DNA from: Burkholderiales bacterium
GTDB taxonomy: Bacteria; Pseudomonadota; Gammaproteobacteria; Burkholderiales; UBA6910
Direction of reading: 5' to 3'
DNA length: 64,000 bases
Assembly (NCBI GenBank): GCA_026005015.1
Contig: BPKG01000001.1
Location: 62,001-126,000, forward strand
Positions 1-64,000 of this stretch are shown one piece after another. The notes below the pieces were generated by a model, which saw only the letters and a list, made by a program, of their open reading frames with translations, made no database searches and was not told the origin of the DNA. The first letter of the stretch is position 1, and each line of letters starts with the position of its first letter. The translations under genes were made by a program, and so were the position numbers.

Positions 1-2
1 TG

Positions 3-119
3 ACGCCGTTCAGCCTCGCCGCGCCCCCCCTCAGGCTGGAGGTCATCGCCCAGTGGGCCGAGTACCTGCGGTCCATCACCGTGTGCCACCCGGCCGTTCC
101 CGCCCATCCCTGTCCATAG
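3..119 (+). CDS. possible C-terminal end of a gene entering from the left edge
   Basis: A reading frame is open from base 3 to a TAG at 117-119, giving 38 residues that include the stretch RLEVIAQWAEYLR. It would be tail-to-tail with groEL, with the groEL terminator between them. The fragment is too short to assign to a family, and a chance open frame is quite possible at this GC content. No function is proposed. Confidence 0.25.
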   Translation, partial: TPFSLAAPPLRLEVIAQWAEYLRSITVCHPAVPAHPCP

Positions 120-127
120 AGAGGCAT

Positions 128-153
128 AAAAAAAGCCCCGCGTACGCGGGGCC
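128..153 (-). terminator. rho-independent terminator of groES-groEL
   Basis: Bases 135-152 form a self-complementary GC-rich palindrome (arms GCCCCGCGT and ACGCGGGGC). Read on the minus strand it is followed by a run of seven T (128-134). It lies about 27 bases past the groEL stop, where an operon terminator is expected. On the plus strand there is no T-run, so it should act on groEL only. Confidence 0.85.
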
Positions 154-179
154 TTCCGTGCCAGGTCTTCGGGTGCCGG

Positions 180-1829
<1,650 letters not shown>

Positions 1830-1849
1830 TCATTGAACGCTTCAAAGGA

Positions 1850-2143
1850 TCAAGCGGCTTCGAGGATCCCCATGATGTCGTCTTCCCGCATCACGAGGAG
1901 CTCTTCCCCTTTCACCTTCACTGTGGTCCCCGAATACTTGCCGAAGAGCACCCGATCGCCGACCTTGACTTGCAGCGGAACGACCTTCCCGTCTTCCAGC
2001 ACCTTGCCCGTGCCCACCGCGATCACCTCGCCCTGATCGGGCTTCTCCGCGGCGGTATCGGGGATTACGATGCCGGAAGCGGTCTTACGTTCTTCTTCGA
2101 CGCGCTTCACAATCACCCGGTCGTGCAGCGGACGAATCTTCAT
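1850..2143 (-). CDS. groES: 10 kDa co-chaperonin GroES
   Basis: GroES caps the GroEL ring as a heptameric lid. The 97-residue product is full length and shows the N-terminal signature [12 protein letters not shown], the mobile-loop region after residue 16 ([14 protein letters not shown]) and the terminal [12 protein letters not shown] block. A strong AGAGGAGA ribosome site precedes the ATG. It is the first gene of the groES-groEL operon and is probably induced by heat or protein damage through the promoter just upstream. Confidence 0.98.
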
Positions 2144-2214
2144 AGATAAATCTCCTCTGATTCATGGGTTTTTGCGCAGACAGCGATCATCCGTATCGGC
2201 GCTGTCGTGCGGCT

Positions 2215-2242
2215 ACATGGGGACGAACGCGCCGGTTTCAAG
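2215..2242 (-). promoter_or_regulatory. sigma-32 (RpoH) heat-shock promoter of groESL
   Basis: On the minus strand the sequence reads CTTGAAA, 13 bases, then CCCCATGT. This matches the RpoH consensus (CTTGAAA-N11-15-CCCCATNT) at every defined position. The -35 is 2236-2242 and the -10 is 2215-2222, leaving a leader of roughly 65 bases before groES. No CIRCE (HrcA) inverted repeat was seen between the promoter and the gene, so control appears to be by sigma-32 alone. Confidence 0.9.
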
Positions 2243-2302
2243 AGGGAGACATGAGGCTCGCTCCCGGCGCCCGGTGCACATAGTAAGTTTTTGATAAACC
2301 AC

Positions 2303-3514
2303 ATGAATAAAGAAGGCTGGCGGGAAATCGCAGCGCTGCCGGGGGCAGGGGTGGTGGCCGAGCCGGACTACCGGGGCGGGGGGCTGGTGAACCTGATGGC
2401 CTCTGTGGTGGCGGCTTGCGGCGGCCCCGACACCGGCTACCCGCCCCTCCAGGGGCTTGCGGTGGAAGCCCTGGCGGGCACCCGTCACCTGGTGCTGATG
2501 GTGATCGACGGATTAGGCTTGAACTTCCTGCTGCGGCAGGGGGAAATGGTTACCCTGCGGCGCCACCTGCGCGGGGGGATGACCTCGGTGTTTCCCTCCA
2601 CCACGGCCACCGCCGTCACCACCTTCCACACCGGGGTGGCGCCCCTGCAGCACGGGTTGACTGGATGGTTCGTGGACCTGGAGGAGGCGGGCGGGGTGAC
2701 GGCGGTCTTGCCCTTCCGCCGGCGGGAGGGCGGCGCGGCGCTGAGCGCTCTGGGGATCGGGCCTGAGGCGGTGTTCACCGAGCCGCCGGTCTTCGGACGT
2801 CTCGACCGGGAGGCCTGGGTGGTGACGCCCCTTTCCATCCTGGACTCGGAGTACAACCGGTGGCATTGCCGGGGCGCCCAGCGGCGGGCCTACGGGACCC
2901 TGGAACAGTTCTTCGCCGAAACCGCCGCTGCGGTGGCGGCGAGCGCCCATCCCAAGCTAGTCTACGCCTATCTCCCGGATCTGGACACGGTGGCCCACCG
3001 AGCCGGGGTGGGGAGCGCCCCGTGCCGGGAGCTCGCCCACCGGATCGACCAGGCTTTCGCCGGTTTCCTGGAGCGGCTCGCCGGCACCGACACCACCGTG
3101 GTGCTGACGGCGGACCACGGCTTCGTCGACGTGCCCCCCGAGGGGCGCATCGATCTGGCGGATCACCCGGCGCTGGCCGCGATGCTGCGCCGGCCCCTAT
3201 GTGGCGAGCCCCGGGCGGCCTACTGCTACGTAAAGCCCGGCCGGGAGGAGGACTTCGAGGCTTACGTGGCCACCCGCCTCGCCGGCCGCGCCGACGCCTA
3301 CCCCAGCGCCGAGCTGGTGGCCCGGGGCTGGTTCGGCGATGGCCCGAGGCATCCCCGGCTCATGGAGCGCATCGGCGACTACACCCTGGTGATGCGGGAG
3401 AATTACGCCATCAAGGACTGGCTGCCGGGGGAGAAACGCTACAGCAACATCGGCATGCACGGCGGCGTGAGCGCGGACGAAATGTGGGTGCCCCTGGTAG
3501 TGGCGACAGTGTAG
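2303..3514 (+). CDS. alkaline phosphatase-superfamily phosphodiesterase/nucleotide pyrophosphatase
   Basis: The 403-residue protein belongs to the type I phosphodiesterase/nucleotide pyrophosphatase branch of the alkaline phosphatase superfamily, two-metal enzymes that cleave phosphodiester or phosphate bonds. Visible motifs in order are the metal-binding VIDGLG (residues 67-72), FPSTTATA with the candidate Thr nucleophile (97-104), a later DTVAHRAG, ADHGFVDV, and a C-terminal MHGG. There is no signal peptide or membrane segment, so a cytoplasmic location is likely. I chose the ATG at 2303; a TTG four codons upstream is also in frame, and neither has a clear ribosome site. Substrate is unknown. 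Confidence 0.8.
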   Translation: MNKEGWREIAALPGAGVVAEPDYRGGGLVNLMASVVAACGGPDTGYPPLQGLAVEALAGTRHLVLMVIDGLGLNFLLRQGEMVTLRRHLRGGMTSVFPSTTATAVTTFHTGVAPLQHGLTGWFVDLEEAGGVTAVLPFRRREGGAALSALGIGPEAVFTEPPVFGRLDREAWVVTPLSILDSEYNRWHCRGAQRRAYGTLEQFFAETAAAVAASAHPKLVYAYLPDLDTVAHRAGVGSAPCRELAHRIDQAFAGFLERLAGTDTTVVLTADHGFVDVPPEGRIDLADHPALAAMLRRPLCGEPRAAYCYVKPGREEDFEAYVATRLAGRADAYPSAELVARGWFGDGPRHPRLMERIGDYTLVMRENYAIKDWLPGEKRYSNIGMHGGVSADEMWVPLVVATV

Positions 3515-3530
3515 ATCGGGAGAAAACACT

Positions 3531-4316
3531 ATGATGGTCCAAGCGAACGGCATCGACATCAACTACGAGGTGGAAGGGGAGGGGCCGTGGCTCGTGTTCA
3601 GCCATAGCCTGGCCTGCCACCTGGGCATGTGGTACGAGCAGGCGGTCGCGTTTCGCGACCGCTACCGGGTGCTGCGCTACGATACCCGCGGCCATGGCAA
3701 GACGTCGGCCCCACCGGCGCCCTATACCCTGGAGCTTCTGGCCGACGATTTGGTCGCGCTCATGGACGCCCTAGGGATCGAGCGCGTGCACTTCGTCGGC
3801 ATCTCCCTCGGGGGCATGGTCGGCCAGGTGTTCGCTCTGGGCCATCCCGAGCGGCTCGCGAGCTTAGTGCTGTGCGACACCACGAGCCACTATCCGCCCG
3901 ACGCCCGTCCTGCGTGGGAAGAGCGCATCCGTACGGTGCGGGAGAAGGGCATGGAGGCCATGGTGGAGCCGACCCTTGCTCGCTGGTTCACCCCCGCGTT
4001 CCGGGCCCAGCGTCCGGACATGATGAAGCGCGTCGCGGCCATGATCCGCGCCACCCCCGTGGAGGGCTACATTGGCTGCTGCCATGCCATTCCCAGGATC
4101 GACACCCGCACGCGCCTCCAGGAGATCCGCTGCCCCACCCTGGTGATCGTGGGAGAGGAAGATCCCGGCACGCCGGTTGCCATGGCCCGGGCGATCCACG
4201 AGGCGATTCCGGGGTCCCGGCTGGCCGTCATTCCCCAGGCCTCCCACCTGTGCAACCTGGAGCAGACAGTGGTCTTCAACCGCATCCTGAGGGACTTCCT
4301 GGCCGGCGTCGCCTAG
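3531..4316 (+). CDS. alpha/beta hydrolase, 3-oxoadipate enol-lactonase-like
   Basis: This is a 261-residue alpha/beta-hydrolase. The nucleophile elbow GISLGG is at residues 90-95 (Ser92), the acid is probably the Asp in EEDPGTP, and the His lies in ASHLCNLE near the C-terminus. Overall pattern (YDTRGHGKTSAP, the GYIGCCHAI lid segment) resembles PcaD, which hydrolyses 3-oxoadipate enol-lactone in the beta-ketoadipate pathway. No other pca gene is present here, so the substrate could be a different lactone or ester. Two adjacent ATG codons could start it. It sits 16 bases after the preceding phosphodiesterase gene and 12 bases before a PLP enzyme, suggesting a three-gene transcript. Confidence 0.8.
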   Translation: MMVQANGIDINYEVEGEGPWLVFSHSLACHLGMWYEQAVAFRDRYRVLRYDTRGHGKTSAPPAPYTLELLADDLVALMDALGIERVHFVGISLGGMVGQVFALGHPERLASLVLCDTTSHYPPDARPAWEERIRTVREKGMEAMVEPTLARWFTPAFRAQRPDMMKRVAAMIRATPVEGYIGCCHAIPRIDTRTRLQEIRCPTLVIVGEEDPGTPVAMARAIHEAIPGSRLAVIPQASHLCNLEQTVVFNRILRDFLAGVA

Positions 4317-4328
4317 GAGAACTGCCCC

Positions 4329-5282
4329 ATGGACCGCCCGCCCGACCTTTCCGCCATCCGCGAGGCCCACGCCCGCATCCGGCCCTATATCCATTCCACG
4401 CCCGTGCTTACCTGCGCTACCCTGGACCGCCTGGCCGGGGCCCGGCTTTTCTTCAAGTGCGAGAACTTCCAGAAGGTGGGCGCCTTCAAAGCCCGCGGCG
4501 CCTGCAACGCCGTGTTTTCCCTCTCGGGGGAGGAGGCGGCCAGGGGGGTGGTGACCCATTCCTCGGGCAACCACGCGGCGGCCCTCGCCATGGCGGCGGC
4601 ACGGCGGGGCATCCCGGCCTACATCGTCATGCCCAGCAACGCCCCTCGGGTCAAAAAGGAGGCAGTGGCGGCCTACGGGGGCCGGATCGTGTTTTGCGAA
4701 CCCACCCTGGCCGCCCGGGAGAAGACCTGTGCCCAGGTCGTGGCAGAAACGGGAGCCCGGCTCGTGCACCCTTACAACGATTACCGGGTGGTGGCCGGGC
4801 AGGGTACGGCAGCGCTGGAATTTCTCGAGGAAGTGAAGGATCTAGAACTCCTGATCACCCCGGTGGGGGGCGGCGGGCTGCTGTCGGGCAGCGCCATCGC
4901 CGCCAAGGCTCGGGAGCCCCGTATCCGGGTGATCGGGGCGGAGCCAGCGGGGGCGGACGACGCTTACCGCTCGTTCGTGACCGGGGAGCTGCAGCCCATG
5001 CCCGACCCGGTCACGGTGGCCGACGGGCTGCGCACGAGCCTCGGCACCCTTACCTTTCCCCTCATCCGGGCCCACGTGGACGAGATCGTCACCACGTCGG
5101 AAGCGGCCATCGTGGAGGCCATGCGCAAGACCTGGGAGCTCATGAAGATCGTGATCGAGCCTTCCAGCGCTGTGCCCCTGGCGGCGATCCTGGAAGGGCG
5201 GCTGCAGGCGGCCGGCCGCCGAGTGGGCATCGTCGTCTCCGGCGGCAACGTGGACCTGGACCGGCTGCCCTGGCAGCGGTGA
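4329..5282 (+). CDS. PLP-dependent threonine/serine dehydratase-like enzyme (fold type II)
   Basis: The 317-residue product is a fold-type II PLP enzyme. The Schiff-base lysine lies in GAFKARG (Lys54), followed by the substrate loop SSGNHAAALA and the phosphate-binding PVGGGGLLSG loop. The order and length fit the catalytic domain shared by biosynthetic/catabolic threonine dehydratases and serine racemases. No C-terminal ACT regulatory domain is present, so allosteric control by isoleucine is not expected. The likely reaction is deamination of L-threonine or L-serine to a 2-oxo acid and ammonia; racemase or 3-hydroxyaspartate dehydratase activity cannot be excluded. Confidence 0.85.
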   Translation: MDRPPDLSAIREAHARIRPYIHSTPVLTCATLDRLAGARLFFKCENFQKVGAFKARGACNAVFSLSGEEAARGVVTHSSGNHAAALAMAAARRGIPAYIVMPSNAPRVKKEAVAAYGGRIVFCEPTLAAREKTCAQVVAETGARLVHPYNDYRVVAGQGTAALEFLEEVKDLELLITPVGGGGLLSGSAIAAKAREPRIRVIGAEPAGADDAYRSFVTGELQPMPDPVTVADGLRTSLGTLTFPLIRAHVDEIVTTSEAAIVEAMRKTWELMKIVIEPSSAVPLAAILEGRLQAAGRRVGIVVSGGNVDLDRLPWQR

Positions 5283-5303
5283 AATACCGACCAAGACGGG
5301 CCG

Positions 5304-5441
5304 CTAGAGGTAGAGGATGGCGGGAATGACGGTGGCGGCGATCACCCACACCAGCCATTCCAGGTTATGGCGGGCGAGAAACCCGGTGTAATGGGCGACG
5401 ATCACGGCGATCGCTAGGATGTAGTACAAGATGAACAGCAT
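5304..5441 (-). CDS. small membrane protein of 45 residues, unknown
   Basis: This short reading frame starts MLFILYYILA and ends ILYL, with two predicted hydrophobic stretches (about residues 1-22 and 28-45) separated by the polar segment HYTGFLARHNLE. A strong GGGGAGGC ribosome site is correctly placed before its ATG, which supports real translation despite the short length. It is convergent with the PLP-dehydratase gene and lies upstream of serB on the same strand, 125 bases short of it in genome coordinates. No family is recognised. The alternative is a chance frame, but the ribosome site plus hydrophobic composition favour a gene. Confidence 0.55.
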   Translation of the reverse strand: MLFILYYILAIAVIVAHYTGFLARHNLEWLVWVIAATVIPAILYL

Positions 5442-5566
5442 GGACGCCTCCCCTTCCCGCTCCCCACGAGGGCGCGCTCTGCTTAGTTATCGGCAAGTGC
5501 GTTTTTACTGCAGCCCCATTCTAACCAACGCAGTGCAAATTTTGTGCCGCCCGCAGGGTGCGGGGG

Positions 5567-6403
5567 TCATGCGAACAGGTGCAGGATGCCGTCCAGCCCC
5601 ACGTGGTTGATCACGTAGGTGGCTTCCTTGCGCACCACAGGCTTGGCCCGGTAGGCGACGCTTACTCCCGCCTCTCGCAACATCTTGAGGTCGTTCGCCC
5701 CGTCCCCCACCGCGATCGCCTGGGTACGGGAGAGCCCCAGGGCGTCCCGGGTGCGGCGGAGCTGGCTTGCCTTGCCCTCCGCGTCCACAATCTCCCCCAG
5801 GACCCGGCCGGTCAAGCGCCCGCCGGCGATCTCCAGCGCGTTGGCCGCCGCGTAGTCGAAGCCGAGCCGGGCCTTCAGCCGCTCGGTGAAAAAAGTGAAG
5901 CCACCCGAAACCAGCATGGTCTTGAGCCCCGCCCGCTTGACTTCCCGCAGCAGCCGCTCAGCGCCCGGGTTGAGCTTGAGCCGCTCGGCGTAGACCCGTT
6001 CCAGGGCGCTGGCGGGAAGCCCCGCGAGGAGCGCCACCCGGCGGCGCAGGCTCTCCGCGTAGTCCAGCTCCCCGCCCATGGCGGCGGCGGTGATCCGGGC
6101 CACCTCGCCCTTCACCCCGGCGATGTCCGCCAGCTCGTCGATGCACTCGATAGCGATCAGGGTGGAGTCCATGTCCACCGCAAGAAGGCCGAAGCCGGCG
6201 AGCCGCTGCCCCTCGGGCACGTAGCCCCAGTCGAGCCGGGCCGCGTCGCAATAGGCGCCCACCTCCTCCACCCGCCGGGCACGGCGCAACCGGAATACCT
6301 GGGGCGCCACCTGCTCGATGGCGGCGGCGCCGGTCATCTTCGCCAGCGCCTTGAGGGCGCGGGTTTCCACGTCCTCGCCCTGGACGATCAGGTGTTCCGT
6401 CAC
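5567..6403 (-). CDS. serB: phosphoserine phosphatase SerB
   Basis: SerB dephosphorylates O-phospho-L-serine, the last step of serine synthesis. The 278-residue protein has an N-terminal regulatory (ACT-like) part of about 70 residues, then a HAD phosphatase core with the nucleophile motif DMDST (77-81), the SGGFTFF motif and the GDGANDLKML magnesium motif. It starts at a GTG whose bases overlap the mfd stop codon (GTGA), so the two genes are translationally coupled on the minus strand. Confidence 0.96.
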   Translation of the reverse strand: MTEHLIVQGEDVETRALKALAKMTGAAAIEQVAPQVFRLRRARRVEEVGAYCDAARLDWGYVPEGQRLAGFGLLAVDMDSTLIAIECIDELADIAGVKGEVARITAAAMGGELDYAESLRRRVALLAGLPASALERVYAERLKLNPGAERLLREVKRAGLKTMLVSGGFTFFTERLKARLGFDYAAANALEIAGGRLTGRVLGEIVDAEGKASQLRRTRDALGLSRTQAIAVGDGANDLKMLREAGVSVAYRAKPVVRKEATYVINHVGLDGILHLFA

Positions 6404-9400
6404 GCCAGCTCCTTGAGCAGGGCCTCCACCCGGCTCGCCCGGGCGGCCAGGTCGGGGAGCTTCGCCTCCACCTTGAGGGTCTGGGGGCCGCTCAGGCGGT
6501 AGTCGCGCCGCGCCTGAACGAGCCGGATGATGCGCGCCCCGTCCACGGGGGGATTGGGCACGAAGTGGAGCTTCACGCCGTCGGCCGCGGCGTCGATACG
6601 CGCCACGCCCAAGGGGCGGGCGAGGACGCGCAGCCGGTGGGTGAGGAGCAGCGCCCGCGCCGCCTCCGGCAAGGGGCCAAAGCGGTCCACCAGCTCGGCC
6701 TGCATGTCCGCGATCTCCTCCAGCGTCTCGCAGTGGGCGAGCCGCTTGTAGAGCACCAGTCGCTCGTGCACGTCATTGCAATAGATCTCGGGCAGCAGGG
6801 CCGGCGCGTGCAGGTTGATTTCGGTGGTGACGGAGAGGGGTTCCTCCAGGTCGGGCTCGCGCCCCGCCTTGAGGGAGCGCACCGCCTGCTCCAGCATCCG
6901 AGTGTAGAGGGAAAAGCCCACCTCCTGCATCTCGCCGCTCTGGGCTTCGCCCAGCACCTCCCCGGCGCCGCGGATCTCCAGGTCGTGCATGGCCAGATAG
7001 AAGCCGGCGCCCAGGTGCTCCATCATCTGGATCGCTTCCAGACGCTTGCGGGCGTTGCCCTTGAGGGCGGCCTCGTCCGGCACCAGCAGGTAGGCGTAGG
7101 CCTGGTGATGGGAGCGGCCCACCCGGCCCCGCAACTGGTGCAACTGGGCGAGGCCGAAGCGCTCCGCGTGGTTGATGAGGATGGTGTTGGCCGAGGGCAC
7201 GTCGATGCCGCTCTCGATGATGGTGGTGCACAGGAGCAGGTTGAAGCGCTGCTGGTAGAAGTCCCGCATCACCCGCTCCAGCTCCCGCTCCCGCATCTGG
7301 CCGTGGGCCACGCGGATGCGCGCCTCCGGCAGGAGTCGGGCCAGGCGCTCGTGCATGGCCTCGATGGTCTCGATCTGGTTGTGCAGGAAATACACCTGGC
7401 CGCCGCGCTTCAGTTCTCGCAGCACCGCCTCCCGCACGATCCCGTCTTCGATCCGGGCGACGAAGGTCTTGATGGCGAGCCGCCGCTCCGGGGCGGTGGC
7501 GATCACCGAGAAGTCCCGCAGGCCCTCTAGGGCCATGGCCAGGGTGCGGGGGATCGGGGTGGCGGTGAGGGTCAGCACGTCCACCTCGGCCCGCAACTGC
7601 TTGAGCCGCTCCTTCTGGCGCACGCCGAAACGGTGTTCCTCGTCGATGATGACGAGGCCCAGGTTCTTGAACTTCACGTCCTTCTGCAGCAGCCGGTGGG
7701 TGCCGATCACGATGTCCACGCGGCCCTCGGCGATCCCCTGCAGTACCTCGGCTTGCTCTTTTTCCGAGCGGAAGCGGGTGAGCTCCGCCACCTTCACCGG
7801 CCATTCCCCGAAGCGGTCGGAGAAGTTGTGGTAGTGCTGCTCGGCCAGCAGGGTGGTGGGGACCAGAACGGCCACCTGTCTTCCGTCCATGACCGCCACG
7901 AACGCCGCCCGCAGGGCCACTTCCGTCTTGCCGAAGCCCACGTCACCGCATACCAGGCGGTCCATGGGCCGTCCGCGGGTGAGGTCGTCGATAACCTCGC
8001 GGATGGCCCGAGCCTGGTCGGGGGTTTCCTCGAAGCCGAAGGCGTCGGCGAAGGCCTCGTAGTCGTGGGGACGCAGCCCAAAGGCGTGGCCGACCCGCGC
8101 GGCCCGCCGGGCGTACAAGTCGAGCAGCTCCGCCGCGGTGTCGCGCACCTTCTGCATCGCCTTGCGCTTGGCCTTGTCCCACTGGCCGCTGCCCAGCTTG
8201 TGCAGGGGCGCCGCCTCGGGCGGGCCGCCGGTATAGCGGGCGATGAGATGGAGGTGGGCCACCGGCACGTAGAGCTTGTCGCCGCCTTCGTATTCGAGGA
8301 GCAGGAACTCCGCGGCGCCTTCTCCCAGGTCCAGGGTTACCAGTCCCTGGAAGCGGCCGACGCCGTGGTTCTCGTGCACCACCGGGTCGCCCGCCTTGAC
8401 CTCCGAGAGGTCCCGCAGGACCGCGTCCACCGCCACCTGGCGCCGGGTCTCCCGCTCCCGCGCCCGCACATGGTCGGCGTAGAGATCCGCTTCGGTGAGG
8501 AGGGCGAGCCCCGCTTCGGTCAGCACGAACCCCTGGACCAGGGGGCCGACCGCAAGGAGGCAGCGCTCGTCCCGCCGCAGGAAATCGCCGTAGCCGTCGC
8601 AGTGAGGAAGCCGCAGCCCGTGCTCCGCGAAGTAGCCGGCGAGCACCTCGCGGCGGCCGGAGGTCTCCGCCAGTACCAGCATGCGGCCCGGGAATTCAGC
8701 GAGGAAGCGCTTCAGGCGGTGCAGCGGATCCTGGGCCCGTCGGTCCACCGCCACGTCCGGCAGCGAGGCGGTGGCGCAGGCGGCGAGCCGCTTCTCCGAG
8801 ACGCCCGTGGCTTCGGCTTCGGAGAAAAGCTCCAGGCGCGGGAAAGGGGCCAAGCCGGTGAAGAACGCCTCCCCGGTGAGGAACAGGGTCTGCGGCGGGA
8901 GCAGGGGCCGATCCCGGTCGCCGCGCAATAATCGGTAGCGGGCTTCGGTATCGCGCCAGAAGGCCTCGATCGCCCCGCCCACGTCTCCCCGCAGCACCAC
9001 CGTGGTGTCCGGGGGGAGGTAGTCGAACAGGGTGGCGACCCGGTCGAAGAATAAGGGCAGGTAATACTCTATCCCGGGCGGCGCGATGCCCTGGCCCATG
9101 TCCTTGTAGAGCCGGCTGCGGGAGGGATCGCCCTCGAAGGTCTCCCGGAACCTGGCCCGGAAGCGCAGTTGCGCCTCTTCGGTGAGGGGAAACTCCCGCG
9201 CTGGCAACAGCCGCACCTGCCTGACCGGGTAGATGCTGCGCTGGGTGTCCACGTCGAAGGTACGGATCGACTCCAGCTCGTCGTCCAGCAGGTCCAGACG
9301 GTAAGGTACGGGGCTGCCCATGGGGAAAAGATCGATCAGCCCCCCGCGGACGCAGTACTCGCCGGGGGAGAGCACCTTGGTCACGTGGGTATAGCCGGCC

Positions 9401-9867
9401 AGGGTGAGCTGGGCCCGCAGCCGCTCCAGATCCAGACGCTGGCCCTGCTGGAGGAAGAAGGTGTGGGCCGCCACGTACTCCACCGGCGCCAGCCGGTAGA
9501 GGGCGGTGGTGACCGGTGCCACCACCACCTCGCACTCCCGCTGGCTCATGTGGTAGAGGGTGGCGAGCCGCTCCGACACCAGGTCCTGGTGGGGGGAGAA
9601 GCTGTCGTAGGGCAGGGTTTCCCAGTCGGGCAGCAGGTGAGTGCGCAGCTCGGGACGGAAGAAGGGGATTTCCTCCGTGAGGCGCTGGGCGTCCCGGGCG
9701 TCGGCGGTCACCACCAGCAGCAGCCTTCCCGGGGCGGCGAGCTGGGCCAAGGCGAGGGCATCGGCGGAGCCGGCAAGCCCGGTGTAGGCCGGCCGCTGGC
9801 CCGGCGCCGGCGCCTTCACCAGGGGCCCGAAAGAAAGCACGGGTTCGGAAGCGAAAGAGACGGCCAA
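6400..9867 (-). CDS. mfd: transcription-repair coupling factor Mfd
   Basis: Mfd removes RNA polymerase stalled at DNA damage and recruits UvrA to the template strand. The product is about 1155 residues, close to the family norm. Visible parts are the UvrB-like N-terminus (LPDWETLPYDSFSPHQD), the RNAP-interaction region with EYEGGDKLYVP, the translocase Walker A GDVGFGKTE, the DEEH box IIDEEHRFG, the Q-rich motif VI region, and the C-terminal autoinhibitory domain. No ATG is available. The TTG at 9865-9867 fits the family N-terminus and lies about 35 bases after the expected transcription start; a GTG at 9838-9840 is the alternative. The stop overlaps serB by four bases. Confidence 0.95.
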   Translation of the reverse strand: MAVSFASEPVLSFGPLVKAPAPGQRPAYTGLAGSADALALAQLAAPGRLLLVVTADARDAQRLTEEIPFFRPELRTHLLPDWETLPYDSFSPHQDLVSERLATLYHMSQRECEVVVAPVTTALYRLAPVEYVAAHTFFLQQGQRLDLERLRAQLTLAGYTHVTKVLSPGEYCVRGGLIDLFPMGSPVPYRLDLLDDELESIRTFDVDTQRSIYPVRQVRLLPAREFPLTEEAQLRFRARFRETFEGDPSRSRLYKDMGQGIAPPGIEYYLPLFFDRVATLFDYLPPDTTVVLRGDVGGAIEAFWRDTEARYRLLRGDRDRPLLPPQTLFLTGEAFFTGLAPFPRLELFSEAEATGVSEKRLAACATASLPDVAVDRRAQDPLHRLKRFLAEFPGRMLVLAETSGRREVLAGYFAEHGLRLPHCDGYGDFLRRDERCLLAVGPLVQGFVLTEAGLALLTEADLYADHVRARERETRRQVAVDAVLRDLSEVKAGDPVVHENHGVGRFQGLVTLDLGEGAAEFLLLEYEGGDKLYVPVAHLHLIARYTGGPPEAAPLHKLGSGQWDKAKRKAMQKVRDTAAELLDLYARRAARVGHAFGLRPHDYEAFADAFGFEETPDQARAIREVIDDLTRGRPMDRLVCGDVGFGKTEVALRAAFVAVMDGRQVAVLVPTTLLAEQHYHNFSDRFGEWPVKVAELTRFRSEKEQAEVLQGIAEGRVDIVIGTHRLLQKDVKFKNLGLVIIDEEHRFGVRQKERLKQLRAEVDVLTLTATPIPRTLAMALEGLRDFSVIATAPERRLAIKTFVARIEDGIVREAVLRELKRGGQVYFLHNQIETIEAMHERLARLLPEARIRVAHGQMRERELERVMRDFYQQRFNLLLCTTIIESGIDVPSANTILINHAERFGLAQLHQLRGRVGRSHHQAYAYLLVPDEAALKGNARKRLEAIQMMEHLGAGFYLAMHDLEIRGAGEVLGEAQSGEMQEVGFSLYTRMLEQAVRSLKAGREPDLEEPLSVTTEINLHAPALLPEIYCNDVHERLVLYKRLAHCETLEEIADMQAELVDRFGPLPEAARALLLTHRLRVLARPLGVARIDAAADGVKLHFVPNPPVDGARIIRLVQARRDYRLSGPQTLKVEAKLPDLAARASRVEALLKELA

Positions 9868-9907
9868 GGGGGTGTCAAGAGCACCTAAGAGGCATGGGAA
9901 GCGCGTT

Positions 9908-9913
9908 ATTATA
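9908..9913 (-). promoter_or_regulatory. -10 box upstream of mfd
   Basis: The minus strand carries a perfect TATAAT here, in the 90-base gap between mfd and the divergent phosphoribosyltransferase gene. Transcription would begin near 9901, leaving a leader of about 34 bases before the TTG proposed for mfd. No good -35 hexamer is seen at the usual spacing, so the call rests on the -10 and its position. Confidence 0.45.
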
Positions 9914-9957
9914 CGTCGAGGCGAAGGCCCATTCGTCCCGCTGAAGAGAAGGTTCAC

Positions 9958-10596
9958 GTGTTCAAGGATCGGGCGGAAGCCGCGTGCCTGCTGGCGCGCA
10001 AGCTCGCCGCCTACCAGGGCAGGAACCCCCTGGTGCTGGCGGTGCCCCGGGGCGCGGTCCCCATGGGGCGCATGATCGCCGACGCCTTGGGGGGCGAGCT
10101 GGACGTGGTGCTGGTGCGCAAGCTCCCTGCGCCGGGCAATCCGGAGTTCGCCATCGGCGCCGTGGACGAGACGGGCTCGGCCTTCGTCGCCGACCAGGCC
10201 GCCCGCGTGGGCGCTACCCCCGAGTACATCGAGCGGGAGAAGGCCCGCCAGCTCGCCCTCATCCGGGAGCGCCGGGCCCGGTACACGCCGGTGCGCCCCC
10301 CCATCGATCCCCAAGGACGGGTGGTGATCGTGGTGGACGACGGCCTGGCCACCGGCGCTACTATGATCGCCGCCCTCACCGCCTTGCGCCGGCGGGGTCC
10401 GGAGCGGCTGGTGTGCGCGGTGCCGGTGGCGCCGCCGGAGACGGTGGAGCGAGTGCGCCCCTATTGCGACGAGCTGGTGTGCCTCGAGCAGCCGTGGAAC
10501 TTCTACGCGGTGGGCCAGTTCTACGAGCACTTCCCCCAGGTGGACGACCAGGAGGTGATCGAGGCGCTGGCCGGGACGGGGCAGGGTTTTTCTTAG
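9958..10596 (+). CDS. phosphoribosyltransferase-family protein
   Basis: The 212-residue protein is a type I phosphoribosyltransferase-fold protein. The PRPP-binding loop VVIVVDDGLATGAT is at residues 122-135, and the N-terminal RKLPAPGNPEFAIGAV segment is typical of the predicted-phosphoribosyltransferase family often found beside stress or hydrolase genes. The real nucleobase acceptor is not known for this family. Translation begins at a GTG with an AAGAGAAGG ribosome site. It is divergent from mfd and ends three bases from the convergent membrane-protein gene. Confidence 0.85.
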   Translation: MFKDRAEAACLLARKLAAYQGRNPLVLAVPRGAVPMGRMIADALGGELDVVLVRKLPAPGNPEFAIGAVDETGSAFVADQAARVGATPEYIEREKARQLALIRERRARYTPVRPPIDPQGRVVIVVDDGLATGATMIAALTALRRRGPERLVCAVPVAPPETVERVRPYCDELVCLEQPWNFYAVGQFYEHFPQVDDQEVIEALAGTGQGFS

Positions 10597-10599
10597 CCG

Positions 10600-11349
10600 T
10601 TACGCCCTCCGGCGTGCCCCAGCGCCCGTGTCGCGAGGCCGCAGCGCCTGGGCGAGGGCGGTGCCCAGCCGTACCATGTGCTCGATGGCGGGCAGGCTGG
10701 CGACGGGCACGGAAGCCTCCAGGCGCAAGCCCGTTCCGTCCATCCACACTTCCAGGTGGCGTTCCGGGAGGAAATGCCCGTCCGGGTCAGGGGGCCATTC
10801 CAGGAAAAGCCGCTCTAGGGCGTCGTCCAACGGCGAGGGACCGGCGGCCGGGGAAACCACGGCAAAGCGGCGGCTAAAGCGGGGGCTTCCCGCGGCGAGC
10901 TCGGCATGGCGGGCGAGAAAGTCCCGTCGGACCCTTAGGGCTGGATTGTCGTCTCCGCTCCCCAACCACCCCAGCATGCGCCCGAAGGCGGCGCAGGAGG
11001 TGGAAGCCCGCAGGCGGTAGAGCCGGCGTCCCGCGATGCATAAGGCGGGCGCCTCGGCGCGCACGGCGGTGGTGGACCACCAGGCCCGAGCGCCGGGGCA
11101 CAGGCCGGCGCCGCCGGCCGTCTCTCCGAGACAGACGAATTCCCACTCGATGCCGTCCCGCTCGCCCCGGATCTTGAAGTCCCCCGGATGGGGGACGTCT
11201 TCCTGGTAGAACCATCCGCGGCTGCGCGCCCCCAGCCAGCGGCTGCGGCGCTCCTGCTCGAACCGGGCCTCGGTGTGCCGCGACGCCCACCACAAGGCCA
11301 GCACCAGCCCGCCCGCGGCCGCGAGCAGCATGGGGACGGCGTAGCTCAT
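10600..11349 (-). CDS. hypothetical membrane-anchored protein
   Basis: The 249-residue product is not recognised. It has one N-terminal hydrophobic segment (about residues 3-22, MLLAAAGGLVLALWWAS) followed by a charged stretch and a soluble domain, which suggests a single-pass anchor. The soluble part contains four cysteines between residues 72 and 120 and several WF/WE aromatic motifs but no catalytic signature I know. It is convergent with the phosphoribosyltransferase gene. Confidence 0.7.
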   Translation of the reverse strand: MSYAVPMLLAAAGGLVLALWWASRHTEARFEQERRSRWLGARSRGWFYQEDVPHPGDFKIRGERDGIEWEFVCLGETAGGAGLCPGARAWWSTTAVRAEAPALCIAGRRLYRLRASTSCAAFGRMLGWLGSGDDNPALRVRRDFLARHAELAAGSPRFSRRFAVVSPAAGPSPLDDALERLFLEWPPDPDGHFLPERHLEVWMDGTGLRLEASVPVASLPAIEHMVRLGTALAQALRPRDTGAGARRRA

Positions 11350-11497
11350 CTCCTACGCCTCGCGGAAGGGGCGACCGGGATGGGGGGCGTTGTCGGCCCT
11401 GTCGGCGAAACGGCACCGGTCCCACCTGGCGGGAGCGCGGCGTGGGGGAGCCTCCGGCCGGCATGGGCAAGTTCGCAGCGCGATTTCATGGGCTTTT

Positions 11498-11575
11498 CCG
11501 TTCCTGTGCGTGGCCTTCGCACGGAACGGGTAGCAGGATCGGTGCCAGCGGATGTTTGTTGCGCAGCGGCTACCC
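11498..11575. repeat. two overlapping inverted repeats in a 245-base gap
   Basis: Between the hypothetical membrane gene and the radical SAM gene, bases 11498-11529 form an imperfect hairpin (CCGTTCC-T-GTGCG, a 7-base loop, CGCAC-GGAACGG). A second pair, GGGTAGC at 11528-11534 and GCTACCC at 11569-11575, begins where the first ends. Neither has a T-run on either strand, so they are not standard terminators. They could be a REP-type doublet or an RNA structure past the end of the radical SAM gene. Nothing else is seen in this gap. Confidence 0.4.
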
Positions 11576-11594
11576 GGAACGGGTGGCGGCCCCG

Positions 11595-12679
<1,085 letters not shown>

Positions 12680-12683
<4 letters not shown>

Positions 12684-13270
12684 GACGCTTGCTCTTCCCT
12701 TTCTTTCCATTTGGATACCGTGTAGCGCCAGACGTTCACCCCTTGTGCCCAGAAGCCGAAGGGAAGTCCGGCCTTGCGCTTCAGGTGCTCGAAGAAATCC
12801 AGGGGCTCGGGCAGACTCTCCCACACCTGGGGCAGGAAGGTGCTGCGGTGGCGCCCGTACTGGAACACCAGCCCGTCCACGCCGGGGCGCAACAAGGCAA
12901 GCAGCTCGTCCTGGGAGGCGGCGGCGAGGGGTTCCAGGGGCGAGAGCAGGGAGACCTCCATCCGGGTGTTGTGGAATTCCTCCCGCGCCAGGGGAGGGAA
13001 GCGGGGATCGCGGAACGCCGCCCCCAGGGCGTTTTCTCGCACGTCCTCGAACAGGGGCCGCAACGGCTCCAGGCTGCCCACGCAGCCCCGCAGGCTGCCC
13101 TCCCGTAGGAGGGTCACGAAGGTGGCACCCGGCTCGGCCAAGGCATCCACCCTTCCCGGAAACTCGACGGGAAACCCCAGGCGCTCGGCGATGGCGCCGC
13201 GGGCGAGCTTGAGGAGCAGCGCTCCCAGCTCACTGGGCATGTTGGGGTTCGGTGAAAGCGAAAGCGCCAT
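12680..13270 (-). CDS. amrA: AmmeMemoRadiSam system protein A (AMMECR1 domain)
   Basis: The 196-residue protein carries an AMMECR1 domain. The family hallmark LRGCVGS is at residues 60-66 (usually LRGCIG), with the later NTRMEVSLLSP and STFLPQVWE blocks intact. The biochemical role is unknown; the domain is conserved from archaea to humans. It overlaps the Memo gene upstream and the radical SAM gene downstream, so the three are one transcript. The ATG at 13270 has a GGTGG-type ribosome site and would overlap Memo by 41 bases; a second ATG at 13240 is also possible. Confidence 0.92.
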
Positions 13271-14048
13271 ACCCCACCACCCGTGCCCGGTCTCCCGCCG
13301 TGTCCCCCGAGTTGCGCAAGTCCAGGAGCCGGGCTTTGAGGCCCCGCCGCCTGGCGGCCAGGAGCAGGCCGTCCACCGGGGTCGCTCCGCAGGCCTGTTC
13401 GTGGTCGATGTCGTGCCGCAAGGCCAGGATGGCCCGGGCGGTGGCCGAATCCACCTGGCGGGCTACCTCGTAGGGCAAGTAGTGGGAAAGGTCCGAACTT
13501 ACCACGATCAGGGTCTCCGGTCCGCCCCAGATCGCCTCCAACACTTCCGCCACCTCCTCGGCGGAAGCCGCACCCACCGCCAGGGGCACCAGGGTGAAGG
13601 CGCCGAACACGGTCTGGAGGAACGGGAGCTGCACCTCCAGGGAATGTTCCGAGGCGTGGGCTTCGGGGCTCTCCACCACCTGAGGAAAGCGCTGCAAAAG
13701 CGTTCGGGCCGCCGCGTCCACTTCCACCGTCCCCAACGGGGTGGCGAAGCGTTCCGCCCCGGGGAGGGCAAGTCCCCGCACCGGCACCCGGTGGCAGGGA
13801 CCCAGCAGGACGACCCGTTTCACCCGGTCGCGGCCTTCCCGCAGCCGGGCGTAAGCGGAAGCGGCCACCGGCCCGGAATAGATGTAACCCGCATGGGGAA
13901 CGATCAGCGCCTTGGGGAACGGGCCCGATTCCTCCCGCGGGACACGCCGGTCCGCATCCGCCAGCAAGGTGTCCACCGCGCGGGAAAGCGTCGGCGCATC
14001 GCTGGGATAGAAGGTGCCCGCCACGGCCGCCGGGCGTACTGGCATCAT
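13230..14048 (-). CDS. amrB: AmmeMemoRadiSam system protein B (Memo family)
   Basis: The 272-residue product is a Memo-family protein, related to extradiol dioxygenases and human MEMO1, which binds metal through two His and a Cys. Candidate ligands are His52 in PHAGY, His86 in GPCHR, and the Cys in QACGATPVDG near the C-terminus, so the metal site looks intact. The ATG at 14046-14048 follows AAGGAG six bases upstream. It is the first gene of the Memo-AMMECR1-radical SAM operon. The reaction is unknown. Confidence 0.92.
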   Translation of the reverse strand: MMPVRPAAVAGTFYPSDAPTLSRAVDTLLADADRRVPREESGPFPKALIVPHAGYIYSGPVAASAYARLREGRDRVKRVVLLGPCHRVPVRGLALPGAERFATPLGTVEVDAAARTLLQRFPQVVESPEAHASEHSLEVQLPFLQTVFGAFTLVPLAVGAASAEEVAEVLEAIWGGPETLIVVSSDLSHYLPYEVARQVDSATARAILALRHDIDHEQACGATPVDGLLLAARRRGLKARLLDLRNSGDTAGDRARVVGYGAFAFTEPQHAQ

Positions 14049-14116
14049 GAATTTCTCCTTAACGAGCGAGTTAATAGGGTCAAGAGCATCGCCGATCAAG
14101 CGGCGGGAATGCGGGG

Positions 14117-14644
14117 TCAACGGGCGCTCACCCGCTTGGCTTGCCAGCCCTCCTTGGCCGGCTCGGCCAGGAAGCGCACCGGCGCGCCCACCTCCAGCCG
14201 GTCGAAGTCCACGTTCACCACGTTCTCCCGATGGAAGTAAAGCTCCCGCCCGTCGTCCGCTTCGATGAACCCGTAGCCGTCGGGAAACAGCCGCGCCACG
14301 TGGCCCGAGCCTTCGGGCTCGTGGGCTTTGACCTCGCCCCGGATGCGGCGGGCGTGGGATTCCAGTTGCCGCCGGGCGGCATCGAAAGCGTCCCGCAGCG
14401 CCACATAAACGTCCTCGGCCGCATGGCGGGTGACCACCAGCAGGTCCCCCGGCACCTTGAGCTCCAGGCGCACGCTGAACAAGCGCCCCTGGTGGCGGTG
14501 CTTGGCGTCCAGCTCCACGTACACCTGGCAGCCCACCAGGTGAGGATGGAACTGCTCCAGCTTCTCGGCCTTGCTCCGAATATGCTCTTCCAGGGCGGTC
14601 GACGGGGGCACATCCAGGAACGTGATCTTCAAGGGTCTTTCCAT
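14117..14644 (-). CDS. HPF/RaiA-type ribosome-associated protein fused to a cold-shock domain
   Basis: The 175-residue protein has two parts. Residues 1-100 resemble hibernation-promoting factor/RaiA, which binds the ribosomal decoding site in stationary phase. Residues 112-175 are a cold-shock (OB-fold) domain with RNP1-like GYGFIEA (123-129) and RNP2-like ELYFHREN (134-141), expected to bind single-stranded RNA. The ATG has a very strong AAGGAGG site. A link between ribosome dormancy and RNA binding is inferred from the domains. It lies 68 bases upstream of the Memo operon and could be cotranscribed with it. Confidence 0.88.
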   Translation of the reverse strand: MERPLKITFLDVPPSTALEEHIRSKAEKLEQFHPHLVGCQVYVELDAKHRHQGRLFSVRLELKVPGDLLVVTRHAAEDVYVALRDAFDAARRQLESHARRIRGEVKAHEPEGSGHVARLFPDGYGFIEADDGRELYFHRENVVNVDFDRLEVGAPVRFLAEPAKEGWQAKRVSAR

Positions 14645-14851
14645 GAAAACCTCCTTGTTCTGAAACGCGTAAGCGTGTCGGGCGGCGGCTTCTCTGCCCC
14701 GCTGAGGAAGACGGATCTGGACGGGGATGTTTGGATGCAAGGGGCTTCTCTGGTTCCCTCCCTTCCATCTTAGTCGATGGGTTGAACGGTGGGGGGGCGG
14801 CGGATGGAGGCGGCCCGCTGCCGTTGGAGGCGGTTCCGGTAGAATGGGGCG

Positions 14852-15550
14852 ATGCCGAAGTTCTTGGCCTTGGTGCCCGCCGCCGGCGCAGGCCTGCGCA
14901 TGGGGCGGTCAATACCCAAGCAGTATCTCCCCGTCGCGGGCGAGCCCCTGGTCCGCCATGCCCTGCGGGCCCTCAGCGAAGTGAGCTTCCTCGCCGCGAT
15001 CCACGTGCTGCTGGCGCCCGACGACGCCTTCTGGGACGGCTTCGACTGGAGTGGGTTCGGAGAGCGGCTCCGGGTCCTGCGCTGCGGCGGCGCGACCCGC
15101 GCCGAGACGGTGGCCCGAGGGCTCCAGGCGCTCCGAAACGAGCTGGAGGAGACGGACTGGGTGCTGGTCCACGACGCGGCGCGCCCCTGCCTGAAGCCGA
15201 TGTGGGTGGAACGGCTTGCGCGGGAACTCGAGGAGGATGAGGTGGGGGGACTGCTGGCCATCCCGGTGTCCGATACCCTCAAGCGGGCCGATCCCCAGGG
15301 GCGGGTGCTCGCCACCGAGCCCCGGGAAGGGTTATGGCAGGCCCAAACACCCCAGATGTTCCGCTACGGCATTCTTTCCCGGGCCCTCGCGGTGAGCGCG
15401 GCATCGGAAGTGACCGACGAGTCCCGGGCGGTGGAAATGCTGGGCCTGAGACCGCGCCTGGTGCCGGGGGATGCGGCCAACCTGAAAGTCACCTTTCCCC
15501 AAGACCTGCTGCTGGCGGAGCGGATCATGAACGAAGGGAAAACCCCATGA
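14852..15550 (+). CDS. ispD: 2-C-methyl-D-erythritol 4-phosphate cytidylyltransferase
   Basis: IspD makes CDP-methylerythritol from MEP and CTP in the non-mevalonate isoprenoid pathway. The 232-residue product opens with [10 protein letters not shown] and KQYLP, the nucleotide-binding signature, and holds the VHDAARPC and later TDESRAVE blocks. It overlaps ispF by four bases (ATGA). No clear ribosome site precedes the ATG, and a TAGAAT element ends only seven bases upstream, so a nearly leaderless transcript is possible. Confidence 0.96.
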
Positions 15551-16023
15551 GGATCGGACACGGTTTCGACGTGCATCCCCTGGTGGCCGGCCGTCCCCTC
15601 ATCGTCGGCGGCGTGACCATCCCCTTCGAACGGGGCCTGGACGGCCATTCCGACGCCGACGTGCTGCTCCACGCGGTGGCTGACGCCCTCCTCGGGGCCG
15701 CGGGCCTGGGGGACATCGGGCGGCTCTATCCGGACAGCGATCCGGCCTACCGGGGCGCCGACAGCCGGGTGTTGTTGCGGGACGTGGCCCGGCGGCTCGC
15801 CGCCGCGGGCTTCCGGGTGGTCAACGTGGATGCCACCGTCATCGCCCAGGCCCCTAGGATGGCGCCCTATATGGCGCAGATGGTGGCCAACATCGCCCAC
15901 GACCTGGGGATCCCGGCGGATTGGGTCAATGTGAAGGCCAAGACCACCGAGGGGCTGGGTTTCACCGGGCGGGGAGAAGGCATCGCCGCCGAGGCGGTGG
16001 TCTTGATCGCGCCGGAGCCGTGA
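15547..16023 (+). CDS. ispF: 2-C-methyl-D-erythritol 2,4-cyclodiphosphate synthase
   Basis: IspF cyclises CDP-methylerythritol phosphate to MEcPP with release of CMP. The 158-residue protein shows the metal-ligand DVHP near the N-terminus, the [11 protein letters not shown] motif and the C-terminal [17 protein letters not shown] signature. The start overlaps ispD and the stop overlaps the next gene by GTGA, so the three are translationally coupled. Confidence 0.97.
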
Positions 16024-16565
16024 GCGGTCCCCCTGAGCCGATCCTCCGGGATCGGGTGTTCTTCGCCCTGTGGCCGGACGAGGGACTCCAGCGCCGGCTG
16101 GCGCGGCTGGTGGACCAGGTGGTCCTCGCCTGCGGCGGCAGGGGCGTTCAGGCCGGGAAATTGCACCTGACCCTGGTCTTCCTCGGCGACGTGGAGCGGG
16201 AGCGGCTGGAGCCCCTACGCGCCCTGGCCGCTTCGGTCAGCGCCCCCCGGGTCGAGCTCACCCTGGACCGACTGGGCTACTGGCGCCACCACCTCATCGC
16301 CTGGGCGGGGGCGAGTACGGTGCCCGAGGCCCTGGCCGGGCTGGTGGCAGGGCTGGAAGAGCGGCTCAGCGCCGCGGGCTACGCCTTCGACCGCCGGCCG
16401 TACGTGCCCCACGTGACCCTGGCGCGCAAAGCCCGTTGCCGGGAAAGCTTAACCCTCGAGGAGCCGCTCCTGTGGCGTGCCGATGAATTCGTCCTCGTAC
16501 GCACGATGCGGGGTAACGGGAGCACCCACTACGAAACCATCGGCCGCTGGCCCCTCGGCGGATGA
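16020..16565 (+). CDS. thpR: RNA 2',3'-cyclic phosphodiesterase (LigT/ThpR, 2H family)
   Basis: The 181-residue protein is a 2H phosphoesterase. Two HxTx catalytic motifs are present, HLTL at residues 49-52 and HVTL at 131-134, at the expected spacing. The family hydrolyses RNA 2',3'-cyclic phosphates to 2'-phosphates and can join tRNA halves in vitro. It starts at a GTG overlapping the ispF stop and is probably expressed as the third gene of the isp operon. It ends 14 bases before a convergent gene. Confidence 0.9.
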
Positions 16566-16579
16566 ACCCTTCTGCCGGA

Positions 16580-17020
16580 CTAGAGATAAATGCACTGCTC
16601 CAGGTGGCTCGAAAGCTCCCGTTCGGGCACCTTGGTGTAATCCTTCTCGAAGCTATCGGTCACCCGGTCGAGCACGTGGGGATCGAGTTGCCCTTTCAGG
16701 AGCCCCAAGAAGGCGGGGGGCGCCACCAGGATCAGCCGCTGGTACTCGTTGCGGGTGCGGCCCAGGTCCAGGAAGCGGGAGAGCTCGAGGGCGAAATGCT
16801 GGGCTTCGTGCTGCTTGGGGTCGGTTTGGGGCACGTAGGCGCCGTGTCCGTTGCCGTGGCTTTTGTTGTGTCCGGGGCGGTCGGTCACCAGCCGGGAGGC
16901 TTTTTCTCGGCTTGCCGCGTGATCGAACTCTTTGAGTTTCTTCAAGCCTTTTTTCGGTCCGGCGTTTAAGTAGAGCTGGGCTTTGCTGGAATTCGCCACC
17001 AGGATCCAGGTATTGGGCAT
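16580..17020 (-). CDS. host attachment protein family
   Basis: The 146-residue protein matches the 'host attachment protein' family of proteobacteria: the N-terminal WILVANSSKAQLYLN block, a histidine-rich middle (HNKSHGNGHG, about residues 50-59), and the RLILVAPPAFLGLLK block, which recalls the eRF1 domain 1 fold. The family name comes from plant-associated bacteria; a role in attachment here is not shown. There is no signal peptide. An AGAGGT site precedes the ATG. Confidence 0.8.
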   Translation of the reverse strand: MPNTWILVANSSKAQLYLNAGPKKGLKKLKEFDHAASREKASRLVTDRPGHNKSHGNGHGAYVPQTDPKQHEAQHFALELSRFLDLGRTRNEYQRLILVAPPAFLGLLKGQLDPHVLDRVTDSFEKDYTKVPERELSSHLEQCIYL

Positions 17021-17203
17021 AACGACCTCTTTTCGGCATGGGGGCTGCCATGCCAGTCTAGCGGGATGGCCTTCCCGGGGATAGCTCTCGCCGGGCTGGC
17101 GGGCAAGGCTAAAATGAAAGTTTGCTGCCCGCTCCCCACGGGTCCCCGTAGCCAGGGCACTCCGGGAGCGGGATTCGGCGCGAACCTCGGACCAGCGCCC
17201 CCT

Positions 17204-17818
17204 TCAGCCGGCCTGCTGCATGAGGGGCAGGGCTGGCTTGACCCACCGGTACACCCGCATGGGGGGCACGTTCAGCAGCTCCACCTGCACCTGGGGCCGA
17301 CCGAACAACTCCCGCCCCAGCTCCCCGACCCGATCCCGCACCTGGTAGGCGACAAAGCGGCCGCCCGGGGCCAAGGCGTGGAACACCGCCTGGAGGATTT
17401 CCCGGCCGATGCGCCGAGGGATGGTGGAGAAGGGGATGCCGGAGACCACCACTTCCGGTGCCGGAAACCCGTGGGCCCGCAAGTGACGTTCCAAGCCCCG
17501 GGCGTCCCCGTGGTGGACGACCAGCCGCGGGTCGCGCATCGCAGAAAGAATGCGCACGAAATCCGGATCCAGCTCGATGCCCAGCAAGCGGGCGTCGGGG
17601 GCCATGGCGCGCAACAACGCCCGGGTCGTGCCCCCCGTGCCCGGGCCCAGCTCCACCACCGCCCTGGCTCGGCCCACATCGGCCAGCTCCACCACCCGCC
17701 GCTCCAGGAACCGGGAGCTGGGGATGACGGAACCGACCCGGGCGGGGTTCTTGAGGAAACCCTGGAAGAAGGCGAACCGCTCGTCGGGCTGCAGGCGTAA
17801 ACGATCGAGTCTCAGCAC
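17204..17818 (-). CDS. class I SAM-dependent methyltransferase, phospholipid N-methyltransferase/KsgA-like
   Basis: The 204-residue protein is a Rossmann-fold methyltransferase. Motif I is VVELGPGTGGTTRAL, followed by the acidic loop IELDP and the post-motif VVSGIPFSTIP. The pattern (NPARVGSVIPSS near the N-terminus, GIPFS in motif IV) is close to the Rhodobacter PmtA type that methylates phosphatidylethanolamine, but rRNA dimethylase-like relatives exist. The GTG at 17816-17818 follows GGAGGAAAAT and is preferred over a longer in-frame start 90 bases upstream. No partner gene indicates the substrate. Confidence 0.8.
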   Translation of the reverse strand: MLRLDRLRLQPDERFAFFQGFLKNPARVGSVIPSSRFLERRVVELADVGRARAVVELGPGTGGTTRALLRAMAPDARLLGIELDPDFVRILSAMRDPRLVVHHGDARGLERHLRAHGFPAPEVVVSGIPFSTIPRRIGREILQAVFHALAPGGRFVAYQVRDRVGELGRELFGRPQVQVELLNVPPMRVYRWVKPALPLMQQAG

Positions 17819-17998
17819 ATTTTCCTCCCATGTTATCGAGCCGGGACGGCCGCCTGGGCCTGGGGAAACCTTCCCAGCAGCCCGGAACGCGCCGCCCCGG
17901 AGGTGCAAACCCGTTCGTCTGACGAAACAACCCGCGGGCGGGCTGCTTTCGCCGCTTCACATTTTTTTGAATTTACCACAATCCCGCCCATCCCCGCC

Positions 17999-18662
17999 TC
18001 AGGGCCTGGAAAAGGGGATGCGATCGGGGGCGCTCGTGCCGCCGGTCAAGGTAAAGCGCATGGCGTCCTCGAGGGTCCAGTCCGTGGGGGTGAGCCGGTC
18101 CACGGGGACGATCTCCACGTAACCCGAGGTGGGGTTCGGGGCGGTGGGCACGTACACTACCGCCAGGTCCTGTCCGGTGGCGGCGTCCTTGAGGGTGCGG
18201 GTGACGAGCCCCAACGCTTTCAGGGGCGGGTGGGGAAAATCGATCATCACGACCCGCTCCGCACCCGCCGGTTTCTGCTGGATGACCTGGAGGAAGTTCT
18301 TGGTGGCGCTGTAGACGGCTTTCACCAGGGGGATGCGGCCCATGAGGGCCTCGAGCCAGGCGAGGATGCGCCGCCCGACCACCCGGCTCGCCGCCCACCC
18401 CAGGGCGTAGAGGGCCACCAGGGTGAAGAGGATGGCCACGGCCGACTCGAACCACGGGGCGAACAATTGCTCGGCCACCGCCGGCGAGTAGCGGGCGACG
18501 AAGGCGGCGAGCCCCTGCACCCAAGGGCGCCCGGCTCCGGGAGAGGACGCCGAGCAGGAAGTCGAACACCAGCCACGTGACCCACAGGGGCGCCAGCACC
18601 AGAATTCCGGCGACGATATGACGGCCCGCGTGGGCCAGGAAATGGCTATCGGAACTGCGCAT
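17999..18662 (-). pseudogene. DUF502-family membrane protein, frameshifted
   Basis: Two adjacent frames together spell a DUF502 membrane protein. The first covers MRSSDSHFLAHAGRHIVAGI to FLLGVLSRS (18662 to about 18530). The second runs from WVQGLAAFVARYSP through ALMGRIPLVKAVYSATKNFL to the stop at 17999. Removing one C from the CCC that reads GGG on the plus strand at 18525-18527 joins them as SRAPWVQGL. The start follows GGAGG with eight-base spacing. Expected topology is two membrane helices and a soluble C-terminal domain. Whether the extra base is real or an assembly error cannot be told here. Confidence 0.8.
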
Positions 18663-18781
18663 CGAGGGGTCCTCCATGGATTGGTTCGCGGGCGAGCCTG
18701 GATGGATTTCATGACCGACACGGGGCCGGCCATGGGTCCGTGGGATAATAACCGCTCCCCGTCTTCCGCGAGACCGCCGTG

Positions 18782-19753
18782 ATGCGCGCCTTGAGCACCG
18801 CTCCGATGATGGACTGGTCGGACCGGCATTGCCGGTATTTCTTCCGCCAGCTCACCCGGCGCGCCCCCGTGTACACCGAGATGGTGGCGACCGGCGCCCT
18901 CCTCCACGGGGACGCGGCGCGGCACCTGGCGTTGCATGGGCTGGAGCATCCGGTGGCGCTGCAGTTGGGCGGCTCCGATCCGCAGGAGCTCGCCCGCTGC
19001 GCCCGGCTGGGGGAGCGGTGGGGCTACGACGAAATCAACCTCAACTGCGGCTGTCCTTCGGGGCGGGTGCAGCGGGGCGCCTTCGGCGCCTGCCTCATGG
19101 CGGAGCCGGCGCGGGTGGCCGACTGCGTGAAAGCCATGCAGGACGCGGTGGGCGTGCCGGTGACGGTCAAGCACCGCCTGGGCATCGACGCCATCGAGGC
19201 CTACGACTTCGTGCGCCGCTTCGTGGAAACCCTCGCTCAAGCGGGCTGCCGCGTCTTCGTCGTCCACGCCCGCAACGCGATCCTCAAGGGCCTGAGCCCC
19301 AAGGAGAACCGGGAGGTTCCGCCCCTCAAGTACGACTACGTCTACCGGCTGAAGGGGGAATTTCCCGAGCTCACCATCGTGCTCAACGGGGGCGTGGGCT
19401 CATGGGAGGAGATCGAGGCCCATCTCCGGCACGTGGACGGCGTCATGCTGGGGCGCGCCGCCTACCACGACCCCTACCTCCTGGCCCAAGCCGATTGCCG
19501 GCTCTATGGCGACCCGCGCCCTCCCAAGACCCGGGAGGAGGTGGTGCGGGCCATGCACGCCTATTGCGTGGAGGAAGTCGAACGGGGCACGCCCTTGCGC
19601 GCCATCGTGCGGCACATGCTGGGGTTGTACCACGGCGAGCCCTACGCCCGCGCCTGGCGCCGGCGGCTGTCCGACCCCCGGCGGCTCGCCGCCAACGACC
19701 CGGACTTGCTGCTGGAGGCGATGGGCCAAGAGGTATCCTCAGGCAGCACGTAG
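18782..19753 (+). CDS. dusA: tRNA-dihydrouridine(20/20a) synthase DusA
   Basis: DusA reduces U20/U20a in the tRNA D-loop with FMN and NADPH. The 323-residue protein starts RALSTAPMMDWSDRHCR, the DusA signature, and has EINLNCGCPSGRVQ with the catalytic Cys, VTVKHRLGID, and the FMN-phosphate region VLNGGV and VMLGRAAYHDP. The start may be this ATG or a GTG one codon earlier. The last 112 bases are also covered, antisense, by the open tail of the GGDEF gene. Confidence 0.95.
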   Translation: MRALSTAPMMDWSDRHCRYFFRQLTRRAPVYTEMVATGALLHGDAARHLALHGLEHPVALQLGGSDPQELARCARLGERWGYDEINLNCGCPSGRVQRGAFGACLMAEPARVADCVKAMQDAVGVPVTVKHRLGIDAIEAYDFVRRFVETLAQAGCRVFVVHARNAILKGLSPKENREVPPLKYDYVYRLKGEFPELTIVLNGGVGSWEEIEAHLRHVDGVMLGRAAYHDPYLLAQADCRLYGDPRPPKTREEVVRAMHAYCVEEVERGTPLRAIVRHMLGLYHGEPYARAWRRRLSDPRRLAANDPDLLLEAMGQEVSSGST

Positions 19754-20626
19754 CGTTCGCGTAAGTTCTTCTCGGATGCCGTGATCGCGCCGGCCTGGGC
19801 GAGAGGCGGGAAGACGCGATTGCGCCCCTGCCCTTTAGCCTGATAGAGCTGCTGATCTGCGGCGCGGATGAGCTCTTGTGCTTCGTTCATCCCCTTGTCC
19901 AGGGCGGCTGCGCCGATGCTTGCCGTGACGCGGATCTCCTGAAGCGCACCCTCCATGTCCACGACGGTGAAGCAGCGGGCGGCGATGACGCTGCGCAGCC
20001 GTTCGGCGAGGGTCACGACGTCCGAGAGGGGCGTATCGGGCGCGATGATCAGGAATTCTTCCCCGCCATAGCGTCCGACCACGTCCGCCGCTCGCGCGGC
20101 GCGAGGAAATCTCGCGCGCTAACTGGTCCAGTACCTGATCGCCGGCCGGATGGCCGTAGCGGTCGTTGAGAGCCTTGAAGTGGTCGATGTCCAGCAACAG
20201 GATCGAGAGGGGAGTATGGTAGCGGCGCGCCTTTGCGATTTCCACGCCCAGGCGGTGGTCCAGGTAACGGCGGTTGTGGACTTGGGTTAAGGGGTCGGTG
20301 ATGTTTTCCTTCTCTAGGAGGTTGACCCGCCCGAGGGCTTGGCTCATCTGCCAGATGAGCCGGGTGACCAGCCAGACGAAGCAGGCGCCACCAAAGAACA
20401 CCCCGGGCGCAATGAGGTCGGCGGTCCGGGCGTTTTCGATGCCGAAGACCAAGGCGTAGCCGAGATAGCCCGCTATGAAGGAGATCACCATGCCAGCCAA
20501 TAGGTGCCAACGGTGCCGCAGCGCCGCGGTGGGGGAGGTGGCCATCAGGCGCTGTAGCGTCGGCAGGCAGGTGGCGAGAATCAGCGCTCCTGCCAGCACT
20601 AACCCGTTCGCCAAGAAAGTTGACAT
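19642..20626 (-). pseudogene. membrane-bound diguanylate cyclase (GGDEF), frameshifted
   Basis: The N-terminal frame (from the ATG at 20624-20626) encodes about three hydrophobic segments, a short coiled stretch and the first half of a GGDEF domain (DPLTQVHNRRYLD, LLLDIDHFKALNDRYGH). After LAREISS the second frame continues with RAADVVGRYGGEEF and ends QLYQAKGQGRNRV plus a tail. Deleting one base near 20098-20102 fuses them, and also restores an RxxD inhibitory site (RAAD) at its normal place before GGEEF. With the frame restored it should make cyclic di-GMP. The last part of the tail is antisense to dusA. Confidence 0.82.
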
Positions 20627-20694
20627 ATCCGCTATCCTTGTGCCGTGAGGAGCCCTCTAGACCTACGCGAACCGGGCTTCAGCCAAGTTTGCAA

Positions 20695-20723
20695 GTCATT
20701 GATTTATCGTTCGATTCAATGAC
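20695..20723. repeat. inverted repeat in the GGDEF/macro-domain divergent gap
   Basis: GTCATTGA (20695-20702) and TCAATGAC (20716-20723) are perfect 8-base arms around 13 bases, with a nested ATCG-TT-CGAT. It lies in the 230-base gap between the divergent GGDEF and macro-domain genes, about 70 bases upstream of the GGDEF start. It may be an operator or a transcript hairpin. Nothing else is recognised in this gap. Confidence 0.35.
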
Positions 20724-20856
20724 GCATCCGCGACACCTGCGCTTTTGGGGGTCCCAGGTCCGTGGGGCTCCCGGGAGATCTAGCGAGACCCGTGCCAGAG
20801 TCCCTGGTCCGGCGCATGCCACGGGGGGTTCGGCACTGGGCAGCGAGGCTTGAACC

Positions 20857-21385
20857 ATGGTGCAGCAACGGATCGAAATCGTCCAAGGCGACATCACCCA
20901 ACAGCCGGTGGACGCCATCGTGAACGCGGCCAACACCACGCTGCTCGGCGGAGGGGGCGTGGACGGCGCCATCCATCGCGCCGCCGGACCGGAGCTTCTT
21001 GGAGGAATGCCGCGCCCTGGGGGGATGTCCCACCGGGCAGGCCAAGATCACCCAGGGATACCGGCTGCCGGCGAAGTACGTGATCCACGCCGTGGGGCCG
21101 GTATGGCACGGGGGCGACCGGGGAGAGGACGAGCTGCTCGCCGGCTGCTACCGCAACGCCCTGCTGCTGGCCGCCCAGCATGGGGTGCGCTCCATCGCCT
21201 TTCCCTCCATCAGCACCGGCGCCTACCGCTTTCCCCTGGACCGGGCCGCCCGCATCGCCCTCACCGAGATCAGCCGCTTTCTCGCGTCCCACGCCTTGCC
21301 CGAACGGGTGATCTGCGTCTGTTTCGACGAGCGGGCCCTGCAGGCGTACCGGGCGACCTGGGCGGCGTTGCAACAGGGGCGCTGA
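20857..21385 (+). pseudogene. macro-domain (ADP-ribose binding) protein, frameshifted
   Basis: The N-terminal frame reads [21 protein letters not shown] then [18 protein letters not shown], the ADP-ribose-binding signature. The frame then breaks near 20998-21001. The next frame supplies [20 protein letters not shown] through [17 protein letters not shown] to the stop. Dropping one T from the TTCTT run joins them as PELLEECR, the expected family sequence. The restored protein of about 175 residues resembles YmdB-type O-acetyl-ADP-ribose deacetylases. As written the gene would make a truncated or wrong product. Confidence 0.82.
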
Positions 21386-21414
21386 ACGCCCCCTGCCGGA
21401 GGGGCTTCCCCCGC

Positions 21415-21420
21415 TATAAT
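21415..21420 (+). promoter_or_regulatory. -10 box upstream of tsaB
   Basis: A perfect TATAAT lies 30 bases after the macro-domain stop. A transcript starting near 21427 would exclude the GTG at 21425 as the tsaB start and favour the TTG at 21452. No convincing -35 is seen. Confidence 0.4.
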
Positions 21421-21451
21421 CCCGGTGCATTGCGGACTCGCCCACGCGCCT

Positions 21452-22141
21452 TTGAACATCCTCGCCCTCGACACTTCCAGCGAGCATTGCTCGGTCGCCC
21501 TCTGGCTCGATGGCGAGGTGCGGGATCTGGAGCGCTTCGCCGGCCAGCGTCACACGGAAATGGTGCTGCCCATGGTGGACGAGCTTCTCGCCCAAGCAGG
21601 GCTCGAGCTTTCCCGACTTTCGGGTATCGCCTACGGCGCCGGGCCGGGCTCCTTCACCGGGCTGCGCATCGCCTGCGGTCTCGCCCAGGGACTCGCCCTA
21701 GGGGCGGGGCTGCCGGTGATCGGGGTGAGCACCCTGGAGGCTCTGGCGGAAGCGTGCGCCGCGCCGCGGGTGATCGCCTGCTTGGACGCCCGCATCGGCG
21801 AGATTTATCACGCCGCCTACGAGCGGGACGCCGCCCGCGGGCGGGAGAAGGGCGCCTGGCGGGTGGTGAGCGCCCCCCGGCTGTGCCGGCCCGAGGACGC
21901 GCCCGAGGTGCCGGGCGTGGGCTGGTGGGGCTGCGGCAGCGGCTTCGACGTGTATCCGCAGGCCCTGGGAAAGCGCTACGGCGCCCGCCTGGCCCAAGTG
22001 TTGCGAGGACGCCACCCCCGGGCCCGGGAGATGGCGATGCTGGCGGCGCTGCGCTTCGCCGCCGGAGAAGGGCGGGATCCGGCCGAGGCCGCGCCCCTTT
22101 ACCTGCGCGACAAGGTGGCCCTCCCGGAGGGGGAGCGATGA
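21452..22141 (+). CDS. tsaB: tRNA threonylcarbamoyladenosine biosynthesis protein TsaB
   Basis: TsaB is the inactive partner that supports TsaD in making t6A37 of tRNA. The 229-residue product starts [16 protein letters not shown] and has the [21 protein letters not shown] block, both family signatures. The TTG at 21452 gives the typical MNILALDTS start and fits the TATAAT upstream; an in-frame GTG at 21425 would add nine residues. There is no ribosome site before either. The stop overlaps rimI by ATGA. Confidence 0.93.
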
Positions 22142-22599
22142 GCGCCGTGGTTAGGGATGAGCCCGTGCTGCGCCCCATGCGCGCGGAGGACGTGGAGCGG
22201 GTGGTCCGCATCGAGCAGGAGATCTACGCCTTTCCCTGGACCCGGGGCAACTTCCTCGACTCGATCCGGGCCCGCTACCACTGCTACCTGTACGAGGCGC
22301 CGGGCGCCCTGGTGGGCTACGGGGTGATGATGGTGGCGGTGCAGGAGGCGCACCTGCTCAACTTGAGCATCGCCTCGAGCTGGCAGCGGCGCGGCCACGG
22401 GCGGGAGCTCCTCGGCCATTTCATGCGCATCGCCCGGGAGCAGGGAGCCCGCACCATGGTGCTGGAAGTGCGGCCGTCCAACGACGCGGCGTCCCACCTA
22501 TACCGCCGCGCCGGATTCCGCATCGTGGGGGTGCGCCCCAACTACTACCCGGCCGAGGGCGGGCGGGAGGACGCCATCCTGATGGAGCGGCCCCTGTGA
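22138..22599 (+). CDS. rimI: ribosomal protein S18-alanine N-acetyltransferase RimI
   Basis: The 153-residue protein is a GNAT acetyltransferase. The acetyl-CoA loop [10 protein letters not shown] and the C-terminal block [24 protein letters not shown] are those of RimI, which acetylates the N-terminus of S18. The tsaB-rimI order is common in proteobacteria and supports the call. Start and stop overlap the neighbouring genes (ATGA and GTGA). Confidence 0.93.
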
Positions 22600-23441
22600 G
22601 CACGCGGCGGCGGGAGGCGGCGCTCAAGGTGCTGGGCCTGTGGCCGCGCTGGCGGCTCAGGCATCAGAAGTCAGAAGTCAAAGGACGGCCGTCCGGAGAG
22701 GAAGCTGCTTCTTTGTCAGTTCAGGTTCCTGTCGCGGAGGCGACGGCGCGGCGGGAGCGGGATTCAAGCCCGCTCCCGCCGCGCCAGCCTGGGGCGTCCG
22801 CGGCGCTGGAGGTGGTGTCCCCGGCGGTTTCCCCGCAAGGCGCCGACCGGCGCAGCCGCATCCTGGGCCTGGACTGGGCGGCCCTCAAGGCCTGCGTGGC
22901 CCAGTGCACCGACTGCAAGCTGGCCCAGGGACGCACCCGGACCGTGTTCGGCGTGGGGGACGAGAACGCCGACTGGCTGTTCGTGGGTGAAGGCCCTGGC
23001 GCCGAGGAAGACGCCCGGGGCGAGCCCTTCGTGGGCCAGGCGGGAAAACTTCTCGACAGCATGCTGGCTGCCATCGGGCTCAAGCGGGGCGAGAACGTCT
23101 ACATCGCCAACGTGGTGAAATGCCGACCGCCGGGCAACCGCACGCCGGCGCCGGAGGAGATGGAGCGCTGCGAGCCCTACCTGGAGCGGCAGATCGAGCT
23201 GATCCGCCCGCGGCTGATCGTGGCCCTGGGGCGCGTGGCGGCCCAGAGCCTGCTCAAGACCGACGCCTCCATCGCCAGCCTGCGCCGCAAGGTGCACCGC
23301 TATCGGGGAACGCCCCTCATCGTGACCTATCATCCGGCCTACCTGCTGCGCAACCTCCCCGACAAGGCCAAGGCTTGGGAAGACCTGCTGTTCGCGGTGG
23401 AAACGATGAAGAAGTTAAAGGCGGGCTCCCTTGACCCTTGA
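22596..23441 (+). CDS. type 4 uracil-DNA glycosylase (Fe-S)
   Basis: The 281-residue protein belongs to the thermostable type 4 (UdgA) iron-sulfur uracil-DNA glycosylases, which start base-excision repair of deaminated cytosine. Motif A is [17 protein letters not shown] (about residues 131-147), and the late motif is YHPAYLLR. Cysteines for the [4Fe-4S] cluster lie in [14 protein letters not shown] and ERCEPYL. The first about 22 residues ([19 protein letters not shown]) and everything after residue 85 look family-like. Between them is a Pro/Ala/Arg-rich linker whose DNA holds a tandem repeat, a palindrome and a 41-base hairpin. It overlaps rimI by GTGA. Confidence 0.93.
22664..22785 (+). repeat. 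repeat/palindrome cluster translated inside the UDG gene
   Basis: This stretch encodes roughly residues 23-64 of the glycosylase. It holds a tandem heptamer TCAGAAG-TCAGAAG-TCA (22664-22680), the palindrome GGACGGCCGTCC (22683-22694), and a perfect hairpin with 17-base arms GGCGCGGCGGGAGCGGG (22745-22761) and its complement (22769-22785) around a 7-base loop, ATTCAAG. Such G/C hairpins with a GGAGCGGG core resemble REP-type extragenic palindromes, but here they are in frame in a coding region. Confidence 0.75.
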
Positions 23442-23499
23442 AGCGCCGCCCCGGCCGCCCCATTTACCGTTTGCCTTGTTTCGACGCGAGGAGGACTCG

Positions 23500-24111
23500 A
23501 TGCTCAAGCGCCTGGCCGCGATCGTGGCCGTGTTCGGTTCCCTGGCCCTCGGCGGCTGCGGCTACAACACCCTCCAGGCCCAGGACGAGCAGATCAAGGC
23601 TGCCTGGGCGGAGGTCCTGAACCAGTATCAGCGCCGCGCCGACCTGATCCCTAACCTGGTGGAAACGGTCAAGGCTTTCGCCGCCCAGGAGCGGGAAGTC
23701 CTGCAAAGCGTAACGGAGGCCCGGGCGCGGGCCACGGCGATCCAGGCGAGCCCGGCGCTGGTCGACGACCCCGAGGCGTTCAACCGCTTCCTCGAGGCCC
23801 AGGGGGAGCTTTCCTCCGCCCTGGCCCGGCTGCTGGTGGTGGTGGAAAACTATCCCCAGCTCAAGTCCGACGCCAACTTCCGCGATCTCCAGGCCCAGCT
23901 CGAGGGCACCGAGAACCGCATTGCGGTAGCGCGCCAGCGCTACATCCGCGCCGTGCAGGAATACAACACCACGGTGCGCCAGTTCCCGACCAACCTCACC
24001 GCCATGCTCTTCGGCCACCAGGTCAAGCCCACCTTCACGGTGGAAGAAGAGCGGGCCCTGGCGGCCCCGCCCCGGGTGGACTTCGGCACGCCCGCGCCGG
24101 CCGCCCGATGA
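23500..24111 (+). CDS. LemA family lipoprotein
   Basis: The 203-residue LemA-family protein has an N-terminal signal with the lipobox LGGC (Cys about residue 19), so it is probably a lipoprotein facing the periplasm. Family blocks NQYQRRADLIPNLVETVK, YPQLKSDANFRDLQAQLEGTENRIAVAR and the long helices are intact. Function is unknown. The ATG at 23500 has a GAGGAGGA site; an earlier in-frame start would overlap udg and place the signal internally. It forms an operon with two TPM-domain genes, the usual LemA neighbourhood. Confidence 0.9.
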   Translation: MLKRLAAIVAVFGSLALGGCGYNTLQAQDEQIKAAWAEVLNQYQRRADLIPNLVETVKAFAAQEREVLQSVTEARARATAIQASPALVDDPEAFNRFLEAQGELSSALARLLVVVENYPQLKSDANFRDLQAQLEGTENRIAVARQRYIRAVQEYNTTVRQFPTNLTAMLFGHQVKPTFTVEEERALAAPPRVDFGTPAPAAR

Positions 24112-24998
24112 AGCGGGCGCCGGGCCTCGCCGCCGCGCTGTTCCTCCTCGCCGCGCTGGCGGCGCTCCCGGTCCAGGCGCAAGCGCCGGTTCCCGAGCTC
24201 CGGGCTCGGGTGACCGATCTCACCGGCACCCTCTCCGCCGGCGAGCGCCAGGCGCTGGAGCAGCGGCTGGAAGCCTTCGAGAAGAAGAAGGGCAGCCAGA
24301 TCGCCGTCCTTGTGGTTCCCACCGTGCGCCCGGAAACCATCGAGCAGTACGCCATCCGGGTGGCGGAGCGATGGAAGCTGGGGCGCGAAGGGATCGATGA
24401 CGGCGTCCTGGTGTTGGTGGCGAAGGAAGACCGGGAGCTGCGCATCGAAGTAGGCTATGGGCTGGAGGGCGTACTGCCCGACGCCATCGCCAAGCGGATC
24501 ATCGACGAAGTCATCGTGCCGCGGTTTCGCCAGGGGGATTTCTACGGCGGCTTGAGCGCCGGGGTGGAGCGCGTGATCGGGGTGATCGAAGGCGAGCCCC
24601 TGCCGCCGCCCCGGGAAGGGAAACCCCGCCGCGCTCCCTCGGCCGCGGCGCTGGAGTTTCTGTTTGTCGCCGGCTTCTTTCTCGTCACCTTCGGCGGCGC
24701 GGTGCTGCGGGCCTTGCTCGGCCGGCTGCCGGCGGCGCTGGCGGTGGGCGCCGGCCTCGGCCTGCTCGCGTGGTTCCTCCTCGCCTCCGCCGTGCTCGCC
24801 CTCCTGGTGGGGCTGGCGGCTTTCGCCTTGACCCTGGCGGGCGGCGCTCCCCGGCGGGCGGCCCGGGGCACCAGGGGCTGGCCGACGACCGGGGGATTCG
24901 GCGGGTGGGGAGGCGGCTTCAGCGGCGGCGGGGGCGGAGGCGGTTTCAGCGGTGGCGGGGGCGGCTTCGGCGGCGGAGGCGCTTCGGGGCGATGGTGA
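24108..24998 (+). CDS. TPM-domain membrane protein (YgcG type)
   Basis: The 296-residue protein has a cleavable-looking signal peptide (to about residue 26, QAQA), a TPM domain (VTDLTGTLSAGERQALEQRL to RFRQGDFYGGLSAGVERV), two or more hydrophobic segments between about residues 180 and 245, and a glycine-rich tail of FSGGGG/FGGG repeats ending SGRW. TPM proteins are envelope proteins often encoded beside LemA; some bind or hydrolyse phosphate compounds, but no activity is assigned. It overlaps lemA by ATGA. The tail DNA is low-complexity G-rich. Confidence 0.88.
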   Translation: MKRAPGLAAALFLLAALAALPVQAQAPVPELRARVTDLTGTLSAGERQALEQRLEAFEKKKGSQIAVLVVPTVRPETIEQYAIRVAERWKLGREGIDDGVLVLVAKEDRELRIEVGYGLEGVLPDAIAKRIIDEVIVPRFRQGDFYGGLSAGVERVIGVIEGEPLPPPREGKPRRAPSAAALEFLFVAGFFLVTFGGAVLRALLGRLPAALAVGAGLGLLAWFLLASAVLALLVGLAAFALTLAGGAPRRAARGTRGWPTTGGFGGWGGGFSGGGGGGGFSGGGGGFGGGGASGRW

Positions 24999-25504
24999 TG
25001 GACTTCAAACGCCTCCTGCGGCACCTCTCGACCGGGGGCTTCCATCTGCGCAGGCGCTTTCCGCCGACGGCGCTCCAGCGCATCGAGGCGGCGATCCGGG
25101 AAGAGGAGGCGACCCATCGGGGCGAGATCTGCTTCGCGCTGGAGGCGGCCTTGCCCCTGGGGGCGCTGCTCGCCGGGGTAAGCGCCCGGGCGCGGGCGAT
25201 CCAGGTCTTTTCCGAGCTGCGGGTGTGGGACACGGAGGAAAACAACGGCGTGCTGATCTACCTTCTGCTCGCCGACCAGGATGTGGAGATCGTCGCCGAC
25301 CGGGGGGTCTACCGGGTGGCCGGCGCCGAGGCCTGGGAAGCCATCTGCCACGAAATGGAAGCAGCGTTCCGTGAAGGCCGCTTCGAGGAAGGCGTGGTCG
25401 CCGGCATCCGCCGCGTCTCCGAGTTGCTGCGCCGGCACTTTCCCGCCGAGGGCGGTCCCCGCAACGAGCTGCCGGACCGGCCGGTGGTGCTGGGCCCGAG
25501 GTGA
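24992..25504 (+). CDS. second TPM-domain protein
   Basis: The 170-residue protein has a single TPM domain without a signal peptide: RIEAAIREEEATHRGEICFALE, ELRVWDTEENNGVLIYLLLADQDVEIVADRGV and CHEMEAAFREGRFEEGVVAGI. It starts at an ATG overlapping the end of the preceding gene; an in-frame ATG two codons later (24998) would overlap by one base. The lemA-TPM-TPM trio is a recurrent arrangement. It is probably cytoplasmic or membrane-peripheral. Confidence 0.85.
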   Translation: MVMDFKRLLRHLSTGGFHLRRRFPPTALQRIEAAIREEEATHRGEICFALEAALPLGALLAGVSARARAIQVFSELRVWDTEENNGVLIYLLLADQDVEIVADRGVYRVAGAEAWEAICHEMEAAFREGRFEEGVVAGIRRVSELLRRHFPAEGGPRNELPDRPVVLGPR

Positions 25505-25512
25505 ACCCCCGG

Positions 25513-27540
25513 TCAGTTGCCGAAGAGCCGCTTGAAAAAGTCGGTGGGTCCGCCCGTGGACGAGCCCTCCTTGGGCTTTTCCTGGGTGTCCGCTTTGGAT
25601 GCGCCGCCGGTGAGGGCCACCTGGCACGGATTGGGAGGCACCGATTCGAGGAGCAGAGCCTGCCCGATGAGGGAGAGTCCGCCGGTCAAGATGGCCGCGC
25701 CCACCGTGGCCGCTGCGGTGGCAACGCCCCGGGCGTCGGCTTCCACTCGCGGATCGGCCAGCGTTCCCCCCAGGCGCACCAGGCTTGCCAGTTGCCCCGC
25801 GCCGATGCGAAGTCCCGTGACGGCCTTGGGCCGGAAGCCCAGGTCCAGGGTCTCGTCCCGCAGGTTAATGGCGCCGCCGCCGATCACGTGGACCTTGTCG
25901 GTCTCCAGGGCGATGCCGTTGTCGATGCGGGCGATGCCCTGCTGGATGGGAAAGCGCACCACGGCGCACTTGAGTTCGGTGTAGGGTTCCCCCTGGCGCG
26001 CGGGGTTCAGGGCGTCGAACAGCTCGGTGATGTCGGCCCCCAGGTCCAGGGCCCGGGTCTTGACCCATCCCGGCCCCAGGACCACACGCACCTGCCCGTG
26101 CGCGCCGGCCATCAGGCTGCGCAGTGACTCGCCGCTTCCCCGCAGGCTGATCGCCACGTCCGCCTTGGAGCCGGAGACCGCGCCGGGATTTCCCGCCAGG
26201 GCCAGCAGGGTACCCATGTCCAGGCCCGAGCCTTCTAGCCGGCCGTTGACCGCGAGGGTTTTCCCAGAGGCGGCGTCCGCGTTGAGATGGAGTCGGAGAT
26301 CTGACGCCCCCAAGCGGACGCTCACCGGATCGGCGACCATGCGCCCGTTCTGGAAGCGCACCCTTGCCTGGAGCCCTTCCACCGTCTTGCCTTCCCCCAG
26401 GGCGAGCCTGGCCACCTCCAGGGTCGCGTCCCCATGGAGCGCCTGGAGGGCCGCCACGGGAAAGGGCGTGGCCGGAAATACGCGCCCGTCCCTCGCCCGG
26501 GGTTCCCTGTCGGTCTTGGCGGCGATGGCGCGCCGCGCCCCATGGATCTCGGCGAGATCCAGGAGGGGAGAGCTGAGCTTCACGGAAATCTCCCGCCGCT
26601 CGCCGGTGAGGGCGAGCCGCGCCGTCCCCGACAGGGTGCTCTTGCCGATGGCGGCCTGGAAAGGATCCACCGCCACCCGGCCTCCGTTTCCCGTGATGCG
26701 GCCTTCGAGGCGCAGGGGTGGAAGCCGTGGCAGCCCGGTGCCGGCGATCCGGGCGATGGGGGCGAGATCCGGTACCTCGGCCTGCACCTTGAGGTCCATG
26801 CCGTCCAATTGGGACGAGAGGGGCGCCGTCCCCCAGGCGGTGAGCCTGGCGCTCTCCACGGTGAGAGCCAACTCCAGGGGCGCCAGGGCGCCTTGCTCGC
26901 CGAAGGCGAGGGGATTGCCGATCTCGCCCCGCAGGGCGACCGGCACCCCGTTGTAGGTTCCCCGGGCCGAGAGCTGGACCCGCTGGTAGCCGCTCGTGGA
27001 CTCGAAATCCAGCGCCTCCAGGGCCAGCCGGAGAGTGCGCCGGGTGCGTCCGTCCCGGTAGGCGAGGGTGCCCCGGTCGATGCGCACTTCCCGGATCTCC
27101 ACAGGCGGGACTTTGGCCTCCTCTCCCGCCGGCGGCCCGGGCGTCTTGACGTCCAGGACCCAGTTGCCCGTCCCTTTGCCGTTGGTTTCCAGGAGGATGT
27201 CGGGTTCGATCAGCACCAGGCGGTGGAGCACCACGTCCCCGGTGAGGAGGGGCAGCAACGCGAGGCGCACCTCCAGGCGTTTGACCCGCGCCAGGTCCGG
27301 GCGCGACCCCCAGCGGGCGTTCTGGAAGCGCACGCCTTCCACCACCAGGGTAGGGAACAAGGACAGCTTGAATTGGGGCCGGCCTTCGATGGAAAGCTCG
27401 CGCCCGGTGGCCTCCTTCACCTTCGCGGTGGCGAGGGCCGCGTAGCGGTCCAGGTCGATGGAGCGCACCGCCACTGCCGCCGCCAGCAGCAGGAGGGCGA
27501 GCGCCGCGCCAGCGCCGATCAAGAGCTTTTTCGCGCGCAT
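25513..27540 (-). CDS. AsmA family protein
   Basis: The 675-residue protein has one N-terminal membrane anchor (about residues 6-27) and a large periplasmic region. The AsmA N-domain is visible in GRELSIEGRPQFKLSLFPTLVVEGVRFQN and the AsmA-2 C-domain around KVHVIGGGAINLRDETLDLGF. AsmA-like proteins are thought to bridge the envelope and move phospholipids to the outer membrane. The gene is convergent with the TPM operon, stopping eight bases from it. The C-terminus is a low-complexity polar tail. Confidence 0.88.
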   Translation of the reverse strand: MRAKKLLIGAGAALALLLLAAAVAVRSIDLDRYAALATAKVKEATGRELSIEGRPQFKLSLFPTLVVEGVRFQNARWGSRPDLARVKRLEVRLALLPLLTGDVVLHRLVLIEPDILLETNGKGTGNWVLDVKTPGPPAGEEAKVPPVEIREVRIDRGTLAYRDGRTRRTLRLALEALDFESTSGYQRVQLSARGTYNGVPVALRGEIGNPLAFGEQGALAPLELALTVESARLTAWGTAPLSSQLDGMDLKVQAEVPDLAPIARIAGTGLPRLPPLRLEGRITGNGGRVAVDPFQAAIGKSTLSGTARLALTGERREISVKLSSPLLDLAEIHGARRAIAAKTDREPRARDGRVFPATPFPVAALQALHGDATLEVARLALGEGKTVEGLQARVRFQNGRMVADPVSVRLGASDLRLHLNADAASGKTLAVNGRLEGSGLDMGTLLALAGNPGAVSGSKADVAISLRGSGESLRSLMAGAHGQVRVVLGPGWVKTRALDLGADITELFDALNPARQGEPYTELKCAVVRFPIQQGIARIDNGIALETDKVHVIGGGAINLRDETLDLGFRPKAVTGLRIGAGQLASLVRLGGTLADPRVEADARGVATAAATVGAAILTGGLSLIGQALLLESVPPNPCQVALTGGASKADTQEKPKEGSSTGGPTDFFKRLFGN

Positions 27541-27711
27541 AGAGCGAGGGCGAGAGGAGGGCCCGGTGCCCGGAGAAGGGAGGCTATCACGGGCGAGCCG
27601 GCGGATGAGAAGCGGGCCGATGATCGGCCCGGGTCAGGGGATGAGCGTGGCCAGCCCGGACTTCACGAGGGACTCGGGAGGATAGCGCGGGCCGGATGAG
27701 AAATATCCGGG

Positions 27712-28035
27712 CTAGCCCACCCAGGCGTGCTCCAGCACGTCCAGCCGCAGGTCCTGGCTGAAGCGCTGGCCGTCCCCCTCGCAGGTCAAGGTGACGATGT
27801 GCACGCCGGGCTCGGAATAGACGATCTCGTGAGTGAAGGTGCCGGGGAGCGCCACCTCGGCCTCGGCCAGGGTGGCGCCGCCCTCGTCCGTCAGCCGGCA
27901 GCGGGCGCGGCCGCGGCCGTCCAGCAGGGCCTGGACATGGAAGGACTGCCCGGGGCAGCGGCGGTAGACCTGGGGATCCCGGTTGGGGTTGTAGGGAAGG
28001 CGGTTGAGCTTCACCAGTTTCACGAGGGGCTTCAT
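27712..28035 (-). CDS. small beta-rich protein beside the CbbQ/CbbO genes, unknown
   Basis: The 107-residue product (MKPLVKLVKLNRLPYNPN...) is not recognised. Alternating hydrophobic and polar residues (RCRLTDEGGATLAEAEVALPG, EIVYSEPGVHIVTLTCEGD) suggest a single Ig-like beta-sandwich. There is no signal peptide or membrane segment. An in-frame TTG six codons upstream is an alternative start. It is divergent from the small gene that leads the CbbQ region, 88 bases away, and may share control with it. Confidence 0.65.
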   Translation of the reverse strand: MKPLVKLVKLNRLPYNPNRDPQVYRRCPGQSFHVQALLDGRGRARCRLTDEGGATLAEAEVALPGTFTHEIVYSEPGVHIVTLTCEGDGQRFSQDLRLDVLEHAWVG

Positions 28036-28123
28036 ACGGATTTCCCAAGGCAAGGCAAGATGCGTAAAATGAACATATTAGAGAATGCTAATCCTATCCC
28101 ATTTTCCGCCGAGCGTGCGTTCC

Positions 28124-28537
28124 ATGTCCGATCCTAGCTCCCTGATTCAGGCGTTCGAGGAAACGGGTGAGGCCCTGGCCGTCCTGGAGGCCCAGGCCCG
28201 GGAAGGGCGCCTGCCTCCCGTGGGGGAGACCGTGGAGCGCTGCATTGCCCTCGTCAGGGGGCTCATCGTGGCCTATCTCCGGGACGAGGGGTGCAAGCCC
28301 GTGCCTCCCGACGGGGCCGACTTGCTGGAGGTGTGGAAAGTCCTGGTGAAGGGGGAACCCTTCTGGAACACCATCCGGGACAACCTGCGGGAGCTCGTCT
28401 ACTACCGCAACTGCCTGGCCCTCGGACGGGAGGACGCGCTGCCGGCTGTGCCGGAGAAGATGGCGGTGCGCACCGCCCGCCACCTCTACCTCTTCATCAA
28501 GACCCGTTGCATTCGCGAGGGCCGCATAGCAGCATAG
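28124..28537 (+). CDS. small helical protein upstream of CbbQ-like ATPase, unknown
   Basis: The 137-residue product is rich in predicted helices, with a conserved-looking core [36 protein letters not shown] (given here only as a region, about residues 30-75) and a basic end. An in-frame ATG at 28085 would add 13 residues; neither start has a strong ribosome site. It lies 53 bases before the AAA+ gene on the same strand, so a shared transcript and function are likely. No family is assigned. Confidence 0.65.
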
Positions 28538-28590
28538 CGAGAAGGAGCGGTTCGCTCCCAGGACAAGGGCGGTCAAGCCCGACGGAAGCC

Positions 28591-29433
28591 ATGAAACAAT
28601 TCGTCAACCGCCTGCGCGGCGTGGAGCGCGACATCCTCCAGGCGCCCGAACGGGGCGCCCCTCCCTACTACGAGCCCCAGGGCAACGAGATCCAGGTGTT
28701 CGAAGCGGCCTGGCGCAAGCGCTTGCCGGTGATGCTGAAGGGACCCACCGGCTGCGGCAAGACCCGCTTCCTGGAGTACATGGCGTGGCGCCTGAACCGG
28801 CCCCTGGTGACGGTGGCCTGCCACGAAGACCTGACCAGCGCCGACCTGGTGGGCCGCTTCCTGCTGGAGGGGGATGAGACCGTGTGGCAGGACGGGCCCC
28901 TCACCCGGGCGGTCAAGGCCGGGGCCATCTGCTACCTGGACGAGATCGTGGAGGCGCGCACCGACACCACGGTGGTGATCCATCCCCTCACCGACCACCG
29001 GCGGCGCCTGCCCCTGGAGAAGAAGGGGCAGGAGATCGAGGCCCACGAGGACTTCATGCTGGTGATCTCCTACAACCCGGGCTACCAGACGGTACTCAAG
29101 GACCTGAAGCCTTCCACCAAGCAGCGCTTCATCGGCATCCAGTTCGATTTTCCGGACGAGGCCCTGGAGCTGCGCATCCTCGGCAACGAAGTCCCGGAGC
29201 TGGACCCCCAGCTCGCCCGCAAGCTGGTGGCGGCGGGCCAGCGGGCGCGCGCGCTCAAGGACCACGGGCTGGAGGAAGCGACCTCCACCCGCGCCCTCGT
29301 CTATGCCGCCAGCATGATGGCGGCGGGGCTGGCGCCGGTGGAAGCGTGCCGCGTGGCCATGGTCAATCCGGTCACCGACGACATGGAGCTGGCCGAGGCC
29401 CTGATGGAAATCGTGCGGGCCCATTTCGAATAG
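28591..29433 (+). CDS. CbbQ/NirQ/NorQ family MoxR-type AAA+ ATPase
   Basis: The 280-residue protein is a MoxR-group AAA+ ATPase of the CbbQ/NorQ type. Walker A is [10 protein letters not shown], Walker B is [10 protein letters not shown], sensor 1 is VISYNPGYQ, and the CbbQ_C-like end is present. Relatives act with a VWA partner to insert metal or remodel a target: Rubisco activation for CbbQ-CbbO, nitric oxide reductase assembly for NorQ-NorD. The VWA partner is encoded 599 bases downstream, after a DedA gene. Neither Rubisco nor norCB is in the window, so the client is unknown. Confidence 0.9.
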
Positions 29434-29454
29434 GGCCGCCGCGGGTCGCAAGCG

Positions 29455-30018
29455 TTGACGCTCGAATCGTTCATCCGCGACTACGGCTACCTGGCCGTCT
29501 TCGTCGGAACCTTTCTCGAAGGCGAGACCATCCTGCTGATGGCCGGCTTCGCCGCCCAGCGGGGTTATCTCTCCCTTCCCGAGGTCATAGCGGTCGCCTT
29601 CCTCGGGGGCTTCGCCGGCGACCAGCTTTACTTTCACCTGGGCCGGCGGCACGGAAGCGCCCTGCTCGAGCGGTTTCCCTCCCTGCGGGAGCGCACCGAG
29701 GCGGTGCGCCGGCTGCTCTTCCGCTTCCACGCGCTCCTCATCCCGGCGTTGCGCTTCGTGTACGGGATGCGGGTGATCGGCCCGATGGCGCTGGGGATGA
29801 GCGCGGTGCCGCCGCGTCGCTTCTTGGCGCTCAACCTGGCGGGCGCAGCCCTCTGGGCTGCCCTGATAGCGGGCGCCGGCTACTTTTTCGGCCGGGCGCT
29901 GGAGCTCCTGGTGCGGGATCTGGCGCGTTTCGAAGCAGCGGTATTCGGGCTCATGGCGGCCGTGGGCGTGGCGGCGTGGCTCGTACTCCACCGCCGGGGG
30001 AAGCACCGGCCGCAATGA
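29455..30018 (+). CDS. DedA/SNARE-associated family membrane protein
   Basis: The 187-residue protein has the DedA (VTT) family layout: an N-terminal re-entrant region FVGTFLEGETILLMAGF, FLGGFAGDQLYFHLGRR, then RFVYGMRVIGPMALGMS and C-terminal membrane helices. DedA proteins are linked to lipid (undecaprenyl phosphate or phosphatidylethanolamine) flipping and proton-motive force. Start is a TTG. It is inserted between the AAA+ and VWA genes, with 21- and 13-base gaps, so it is probably cotranscribed with them. Confidence 0.85.
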   Translation: MTLESFIRDYGYLAVFVGTFLEGETILLMAGFAAQRGYLSLPEVIAVAFLGGFAGDQLYFHLGRRHGSALLERFPSLRERTEAVRRLLFRFHALLIPALRFVYGMRVIGPMALGMSAVPPRRFLALNLAGAALWAALIAGAGYFFGRALELLVRDLARFEAAVFGLMAAVGVAAWLVLHRRGKHRPQ

Positions 30019-30031
30019 GGCGTCGTTTTCC

Positions 30032-32563
30032 ATGTCGGACGACATCGACGGTCTGCTGCACGAGCTGGCCCAGGTGAGCTTCGTCGCCCATCGGGACGCG
30101 GTGGACGCCTTGCCCGCGATCCGCCGCCACGGCGAGGCGACGGCCTCGGCCTGGCTCGCGGCTTGCCGGGTGCTCTTCCTCCACGACCGGGAGGCGGGCA
30201 AGGCGTTCATCCGTCTGAGCGGAGAGGCCGAGCGCATGTCGGAGTTGGTGCTCCCCTGGACCTCCCAGGCCCTGGCGTTTCTCGACTTCCGGGCCCCGGC
30301 CCGGGCGGTGGAGGGCTTCATGGAAAACCTGCCCCAGGCCTTCGCCACCCTGGGGCACGCGGGGGAGGCGCGCTGGGCCGAGATCGGCTTCCTCTGGTGT
30401 CGCCGGCACCTGGAAAGCGGCACCCTCTATTTCCGCACGCCGGTGGCGGACCTGGCGGGTCGCCAGGGGATCACGGGGGTGGAGCACATCACCCAGCCGG
30501 CGGAGGAGCTCTACGAGACCCGGCGCCTGATGCTGGCCGCTTATCTCCCCGGAGCCATCAAGGTGCGAAACCTCCTGGGGCCCCAGGCCCTGCTGCCCTG
30601 GGCCCAACGGGGCGCGGACATCCTGCAGGCGGGCCGGCTGCGGGGCGAGGCCTATTTCCGGCTGGAATCCGAGGAAAGCCTGCAGATCCTGCTGGAGCAG
30701 GTGCCGGGCTACCGGGTCGCCGAGCATCAGCGGCTGCTGGAATGCCTGCTCGCCGCCTGGTTCGAGACGCCCCCGCCGGTGCGGGAGAGCGCCTGGTCGC
30801 CGGATCAGGGGCGCGCTTTCGTGGAAACCGACGGGCGGGCCGTGTACGTGCCGGTGGTCCTGCCCGAGCGGGAAGAGGCCGTCGTGGGCTTGCTGCACAA
30901 CGCCGGCCACGTGGCCTGCGGCTCTTTCGAGCGGGCCCAATTGCAAGCCCTGTTCGCCGCCGCCGGCGTGGATCCCGGCCCCCTTTCGCTCCAGCAGCGG
31001 GCGAGCCTCGATCCGGTCTTTACCGCCTTCGGCGAGGATGCGCCCCGCTTCCGGCTCCTCTTCGACCTGTGCGAGGACCTACGGGTGGACGCTCGCCTGC
31101 GCCGTCGCATTCCCAACCACCTGCGGCGACTCGTGCGACTGGCGGAGCGGCGACCCATGCCTGCAGGCCCGGCCGCGCCCTATTACCGGGCGGCCCTGGA
31201 CACCTTGCGCCTCGTCCTGGACGAGACCACGGTCGGCCCCGAGCGGCAGGCCGAGCTCCAGTGGGATGAGTACCTTCGCCCCTTGACCGGGGAAGGGGCC
31301 ACCCTGGCGGACGCGTTCCAGGCGGCGAAGAAGCTGCTCGCGGGCGGTATCTTTCCCCCGCTCCCGACGATGGAGGATTTCCAGCAGGCGTATCTTCCCG
31401 GGCGTTCCCCCCACGGTGGGCGGGGGGTTTACCCCCAGGAAACGGAGGACCGATCCCGGGCGGCCCAAGGGGAAGGGGAAAGGGACGCGCCCGCCCGGGA
31501 AGGGGCCGTGGGGAAGGGACGGGAGCAGTCCGAGGAGGTCGCGGCCGGCGCCCAGGTGGCCCCCGTAGAGGCGGCGACGGGACAGGCCGCGGCGGGGCTG
31601 GGTCGCGACCTGGGCCGGCGGACCCCGGACGCTTCCGCCGGCGCCGGGCTACACCGCGCCCAGGAGCGGGGCGTGCCTTACCCGGAGTGGGATTACCGGG
31701 AGGGGCGCTATAAGACCCGATGGGCCTGGGTCCAGGAGCGGCGCCTTTCCGAGACCAACCTGGCAGAGGCCGAGCGGCTGATCGCCGCCTATGGGGAAGC
31801 GGCCGCCCGCTTGAAGCGAGCGATCCAGGCCCAAAAGCCCACCCGGCTCGCCCCCCGCCGGCGCCAGTGGGAAGGGGAGGAGGTGGACGTGGACGCCGCC
31901 GTGACTTTCATCACGGAAAAGCACGCCGGCCGCCTTCCCTTGCCCCGGGTCTACCGGCAGCGGCAGCGGCAGGAGCGGGACATCTCGGTGACGTTGCTGG
32001 CCGATCTGTCCACCTCCGTCATGCAGCAGCTCCCGGGGGAGCAGGGGCGCCTCGTGGACCGCATCCGGGCCGGCATCCTGCTCTTCGCCCAGGCGATGGA
32101 GGAGGTGGGCGATCCCTACGCCATCGCCGGCTTTTCCTCCAAGTATCGGGACAACGTGAGCTACTACACTATCAAGGACTTCGACGAGCCTTTCACCACC
32201 GAGGTGCGGGCGGTGGTGGGCGGGCTTTCGGGACGCCTCGCCACCCGCATGGGGGCGGCCATCCGCCACGCCATCGCCCGTTTCGCCGCGAGCCCTACGC
32301 CCCGACGGCTGCTCCTGATCCTCTCCGATGGCCGCCCCGAGGACTACGACGACGGCGGCGACATCCGTTACCTGCACGAGGACACCCGGGTGGCGGTCAA
32401 GGAGGCGGTGAACCAGGGGGTGCACCCGTTCTGCATCACGGTGGATCCGGCGGGCAGCGACTACCTGCCCAGGATCTTCGGCCACGGGCACTTCCTGGTG
32501 CTGGACCACATCAACTCGCTGCCGTTGCGGCTTCCGGAGATCTACCTGCGGTTGAGGCGATGA
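30032..32563 (+). CDS. VWA-domain protein of the CbbO/NorD family
   Basis: The 843-residue protein has a long helical N-terminal region, a charged, low-complexity Glu/Arg/Ala linker at about residues 460-560, and a C-terminal von Willebrand A domain with an intact metal-ion-dependent adhesion site DLSTS (in TLLADLSTSVMQQ) and the later LSDGRPEDYDD. It is the expected partner of the CbbQ/NorQ ATPase upstream; in that pair the VWA subunit recognises the client. There is no signal peptide, so it is cytoplasmic. The client is not encoded nearby. Confidence 0.88.
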   Translation: MSDDIDGLLHELAQVSFVAHRDAVDALPAIRRHGEATASAWLAACRVLFLHDREAGKAFIRLSGEAERMSELVLPWTSQALAFLDFRAPARAVEGFMENLPQAFATLGHAGEARWAEIGFLWCRRHLESGTLYFRTPVADLAGRQGITGVEHITQPAEELYETRRLMLAAYLPGAIKVRNLLGPQALLPWAQRGADILQAGRLRGEAYFRLESEESLQILLEQVPGYRVAEHQRLLECLLAAWFETPPPVRESAWSPDQGRAFVETDGRAVYVPVVLPEREEAVVGLLHNAGHVACGSFERAQLQALFAAAGVDPGPLSLQQRASLDPVFTAFGEDAPRFRLLFDLCEDLRVDARLRRRIPNHLRRLVRLAERRPMPAGPAAPYYRAALDTLRLVLDETTVGPERQAELQWDEYLRPLTGEGATLADAFQAAKKLLAGGIFPPLPTMEDFQQAYLPGRSPHGGRGVYPQETEDRSRAAQGEGERDAPAREGAVGKGREQSEEVAAGAQVAPVEAATGQAAAGLGRDLGRRTPDASAGAGLHRAQERGVPYPEWDYREGRYKTRWAWVQERRLSETNLAEAERLIAAYGEAAARLKRAIQAQKPTRLAPRRRQWEGEEVDVDAAVTFITEKHAGRLPLPRVYRQRQRQERDISVTLLADLSTSVMQQLPGEQGRLVDRIRAGILLFAQAMEEVGDPYAIAGFSSKYRDNVSYYTIKDFDEPFTTEVRAVVGGLSGRLATRMGAAIRHAIARFAASPTPRRLLLILSDGRPEDYDDGGDIRYLHEDTRVAVKEAVNQGVHPFCITVDPAGSDYLPRIFGHGHFLVLDHINSLPLRLPEIYLRLRR

Positions 32564-32567
32564 TGAA

Positions 32568-33752
32568 ATGAGCGCCTTCGATCCCTGTCCAATTCCCCGC
32601 CACGCCACCCTCATCGCCGCCGACCGGCAGGGCCTGGGCGCCTACGGAAAGAATCATCCCCTCGCCATCCCCCGGGTCTCCCTCACGGTGGCCCTGATCC
32701 GGGCCTACGGAGCCCTCGCCGAGGGGGAGCTTCTCGCGCCCCGTAAGGCGGCCGACGTCGAGCTCACCGGGTTCCATACCCCCGATTACGTGGCGGCCTT
32801 GAAGCGCAGCGAAGCCCTGGGGCGAGTGACGAGCGCCCACCGGGCGCGCCATCGTCTGGGCACCCTGGAGAACCCCTACTTCGAGCGTTTCTTCTCCATC
32901 GCCGCCGCCGCCGCCGGCGGGAGCCTCCAGGCGGCGGAGGCGGTGCTCGCCGGACGGGTCGCCTTCAATCCCGCAGGAGGCATGCACCACGCTCGGCCCG
33001 ACCATGCCCGGGGCTTCTGCTACTTCAACGATCCGGTGCTGGCGATCCTGCGGCTTAAGGCGGAAGGATGGCGGGTGCTGTATCTGGACCTGGACGCCCA
33101 CCATGGCGACGGGGTGGAGGAGGCCTTCGCCGACGATCCTGACGTGCTCACCCTGTCCCTGCACATGGACACGGCCTACGCCTATCCCCACCGGGGCGGG
33201 CGGCTGGAGGACGCGGGCACCGCCCTAGGGGGTCATACCACTATCAACGTGCCGCTCCCCCCTCGCACCCATGACGGGGAGTATCGGCTCCTCTTCGACG
33301 CCGTGTGGGGGCCCGTCCTGGAGCGCTTCGCCCCCGACGTCATCGTGCTCCAGGCGGGCACGGACCTGCTGGCTGCCGACCCCCTGGGGAAGCTGGCTGT
33401 CTCCACCCAATGCTTCCTGGACATCTGCGGCGAGGTGCTGCGCACCGCCCCTCGGCACCCGGACGGCACGCCCCGGCTCCTCGCCACCGGTGGAGGCGGC
33501 TACCACCCGGCGCTCCTGGCCCGGGCCTGGGCGGGGCTGTGGGGCCTGCTCTCCGGGCGGACGCTGCCCGACGAGATCCCCCCGGAGGGGGTCGAACGGT
33601 TGCGCGCCGCGGGTGGGACCCGGACGAGGATCGCATTCTCCGACCCGCGCCTGTACCGGTCCCGGCTGGACGAGCCGACCGGGGGACCCATACGCCCGGA
33701 AGTGGTCGAGCTCGCCCGGCGGCTCGCTGCCCATCCCTTTTTCCGCGGGTGA
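32568..33752 (+). CDS. histone deacetylase-family deacetylase/amidohydrolase
   Basis: The 394-residue protein belongs to the arginase/HDAC fold family (acetoin utilisation, acetylpolyamine amidohydrolase). The catalytic His pair is in GGMHHARPDHARGFCYFND, the zinc ligands are in LDLDAHHGDG and QAGTDLLAADPLG, and GGGGYHP carries the late glycine-rich motif. It would remove acyl groups from amines, either polyamines or protein lysines. It starts four bases after the VWA gene and ends overlapping or just before the aldo/keto reductase-like gene, so it is in the same transcript. Confidence 0.88.
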   Translation: MSAFDPCPIPRHATLIAADRQGLGAYGKNHPLAIPRVSLTVALIRAYGALAEGELLAPRKAADVELTGFHTPDYVAALKRSEALGRVTSAHRARHRLGTLENPYFERFFSIAAAAAGGSLQAAEAVLAGRVAFNPAGGMHHARPDHARGFCYFNDPVLAILRLKAEGWRVLYLDLDAHHGDGVEEAFADDPDVLTLSLHMDTAYAYPHRGGRLEDAGTALGGHTTINVPLPPRTHDGEYRLLFDAVWGPVLERFAPDVIVLQAGTDLLAADPLGKLAVSTQCFLDICGEVLRTAPRHPDGTPRLLATGGGGYHPALLARAWAGLWGLLSGRTLPDEIPPEGVERLRAAGGTRTRIAFSDPRLYRSRLDEPTGGPIRPEVVELARRLAAHPFFRG

Positions 33753-33754
33753 CG

Positions 33755-34906
33755 ATGGGGGTGGAGACGCCCGTTCCCGGTTACGCCACCCGCCGGGGCA
33801 CCGAAGAATACGCCCTCCGGTTCGGTGCCCGCTGCGGCGCTGGGCACTACAGCGAGTTCCTCAATCTACACCTCAAGCTCTCCTCCCTGGGCCTGGGCAC
33901 TTTTCCCGGGGCGGCGAGGGACGAGGTGGACGAGGGCTACGCCGCCATCGTGGAGCGGGCGCTGCTTGAGGGTATCAACGTCATCGACACCGCAGCCCAT
34001 TACCGCTACGGTCGGTCCCTGCGGGCGGTGGGTGAGGGCCTGCGCCGAGCGTTCGCCGCCGGCGTCACTCGGGAGCAGGTGTTTCTGATCTCCAAAGGCG
34101 GGTTTCTCGCTTTCGAGGACGGGCCGCCAGAGGATTTCGACGCCTGGTTCGAGTCGGCCATCGCGGGCCGCGGCCTAGGAGATCGGCGCGATCTGTGCGG
34201 CGTACACCTCCTAGCCCCCGAGCACCTCGCCTGGCAGCTCGACCGTTCCTTGGCGCTGCTCGGGGTGGCCGCCCTGGACGCCTTCCTGGTGGACCAGCCC
34301 GAGGTTCACCTCCCGGCGATCGGCAAGGCCGAGCTGAACCGCAAGCTGGAGCGGGCGTTCGTCGCCCTGGAGCGGGCGACGGTCGCCGGCAAGATCCGCT
34401 GTTACGGAGTTTCCACCTTCAACGCCTTCCGAGTGGAGACCGATCATCCCCTGTTCCAGTCGCTACCGTCTCTGCTGGGATTGGCGGAGAAAGCCGCCCG
34501 CGCAGCCACGGGGGATCCCCAGGCGCGACACCACTTCCGCGTGATCGAGGTGCCTTTCAATCAGATGATGACGGAGGCATTCACCCGGTTCTCCCACGCC
34601 ACCGGCCAGGGCAACATCGCCTCCACCCTGCAGGCGGCCCACCAGTTGCGCGTGTACGTGCTGGCGAGCCACACCCTGGGCAAGGGGCGGCTCGCGCAGT
34701 GTTGCGCCGAGGGCGTGCACGCCGCCTTGCGCGAGCTTCCCAACCACGCCCAGCGGGCCATGCAGTTCAACCGCTCCACCCCCGGCATCGGCACCAGCCT
34801 GGTGGGCGTGAGCACGCTGGCGCACCTGGAGGACCTGCTGGCGGTGGCCCGCATGCCCCCCATGCCCAGGGAAGCCTATCTGCGCCTGTACCGGCGGGCG
34901 GGGTGA
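33755..34906 (+). CDS. aldo/keto reductase-family protein with altered catalytic His
   Basis: The 383-residue protein is an aldo/keto reductase fold member. The Asp and Tyr of the tetrad are in NVIDTAAHYRYGRS (Asp78, Tyr83 or Tyr85) and the Lys in LISKGG (Lys114). The segment that in related proteins reads LHNPE reads VDQPE here (Asp180), so the usual catalytic His is replaced. NADPH-binding features toward the C-terminus remain. It may be a non-reductase or have altered chemistry. An in-frame GTG two codons upstream overlaps the deacetylase stop and is an alternative start. Confidence 0.82.
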   Translation: MGVETPVPGYATRRGTEEYALRFGARCGAGHYSEFLNLHLKLSSLGLGTFPGAARDEVDEGYAAIVERALLEGINVIDTAAHYRYGRSLRAVGEGLRRAFAAGVTREQVFLISKGGFLAFEDGPPEDFDAWFESAIAGRGLGDRRDLCGVHLLAPEHLAWQLDRSLALLGVAALDAFLVDQPEVHLPAIGKAELNRKLERAFVALERATVAGKIRCYGVSTFNAFRVETDHPLFQSLPSLLGLAEKAARAATGDPQARHHFRVIEVPFNQMMTEAFTRFSHATGQGNIASTLQAAHQLRVYVLASHTLGKGRLAQCCAEGVHAALRELPNHAQRAMQFNRSTPGIGTSLVGVSTLAHLEDLLAVARMPPMPREAYLRLYRRAG

Positions 34907-34942
34907 GCGGCAGACCTCGCCCGGACGGACGGCGGGCTGGGC

Positions 34943-36169
34943 TCACATCCGGCCCTGGTCCTGGTCGTGGCCGTGCTTGCGCCACAGGTAGCTCATGGCC
35001 AGGGCCACGAAGGCGCCGAAGATGAGGATCACGGTATAGATCGAGAGCTCGGCTCGGATCATCACGGCGTAGGCCCCCAGCATCACCAGGATGGACAGGT
35101 TCTCGTTGAAGTTCTGCACCGCGATGGAGTGGCCGGCCCCCATGAGCAGGTGCCCCCGGTGCTGCAGCAGGGCGTTCATGGGCACGACGAAATACCCGGC
35201 CATGGCGCCGATCGCCAGGAGCAGGCCGAAGGCGATGCGCCAGTCGTCGGTCAGGGTCATGGCCATCACCACCGCCCCCATGGCGATGCCCACCGGCAGC
35301 ACCTTGACCGATCGCTCCAAGTGCACGTACCGGGCCGCCAGCATGGAGCCCACCGCGATGCCCACCGCCACCAGGGCGGTCAACTGGGTGGCCTGCTCCC
35401 GGTTGAACCCCAGGGCCACGGCGGCCCAGGTGAGCACGATGAGGCGCAAAGTGGCTCCCGCGCCCCAGAACAGGGTGGTCACGGCCAGCGACACCTGCCC
35501 CAGGGGATCCCGCCACAGGAGCCGGAAGCAGTGCCAGAAATCGTGCAGGATGTAGCCCAGGGTGCGCTTGGGCAGCTTGTGGTCGATGTCCACCCGGGGG
35601 ATGTAGAGGTTGAAGACGGCAGCGACCAGGTAGATCACCACGATCACCGCCAGCGCGAACTGGGCCGGCGTCTCGATCCCGGGCAGCGCCAGGCGGTTCG
35701 TCACCAGCGCCTCCACGCCGGGCCCGATCAGGATTCCCCCCAGGATGGCCCCCAGGATGATGGAGGCCACGGTCAAGCCCTCCATCCAGCCGTTGGCCCA
35801 GACGAGCTTGGCCGGGGACAGGTACTCGGTGAGGATGCCGTACTTGGCAGGGGAGTACATGGCGGCGCCGATGCCCACCAGGCCGTAGGCGTAGAGGGGA
35901 TTCAATCCCGCCAGCATGGTGAGGCACCCGCCGAACTTGACCGCGTTGCTTAAGAACATGACCCGCCCCTTGGGGAAGGCGTCGGCGAAGGGTCCCACGA
36001 ATGGGGCCAGCACGATGTAGGAGAAGACGAAGAACTGCTGCAAGACCGGCGTCTGCCAGGCCGGGGCGGCACGATCCTCCAGGAGGGCGATGGCGGCGAA
36101 GAGCAGGGCGTTGTCGGCGAGGGAAGAAAAGAACTGCGCCGCCAGGATCGTGAAAAACCCGAAATTCAT
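34943..36169 (-). CDS. lplT: lysophospholipid transporter LplT
   Basis: The 408-residue major-facilitator protein matches LplT, which moves lysophosphatidylethanolamine inward for re-acylation. The N-terminal signature FTILAAQFFSSLADNALLFAAIALLE and about twelve hydrophobic segments are present. In enterobacteria the acyltransferase-ligase Aas is adjacent; it is not seen here. The ATG opens directly on the conserved N-terminal MNFGFFTIL. It is convergent with the aldo/keto reductase-like gene. Confidence 0.9.
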   Translation of the reverse strand: MNFGFFTILAAQFFSSLADNALLFAAIALLEDRAAPAWQTPVLQQFFVFSYIVLAPFVGPFADAFPKGRVMFLSNAVKFGGCLTMLAGLNPLYAYGLVGIGAAMYSPAKYGILTEYLSPAKLVWANGWMEGLTVASIILGAILGGILIGPGVEALVTNRLALPGIETPAQFALAVIVVIYLVAAVFNLYIPRVDIDHKLPKRTLGYILHDFWHCFRLLWRDPLGQVSLAVTTLFWGAGATLRLIVLTWAAVALGFNREQATQLTALVAVGIAVGSMLAARYVHLERSVKVLPVGIAMGAVVMAMTLTDDWRIAFGLLLAIGAMAGYFVVPMNALLQHRGHLLMGAGHSIAVQNFNENLSILVMLGAYAVMIRAELSIYTVILIFGAFVALAMSYLWRKHGHDQDQGRM

Positions 36170-36328
36170 CGCATGCGACCGGCCCGGAGAAAGAGGGGGA
36201 TGGCCCGTTGTACGGCTCGATGTTTGTTCTTGGGTCTCGGCTTTGTCGTTCTTGTCGCCGGCGTCTTCGAGCGGGCCGCAATCCGGCCGCGGGGAGCCGC
36301 CCGAGGGCTGGCCGCCCTTTATACCATA

Positions 36329-36365
36329 GAACCCCGTTCCCCAGCGGAGGCCGCGGGCGGGGTTC
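36329..36365 (+). terminator. hairpin with T-run, possible plus-strand terminator
   Basis: GAACCCCG (36329-36336) pairs with CGGGGTTC (36358-36365) and is followed by GTCGTTTTT on the plus strand. Both flanking genes are on the minus strand, and read that way there is no T-run. It could block antisense transcription into the gene starting at 36943, or be an unrelated hairpin. It occupies the 200-base gap between the minus-strand genes. Confidence 0.35.
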
Positions 36366-36373
36366 GTCGTTTT

Positions 36374-36943
36374 TCACTTTTTCCGCTCGCCGGCGGACGG
36401 GGAGGGAGGAGGTTCCCGGGATGGGGGCGGGGAAGCTTCCTGGTGGCGGGAGCGCCGGGCGAGGGCCCGAAGCAGCGCCTCCTGTTCGGCAAAGGAGCGC
36501 GCGCGGCCGTCGGGGGCTAGGGGTAGGTCCGTTTCCCCGGGGGGCGATCCGGCCGCGTCCTCGTCCGGGAAACGGCCGCGGAAGCCCGCCGGCGCCCCGG
36601 GCGTCTGCCCCAGGTAGACCTTCATCCGCAAGGCCTTGTTGAGCCTCGCCACTCGGCCTTCGATCCACACGATGTCGTGGGCGGCGAAGCCCGCGAGGAG
36701 GGATAGGGCGGCCCAGCCGAAGTAGGGAATCCCGGCGGCGAAGCCGACGGCAGCGGCCAGGCCGAGCCCGCGGAACACCCATGCTCCCCGCGGCTCCTCC
36801 AGGTAAGTCCGGTGCAGGCCCAGAGGGGCGAGCAGCAGGAGGGCGTAGGCCCGTTGCCTTCGCTTGAGAAGACGCGAAAGCTTAAGGTTGGCCGCCTGCA
36901 GCCCCCCGCCCTCCAGATCGAGCCGCTTCCACCCTTCGCTCAT
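36374..36943 (-). CDS. hypothetical TM2-like membrane protein
   Basis: The 189-residue product has hydrophobic segments at about residues 30-45, 57-73 and 75-90 with the motif LHRTYLEEPRGAW between the first two, recalling TM2-domain proteins. The C-terminal 80 residues are polar and proline-rich, ending in SAGERKK. Function is unknown. It is divergent from the LysR gene, 122 bases away, and could be its target. Confidence 0.65.
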   Translation of the reverse strand: MSEGWKRLDLEGGGLQAANLKLSRLLKRRQRAYALLLLAPLGLHRTYLEEPRGAWVFRGLGLAAAVGFAAGIPYFGWAALSLLAGFAAHDIVWIEGRVARLNKALRMKVYLGQTPGAPAGFRGRFPDEDAAGSPPGETDLPLAPDGRARSFAEQEALLRALARRSRHQEASPPPSREPPPSPSAGERKK

Positions 36944-37065
36944 GCACTACCCGCAAAAAACGAATTGTGATTCAATCATATCTGGCTGTCCGGCACCCGG
37001 CCGGCGGCCGCATGCGCTTCTCGCAAACGATGAGACCCTGAAACCGACGCTCCACGCCCGCACCC

Positions 37066-37977
37066 ATGGCCGACCGCAGACTCCAGGTCTTCTACACCGT
37101 CGCCAAGCAGCTCTCCTTCACCAAGGCGGCGGAGCTCCTCTTCATGACCCAGCCGGCGGTCACTTTCCAAGTGAAGCAACTGGAGGAGCACTTCAACACC
37201 CGGCTGTTCGAGCGCAGCCACGGCAAGATCAGCCTGACCCCCGCCGGGCAGCTCGTGTTCAACTACGCCGAGCGCATCCTCAACCTCTCTTCCGAGATGG
37301 AGACGCGGATGCACGAGATGACCGGCGGCATCGCCGGCCCCCTCTCCATCGGCGCCAGCACCACCATCGCAGAGTTCATGATCCCCCGGATCCTGGGGGA
37401 GTTCAAATCCGCCCACCCCCAGGTGCAGCCTCGCCTGGTGGTGGGCAACTCGGAGATGATCGAGAACCTGGTGGCGGACCACATGCTGGACCTGGGCCTC
37501 ATCGAGTCGCCCCCCCATCTGCCCCAGCTCAAGAACGAACTCCTGTGCGAGGACGAGCTGGTGATGATCTGCGCCCCCCAGCACCCCCTGGCCCAGTCGG
37601 CGAGCGTCACGCCGAAGCAACTGGCGGAGCTGCCCTATGTGAGCCGCGAGCCCGGCTCCGGGACCCGGGAGTTCGCCGACCAGTTTTTCGCCAAGCACGG
37701 GCTCGCGCCCGAGGAGATGAACATCGTCATGGAGCTGGGGAGCCCCGAGGCGGTCAAAGGGGTGGTGGAAACGGGGCTCGGCTTCGGCGTCCTCTCCCGG
37801 GCGACGGTGGAAAAGGAGCTCAAGTTGAAGACCCTGGTGGCGGTGCCCTTCCGGCCCAGGCTCACCCGTATCATGTCCATGGTCCTGCCGAAGGAGAAAT
37901 TCCGCTCCCGGCTCCTCACCACCTTCGTCGATTTCGCGACGGCGCGGTTCAATGCCCAGGCGAAGGTGAAAGCATGA
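37066..37977 (+). CDS. LysR-family transcriptional regulator
   Basis: The 303-residue protein has an N-terminal winged helix-turn-helix (AKQLSFTKAAELLFMTQPAVTFQVKQLE, about residues 12-39) and a C-terminal effector-binding domain with IGASTTIAEFMIPRIL and EPGSGTREFAD. The latter motif is typical of CysB/CbbR/YeiE-like members. The ligand is unknown. It leads an overlapping operon (ATGA) with an amidotransferase-like gene, a small gene and then alr, and is divergent from the TM2-like gene. A candidate ATTG-N5-CAAT site is at 36964-36976. Confidence 0.9.
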   Translation: MADRRLQVFYTVAKQLSFTKAAELLFMTQPAVTFQVKQLEEHFNTRLFERSHGKISLTPAGQLVFNYAERILNLSSEMETRMHEMTGGIAGPLSIGASTTIAEFMIPRILGEFKSAHPQVQPRLVVGNSEMIENLVADHMLDLGLIESPPHLPQLKNELLCEDELVMICAPQHPLAQSASVTPKQLAELPYVSREPGSGTREFADQFFAKHGLAPEEMNIVMELGSPEAVKGVVETGLGFGVLSRATVEKELKLKTLVAVPFRPRLTRIMSMVLPKEKFRSRLLTTFVDFATARFNAQAKVKA

Positions 37978-38717
37978 AACATTTCCTGGTGGTTCAGCAT
38001 ACCTACTCGGAGTTCCTGGGTCTCATCGAAACCCGGCTGGAGCAGCGGGACATCGGTTTTACCTACGTGCGCCCGTTCACCGGCCAGAGCCTGCCGGGCA
38101 CGGCGCTCCAGCACGACGCCCTGTGGCTGCTGGGCGGGGCGTACCCCGTGACGGACATCGAGCGGCAGCCCTGGATCGACGACGAGCTGAGGCTCATCGC
38201 CCTGTTTCAGCGGGCCCACCGCCCGGTGGTGGGGCTGGGCTTCGGCGGCCTCCTGCTCGCCCGGGCGGCGGGCGGCGCGGCCCGCAGCGAGCCCGCCCAT
38301 ACCGCCTGCTGGACCCGGGCTCGAGCCACCGAAGGGGGACGCGGCGATCCCCTGGCCCAGGCGGTGGACGGGCGCCGGGTGCTGGTCATGTACAACGGCG
38401 CGGTGGATCTGCCCGAGGGCGTCGTTCCCCTGGCGGTGGACGAGCAGGGCCGCTGGATCGCCGCCCGCATGGGCGAGGCCGCCTACGCGCTCCTCTTCCG
38501 CCCAGAGCTCAAGCCCGGGATGCTGGAGGACATGATCATGGAGGAAGGGCGCCCAACCCCGGAGAATATCGGCGACCTCCTGGCCGAGGCGAGGAAGGAG
38601 TGGCCCGAGACCCAGGAAACCACCGACCGGGTCCTGGTGGCCTTGGTGTCCGCCCTGGACCTCATGCAGGAGCGGCGCAAGGCGCCGGTGTTCAGCCTCA
38701 ACGTGGTGGCCAAATGA
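37974..38717 (+). CDS. class I glutamine amidotransferase-like protein lacking catalytic residues
   Basis: The 247-residue protein has the fold pattern of a class I amidotransferase: WLLGGAYPVTD near residue 52, the elbow region RPVVGLGFGGLLLA (84-96) and the late YALLFRPE (171-178). In active enzymes the elbow reads G(I/V)CxGHQ and the late motif FHPE. Here the nucleophile Cys is Gly89 and the His is Arg176, so glutamine hydrolysis is not expected. A binding or regulatory role is inferred. It overlaps the LysR gene and the next small gene by ATGA, indicating tight coupling. Confidence 0.8.
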   Translation: MKHFLVVQHTYSEFLGLIETRLEQRDIGFTYVRPFTGQSLPGTALQHDALWLLGGAYPVTDIERQPWIDDELRLIALFQRAHRPVVGLGFGGLLLARAAGGAARSEPAHTACWTRARATEGGRGDPLAQAVDGRRVLVMYNGAVDLPEGVVPLAVDEQGRWIAARMGEAAYALLFRPELKPGMLEDMIMEEGRPTPENIGDLLAEARKEWPETQETTDRVLVALVSALDLMQERRKAPVFSLNVVAK

Positions 38718-39064
38718 GCCCCCGGGAAAAAGCCTTGCTCGAGCGCTACCGGGCCCTTTCCCTGGAGGACCGGCGCATGCTGGAGGCGTTCGCCGAGTTT
38801 CTCGCCGCCCGCTCCCCGGAGACCCCGCGCCGGGAAGCGCAAACCGAGCCACTCCCCATTCCCAGGCCGGAAAAGGAAACCGTGGTGCGGGCCATCCAGC
38901 GGCTGCGGGCCACCTACCCGATGCTGGATCCGCGGGTCCTGTTCCAGGAGACCTCCGTCTGCCTCTCCCGGCACGTGCTCCACGGCCAACCGGCCGAGGC
39001 GGTCATCGACGAGCTGGAAGAGGTGTTCTTCCGCCACTATCAGCGCACGAAGGCGGGAGGCTGA
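38714..39064 (+). CDS. small conserved-looking protein, unknown
   Basis: The 116-residue product is predicted to be mainly helical and charged, with blocks LSLEDRRMLEAFAEFLAAR and ETSVCLSRHVLHGQPAEAVIDELE. No domain is recognised and there is no signal or membrane segment. It overlaps the amidotransferase-like gene by ATGA and lies 67 bases before alr, so the LysR, amidotransferase-like and small genes act as one unit, possibly together with alr. Confidence 0.75.
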   Translation: MSPREKALLERYRALSLEDRRMLEAFAEFLAARSPETPRREAQTEPLPIPRPEKETVVRAIQRLRATYPMLDPRVLFQETSVCLSRHVLHGQPAEAVIDELEEVFFRHYQRTKAGG

Positions 39065-39131
39065 GCCGTGCCGGGAGCCGGGCCTGTCCCGCCGCGGGGC
39101 CGTTCTTCGCCTTCCTGATCGCAGCTCACCC

Positions 39132-40199
39132 ATGCGCCCGCTGCGCGCCGTCTTCGATTGGAGCGCCCTCGCCGCCAATTACGCCCTGGCCCGGCGCCTC
39201 GCCCGGGGCGCCCGTGCCTTGGCCGTCATCAAGGCGGACGCCTACGGTCACGGGTATCTCAAGGCGGCGCAGGCCCTTCGGGACGCGGATGGTTTCGCCC
39301 TCCTGGAGATCGACCAGGCGGCGGAGCTGCGGGACCGGGGGTTTCGCCAGCCGATCCTCCTGCTGGAGGGGTTCTTTTCCCCGGACGAGCTGGCGATGGC
39401 CGAGGCGTACCGGCTCTCGGTGGTGGTGCACAGCCTCGAGCAGCTCCGGATGCTCGCCGCGGCGCGCCGCTCCCGCCCGCTGGAGGTGTTCCTGAAGCTC
39501 AACACCGGCATGAACCGGCTGGGCCTGCAGGCTAGCGAGCTCGCTGCCGCCTGGGCGCTGCTCAAGGCCGCCCGGGGGGTCGAGGGCGTGGTCCTCATGA
39601 CCCACTTCGCCACCGCGGACGAGCCGGCGGAAGGGGTGGAGGCCCAGCTCGAGCGGTTCAACGCCATGACGGCCGGTTTATCGCTCCCCCGGTCCCTGGC
39701 CAACTCGGCGGCCCTGCTGCGCTACCCGCAAACCCATGGGGACTGGGTCCGCCCGGGCATCATGCTCTACGGGTCTTCACCTTTCGCCGACCAGGATGCG
39801 GAGGCGTTGGGATTGAGGCCGGTGATGACGTTGGAGAGCCAGGTAATCGCGGTCCAGTCCCTCCAGGCCGGCGACCGGGTGGGTTACGGAGGAACCTTCA
39901 CCGCCCCCCATCCCATGCGCATCGGCATCGTGGCCTGCGGCTACGCCGACGGCTATCCGCGCCACGCGGGCACCGGCACCCCCGTCCTGGTGAACGGGGT
40001 GCGCACCCGGACGGTGGGGCGCGTCTCCATGGACATGTTGAGCGTGGACCTGACCCCGGTGCCCGAAGCGGGTCTAGGAGCCCAGGTGACCCTGTGGGGA
40101 GAAGGGTTGTCGGTGGACGAGGTGGCCCGCGCGGCGGGCACCATCGGCTACGAGCTGCTGTGCCGCCTCACTTCCCGGGTGCCGCGGGAGGATCGCTGA
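39132..40199 (+). CDS. alr: alanine racemase
   Basis: Alr interconverts L- and D-alanine for peptidoglycan. The 355-residue protein has the PLP lysine in AVIKADAYGHG (about residues 34-44), the mid-sequence KLNTGMNRLG, and GDRVGYGGTFTA with the catalytic Tyr in the C-terminal beta domain, followed by the CGYADGYPR block. Length is normal. It ends six bases from the convergent small exported-protein gene. Confidence 0.95.
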   Translation: MRPLRAVFDWSALAANYALARRLARGARALAVIKADAYGHGYLKAAQALRDADGFALLEIDQAAELRDRGFRQPILLLEGFFSPDELAMAEAYRLSVVVHSLEQLRMLAAARRSRPLEVFLKLNTGMNRLGLQASELAAAWALLKAARGVEGVVLMTHFATADEPAEGVEAQLERFNAMTAGLSLPRSLANSAALLRYPQTHGDWVRPGIMLYGSSPFADQDAEALGLRPVMTLESQVIAVQSLQAGDRVGYGGTFTAPHPMRIGIVACGYADGYPRHAGTGTPVLVNGVRTRTVGRVSMDMLSVDLTPVPEAGLGAQVTLWGEGLSVDEVARAAGTIGYELLCRLTSRVPREDR

Positions 40200-40205
40200 A
40201 GCCTG

Positions 40206-40538
40206 TCAGTCGGTATTTTCGGGCGGCGACCACTCCCGCGGTTCGACCCCCAGGGGCCGCTCGAAAGTGTAGCGGAGCTGTTTGCCCACCAGGGCTTCCC
40301 CCGCCTCGTCGGTGCTTCGGCTGGGCAGGGTGAAGGGCAGACTCACCACCCACAGGGCGGCGCCGAGCACCGTCCCCACCACCCCGATGGGCCGGGCGAA
40401 CAAGACGTCGGCGGCCATGGCAGCGCCCGGGTCGCCCGTTTCCGGATCGTAGCCGGCTGCCGGCAGGGAGGCGGAGGCGCCCGTGAGGGCCAGGGCAAGG
40501 CCTGCGGCGGTCAACCGCTTGACGAGCGGGGTTTTCAT
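40206..40538 (-). CDS. small exported or membrane protein, unknown
   Basis: The 110-residue product has a signal peptide (MKTPLVKRLTAAGLALALTG, cleavage probably near residue 28) and one more hydrophobic segment (about 50-69, RPIGVVGTVLGAALWVVSLP), then a short polar tail. Similar small proteins in betaproteobacteria have no known role. It has its own promoter at 40575-40603 and an AAGGAG ribosome site, which supports real expression. Confidence 0.75.
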   Translation of the reverse strand: MKTPLVKRLTAAGLALALTGASASLPAAGYDPETGDPGAAMAADVLFARPIGVVGTVLGAALWVVSLPFTLPSRSTDEAGEALVGKQLRYTFERPLGVEPREWSPPENTD

Positions 40539-40856
40539 GGGCTCGGCTCCTTAGGTTGCAAGGCTTGAGCCCCCAGTATAGGGAACACCTCCTCAGAGAT
40601 CAAGAAAGCCGTTTAAGAATATCTCATAACACATTGCCTTACATGAAGGAGTTTGTCGAGCTTTGCGGATTTGAGCAGCCGCGGCCTGGCTTGCCCATCC
40701 GCCCGGGGTGCCTCCCTGCCCCGTCAAGACGTGGCCTGTCGGCGGGAAGGGCCGTCCCTTGATTCCCTGGACGATGTCGGTTAGCGTGTCTAGCTCCTCT
40801 GGTCTCCTCTACACCTAAGCCCCGACGGGACCCTGAACCCCCGCGACCTGCCCCCC
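40539..40856. other. 318-base gene-free gap between divergent genes
   Basis: The left third carries the promoter and leader of the minus-strand exported-protein gene. The rest leads into radA on the plus strand. A 68-codon frame at 40556-40762 has no ribosome site or family resemblance and is not called. No tRNA, repeat or terminator is seen, and no clear promoter for radA was recognised. Confidence 0.6.
40575..40603 (-). promoter_or_regulatory. sigma-70-type promoter of the small exported-protein gene
   Basis: On the minus strand TTGATC (40598-40603) is separated by exactly 17 bases from TATACT (40575-40580). Transcription would begin near 40568, about 30 bases before the ATG, with an AAGGAG ribosome site in the leader. 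Confidence 0.65.
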
Positions 40857-42227
40857 ATGGCGAAACCCAAGACCGTCTTTGCGTGTACCGAATGCGGCGG
40901 CCAGGTGCTCCAGTGGCAGGGACAGTGCCCCCACTGCCAGGCCTGGAACACCCTGGTGGAGACGGTGGCGGAAAAGGCGGCGCCCCGCTTCGCCCCCCTC
41001 TCCGAGGCGGGGGAGCTGCAGCTGCTCGCCGAGGTGGAAGCGGCGGAGCAGCCGCGGATCTCCACCGGCATTTCGGAGTTCGACCGGGTGCTCGGCGGGG
41101 GACTGGTGCCGGGGGGCGTGGCCCTCCTCGGAGGCGATCCCGGCATCGGCAAGTCCACCCTGCTCCTGCAGGCGCTCGCGCATCTCGCGCGCGAGCACCC
41201 GGTGTTGTACGTGAGCGGGGAGGAGTCGCCCCAGCAGGTGGCCCTGCGGGCGCGGCGGCTCGGCCTGCATGGGGAGCGCCTTCCCCTGCTGGCCGAGATC
41301 CAGCTCGAGCGCATCCAGGAAGCCCTCGCCCGCAGCCGCCCCAAGGTGGCGGTGATCGACTCCATTCAGACCCTCTATTCCGGCGCCCTCCAGTCCGCCC
41401 CTGGCTCCGTAGCCCAGGTTCGCGAGTGCGCCGCCCAGCTTACGCGGCTCGCCAAGGCGAACGCCGCCGCCTTGGTGCTGGTGGGCCACGTGACCAAGGA
41501 GGGGGCCCTGGCCGGCCCGCGGGTGCTGGAGCACATGGTGGACACGGTGCTTTATTTCGAAGGGGACACCCATTCCAGCTTCCGCCTGATCCGGGCCTTC
41601 AAGAACCGCTTCGGGGCGGTGAACGAGCTGGGGGTGTTCGCCATGACCGAGCGGGGTCTGCGCCCGGTATCCAACCCTTCGGCGCTGTTTCTCTCCCACC
41701 ATGAGCGGGAAGTGGCCGGCTCCTGCATCATGGTGACCCAGGAAGGCACCCGCCCCCTGCTGGTGGAAATCCAGGCGCTTGTCGACACCGCCCACGCCCC
41801 CAACCCCCGGCGACTCACCGTGGGGCTGGAACAGAACCGCCTGGCCATGCTGCTGGCGGTGCTGCACCGGCACGTGGGCGTCGCCTGCTACGACCAGGAC
41901 GTGTTCGTGAACGCCGTGGGGGGCGTCAAGATCGACGAGCCGGGGGCGGATCTGCCGGTGTGCCTGGCGATCGCCTCCTCCTTAAGCGGCCGTCCGCTGC
42001 CGTCCAAGCTGGTGGCTTTCGGAGAGGTGGGGCTCGCCGGGGAAGTGCGGCCGGTGCAGCGGGGCCAGGAGCGGCTCAAGGAGGCGGCCAAGCTCGGCTT
42101 CCATCGGGCGGTGGTGCCCAAGGCGAACGCGCCCAAGCATTCCCCCGCGGGAATCGAGGTGATGGCCGTGGAGCGCATCGAGCAGGCGATCGTCCTGCTG
42201 CGCGAAAGCGGCAACGGGCGCCCATAG
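40857..42227 (+). CDS. radA: DNA repair protein RadA (Sms)
   Basis: RadA is a RecA-like helicase that processes recombination intermediates. The 456-residue protein has the N-terminal zinc finger (CTECGG, CPHCQ), Walker A GGDPGIGKST, the RadA-specific KNRFG motif in FKNRFGAVNELG, and a C-terminal Lon-like domain. All parts are intact. It is followed 15 bases later by the PAS-AAA+-Fis regulator gene. Confidence 0.96.
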   Translation: MAKPKTVFACTECGGQVLQWQGQCPHCQAWNTLVETVAEKAAPRFAPLSEAGELQLLAEVEAAEQPRISTGISEFDRVLGGGLVPGGVALLGGDPGIGKSTLLLQALAHLAREHPVLYVSGEESPQQVALRARRLGLHGERLPLLAEIQLERIQEALARSRPKVAVIDSIQTLYSGALQSAPGSVAQVRECAAQLTRLAKANAAALVLVGHVTKEGALAGPRVLEHMVDTVLYFEGDTHSSFRLIRAFKNRFGAVNELGVFAMTERGLRPVSNPSALFLSHHEREVAGSCIMVTQEGTRPLLVEIQALVDTAHAPNPRRLTVGLEQNRLAMLLAVLHRHVGVACYDQDVFVNAVGGVKIDEPGADLPVCLAIASSLSGRPLPSKLVAFGEVGLAGEVRPVQRGQERLKEAAKLGFHRAVVPKANAPKHSPAGIEVMAVERIEQAIVLLRESGNGRP

Positions 42228-42242
42228 CACGCTGGACGATCC

Positions 42243-43715
42243 GTGGCCGCCGACGTTTCCTTGCCCGACGCCGCCGCCGCGATCCACGAGCAGGCGGTGC
42301 GCTCCCTGTTCCAGATGTTCGAGAGCATCTGCGAGGGGGCGGTGATCGTGGACCGGGAGGCCCGCATCGTCTGGATCAGCGACAAGTACCTGGCCCTGCT
42401 CGGGCTGGCAGGCGCCCATCAAGCCTTGGGCAAGCCGGTGGAGCAAGTAATCCCCGCGAGCCTCATGCGCCGGGTGGTGGAGACGGGGGAGCCGATTCTG
42501 CTGGACATCATGGAGTTCGGCCAGCAGTCCTTCGTGGTGACCCGCCTGCCCCTGCGCGGAGAAGACGGGCAGGTCACGGGGGCGGTGGGTTTCGTGCTCT
42601 ACGACCGGCCCCAGTATTTGAAACCCCTGGTGTCCAAGTTCACCCGCCTACAGCGCGACCTGGCGCGGGCCCAGCGGGAACTGGCCCAGCGCCGGCGCCC
42701 CAAGTACAGCTTTTCCAGTTTCGTCGGCACGAGCGCCGCGTCCCTGGAAGTGAAGCGCCAGGCGCGACGCGCGGCGCAGCTCGACACCACGGTGCTGATC
42801 CAGGGGGAGACCGGCACCGGCAAGGAACTCCTGGCCCACGCTATCCATGCCGCCTCGGCGCGTTCGGACGGCCCCTTCGTGAGCCTCAACCCGGCGGGGG
42901 TTCCCGAACAGGTCCTGGAACAGGAGCTGTTCGGGGTGGCGCCTGGCGGCGACGGCGCGGCGCGCCGCGTCCGGGAAGGCAAGCTCAAGCTGGCCCATGG
43001 GGGCACCCTGTTTCTGGACGAGGTGGGGGACATTCCGCCGGCGCTGCAACCCAAGCTCCTGCGGATGCTGCAGGAGCAGGAGTTCGAGCTTCCCGGCTCC
43101 CACAAGATCGTCCAGGTGGACGTGCGGGTGATCGCCGCCACGAGCCGGGATCTCAGGCGCCTGGTCCAGGAAGGGCGGCTGCGCGCCGACCTCTACTACC
43201 GGTTGAACGTGTTGCGCATCGACGTGCCCCCCTTGCGGGAGCGGCTGGAGGACCTGGAAGCCCTGTGCGAAGTGTTGCTCGAGCGCATCGCCGAGCGCAC
43301 CGGGCTTCCCCAGCGGGAGCTGGCCCGGGACGCCTTGGCCCTGCTACGGGCCTATTCCTGGCCGGGCAACGTGCGGGAGCTGGGCAACGTGCTGGAACAG
43401 GTCACCATGCTGGCGGAAGGCCGGCGCTTGGGGGCCGAGGACTTCGCCCACGCCCTGCCCGCCGCCCCCTTCGCCTATGGCCGGTGCGGTGGGGGCGGGG
43501 ACCCGGCCCTTCCCCGGCGCCTGGCGGAGGCGGTGGCCGAGTCTCAGCGGGAGGCGATTCGGGAAGCCCTCATCGCGGCCAAGGGCAACAAGGTGACGGC
43601 GGCCCGACTCCTGGGTATTTCCCGCGCCACCCTGTACGAGAAAATGGCGGCCCTGGGCCTCGCGTCTCGGCCGGCCGCCGTAGATGTCAAGTTTTTTAGA
43701 CATCGAAACGCCTGA
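42243..43715 (+). CDS. PAS-AAA+-Fis regulator (NtrC type) lacking the GAFTGA motif
   Basis: The 490-residue protein has a PAS domain (about residues 20-125), an AAA+ domain with Walker A GETGTGKE (188-195) and Walker B TLFLDEVGD (255-263), and a C-terminal Fis-type helix-turn-helix (NKVTAARLLGISRATLYEKM). The loop that contacts sigma-54, normally GAFTGA right after ELFG, reads GGDGAA (235-240). It therefore probably does not activate sigma-54 promoters and may act with sigma-70 or as a repressor. GTG start. The neighbouring acyl-CoA synthetase gene, 229 bases downstream, is a plausible target. Confidence 0.85.
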   Translation: MAADVSLPDAAAAIHEQAVRSLFQMFESICEGAVIVDREARIVWISDKYLALLGLAGAHQALGKPVEQVIPASLMRRVVETGEPILLDIMEFGQQSFVVTRLPLRGEDGQVTGAVGFVLYDRPQYLKPLVSKFTRLQRDLARAQRELAQRRRPKYSFSSFVGTSAASLEVKRQARRAAQLDTTVLIQGETGTGKELLAHAIHAASARSDGPFVSLNPAGVPEQVLEQELFGVAPGGDGAARRVREGKLKLAHGGTLFLDEVGDIPPALQPKLLRMLQEQEFELPGSHKIVQVDVRVIAATSRDLRRLVQEGRLRADLYYRLNVLRIDVPPLRERLEDLEALCEVLLERIAERTGLPQRELARDALALLRAYSWPGNVRELGNVLEQVTMLAEGRRLGAEDFAHALPAAPFAYGRCGGGGDPALPRRLAEAVAESQREAIREALIAAKGNKVTAARLLGISRATLYEKMAALGLASRPAAVDVKFFRHRNA

Positions 43716-43944
43716 GGGATCAATCCGCTCCCTTGATCCTGGGCTATCATGTCTGTCAAACCGGTCAAACCGGCGCCCAACGAGCCTCAGGTAAAAAAGA
43801 AAACGTCCCCTGCCGGGACCGGACGATTTCGATTGAGCCTTCGGTCTCCATGGTGACGGACCATGGACCGCTGTCCCGAGCGCCGTCATACACCTTAAAG
43901 GGACGCTCGGTAACGATGCCCTTCAGCGTATCGAAGGAGGAGGG

Positions 43945-45576
43945 ATGACCCGCGTGAATCCTTACAACGTGGCGCTGGACCGCAATCCGGCGAACTACAC
44001 GCCCCTTTCCCCTTTAAGCTTCCTGGAGTGGGCGGCCTACGTCTATCCGAAGCGGCCGTCGGTGATCCACGGCGAGCGCAGGATGACCTGGGCCGAGACC
44101 TACGCCCGCTGCCGGCGCCTCGCCTCGGCGCTGCAGCGCCGCGGCGTGGGGGAAGGGGACACGGTGGCCGTCATGGCCCCCAACATCCCCGCCATGGTGG
44201 AGGCCCACTTCGGCCCCGCCATGATCGGCGCCGTGCTCAATACCCTCAACACGCGCCTCGACGCCGAGGCCATCGCCTTCATGCTCCAGCACGGCGAAGC
44301 CAAGGTGCTGATCACCGACCGGGAGTTCTCCCCCACGATCGCCAAGGCCCTGGCCAGGCTGGAGAAGCGCCCCCTGGTGATCGACATCGACGACCCGGAG
44401 TACCAGGGGCCCGGCGAGCGCCTGGGGGAGAAGGAGTACGAGGCGTTCCTGGAGGAGGGCGATCCCGAGTTCCGCTGGTCGCTGCCCTCCGACGAGTGGA
44501 ACGCCATCGCCCTCAATTACACTTCGGGCACCACGGGAAATCCCAAGGGCGTGGTCTATCACCACCGGGGCGCCTATCTCAACGCCATCAGCAACATCCT
44601 GGTGTGGGGCATGCCCCATCACGCCGTGTACCTGTGGACGCTGCCCATGTTCCACTGCAACGGCTGGTGCTTCCCCTGGACTATGGCCGCCAACGTGGGC
44701 GTGAACGTGTGCCTGCGCAGGGTGGAGATCGGGCGCATGCTGGAGCTGATCCGCCGGCACCGGGTGACCCATTATTGCGGCGCTCCCATCGTGCACGCCA
44801 TGTTCATCAACGCCCCCGACGAGCTGCGAAAGGGCATCGACCACACGGTCCACGGCATGATCGCGGGCGCCGCGCCACCGGCGGCGGTGATCGAGGGCAT
44901 GGAGCGGATCGGCTTTAACATCACCCACGTCTATGGGCTTACCGAGACCTACGGCCCGGCGGCGGTGTGCGCCAAGCACCCCGAGTGGGAATCCCTTTCG
45001 CTGGCCGAGCGCACTCGCATGAACGGTCGCCAGGGTGTGCGCTATCCCACCCAACAAGGCATGACGGTGATGGATCCCAAGACCATGGAGGAGGTGCCCT
45101 GGGACGGGGAGACCATGGGGGAGATCATGTTCCGCGGCAACATCACCATGAAGGGCTACCTCAAGAACCCCAAGGCCACCGAGGAAGCCTTCGCCGGAGG
45201 CTGGTTCCACACCGGCGACCTGGCGGTGATGGAGCCGGACGGCTATGTGAAGATCAAGGACCGCTCCAAAGACATCATCATCTCCGGGGGCGAGAACATC
45301 TCCTCCATCGAGGTGGAGGACGTGCTCTACCGGCATCCCGCGGTGCTCGCCGCGGCGGTGGTGGCCAAGCCCGACGAGAAATGGGGCGAGACCCCGTGCG
45401 CCTTCGTGGAGCTCAAGGAAGGCGCGGCCGTTACCGAGGAGGCACTGATCGAGTTCTGCCGCCAGAACCTGGCCCACTTCAAGTGCCCGAAGAAGGTAGT
45501 GTTCGAGCCCTTACCCAAGACCTCCACGGGGAAGATCCAGAAGTTCGTGCTCCGGGAGCGGGCGAAGGCGCTGTGA
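43945..45576 (+). CDS. AMP-forming acyl-CoA synthetase, medium/long-chain type
   Basis: The 543-residue ANL-superfamily ligase activates a carboxylic acid to its CoA ester via an acyl-AMP. The P-loop-like YTSGTTGNPKGVVYHH, the VYGLTETYGP motif, GWFHTGDLAV and the C-terminal catalytic-lysine region KTSTGKIQKF are all present. The pattern resembles ligases for medium-chain or methylthiopropionate-like acids. A strong AAGGAGGAGG ribosome site precedes the ATG. It leads the acyl degradation/Liv cluster and is followed 19 bases later by livG. Confidence 0.92.
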   Translation: MTRVNPYNVALDRNPANYTPLSPLSFLEWAAYVYPKRPSVIHGERRMTWAETYARCRRLASALQRRGVGEGDTVAVMAPNIPAMVEAHFGPAMIGAVLNTLNTRLDAEAIAFMLQHGEAKVLITDREFSPTIAKALARLEKRPLVIDIDDPEYQGPGERLGEKEYEAFLEEGDPEFRWSLPSDEWNAIALNYTSGTTGNPKGVVYHHRGAYLNAISNILVWGMPHHAVYLWTLPMFHCNGWCFPWTMAANVGVNVCLRRVEIGRMLELIRRHRVTHYCGAPIVHAMFINAPDELRKGIDHTVHGMIAGAAPPAAVIEGMERIGFNITHVYGLTETYGPAAVCAKHPEWESLSLAERTRMNGRQGVRYPTQQGMTVMDPKTMEEVPWDGETMGEIMFRGNITMKGYLKNPKATEEAFAGGWFHTGDLAVMEPDGYVKIKDRSKDIIISGGENISSIEVEDVLYRHPAVLAAAVVAKPDEKWGETPCAFVELKEGAAVTEEALIEFCRQNLAHFKCPKKVVFEPLPKTSTGKIQKFVLRERAKAL

Positions 45577-45595
45577 CCCGCGGGGAAGACAAGCC

Positions 45596-46354
45596 ATGGC
45601 GGTGAACGGGGAGATCATTCTCGAGACGCGGGGACTCACCAAGGAGTTCAAGGGGTTCGTCGCCGTGGACGACGTGAACCTCAAGGTGCGGCGGGGCACC
45701 ATCCACGCCCTGATCGGGCCCAACGGGGCGGGCAAGACCACGGTCTTCAACCTGCTCACCAAGTTCCTCGAGCCCACCAGGGGGACCATCCTGTACAACG
45801 GGGAGGACATCACCCGGGAGAAGCCGGCCCAGATCGCCCGCCGGGGGATCGTGCGCTCCTTCCAGATCTCGGCGGTGTTCCCCCACCTCACGGTGCTGGA
45901 GAACGTGCGGGTGGCGCTGCAGCGCAGGCTCGGCACCTCCTTCCATTTCTGGCGCTCGGAGAAAAGCCTGGAGGTCTTGGACGACCGGGCGCTGGAGCTG
46001 CTCGCCGCCGTGGACCTACAGGACTACGCCCACACCGTCACCGTGGAGCTGCCCTACGGGCGCAAGCGGGCCCTGGAGCTCGCTACCACCCTGGCGTTGG
46101 AACCGGACCTGATGCTGCTGGACGAGCCGACCCAGGGCATGGGCCACGAGGACGTGGGACGCGTGGCGGAGCTGATCAAGCGGGTCTCCGCCAACCGCAC
46201 CGTCCTCATGGTGGAGCACAACCTGAACGTGGTGGCCCAGCTCTCCGACACCATCACCGTGCTGAACCGGGGACAGGTGCTGGCCGAGGGGAGCTACGAG
46301 GAGGTCTCCAACGACCCGAAGGTCCTGGAAGCCTACGTGGGGACGGCCCAATGA
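45596..46354 (+). CDS. livG: branched-chain amino acid-type ABC transporter ATPase LivG
   Basis: The 252-residue ATPase has Walker A GPNGAGKTT, a LivG-type insertion before the signature region (PYGRKRALELA in place of LSGGQ, common in LivG) and Walker B LMLLDEPTQGM. It would energise uptake with LivF, LivH and LivM at the inner membrane. The substrate is uncertain because the genes are embedded in a fatty-acid cluster. It overlaps livF by ATGA. Confidence 0.92.
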   Translation: MAVNGEIILETRGLTKEFKGFVAVDDVNLKVRRGTIHALIGPNGAGKTTVFNLLTKFLEPTRGTILYNGEDITREKPAQIARRGIVRSFQISAVFPHLTVLENVRVALQRRLGTSFHFWRSEKSLEVLDDRALELLAAVDLQDYAHTVTVELPYGRKRALELATTLALEPDLMLLDEPTQGMGHEDVGRVAELIKRVSANRTVLMVEHNLNVVAQLSDTITVLNRGQVLAEGSYEEVSNDPKVLEAYVGTAQ

Positions 46355-47073
46355 CCAGCGCGTTCAAACCCGACGTGGAGATGCTGCGGGTCTCCGACCT
46401 GCACGCCTTCTACGGCGAATCCCACATCCTGCACGGGATCGACTTCGTGGTGAACCGGGGCGAGCTGGTGACCCTCCTTGGCCGCAACGGCGCCGGCCGC
46501 ACCACCACCCTCAAGGCGATCCTGGGTCTTGTGGACCGGCGCACGGGCTCGGTCATGATCAACGGCCGGGAAGCGATCAGCCTTCCGCCCCACCGGATCG
46601 CCCACCTGGGCGTCGGCTACTGCCCTGAGGAGCGGGGCATCTACGCCAGCCTCACCTGCGAGGAGAACCTGCTGCTGCCGCCGATGGTGTCGAGCGGCGG
46701 CATGAGCCTCGAGGAGATCTACGAGATGTTCCCCAACTTGAAGGAGCGCCGCCACAGCATGGGCGGGCGGCTCTCCGGCGGGGAACGGCAGATGCTGGCC
46801 ATGGCCCGGATCCTGCGCACGGGAGCGCGGCTCCTGCTCCTGGACGAGATTACCGAGGGCCTGGCCCCGGTCATCGTGCAGACCCTGGGACGGGTGCTGC
46901 GCCAGCTCAAGGACAAAGGATTCACCATCGTGCTGGTGGAGCAGAACTTCCGCTTCGCCGCGCCGCTGGCCGATCGCCATTACGTGATCGAGCACGGGCG
47001 TATCCTGGACATGGTGAGTAAGGAGGAGCTGGAAGCGAAGATGGATCTGTTGCACGACTATTTGGGTGTCTGA
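46351..47073 (+). CDS. livF: ABC transporter ATPase LivF with Walker A Lys to Arg
   Basis: The 240-residue second ATPase has the Walker A motif GRNGAGRTTT, in which the normal Lys is Arg50. The signature LSGGERQM and Walker B LLLLDEITEGLAP are intact. The codon is CGC, not a one-base ambiguity of a Lys codon. Either the site is degenerate and LivG drives transport, or Arg is tolerated in this subfamily. It overlaps livG and precedes the binding-protein gene by 27 bases. Confidence 0.92.
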   Translation: MTSAFKPDVEMLRVSDLHAFYGESHILHGIDFVVNRGELVTLLGRNGAGRTTTLKAILGLVDRRTGSVMINGREAISLPPHRIAHLGVGYCPEERGIYASLTCEENLLLPPMVSSGGMSLEEIYEMFPNLKERRHSMGGRLSGGERQMLAMARILRTGARLLLLDEITEGLAPVIVQTLGRVLRQLKDKGFTIVLVEQNFRFAAPLADRHYVIEHGRILDMVSKEELEAKMDLLHDYLGV

Positions 47074-47100
47074 CAACCCTGACTGGGAGAGGAGAAAGCG

Positions 47101-48317
47101 ATGAAACGGAAGCTGATGAGCGTGCTGGTGGCGGCGGGGCTGCTGGCGGTCAACCCCGCGGCGCTGGCCCAGCAGAAGATCTCCGACGGCGTGGTGAAGA
47201 TCGGCGTCCTCACGGACATGTCCGGAACCTACTCGGACTTGGCCGGGCCGGGGTCGCTCCTGGCGGTGGAGATGGCGGTCAAGGACTTCGTCGAGAAGGA
47301 AAAACCTAACTTCAAGATCGAGATCGTCTCCGCCGACCACCAGAACAAGGGGGACATCTCCGCCAACAAGGCGCGGGAGTGGTTCGACCGGGACAAGGTG
47401 GACGTGATCGTGGACCTGGTCACCACGTCCACCGCTCTCGCGGTGATGAAAGTCGCCAAGGAGAAGAACAAGATCACCCTGGTCTCGGGGGCCGCCTCTA
47501 CGCCCATCACCAACGAGCAGTGCACCGACACCAACGTGCACTGGACCTATGACACCTACGCCCTGGCCGTGGGCACCGGCCGCGCGGTGGTGGAGCAAGG
47601 GGGCAAGAGCTGGTTCTTCTTGACCGCCGACTACGCCTTCGGCCACTCCCTGGAGCGGGACACGCGGCCATCGTGGAGAAGATGGGGGGCAAGGTGCTGG
47701 GCAGCGTGCGCCATCCGTTCCCGGCCCAGGACTTCTCCTCCTTCCTGCTCAGAGCCCAGGCCTCCGGCGCCCAGGTGATCGGGCTGGCCAACGCCGGTAA
47801 CGACACCATCAACGCCATCAAGCAGGCGGCCGAGTTCGGCATCACCCCCAAGCAGACGTTGGCGGGGCTTTTGATGTTCATCTCCGACATCCATACCCTC
47901 GGGCTCAAGGCGACCCAGGGCATGTATCTGACGACCGGTTTCTATTGGGACTACAACGACGAGACCCGGGCCTGGTCGAAGCGCTTCTTCGAGGCCCGCA
48001 AGCGCATGCCCACCATGGTGCAGGCGGGGGACTACTCGGCTGTGTACCACTACCTGAAGGCGGTCAAGGCCGCGGGCACCGACGACACCATGACCGTCAT
48101 GGCCAAGATGAAGGCGACCCCGGTCAACGACTTCTTCGCCAAGAACGGCAAGATCCGGGACGACGGGCGCATGGTGCACGACATGTACCTGGCTCAAGTA
48201 AAGAAGCCCGAGGAGTCCAAGTATCCCTGGGACTACTACCACATCCGCCAGGTGATCCCGGGCGACCAGGCGTTCATGCCGCTCTCCGAAAGCAAGTGCC
48301 CGCTGGTCAAGAAGTAG
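47101..48317 (+). pseudogene. livK: LivK-type periplasmic substrate-binding protein, frameshifted
   Basis: The first frame has a signal peptide (cleavage near AALAQQK) and the binding-protein lobes from KIGVLTDMSGTYSDLAGPG to TADYAFGHSLERD. The frame is then lost at about 47662-47663. The second frame resumes AAIVEKMGGKVLGSVRHPFP and runs to the stop at 48315-48317. Adding one base after GAC-AC restores a single protein of about 405 residues. As written, the transporter would lack a functional binding protein. A strong GGAGAGGAGAAAG ribosome site precedes the ATG. Confidence 0.88.
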
Positions 48318-48334
48318 GCGAAGACGGCGGGGTG

Positions 48335-48382
48335 AAACCGGGGCGCAGCCAGGGGACCGGGAGCGGCTTCCCGCCCCGGTTT
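48335..48382 (+). terminator. hairpin with T-run between livK and livH
   Basis: AAACCGGGGCG (48335-48345) pairs with CGCCCCGGTTT (48372-48382), and the T-run extends one base beyond the stem (TTTT, 48380-48383). It sits in the 93-base livK-livH gap, where many Liv operons have a partial terminator or stabilising hairpin that raises binding-protein mRNA relative to permease mRNA. Confidence 0.7.
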
Positions 48383-48410
48383 TCGCCGTCCCATTGAGCG
48401 GAGCGAAGCG

Positions 48411-49295
48411 ATGGAGATCTTCGGCGTTCCCCTACAGGGTTTGATGGCCCAGCTCCTGATCGGGCTGATCAACGGCTCGTTCTACGCCATCCTGAGCCTG
48501 GGGCTCGCCATCATTTTCGGGATGCTCAACATCATCAACTTCGCCCACGGCGCCCAGTACATGATGGGGGCGTTCTGCGCCTGGATCGGCCTCACCTATT
48601 TCGGCATCAACTACTGGTGGGCGCTGCTGCTCTCCCCCCTGGTGGTGGGACTGACCGGCATCCTCGTCGAGCGGGCGTTTCTGCAATGGCTGTACAAGCT
48701 GGACCACCTCTACGGGCTGCTTCTCACCTTCGGCCTGGCGCTCGTCATCGAGGGCCTGTTCCGCTACCGCTTCGGCATCTCGGGCGAGCGCTATCCCGTG
48801 CCGGAGCTGCTCGCCGGCGGGATCGACCTGGGCTTCATGTTCCTGCCCGTCTACCGGGCCTGGGTGGTGGTGGCCTCCCTGGCGGTGTGCCTTCTCACCT
48901 GGTACATGATCGAGCGCACCAAGCTGGGGGCGTATCTGCGCGCCGGCACGGAAAATCCCAAGCTGCTTCAGGCGTTCGGCGTCAACGTGCCCCTGATGAT
49001 CACCCTGACCTACGGCTTCGGGGTGGCGCTGGCCGCTTTCGCCGGGGTGCTGGCGGCGCCGATCTTCAACGTCAACCCGGTGATGGGCTCCAACCTGATC
49101 ATCGTGGTGTTCGCCGTGGTGGTGATCGGCGGCATGGGGTCCATCCTGGGCTCCATCGTGACCGGGCTGGGACTGGGGCTGATCGAGGGCCTCACCAAGG
49201 TGTACTATCCAGAGGCCTCCGCCGTGGTGGTGTTCGTGATCATGGCCATCGTGTTGCTCATGCGCCCGGCGGGCCTGTTCGGCAAGGAGCGATAG
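48411..49295 (+). CDS. livH: branched-chain-type ABC transporter permease LivH
   Basis: The 294-residue inner-membrane permease has about eight hydrophobic segments and the LivH block LGLAIIFGMLNIINFAHG near the N-terminus. The cytoplasmic loop GVNVPLMITLTYGFGVALAAFAGVL carries the EAA-like coupling region. It pairs with LivM to form the channel. A GGAGCGAAG site precedes the ATG. Confidence 0.93.
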   Translation: MEIFGVPLQGLMAQLLIGLINGSFYAILSLGLAIIFGMLNIINFAHGAQYMMGAFCAWIGLTYFGINYWWALLLSPLVVGLTGILVERAFLQWLYKLDHLYGLLLTFGLALVIEGLFRYRFGISGERYPVPELLAGGIDLGFMFLPVYRAWVVVASLAVCLLTWYMIERTKLGAYLRAGTENPKLLQAFGVNVPLMITLTYGFGVALAAFAGVLAAPIFNVNPVMGSNLIIVVFAVVVIGGMGSILGSIVTGLGLGLIEGLTKVYYPEASAVVVFVIMAIVLLMRPAGLFGKER

Positions 49296-49296
49296 C

Positions 49297-50316
49297 ATGG
49301 AAGGAAGAGTCGGCAACGGCCGGGTGGCGGAAGGCGTGGCGGCTCCGGCGGCCGGTTCTAGGACGATCCGGCTTAAGGGGATCAACCGGGCCCACGCCGC
49401 CGGCTGGGGGCTGCTGGTGCTGGCCGGCCTTATCGCCCCCTTCCTGGTGTACCCGGTGTTCGTCATGAAGGTGCTGTGCTTCGCCCTCTTCGCCTCCGCC
49501 TTCAACCTGTTGCTGGGCTATACCGGGCTGCTTTCTTTCGGCCACGCCGCCTTTCTCGGCTGGGCCGGCTACATCACCGGGCACACGGTGAAGGTCATGG
49601 GGTTCCCGCCGGAGCTGGGGATCCTGGCTGGCACCGCTTTCGCGGGGCTGTTGGGCTACATCTTCGGCAGCCTGGCCATCCGGCGCTCGGGCATTTACTT
49701 CGCCATGATCACCCTGGCTCTCGCCCAGATGATGTACTTTCTGGCGCTGCAGTTTCCGTTCACCGGAGGCGAGGACGGGCTGCAAGGCGTGCCCCGGGGC
49801 ACTCTGTTGGGGATCGTGGACCTGAGCCGGATGATGAACATGTATTTCTTCGTGCTCGCCGTGTTCCTGTTCGGCTTCTGGGTGATCTACCGCACCATTC
49901 ATTCGCCGTTCGGACAAGTGTTGAAGGCGATCCGGGAGAACGAGCCCCGGGCCGTCTCCCTGGGTTACGACGTGGACAAGTTCAAGCTGATGGCCTTCGT
50001 GCTCTCCGCCGCCCTCTCGGGCCTGGCGGGCTCCACCAAGACCCTGGTATTCCAGCTCGCCTCCTTGACCGACGTGCACTGGCACATGTCCGGGGAGGTG
50101 GTGCTGATGACCCTGGTGGGCGGCATGGGTACGGTGTTTGGCCCGGTGGTGGGCGCCACCGTCCTAGTGACCCTGCAGAATTACGGCGCCGAGCTGGGCG
50201 AGTGGGTGACGGTCCTTACGGGGACGATTTTCGTGATCTGCGTGCTCGCGTTCCGGCGCGGGATCGTGGGTGAGCTCACGGCCCTCTACCGCCGCTCGGG
50301 CATTTCCTTACGGTGA
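49297..50316 (+). CDS. livM: branched-chain-type ABC transporter permease LivM
   Basis: The 339-residue permease starts one base after the livH stop. It has a polar N-terminus of about 30 residues and then multiple helices with the LivM blocks [26 protein letters not shown] and [25 protein letters not shown]. With LivH it forms the transmembrane pathway. Its last codon region overlaps a GTG that could start etfB, though the ATG six bases past the stop is preferred. Confidence 0.93.
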
Positions 50317-50321
50317 AGGCG

Positions 50322-51071
50322 ATGAAGATCCTGGTTCCGGTCAAGCGGGTGGTGGACTACAACGTGAAGGTCCGGGTCAAGGCGGACGGCACGGGGGTGG
50401 AAACGGCCAACGTCAAGATGTCCATGAACCCCTTCGACGAAATCGCCATGGAGGAGGCGGTACGGCTCAAGGAAGCGGGCAAGGCGGCCGAGATCGTGGC
50501 CGTTTCCCTGGGGGTCGCCCAGTGCCAGGAAACCCTGCGCACGGCGCTCGCCATGGGGGCGGACCGGGCCCTCCTGGTGGAGACTTCCGCCGAGCTGCAG
50601 CCCCTGGCGGTGGCCAAGCTCTTGAAGGCGATCGTGGAACGGGAGCAGCCCGGCCTGGTGATCCTGGGCAAACAGGCGATCGACGACGACGCCAACCAGA
50701 CCGGGCAGATGCTGGCGGCCCTCCTCGGCTGGCCCCAGGGCACCTTCGCCTCCAAGGTGGAGCTGGGGGAGGGGCGGGTCCGGGTCACGCGGGAGATCGA
50801 CGGGGGCCTGGAGACGGTGGAGTTGCAGCTCCCGGCGGTGGTGACCACCGACCTGCGGTTGAACGAACCCCGTTACGTCACGCTGCCCAACATCATGAAG
50901 GCGAAGAAAAAGCCTCTGGAGGCCTTCACCCCCGAAGCCCTGGGTGTGGACGTCACGCCGCGGCTCAAGGTCCTCAAGGTGCAGGAGCCGCCCAAGCGCA
51001 AAGGGGGCGTGCGGGTGGCCGACGCGAAGGAGCTGGTGCACCGGCTCAAGCACGAAGCGAAGGTGGTCTGA
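50322..51071 (+). CDS. etfB: electron transfer flavoprotein subunit beta
   Basis: EtfB with EtfA carries electrons from acyl-CoA dehydrogenases to the quinone pool. The 249-residue product begins [16 protein letters not shown] and contains the AMP-binding and recognition-loop region [21 protein letters not shown]. The ATG at 50322 with GAAGG upstream gives the canonical length; an in-frame GTG at 50313 overlapping livM would add three residues. It abuts etfA directly. Confidence 0.95.
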
Positions 51072-52025
51072 ATGGCGGTCCTGGTCATTGCCGAGCACGA
51101 CGGTGCCGCCCTCAAGCCGGCGACCCTCAACACCCTCACCGCGGCGGCTTGCCTCGATCCGCAAGTTCACGTCCTGGTGGCCGGGTCGGCGTGCCGCCCG
51201 GTCGCCGAGGCCGCGGCGAAAGTGGGGGGGGTGGCCAAGGTGCTCCTCGCCGATGCCCCTCAGCTCAAGGACCTGCTGGCGGAGAACCTGGCCCCCCTGA
51301 TCGCCCGGCTCGCCCCGGGCTACAGCCACGTCCTGGCGCCCGCCACCACCTTCGGCAAGAACGTGATGCCCCGGGCGGCGGCCCTGCTGGACGTGGCCCA
51401 GGTGTCCGATATCGTGGCGATCGAGTCCCCTGACACCTTCGTGCGGCCCATTTATGCCGGTAACGCGCTCGCCACGGTGCAGGCGACCGATCCCGTCAAG
51501 GTAATCACGGTGCGCACCACCGCCTTCGAGGCTGCGCCCCGGGAGGGTGGGGCCGCCACCATCGAGGCGGTGGAAGCGCCTCCGGACGCGGGCCTTTCCC
51601 GGCTGCTGGGGCAGGAGCTCACCCGCTCGGCCCGCCCCGAGCTCACCGCCGCCCGGGTGGTCGTCGCCGGTGGCCGGGCTCTCGGGAGCGCGGAGAACTT
51701 CATGAAGCTGCTCGAGCCCCTGGCGGATAAGCTCAACGCCGCCATCGGCGCCTCCCGCGCCGCCGTGGACGCGGGCTTCGTACCCAACGACTACCAGGTG
51801 GGGCAGACCGGCAAGGTGGTGGCCCCGGAGCTCTACATCGCGGTGGGCATCTCGGGGGCGATCCAGCACCTGGCGGGGATGAAGGACTCCAAGGTGATCG
51901 TGGCCATCAACAAGGACGTGGACGCCCCCATTTTCCAGGTGGCCGACTACGGGCTGGTGGCCGATATTTTCCAGGCGGTGCCCGAGCTGGTGAAGGAGCT
52001 GGAGGCCGCTGCAGGCCAAACGTAG
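51072..52025 (+). CDS. etfA: electron transfer flavoprotein subunit alpha
   Basis: The 317-residue protein starts immediately after the etfB stop. The C-terminal FAD domain is intact, with [42 protein letters not shown] and [18 protein letters not shown]. Position between the transporter and an acyl-CoA dehydrogenase gene fits a dedicated electron acceptor for the local beta-oxidation enzymes. Confidence 0.95.
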
Positions 52026-52064
52026 TGGCGCGCAGGCGCAGGCGAGCCTTTTTGTGGGAGTTGC

Positions 52065-53861
52065 ATGATGAGCACGTACATCGCGCCTCTCCAGGACATG
52101 CGCTTCGTGCTGGAGGAGCTAGCGGGGCTACCTGAGGTGGCGGCGCTGCCGGGCTACGAGGAGGTCACCCCGGACCTGGTGGGCGCCATCCTCCAGGAGG
52201 CAGCCCGGTTCGCGGCCGAAGTGCTCGCCCCCCTGAACGCCGTGGGGGACCGGCACGGCAGCCGCCTCGAAGGCGGCCGGGTGGTCACCCCGCCGGGCTT
52301 TCGCGATGCCTACCGGCGCTTCGTGGCGGCCGGCTGGAACGGGCTGGACGCCGATCCCCGCTTCGGCGGCCAGGGCCTGCCGCAACTGGTGGCGAAGCCC
52401 GTGCACGAGATGTGGAAGTCGGCCAACCTGGCCTTTTCCCTCTGCCCCATGCTCACCGCGGCGGCGGCCAAGGCGATCCAGGCCCACGGCTCGGAAGCCC
52501 AGCAGGAGACCTTCCTGCCCAAACTGGTCTCGGGGGAATGGACCGGCACCATGAACTTGACGGAGCCCCAGGCGGGCTCCGACCTCTCGGCGGTGCGCAC
52601 CCGGGCGATTCCCCAGGGGGATCACTACCGCATCCGGGGGACCAAGATCTTCATCACCTGGGGCGAGCACGACCTGGCGGAGAACATCGTCCACATGGTG
52701 CTTGCAAGACTCCCCGACGCCCCCGAAGGGGTGAAGGGGATCTCCCTCTTCATCGTGCCCAAGTTCCTGGTGAACCGGGACGGCAGCCTGGGGCCGCGCA
52801 ACGACGTGCAGGCGGTGTCCCTGGAGCACAAGATGGGCATCCACGCAAGCCCCACCGCGGTGATGGCTTACGGGGAGAACGAGGGCGCCGTCGGCTACCT
52901 GGTGGGCGAGCCCCACCGGGGGCTCGAATACATGTTCACCATGATGAACAACGCCCGCCTGGCGGTGGGTCTCGAAGGGGTGGCCATTTCCGAGCGGGCG
53001 TACCAGCAGGCCGCGGCCTACGCCAAGGAGCGGGTGCAGGGCCGCCCAGCGGGACGCGAGAGCGAGGAGCGGGTGCCCATCATCCATCACCCGGACGTGC
53101 GGCGCATGTTGATGAGCATGAGGGCCCAGGTGGAGGCGATGCGCTCGCTCGCCTACTTCGCCTCCGGGCTCCTCGACCGGGCGGAGCGCCATCCGGATCC
53201 CGCGGCCCGGCGGGAGGCCCAGGCCCTGGTGGATCTCCTCACTCCGGTGGTGAAGGGCTGGTGCACCGAGCAGTCGGTGGAGGTCGCATCCACCGGCATC
53301 CAGGTGCACGGGGGCATGGGCTACATCGAGGAGACCGGCGCCTGCCAGCACCTGCGGGACGCCCGCATCACCCCCATTTACGAGGGCACGACCGGCATCC
53401 AGGCGAACGATCTCATGGGGCGCAAGCTCGTGCGAGACGGAGGCGCCACCGCCACCGCCTTCATCCGGCGCATGCGCGCCGACGCGGAGGCCCTGGCGCG
53501 GGCGGGCGACGCGGAGCTCGCGCCTGTGGCCCAGGGGCTGGCCCGAGGCCTCGAGGCCCTGGAGGAGGCGAGCCGCTGGCTGCTCCGGGTGCATCCCGAG
53601 CGGCCCGCCGCCGCGGCCGCCGGCTCGGTTCCCTACCTCAAGCTTTTCGGCTGGGTGGCCGGGGGCTGGCTGCTGGCGAGGGCGGCCAAGGTGGCGGGGG
53701 AGCGCCTGCAGGACCCGCAAGCCGACGAGGCCTGGTGCCGGGCCAAGCGGGTGACGGCCCGCTTCTACGCCGAGCATTGCCTGCCCCAGGCCCAGGCCCT
53801 GGCCCTCGCCATCACCCGAGGGGCCGACAGCGTGCTGGCGCTGGACGCCTCGGCGTTCTAG
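52065..53861 (+). CDS. acyl-CoA dehydrogenase with C-terminal extension (DmdC/AcdH-type)
   Basis: The 598-residue flavoprotein oxidises an acyl-CoA to the 2-enoyl-CoA. It has the three acyl-CoA dehydrogenase domains, with MNLTEPQAGSDLSAVRT for FAD/substrate binding, VHGGMGYIEETGACQHLRDARI, and the catalytic Glu in YEGTTGIQ, then a C-terminal extension of the acyl-CoA dehydrogenase_C type (about residues 470-598). Such long forms are common for 3-methylthiopropionyl-CoA and related substrates. Two adjacent ATG codons (52065, 52068) could start it. Confidence 0.93.
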   Translation: MMSTYIAPLQDMRFVLEELAGLPEVAALPGYEEVTPDLVGAILQEAARFAAEVLAPLNAVGDRHGSRLEGGRVVTPPGFRDAYRRFVAAGWNGLDADPRFGGQGLPQLVAKPVHEMWKSANLAFSLCPMLTAAAAKAIQAHGSEAQQETFLPKLVSGEWTGTMNLTEPQAGSDLSAVRTRAIPQGDHYRIRGTKIFITWGEHDLAENIVHMVLARLPDAPEGVKGISLFIVPKFLVNRDGSLGPRNDVQAVSLEHKMGIHASPTAVMAYGENEGAVGYLVGEPHRGLEYMFTMMNNARLAVGLEGVAISERAYQQAAAYAKERVQGRPAGRESEERVPIIHHPDVRRMLMSMRAQVEAMRSLAYFASGLLDRAERHPDPAARREAQALVDLLTPVVKGWCTEQSVEVASTGIQVHGGMGYIEETGACQHLRDARITPIYEGTTGIQANDLMGRKLVRDGGATATAFIRRMRADAEALARAGDAELAPVAQGLARGLEALEEASRWLLRVHPERPAAAAAGSVPYLKLFGWVAGGWLLARAAKVAGERLQDPQADEAWCRAKRVTARFYAEHCLPQAQALALAITRGADSVLALDASAF

Positions 53862-53905
53862 CCCGCCGGCCGCTTCCCCGGCTTAGCGGAAAAATCTAAA
53901 TCTCC

Positions 53906-53934
53906 TTGACGCCGCCGCTCCGTTGCGCCATAAT
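53906..53934 (+). promoter_or_regulatory. sigma-70-type promoter of the TetR gene
   Basis: TTGACG (53906-53911), a 17-base spacer, then CATAAT (53929-53934). Transcription would start near 53941. The final T of the -10 is the first base of the palindromic operator, so a bound repressor would block RNA polymerase. Confidence 0.75.
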
Positions 53935-53962
53935 TCAAACGTTCGTTTGAAGCGAACGTTCG
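53934..53962 (+). promoter_or_regulatory. PsrA-like operator for the TetR regulator
   Basis: TTCAAACG-TT-CGTTTGAA (53934-53951) is an inverted repeat with 8-base arms and fits the PsrA consensus CAAAC-N2-4-GTTTG of fatty-acid-responsive TetR repressors. A second short palindrome CGAACGTTCG lies at 53953-53962, just before the ATG. The site overlaps the -10 and start of transcription, implying autorepression. Confidence 0.7.
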
Positions 53963-53965
53963 ACC

Positions 53966-54709
53966 ATGCCCCCCAGAACTCCCCTGCCTTGCGACGATGC
54001 CCCGGATGCGGCCTCACCGGAGCGGGCCGCCGACGCCAACACCAAGGACCGGATCCTGGACGCCGCCGAGGCGCTATTCATGGAACGGGGGTTCGTCGCC
54101 ACTTCCTTGCGCATGATCACCGCCCGGGCGGGGGTGAACCTGGCGGCGGTGAACTATCACTTCGGTTCCAAGGAAGAATTGATCAAGGCCGTGTTCAGCC
54201 GGCGCCTCGGCCCCCTAAACCAGGAGCGAGTGGCGATCCTGGATCAGTTGGAACGGGAGGCCGAAGGCAAGCCCTTGCCGCCGGAAAAGATCCTGGAGGC
54301 GTTCCTGTGCGCCTCTCTGCGCCTTTCGCGGGACCCCCTGCGGGGCGGCGCGGTGTTTCTGCGATTGCTAGGGCAGGCCTTCGCCGAGCCGGCCGAGTAC
54401 ATGCGCAACTTCCTTCCCGAGCAGTACCGGGAGGTGGTGACTCGCTACAAGGCGGCCTTCGCCCGGGCGCTGCCCCAGATCCCCGAGGAGGAGCTGGTGT
54501 GGCGGCTACACTTCCTGTTCGGCGCCATCGCCTACAGCATGGCGGGCCACGACGCCCTGCGCCTAATCTGCAGCTACTCCCTGGAGGGCAGCGACCGGCC
54601 CGAGACCATCATCCGGCACCTGATCCCCTTCGCCGTGGGGGGGCTCACGGCCCCGCTGCCCCGGCCCCGGGTGGTGGAGCAGGCGAAAGGGAAGCGCAAG
54701 CGGGCTTGA
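53966..54709 (+). CDS. TetR-family regulator, PsrA/FadR-like
   Basis: The 247-residue protein has an N-terminal TetR helix-turn-helix (TKDRILDAAEALFMERGF, then MITARAGVNLAAVNYHFGSKEELI) and a C-terminal ligand domain with an Arg/Lys-rich end. The operator upstream and the position within a fatty-acid cluster indicate an acyl-CoA-responsive repressor. It lies between the long-chain acyl-CoA dehydrogenase genes and probably controls itself and the following fadE operon. The ligand is inferred, not shown. Confidence 0.88.
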   Translation: MPPRTPLPCDDAPDAASPERAADANTKDRILDAAEALFMERGFVATSLRMITARAGVNLAAVNYHFGSKEELIKAVFSRRLGPLNQERVAILDQLEREAEGKPLPPEKILEAFLCASLRLSRDPLRGGAVFLRLLGQAFAEPAEYMRNFLPEQYREVVTRYKAAFARALPQIPEEELVWRLHFLFGAIAYSMAGHDALRLICSYSLEGSDRPETIIRHLIPFAVGGLTAPLPRPRVVEQAKGKRKRA

Positions 54710-54778
54710 CGCGCCGGCGCGGGATGAGCCCGCAGAAGGGAGTCGTCGGGCTGGGTTGAAACACCATCGGAGGAAGAC

Positions 54779-57250
54779 ATGGCAACCGTTGCTTGGATCG
54801 TGGTTCTCGTCGCCCTGGGGGCGGGGCTGGCGATGCGCCGGGCCTCCGGGCTCGCCTGGGCCGGGGCGGTCCTCGCCGCGTTCGTCTTCGTGGCCCTAGG
54901 GGGAGGGGCTGCATGGCTCGTGTGGCTCCTGGCGGTGCTGGCCCTGGCGGCCGTGGCCCTCAACGTGACGCCACTGCGCCGGGCGCTCGCGAGCGACCGG
55001 CTATTCGACGGCTTCAAGAAGGCCTTGCCCCAGGTGTCCTCCACCGAGCAGGAAGCACTGGAGGCGGGCACCGTGTGGTGGGACGGGGAGCTCTTTAGCG
55101 GCCGGCCCGACTGGAAAAAGCTCCTGGCCGTGCCCAAGCCTCGACTCTCCGAGGAGGAAGAAGCCTTCCTGGAGGGCCCGGTGGAGGAGCTGTGCGCCCT
55201 GGTGGACGAATGGCGCGTCACCCACGAGTGGTACGACCTTCCGCCCTCGGTGTGGCAGTTCATCAAGGATAAGGGCTTCCTGGGGATGATCATCCCCAAG
55301 GAGTACGGCGGTCTCGGGTTCTCGGCCCTCGCCCATTCCGAAGTCATCGCCAAGCTTTCGAGCCGCAGCGGCACCGCCGCCGTCACGGTGATGGTGCCCA
55401 ACTCCCTGGGCCCGGCGGAGTTGCTCCTCCACTACGGTACTGAGGAACAGAAGGCCTATTACCTGCCGCGCCTGGCCCGGGGCGAAGAGATTCCCTGCTT
55501 CGCCCTCACGGGCCCCGAGGCCGGCTCCGACGCCAGCTCCATCCCCGACTTCGGCATCGTGGGCCACGGGGAGCACGAGGGGCGCGAAGTCCTGGGCATC
55601 CGGCTCACCTGGGAGAAGCGCTACATCACCCTGGGTCCCGTGGCGACCCTGCTGGGCCTCGCTTTCCGCCTGTACGATCCGGACCGGCTGCTCGGGGACA
55701 AGGAGGATATCGGCATCACCCTGGCCCTGGTGCCCACCCGGCACCCGGGCGTCCACATCGGGCGCCGGCATCTGCCCTTGAACGCCGCCTTCCAGAACGG
55801 CCCCACCTGGGGCAAGGACGTGTTCATCCCCCTGGACTGGGTGATCGGCGGCCGCGACCGGGTGGGTCAGGGCTGGCGCATGCTGATGGAATGTCTGGCG
55901 GCCGGCCGCTCCATCTCCCTGCCGGCTTCCGCCACGGGCGGCGCCAAGCTCGCCGCCCGGGCGAGCGGCGCCTACGCCCGGGTCAGGGTGCAGTTCAAAA
56001 CCCCCATCGGGCGCTTCGAGGGGGTGGAGGAGGCCCTCGCCCGCATCGCTGGCCACACCTACGTGATGGACGCGGCACGCCGGATGACCGCGGGCGCAGT
56101 GGACCTGGGGGAGAAGCCGTCGGTGGTCTCGGCCATCTGCAAGTACCACCTGACCGAGCGGGGGCGTCAGGTGATCAACGACGCCATGGATGTGCACGGG
56201 GGCAAGGGCATCTGCCTTGGCCCCCGCAACCTCCTGGGCCGGCCCTACCAGCACACCCCCATCGGCATCACAGTGGAGGGGGCCAATATCCTCACCCGCA
56301 GCATGATCATCTTCGGCCAGGGCGCCATCCGCTGCCATCCTTACGTACTCAAGGAAATCGCCGCCATCCGGGAAGCCGACCCGGAGAAGGCCCGCGCCGC
56401 CTTCGACCAAGCCCTGTGGAGCCACATCGGTTTCTTTCTTTCCAACGCCGTGGGCAGCTTTATCTTCGGGCTCACCGACGGCCGCGGCGCCGGTGCGCCG
56501 GGAGCCCCGGCGCTGGCCCGGTATTACGAGAAGCTCGCCCGCTACTCGGCCGCCCTGGCCTTCGCCGCCGACCTGGCCATGCTCACCCTGGGCGGGTCCC
56601 TGAAGCGCCGGGAGTGCATCTCCGCCCGCCTGGGGGATGTGTTGAGCCAGCTTTACCTGGGCTCGGCGGTGCTCAAGCGCTTTGAGGACGACGGCCGGCC
56701 GGCGGAAGACCTGCCCCTCGCCCGCTGGGGGTTGGAGGACATCCTCCATCGCATCGAGGACGCCTTCGCCGGGCTGATCCAGAACTTCCCCAACCGCCCC
56801 GCGGCCTGGCTGCTGCGGGCGGTGACGCTGCCCCTCGGCCGGCGGCAGGCGCCCCCCGGCGACCGGCTGAGCCACGAGGTGGCGGAGCGGCTGCTCGCAC
56901 CTAGTGCCGTCCGGGACCGGCTTACCGCCGGCATGTACCTGCCCAAGGCGGCGGCAGAGCCCCTCGCCCAGCTCGAGCGGGCGCTGGAAGCGGCCATCCG
57001 GGCCGAGGTGGTGGAGGCGAAGATCCGGGCGGCCGCGAAAGAGGGGGCGCTCCTGTTGCGGGGGCGCGAAGACGAGACGAAGCTCGCTTTGGAGCTGGGC
57101 GTCATCACCCCCGAAGAGTTCGACGCGCTGGTAGAGGCCCGGGCGCTGCGGCGAGAGGTGATCATGGTGGACGACTTCCCGCCGGACTTCGGGATCGCCA
57201 GGAAGTCCGAGGCGGCGGCCCAGACCGTTGGAGCGAGGAAGACGGCGTGA
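54779..57250 (+). CDS. fadE: FadE-type long-chain acyl-CoA dehydrogenase with N-terminal membrane region
   Basis: The 823-residue protein matches the enterobacterial FadE architecture: two N-terminal hydrophobic segments (about residues 5-35 and 38-62), the dehydrogenase core with IPCFALTGPEAGSDASSIPD and DAMDVHGGKGICLGPRNLLG, the VEGANILTRSM segment and a long C-terminal DUF1974-type domain. It catalyses the first step of long-chain beta-oxidation at the membrane. A CGGAGGAAGAC ribosome site precedes the ATG. The stop overlaps the next gene by GTGA. Confidence 0.93.
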   Translation: MATVAWIVVLVALGAGLAMRRASGLAWAGAVLAAFVFVALGGGAAWLVWLLAVLALAAVALNVTPLRRALASDRLFDGFKKALPQVSSTEQEALEAGTVWWDGELFSGRPDWKKLLAVPKPRLSEEEEAFLEGPVEELCALVDEWRVTHEWYDLPPSVWQFIKDKGFLGMIIPKEYGGLGFSALAHSEVIAKLSSRSGTAAVTVMVPNSLGPAELLLHYGTEEQKAYYLPRLARGEEIPCFALTGPEAGSDASSIPDFGIVGHGEHEGREVLGIRLTWEKRYITLGPVATLLGLAFRLYDPDRLLGDKEDIGITLALVPTRHPGVHIGRRHLPLNAAFQNGPTWGKDVFIPLDWVIGGRDRVGQGWRMLMECLAAGRSISLPASATGGAKLAARASGAYARVRVQFKTPIGRFEGVEEALARIAGHTYVMDAARRMTAGAVDLGEKPSVVSAICKYHLTERGRQVINDAMDVHGGKGICLGPRNLLGRPYQHTPIGITVEGANILTRSMIIFGQGAIRCHPYVLKEIAAIREADPEKARAAFDQALWSHIGFFLSNAVGSFIFGLTDGRGAGAPGAPALARYYEKLARYSAALAFAADLAMLTLGGSLKRRECISARLGDVLSQLYLGSAVLKRFEDDGRPAEDLPLARWGLEDILHRIEDAFAGLIQNFPNRPAAWLLRAVTLPLGRRQAPPGDRLSHEVAERLLAPSAVRDRLTAGMYLPKAAAEPLAQLERALEAAIRAEVVEAKIRAAAKEGALLLRGREDETKLALELGVITPEEFDALVEARALRREVIMVDDFPPDFGIARKSEAAAQTVGARKTA

Positions 57251-58032
57251 GGGAAAGCGTGCGTCTCGAGCGGGACGGGGCGGTGGCCGCCATCGTGCTC
57301 CATCGCCCGCAGGCGCTGAATGCCCTGGACGGAGAAATGATGGCTCAGTTGCGTTTCGCGGCAGAGCAGGTGGAAGCGGACGCGTCGGTGCGGGCTGTGG
57401 TGATCCGGGGAGAGGGGCCGGCGTTTCTGGCGGGGGGCGACGTGAAGCTGTTCCACCGGCGCATCCAGGAGCTTCCGGCCCTGATCCTGGCGGTGGGCCC
57501 GGACCTCAACGCCGCCGTGCTGGCCCTGCGGCGCATGGGCAAGCCCGTGCTGGCCAGCGTCCACGGCGCCGTGGCCGGAGCCGGGGTAAGCCTCGTGGCG
57601 GCGGCCGATCTGGCCATCGCTGCGGACGACGCCCGCTTCACCCTGGCCTACAGCCGCATCGGCGCGTGCCCCGACGGGGGAGCCACCTACTGCTTGCCCC
57701 GGCTCGTGGGGGAGAAAAAGGCCCTGGAGCTCATGTTCCTGTCGGAGGCCTTCGACGCCGCGACGGCCAAGGCGCTGGGCCTGGTGAACTGGGTGGTGCC
57801 CGCGGCCACGCTGCAGGCGAAGACCCGGGAGATCGCCGCCCGTCTCGCCGAAGGCCCGAGCTTCGCCTACGGGGAGACCAAGGCCCTGGTGTATGGGCTG
57901 CAGGACGGCGCCCTGGCCCGGCGGATGGAGGAGGAAAACCGGGCGTTCGCCCGCTGCGCCGCCACCGCCGACATGGCGGAGGGCGTGGCCGCGTTCGTGG
58001 AAAAGCGCGCGCCGCGGTTTGTGGGCGAGTGA
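57247..58032 (+). CDS. enoyl-CoA hydratase/isomerase family protein
   Basis: The 261-residue crotonase-fold protein has the CoA oxyanion-hole segments FLAGGDVKLF and HGAVAGAGVSLVAAADLAIA. The usual paired-Glu hydratase motif is replaced by IGACPDGGATYCLPRLVG, with a single acidic Asp as in PaaG/enoyl-CoA isomerase branches. It more likely isomerises double bonds or processes unsaturated acyl-CoA than acts as a plain hydratase. GTG start, overlapping fadE by four bases. Confidence 0.88.
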   Translation: MRESVRLERDGAVAAIVLHRPQALNALDGEMMAQLRFAAEQVEADASVRAVVIRGEGPAFLAGGDVKLFHRRIQELPALILAVGPDLNAAVLALRRMGKPVLASVHGAVAGAGVSLVAAADLAIAADDARFTLAYSRIGACPDGGATYCLPRLVGEKKALELMFLSEAFDAATAKALGLVNWVVPAATLQAKTREIAARLAEGPSFAYGETKALVYGLQDGALARRMEEENRAFARCAATADMAEGVAAFVEKRAPRFVGE

Positions 58033-58044
58033 ATCAAAGCATGA

Positions 58045-58112
58045 ACCGCAGAGGCACAAAGGAAGAAATAATTTTTTCTTCTTTTCTCTGTGTGCGGCTG
58101 TGTTTCTGCGGT
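58045..58112. repeat. 68-base inverted-repeat element with ACCGCAGA ends
   Basis: The gap between the enoyl-CoA enzyme and SDR genes is almost wholly an imperfect palindrome. It starts ACCGCAGAGGCACA and ends with TCTGCGGT (58105-58112), with an AT-rich centre of AAGAAATAATT/TTTTCTT. Similar CCGCAGAG/CACAGAG intergenic repeats are scattered in many bacterial genomes. Its AT content stands out sharply from the surroundings. The GAGGG ribosome site for the SDR gene begins right after the right end. Confidence 0.75.
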
Positions 58113-58123
58113 AGAGGGAAAAC

Positions 58124-58945
58124 ATGCGTACACTGAAAGGCAAGACGGTCTTCATCACCGGCGCAAGCCGCGGCATCGGCCGGGAGATCGCCCTGCGCTT
58201 CGCCCGGGACGGGGCGCAGGTGGTGGTCACCGGCAAGACCGCCGAGCCCCATCCGAAGCTCAAGGGGACCATTTATAGCGTAGCGGAGGAAGTGGAGCGC
58301 GAGGGCGGCCGGGCCCTCGCCTTGCAGCTCGACGTGCGCGACGACGCGGCGCTGCGGCAGGCCGTGGAACGGGCGGCCGAGCGCTTCGGCGGCATCGACG
58401 TGCTGGTGAACAACGCCAGCGCCATCTCCCTCACCGGGATGCTGGAGACGCCCATGAAGCGCTTCGATCTCATGATGGCGGTCAACCTGCGCGCTACCTT
58501 CGCCGCGTCGCAAACTTGCGTGCCTTATCTCAAACGCTCGGTGAACCCCCACATCCTCACCCTGTCGCCGCCCCTCAACCTGGACCCCCGCTGGTTCAAG
58601 GACCACCTGGCTTACACCATCTCCAAGTACGGGATGAGCCTGTGTACCCTGGGCATGGCGGCGGAGCTCGCCCCCGACGGGATCGCCGTGAATTCCCTGT
58701 GGCCGAAGACCATCATCGCCACGGCGGCGATCGAGTTCAATTTCCCGCCGCAGCTCCTCGCCCGCAGCCGCACGCCGGCCATCGTGGCCGACGCCGCCTA
58801 CGCCATCGTCACCCAGGACAGCCGGCGGGTGACAGGCAACTTCTTCCTCGACGAGGACGTGCTGCGGGCCGAGGGTGTCGAGGACTTCCAGTGCTACGCC
58901 GTGAACCCCGGACAATCCTTGTTTCCGGATCTGTTCGTCGACTGA
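58124..58945 (+). CDS. short-chain dehydrogenase, HSDL2-like
   Basis: The 273-residue SDR has the NAD(P) loop TGASRGIG near the N-terminus, the NNASAIS motif, the active-site Ser in LTLSPPLNL and the YTISK catalytic pair. The HPKLKGTI and DPRWFKDHLAYTISK segments resemble the hydroxysteroid dehydrogenase-like 2 family, often found with acyl-CoA enzymes. The likely reaction is reversible oxidation of a hydroxyacyl or related substrate. A GAGGG site 6-8 bases before the ATG is supplied just past the repeat. Confidence 0.88.
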   Translation: MRTLKGKTVFITGASRGIGREIALRFARDGAQVVVTGKTAEPHPKLKGTIYSVAEEVEREGGRALALQLDVRDDAALRQAVERAAERFGGIDVLVNNASAISLTGMLETPMKRFDLMMAVNLRATFAASQTCVPYLKRSVNPHILTLSPPLNLDPRWFKDHLAYTISKYGMSLCTLGMAAELAPDGIAVNSLWPKTIIATAAIEFNFPPQLLARSRTPAIVADAAYAIVTQDSRRVTGNFFLDEDVLRAEGVEDFQCYAVNPGQSLFPDLFVD

Positions 58946-58955
58946 GGAGGGATCC

Positions 58956-60773
58956 ATGGACAGGCCCGCATTCGCCAACGTGGACATCATTCCCCTGGAG
59001 GAGGCGACGACCCTCTCCGCGCTGTTCCGCGCCCGCGTGGCCCGCTCGGGGCAAGCCGTCGCCTACCGGGAATACGATCCCGCCGCGGGCGCCTGGCAGG
59101 GTTACACCTGGAACCAGATGGAGGCGGAGGTCGCCCGCTGGCAGGCGGCCATGGAGCGGGACGGGCTCAAGCCCGGCGACCGGGTCGCCATCATGCTGCC
59201 CAACGGCACCGCCTGGGTGAAGTTCGACCAGGCGGCGTTGGGGCTCGGGCTGGTGGTGGTGCCCCTCTACACCTCCGACCGCCCGGACAACGTGGCCTAC
59301 GTGGTGCGGGACTCGGGGGCCAAGCTCCTGCTCTTCGAGGGCATGGAGCAATGGCAGGCGCTGGCGGAGGTGAAGGACCAGCTCGAGGGCTTGGTGCGGT
59401 TGCTGAGCTTGAAGCCCCTGGGGGGCGCCGGGGACGATTCGCGGCTCATGGCCGTGGACGACTGGCTGCCCGATCGGGCCGGGGCGGCCCGCAGCCTGCC
59501 GGTGGATCCCGATGCCCTCGCCACCATCGTCTACACCTCCGGCACCACCGGGCGGCCCAAAGGGGTAATGCTTTCCCACCGCAACATTCTCAGCAACGCC
59601 GCGGCCTGCCTCAAGACCATGGAGGTGACCACCCAGGACCTGATGCTCTCCTTCCTGCCCCTGTCCCACACCTTCGAGCGCACCGTGGGCTATTACCTCG
59701 CCATAATGTCCGGAACGCCGGTAGCCTACGCCCGCTCGGTGCAGTCGCTTGGGGAGGATCTCCAGCAGGTGCGGCCCACCCTGCTCATCACGGTGCCGCG
59801 CATCTTCGAGCGGGTCTATTCGGCCCTCCGCCAGAAGCTCGCCGAGTCGCCCGCCCCCCGGCGCAAGCTGTTCGAGCTGGCGGTGGAGGTGGGCTACGCC
59901 CGGTTCGAGCACGCCCAGGGACGGGGGGCTCTGCATCCCATGAACTTCCTTTGGCCGGTGCTCAAGCGCCTGGTGGCGGACAAGGTGCTGGAGCGGCTGG
60001 GAGGACGGGTGCGGGCGGCCATCTGCGGCGGCGCCGCCCTCTCGCCCGAGATCTCCCGGGTCTTCATCGGCCTCGGGCTGCCGGTGCTCCAGGGCTACGG
60101 GCTCACCGAAGCGAGCCCCGTGGTCACCGCCAACCGGCTGGACGACAACGTGCCGGAGAGCGTGGGCCTACCGCTGCCGGGAGTCGAGGTCAGGTTGGGG
60201 GACAAGGAAGCCCTCCTGGTGCGCGGGCCCAATGTCATGCTGGGCTACTGGAACAACAAGGAGGCCACCCGGGCGGTGCTGAGCGAGGACGGCTGGCTCA
60301 ACACGGGCGACACCGCCCGCCTGGACGAGGCGACCCGTGTGTACATCACGGGCCGGCTCAAGGACATCATCGTGCTCTCCACGGGGGAGAAGGTGCCGCC
60401 GGTGGACATGGAGACGGCCATCCTGCGCGATCCCCTGTTCGAACAGGTGATGGTGCTGGGCGAGGGCCGGCCGTACCTTTCCGTGCTGGCGGTGCTGAAC
60501 CCCGACCGCTGGCAAGCGCTGGCGAGGGAGCTTGGGCTCAATCCCCATTCCGAGGCGGATCTGCGCAGCGAGAAGCTCGAGGCGGTGGTCCTCCAGCGCA
60601 TCGCCCGGCAGGTGAAAGACTTTCCGGGCTACGCCCAGGTCCGGCGAGCCGCCGTGCTCCTCGAGCCGTGGACCGTGGAGAACGGCATGCTGACCCCCAC
60701 CATGAAGGTGCGGCGCGCCAAAGTGCTGGAGCGTCACGGGGACGTCGTCGCTGCTCTATACAAAGGCCACTGA
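58956..60773 (+). CDS. long-chain fatty acid-CoA ligase (FadD15/FACL type)
   Basis: The 605-residue ligase belongs to the AMP-forming long-chain acyl-CoA synthetases. The AMP motif is YTSGTTGRPKGVMLSH, with GYGLTEASPV and the DGWLNTGDTARLDE motif later, and a C-terminal STGEKVPPVDMETAI region. It activates long-chain acids for the FadE-type dehydrogenase upstream. An AGGAGGG site precedes the ATG, 10 bases after the SDR gene. Confidence 0.92.
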   Translation: MDRPAFANVDIIPLEEATTLSALFRARVARSGQAVAYREYDPAAGAWQGYTWNQMEAEVARWQAAMERDGLKPGDRVAIMLPNGTAWVKFDQAALGLGLVVVPLYTSDRPDNVAYVVRDSGAKLLLFEGMEQWQALAEVKDQLEGLVRLLSLKPLGGAGDDSRLMAVDDWLPDRAGAARSLPVDPDALATIVYTSGTTGRPKGVMLSHRNILSNAAACLKTMEVTTQDLMLSFLPLSHTFERTVGYYLAIMSGTPVAYARSVQSLGEDLQQVRPTLLITVPRIFERVYSALRQKLAESPAPRRKLFELAVEVGYARFEHAQGRGALHPMNFLWPVLKRLVADKVLERLGGRVRAAICGGAALSPEISRVFIGLGLPVLQGYGLTEASPVVTANRLDDNVPESVGLPLPGVEVRLGDKEALLVRGPNVMLGYWNNKEATRAVLSEDGWLNTGDTARLDEATRVYITGRLKDIIVLSTGEKVPPVDMETAILRDPLFEQVMVLGEGRPYLSVLAVLNPDRWQALARELGLNPHSEADLRSEKLEAVVLQRIARQVKDFPGYAQVRRAAVLLEPWTVENGMLTPTMKVRRAKVLERHGDVVAALYKGH

Positions 60774-60775
60774 CC

Positions 60776-61189
60776 ATGACGGCGGAGCAGAAGGAAACCC
60801 AGCGGCTGCCCCAGGGGCGGGAGCCGGTGCTGCGGGTGGTGCCCATGCCTTCGGACGCCAACTACCTGGGCGACATCTTCGGCGGCTGGATCATGTCCCA
60901 GGTGGACATCGCGGGCAGCATCCCGGCCATGCGCCGCGCCCGGGGCCGGGTGGCCACGGTGGCGGTGAACTCCTTCGTGTTCAAGCAGCCCGTGTTCGTC
61001 GGAGACCTGGTGAGCCTGTACGCGGAAGTGATCCGGGTGGGGAGGACCTCCATCACCGTGGACGTGCAGGTCTACGCCCAGCGCAACCCGGCGGAGGAAG
61101 AGTGCGTCAAGGTCACGGAAGCCACCCTCACCTACGTGGCGGTGGACGAGAAGCGCCGCCCCCGGGTGGTGCCGCCAGAGGCGGCGTGA
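60776..61189 (+). CDS. acyl-CoA thioesterase, YciA-type hotdog fold
   Basis: The 137-residue protein has the hotdog helix and catalytic Asp/Asn region DANYLGDIFGGWIMSQVDIAG of YciA/BACH thioesterases, followed by NSFVFKQPVFVGDLVSLYAEV. It would hydrolyse acyl-CoA and balance the local ligase. It starts three bases after the ligase stop, so is cotranscribed. Confidence 0.9.
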   Translation: MTAEQKETQRLPQGREPVLRVVPMPSDANYLGDIFGGWIMSQVDIAGSIPAMRRARGRVATVAVNSFVFKQPVFVGDLVSLYAEVIRVGRTSITVDVQVYAQRNPAEEECVKVTEATLTYVAVDEKRRPRVVPPEAA

Positions 61190-61300
61190 GGGAGGGTCCG
61201 ACCGGGTCTTCGGTATGGGTGTTTCAGGGATCGCGGGCCTGTCCCGGTGCAGCGGGCCGCAATCGAACATCGACTTGCACCCAGAGAGGAGAATGAAGCA

Positions 61301-62572
61301 ATGGAGAAAAACACGACACCGCTATGGGCAGGGCTGGGAGTGGCGGGGCTCCTGGCGGGATTCGCGGGGGGCGCCACGGCCGCCGGGTTCCAGCTCCTGG
61401 AGCAGAACGCCAGTGGCCTGGGCAACGCCTACGCCGGCACGGCGGCGGCGGCCGAGGACGCCAGCACCGTCTACTTCAACCCCGCGGGAATGAGCGCCCT
61501 CAAGGGCCGCGACCTGGCCGTGTCGGTCAACGCGATCCGGCCTTCCGCCAAGTTCAACAACCAGGGCTCGTCCACCACCTTTCCCGTGCCCACCATCTTG
61601 GGCACCAACAACGGGGGCGACGCCGGGGACTGGGCGCTCCTGCCGGCCCTGTACTACGCCCATGGGCTCAATCCGGACTGGACCGTCGGCCTCGGCATCA
61701 ACGCTCCCTTCGGCTTGAAGACGGAATACGACCCGGACTGGATCGGGCGCTTTCAGGGCATCAAGTCCGAGCTGACAACCATCGCCATCACCCCCACCGT
61801 GTCCTACCGGATCAATACCACCACCTCGGTGGGCCTGGGCCTGCGGGCCCAGCGGGCCGACGCGGAATTGACGACGGCGGTCAATCCCCTGGATCCCACC
61901 GGCGCCCAGCAGGCCAAGGTGGAGGGGGACGACTGGGGCTTCGGCTTTTCCCTGGGGATCCTGCACCAGTTGACGCCGTCGACCCGGCTCGGGCTCGCGT
62001 ATCAGTCCCAGATCGAGCACAAGGTGAAGGGCAACCTTACGTCCCCCGCGGGAACCACGCCGGCTAAGGCGGAAGTCACCCTGCCCGACATCGTCACCTT
62101 GAGCTTCGTGCACCAGCTCAATCCCCGGTGGGAGCTGCTGGGGGACGTCGCCTGGACCAACTGGAGCAAGTTCGATCGGCTCGACATCGTGAACCGCGAC
62201 ACGGGCGCCCTTTTAAGCTCCACCCCCGAGAACTGGGACGACTCCTGGCGCTTCGCCCTGGGGGTGAACTACCGGCACAGCCAGGCGTGGAAACTCCGCG
62301 CCGGCGTGGCCTACGACGAGACGCCGGTGCCCGACGCGTTCCGCACGGTGCGCATTCCGGACGAAAGCCGCTACTGGGTGGCCATCGGCGCCCAGTACCG
62401 GTTCGCTCCGGGCACGGCCATCGACGTGGGTTACGCGCACTTGTTCGTGCGCGATTCCTCCATCAATAAAACGGAGCCGATCCCGGGCGCGCCGGCTTTC
62501 ACCACCACGGTGCGCGGCGAATATGACAACAAGGTGGACATCATCGGGGTGCAGCTCTCCCATACCTTCTGA
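61301..62572 (+). CDS. FadL/OmpP1/TodX-family outer-membrane transporter
   Basis: The 423-residue protein has a signal peptide ending near ATAA, the mature N-terminal hatch GFQLLEQNASGLGNAYAGTAA and the NPAGMSAL motif, and an alternating beta pattern to a C-terminal Phe (LSHTF) typical of outer-membrane barrels. FadL-type proteins take up long-chain fatty acids or hydrophobic compounds. The ATG at 61301 follows an AGAGGAG site about 12 bases upstream. It gives the cluster its outer-membrane entry. Confidence 0.92.
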   Translation: MEKNTTPLWAGLGVAGLLAGFAGGATAAGFQLLEQNASGLGNAYAGTAAAAEDASTVYFNPAGMSALKGRDLAVSVNAIRPSAKFNNQGSSTTFPVPTILGTNNGGDAGDWALLPALYYAHGLNPDWTVGLGINAPFGLKTEYDPDWIGRFQGIKSELTTIAITPTVSYRINTTTSVGLGLRAQRADAELTTAVNPLDPTGAQQAKVEGDDWGFGFSLGILHQLTPSTRLGLAYQSQIEHKVKGNLTSPAGTTPAKAEVTLPDIVTLSFVHQLNPRWELLGDVAWTNWSKFDRLDIVNRDTGALLSSTPENWDDSWRFALGVNYRHSQAWKLRAGVAYDETPVPDAFRTVRIPDESRYWVAIGAQYRFAPGTAIDVGYAHLFVRDSSINKTEPIPGAPAFTTTVRGEYDNKVDIIGVQLSHTF

Positions 62573-62574
62573 TC

Positions 62575-64000
62575 ATGACAACCGCTGAAAACCTCCGGAT
62601 CCGCCGGGTGGCGGTGCTGGGCGCTGGCGTGATGGGCGCCCAGATCGCCGCCCATCTGGCCAACGCCCGGGTCGAGCCCATCCTGTTCGAGCTCGCCGCC
62701 AAGGAAGGCGATCCCAACGCCAACGTCCTCAAGGCGATCGAAGGGCTGAAAAAGCTGGACCCGAGCCCCCTGGCGCTCCCCGGCTACGCCGCTCACATCT
62801 TGCCCGCCAACTACGACCAGCACCTGGCGCTTCTGCGAGAGTGCGACCTCGTGATCGAGGCGATCTCCGAGCGCATGGACTGGAAAGCGGACCTCTACCG
62901 CAAGGTGGCGCCCCATCTCTCCGAACAGGCGATTCTCGCCACCAACACTTCGGGACTTTCCATCAACAGGCTGGCGGAGGTACTGCCCGAAGACCGGCGG
63001 CCCCGCTTCTGCGGCGTGCACTTCTTCAACCCGCCGCGCTACATGCACTTGGTGGAGCTGATCCCCGCCCAGGCGACGGCCGCGGCGATCCTGGACGCCC
63101 TCGAGGGCTTCCTGGTCACCACCCTGGGCAAGGGGGTGATCCGGGCCAAGGACACGCCCAACTTTATCGCCAACCGGGTGGGGGTGTTTTCGCTCCTCGC
63201 CACCCTCCACCACGCCGAGCGGCTGGGCCTGCGCTTCGACCTGGTGGACAAGCTCACCGGACCCCTCATCGGGCGGCCCAAGAGCGCCACCTTCCGCACG
63301 GCGGACGTGGTCGGGCTGGATACCTTCGCCCACGTGGTGCAGACCATGCGGGAGGCACTCCCCACCGATCCATGGCACCGGTACTACCAGATCCCCGGGT
63401 GGCTCCAAGGGCTGATCGACCAGGGCGCGCTCGGGCAGAAGACCAGGCGGGGAATTTACCGGAAGGTGGGCAGCGACATCCAGGTCCTGGACCTGAAGAA
63501 GAATGACTACGTGCCGGCCGATGCCGAGGCCGACCAGGAGGTGGTGGCGATCCTGAAGGGCAAGGACATGGCGGAGAAATTTGCCCGGCTGCGCGCGAGC
63601 AGCCACCCCCAGGCCCAGTTCATCTGGTCCATCTACCGGGACGCCTGGCACTACTGCGCGGTGCACCTGGCGGAGATCGCCGATAGCGCCCGGGACGTGG
63701 ACCTGGCGATCCGCTGGGGCTTCGGCTGGGACCGGGGTCCCTTCGAGATCTGGCAGGCGGCCGGCTGGGCCCAGGTGGCGAAGTGGATCGGCGAGGACAT
63801 CGCTGCCGGCAAGACCATGGCCGGCGTGCCCCTTCCCGGCTGGGCGACCGACCCGAACCGCACCGGCGTGCACGCGGCCCAGGGCTCCTATTCGCCCGGC
63901 GCCAACGCCTACCGGGGGCGCTCGACGCTTCCCGTGTACAAGCGCCAGCCGTTCCCGGAGCGGGTGATCGGCGAGGAGGTGCGCTACGGGGAGACCATCT
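62575..64000 (+). CDS. 3-hydroxyacyl-CoA dehydrogenase (FadB/FadN type), partial at right edge
   Basis: The frame is open from the ATG at 62575 to the window end, 475 codons. The NAD-binding VAVLGAGVMGAQIAAHLA opens the protein, and the catalytic His is in GVHFFNPPRYMHLVELIP. The HAD domain order at the N-terminus and the continuing length fit FadN-like proteins with a C-terminal enoyl-CoA hydratase domain outside the window. It would oxidise 3-hydroxyacyl-CoA in beta-oxidation. It starts two bases past the fadL stop. Confidence 0.93.
   Translation, partial: MTTAENLRIRRVAVLGAGVMGAQIAAHLANARVEPILFELAAKEGDPNANVLKAIEGLKKLDPSPLALPGYAAHILPANYDQHLALLRECDLVIEAISERMDWKADLYRKVAPHLSEQAILATNTSGLSINRLAEVLPEDRRPRFCGVHFFNPPRYMHLVELIPAQATAAAILDALEGFLVTTLGKGVIRAKDTPNFIANRVGVFSLLATLHHAERLGLRFDLVDKLTGPLIGRPKSATFRTADVVGLDTFAHVVQTMREALPTDPWHRYYQIPGWLQGLIDQGALGQKTRRGIYRKVGSDIQVLDLKKNDYVPADAEADQEVVAILKGKDMAEKFARLRASSHPQAQFIWSIYRDAWHYCAVHLAEIADSARDVDLAIRWGFGWDRGPFEIWQAAGWAQVAKWIGEDIAAGKTMAGVPLPGWATDPNRTGVHAAQGSYSPGANAYRGRSTLPVYKRQPFPERVIGEEVRYGETI

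What the first reader, a model, noticed from the sequence alone, without database searches (positions are those of the whole stretch)
53906..53962. Nested promoter and PsrA-like operator controlling the TetR gene
TTGACG-N17-CATAAT is followed at once by TTCAAACG-TT-CGTTTGAA, whose core fits CAAAC-N4-GTTTG, and then by a second palindrome CGAACGTTCG. The -10 shares a base with the operator. This arrangement predicts tight autorepression relieved by acyl-CoA, and links the regulator to beta-oxidation.
Basis: partly seen in the sequence, partly recalled or inferred. Interest (0 to 1): 0.5.

Follow-up and report, generated by a model that had tools for sequence, protein, structure and literature searches.

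The report
PsrA-type operator on fatty-acid operon promoter
A conserved DNA switch lies on the promoter of a gene cluster for burning fatty acids, where a PsrA-like repressor made by the cluster's first gene probably shuts the cluster off until fatty acids appear; this is a new example of a well-known kind of control.

Summary
Footprinting supports the site: a matching operator is found upstream in all 80 homologue loci fetched; with each site left out in turn, 79 of 81 (window included) beat every shuffled upstream region. The overlapping -10 recurs in 64 of 81. A fadE-type gene lies downstream in 73 of 80 loci, another acyl-CoA dehydrogenase in 4. The regulator resembles PDB 2fbq (P. aeruginosa PsrA, by recall), and the motif is the published PsrA box. 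So it is most likely an autoregulated psrA-like/fadE promoter. Corrections: (1) the second palindrome is not conserved as such; it lies in a degenerate second PsrA box 13 bp downstream, a spacing seen in 23 of 81 promoters (about 1 expected); (2) this genome has one clear operator, so control looks local; relatives carry boxes at etfB (3 genomes), fabD (1) and perhaps a thioesterase (1); (3) passages read name free long-chain fatty acids as PsrA effectors; acyl-CoA is unsupported. Binding and induction are inferred.

The parts
53906..53911 (+). -35 element TTGACG
   Evidence: part of the only promoter-like match in 53700-54200. A -35 of at least 4 of 6 (spacer 15-19) is present in 42 of 81 aligned promoters.
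53929..53934 (+). -10 element CATAAT, last T shared with the operator
   Evidence: at least 4 of 6 matches to TATAAT in this same register in 64 of 81 promoters; the next best of the 30 registers tested has 20.
53934..53951 (.). Main PsrA-type operator TTCAAACG-TT-CGTTTGAA (core CAAAC-N4-GTTTG)
   Evidence: matching operator upstream in all 80 homologue loci (2 of them weak); window site scores 34.3 bits with itself and identical sites left out; only exact copy in the genome.
53947..53964 (.).
   Evidence: second box at +13 in 23 of 81 promoters (20 of 66 after dereplication; shuffle means 1.03 and 0.80); the window is at the threshold (5 of 7). Same-genus relative L100 reads GTTTGAATCAGACGTTTGA.
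53966..54709 (+). psrA-like TetR-family repressor, 247 aa
   Evidence: Pfam TetR_N + TetR_C_30; PDB 2fbq E 8.1e-47; the 2fbq segment finds this gene best in the genome, E 4.4e-47, next 1.0e-6.
54779..57250 (+). fadE-type acyl-CoA dehydrogenase, first gene after the regulator
   Evidence: NCBIfam PRK09463 1173.6 bits, above its cut-off of 600; a similar gene lies downstream in 73 of 80 homologue loci.
57247..58032 (+). enoyl-CoA hydratase/isomerase, overlaps fadE by 4 bp
   Evidence: Pfam ECH_1.
58124..58945 (+). SDR family oxidoreductase, possibly the same transcript
   Evidence: NCBIfam PRK08278 429 bits, above its cut-off of 250.
58956..60773 (+). acyl-CoA synthetase (FadD-like)
   Evidence: Pfam AMP-binding.
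60776..61189 (+). YciA-like acyl-CoA thioesterase (ATG at 60776; the scans were given 60785-61186)
   Evidence: Pfam 4HBT; NCBIfam YciA 126.1 bits, below its cut-off of 162.
61301..62572 (+). FadL/OMPP1-type outer-membrane transporter (ATG at 61301 is my choice, the ORF is open from 61247; the scans were given 61319-62569)
   Evidence: Pfam Toluene_X; NCBIfam FadL 213.3 bits, below its cut-off of 585.
50313..53861 (+). etfB, etfA and an acyl-CoA dehydrogenase immediately upstream; no operator in front of them in this window
   Evidence: ORFs; etfA and the dehydrogenase by Pfam, etfB by position and sequence only; matrix scan of the window.

Best explanation
This is the promoter/operator of a psrA-like/fadE operon, most likely in a betaproteobacterium. 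Shown by sequence: a sigma-70-type promoter whose -10 runs into a conserved PsrA box, a PsrA-like TetR gene directly behind it, and fadE and further beta-oxidation genes behind that; operator, overlapping -10 and a following acyl-CoA dehydrogenase gene recur in relatives. Inferred: a dimer of the TetR protein binds 53934-53951, over the -10 and the expected start of transcription (about 53940), and blocks RNA polymerase, so the protein represses itself and the fadE-ech genes probably co-transcribed with it. Long-chain fatty acids, as free acids or less likely acyl-CoA, bind the repressor and release it. A weaker second box 13 bp downstream may take a second dimer and strengthen repression. In this genome the regulator appears to act only here.
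For: Operator upstream in all 80 homologue loci, 79 of 81 above every shuffle when left out of training. -10 in the shared register in 64 of 81; -35 and -10 together in 37 of 81 against a shuffle mean of 1.66, largest 8 in 500. fadE-type gene downstream in 73 of 80 loci, another acyl-CoA dehydrogenase in 4 more. Best PDB match 2fbq, with the stretch GVNLAAVNYHFGSK identical; the 2fbq segment in turn finds this gene first in the genome. Motif equals the published PsrA box (passages of PMC13104628, PMC5722320). Order-wide 40 operator sites in 29 of 120 genomes against 8 control sites; 16 lie before a psrA-like gene, 3 before etfB, 1 before fabD, 1 before a YciA-like gene. Precedent: Smlt2053 represses its own fad operon, whose promoter holds such boxes, and its DNA binding is affected by long-chain but not by short (C4) or medium (C8) fatty acids (passages of PMC10304680).
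Against: No binding or expression data exist for this organism. 91 of the 120 order genomes have no site by the strict pattern, and 19 of the 40 sites found were not tied to a psrA-like, etf, thioesterase or fabD gene; some lie inside open frames. L026 and L037 have a weak operator and no window-like dehydrogenase gene nearby. The NCBIfam PsrA model is matched at 178 bits, below its cut-off of 300. No second clear operator exists in this genome, so a wider regulon is not supported here.
Confidence: 0.88

Rival explanations
1. The regulator is FadP, the other betaproteobacterial TetR repressor of fatty-acid degradation, not a PsrA-type protein.
For: Among the regulators studied there, FadP is unique to betaproteobacteria and is predicted to govern beta-oxidation in Ralstonia, Burkholderia and Comamonadaceae, while PsrA in Ralstonia and Burkholderia shifts to fatty-acid synthesis (passages of PMC5343134). 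A FadP-like repressor lies beside a beta-oxidation operon (passages of PMC12543098).
Against: Best PDB match is 2fbq, which in turn finds this gene first in the genome; the box is the PsrA box; FadP governs 12 operons in R. solanacearum, whereas one site is found here. FadP itself was not compared.
Confidence: 0.1
2. The repressor is induced by long-chain acyl-CoA, rather than by free fatty acid.
For: Acyl-CoA is the effector named for the TetR-type regulator YsiA of Bacillus (passage of PMC6637906). An acyl-CoA synthetase gene lies in this cluster.
Against: Free long-chain fatty acids are the effectors reported for PsrA and Smlt2053 in the passages read.
Confidence: 0.25
3. The CGAACGTTCG palindrome is a separate operator for another regulator.
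For: It is a perfect 10-bp palindrome in the leader.
Against: In the same-genus relative L100 the same positions read CAGACGTTTG, not a palindrome, while the +13 GTTTG half-site is present there in full.
Confidence: 0.05

Closest known systems
PsrA of Pseudomonas aeruginosa/P. putida (autorepressed in P. putida; represses PA0506 fadE-type, fadBA5, etfBA in P. aeruginosa)
   Same: TetR family, related protein (41% identity to 2fbq), same box, own promoter covered, fadE-type and (in relatives) etfB targets; literature side from passages.
   Different: Single psrA gene in P. aeruginosa, here first gene of a fadE cluster; one site in this genome instead of a broad regulon. The rpoS gene was not looked for here.
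Smlt2053 of Stenotrophomonas maltophilia (regulator-fadB-fadA type operon)
   Same: Autorepressed first gene of a fad operon; PsrA box; a second box and a second gel-shift complex; no target outside its operon confirmed by qRT-PCR in the passages seen.
   Different: Followed by FadB/FadA variants rather than fadE; spacing of its second box not seen by me.
FadP of Ralstonia/Burkholderia
   Same: TetR-family repressor of beta-oxidation genes in betaproteobacteria (passages).
   Different: Wide regulon (12 operons in R. solanacearum); its sequence and motif were not compared here.
TfmR of Xanthomonas citri
   Same: TetR repressor of fadE released by long-chain fatty acids (passages).
   Different: Divergent from the mhpC/fadE operon; the paper names another gene, XAC2014, as the PsrA homologue.

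Membership tests
PsrA-type TetR regulators | TetR-family protein related by sequence to P. aeruginosa PsrA | tested here: met
   TetR_N + TetR_C_30; 2fbq E 8.1e-47, next PDB match 1.1e-11; 2fbq segment finds this gene first in the genome. That 2fbq is PsrA/PA3006 is recalled; the PDB table says only probable transcriptional regulator, and one search found no relevant paper.
PsrA-type TetR regulators | Box C/GAAAC-N2-4-GTTTG/C at its own promoter | tested here: met
   motif from passages.
PsrA-type TetR regulators | Linked to fatty-acid degradation genes | tested here: met
   fadE-type gene downstream in 73 of 80 loci; etfB sites in 3 of 120 order genomes.
PsrA-type TetR regulators | Several targets across the genome (seen in P. 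aeruginosa; not required of the family, since Smlt2053 is nearly local) | tested here: not met
   One exact operator in this genome; degenerate hits at control level.
PsrA-type TetR regulators | Release from DNA by long-chain fatty acids | not testable with these tools
   Needs protein.
NCBIfam NF053516 (model named TranRepPrsAVib, PsrA equivalog) | Score at or above the curated cut-off of 300 bits | tested here: not met
   178.3 bits; so it is not filed under that equivalog. The psrA-like protein of L131 scores 177.6.
FadP | Closer to FadP than to PsrA; FadP motif | not tested
   No FadP sequence or motif obtained.

The most novel reading that the evidence does not exclude
In part of the betaproteobacteria the psrA-like/fadE promoter carries two PsrA boxes fused at a fixed 13-bp offset (CAAAC-N4-GTTTGAAAC-N4-GTTTG), the second weaker, so that two dimers, about a quarter turn apart on the helix, give stepwise or cooperative release along a fatty-acid gradient; other lineages keep only one box. 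In the window's family the whole regulon has shrunk to this single promoter.
Probability: 0.35. Interest if true: 0.35.

Novelty: new member of a known kind. Interest (0 to 1): 0.22.

Why it matters
It ties an uncharacterised regulator to its operator, promoter and target genes by conservation across many, mostly betaproteobacterial, genomes, and suggests that outside the lineages described for Ralstonia and Burkholderia a PsrA-like protein sits on a fatty-acid degradation operon. The fixed 13-bp second box is a concrete, easily tested detail of how repression may be tuned.

Tried and rejected
Wider regulon in this genome: not supported, hits at control level (CAAACGNNCGTTTG with up to 2 mismatches 47 against 45; SAAACN{2,4}GTTTS 7 against 4; TTNAAACRWWYGTTTNAA with up to 3 mismatches 10 against 9, one of the 10 being the second box itself). 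Twelve of the near-matches were examined for open frames only, not for gene identity.

Extended palindrome (ATGATT...AATCAT) as an alternative architecture: 14 of 95 promoters, permuted flanks mean 6.3 and largest 14, so inconclusive.

Independence of the CGAACGTTCG palindrome: rejected on relatives. Rfam element in the window: none at gathering threshold. Terminator between acd and the promoter: none found.

Of the 40 order-wide sites, 19 were not tied to a psrA-like, etf, thioesterase or fabD gene. Neighbours of five of them were named by Pfam: a GNAT acetyltransferase (L104), a CecR-type TetR (both sites of L105), an aminotransferase (L129) and an aldehyde dehydrogenase (L134). The two of L106 got no ORF check; the other twelve got an ORF check but no family search, so they may or may not touch fatty-acid genes.

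Full report
What is there. It is the only promoter-like match in 53700-54200 (0.1 expected in shuffles), the only operator match in the window with up to 3 mismatches (0.03 expected) and the only exact CAAACGNNCGTTTG in 3.38 Mb.

The regulator. The 247-aa ORF 53966-54709 has TetR_N and TetR_C_30 domains. Its best match among solved structures is 2fbq (E 8.1e-47; next 1.1e-11), which I recall to be P. aeruginosa PsrA (PA3006); the table calls it a probable transcriptional regulator only. Searching this genome with the 2fbq segment returns this gene first (41% identity, E 4.4e-47), the next at 1.0e-6. The NCBIfam PsrA model, whose name points to Vibrio, gives 178.3 bits, under its cut-off of 300, so I call the protein PsrA-like.

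Is the operator real. An 18-bp matrix trained on their upstream regions has the consensus TTCAAACGATCGTTTGAA and gives a best hit above 15 bits in all 80 and in the window (upstream sequence was short in L079 and L081). With each site, and any identical to it, left out, the window scores 34.3, the median is 31.3, and 79 of 81 exceed the largest of 4050 shuffled upstream regions (17.1); L026 and L037 do not. The sites used for training were themselves picked with the full matrix, so this control is not fully independent. There are 42 distinct site sequences among the 81. The -10 in the register that shares its last T with the operator is present (at least 4 of 6) in 64 of 81, against at most 20 in the other 29 registers tested; -35 and -10 together in 37 of 81 against a shuffle mean of 1.66 (largest 8 in 500).

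The genes behind it. A gene similar to the window's fadE lies downstream on the same strand in 73 of 80 loci: in 72 its match begins within 1 kb of the start of the regulator's match, in L052 at 1.7 kb. Four more (L024, L049, L056, L066) have an acyl-CoA dehydrogenase of the other type; L060 ends with the regulator; L026 and L037 show neither. In the window the order is etfB, etfA, acyl-CoA dehydrogenase, promoter, psrA-like, fadE, enoyl-CoA hydratase, SDR, acyl-CoA synthetase, YciA-like thioesterase, FadL-type porin. From 54600 to 62500 no promoter-like match was found (0.3 expected) and 6 terminator-like ones (4.1 expected, both strands); this fits but does not prove one transcript.

The second palindrome. 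CGAACGTTCG lies inside 53947-53964, TTGAAGCGAACGTTCGAC, a degenerate copy of the operator displaced by 13 bp. Counting matches to AC-N4-GTTTG right after the main operator, 23 of 81 promoters reach 5 of 7 (shuffle mean 1.03, largest 8 in 2000), and 20 of 66 after removal of similar flanks (mean 0.80, largest 5); offsets 14 to 26 give at most 2. The window itself only just reaches 5 of 7. Adding 14 order-level promoters gives 29 of 95, so most promoters do not show it. The same-genus relative reads GTTTGAATCAGACGTTTGA and same-family L099 GTTTGAATCGGTCGTTTGA: the half-site is there, the palindrome is not. The S. maltophilia PsrA homologue also has a second box and a second gel-shift complex (passages of PMC10304680); its spacing I did not see.

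Is there a regulon. In this genome there is no sign of one: degenerate matches are at control level. All 4 genomes of the family examined (this one included) have the psrA-like/fadE site; with up to 1 mismatch each has one site only, and one of them also has one control hit. Across 120 genomes of the order, drawn evenly, at least 90% complete, this one included, the motif TTNAAACRNNYGTTTNAA occurs 40 times in 29 genomes against 8 for the reversed pattern (sums are mine). The other 91 genomes have none; whether they hold a psrA-like gene was not tested. Of the 40, 16 precede a psrA-like gene; 3 precede etfB (L125 and L126 with etfA behind it, L133 tested for etfB only); 1 precedes fabD (L128); 1 precedes a YciA-like gene (L132:14850), but there the site also lies within other open frames; 19 were not tied to such a gene. 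etfBA is a reported PsrA target in P. aeruginosa (passage of PMC13104628), and control of fatty-acid synthesis by PsrA is predicted for Ralstonia and Burkholderia (passage of PMC5343134).

Mechanism. The operator spans the end of the -10 and the expected start of transcription, so binding should exclude RNA polymerase; the passage on P. putida describes this for psrA, with the box between -18 and +20 (PMC13104628). Effector: the passages read report long-chain fatty acids for P. aeruginosa PsrA (PMC5722320) and for Smlt2053 (PMC10304680); PMC13104628 leaves acyl-CoA open. So fatty-acid relief is likely, acyl-CoA specifically is not supported. The leader would be about 25 nt, and I see no clear ribosome-binding site in it (inference).

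Novelty. Known kind, new member. Searches of the held papers showed no paper on this operon in these lineages among the rows listed (8 to 20 per search, out of up to 878 papers), and the regulon database behind PMC5343134 and the 2009 FadP/PsrA paper (not held) could not be read, so it may be recorded there. Of PMC5343134, PMC13104628, PMC10304680, PMC6637906, PMC5722320 and PMC12543098 I saw passages only; other papers only as search listings.

Noticed in passing
window 58034-58130: AT-rich imperfect palindrome between the enoyl-CoA hydratase and SDR genes; 58030-58130 folds at -34.4 kcal/mol (z -3.7). Its arm AACCGCAGAGRCRCARAGG has 7 matches in the genome with up to 2 mismatches against 0 in the control; some may be two arms of one element. 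Looks like a small dispersed repeat; no Rfam match at gathering threshold.
   Followed up: partly
L105 (sites 1501 and 1524) and L106 (same positions): Two full operator-like palindromes 23 bp apart in two genomes of one other family of the order; in L105 they lie in front of a different TetR gene with a CecR-type C-terminal domain.
   Followed up: partly
L114 site 1501, L130 site 2473: Operator-like sites in front of similar reading frames (both hold FKANDSLTEQIA near the start) in two genomes of one family; by eye a GntR-type regulator, not tested.
   Followed up: no
L128:2535-2552: PsrA-type box starting 59 bp before the fabD start codon in a genome whose psrA-like gene also has a box (L109), fitting the published idea that PsrA can control fatty-acid synthesis.
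   Followed up: partly
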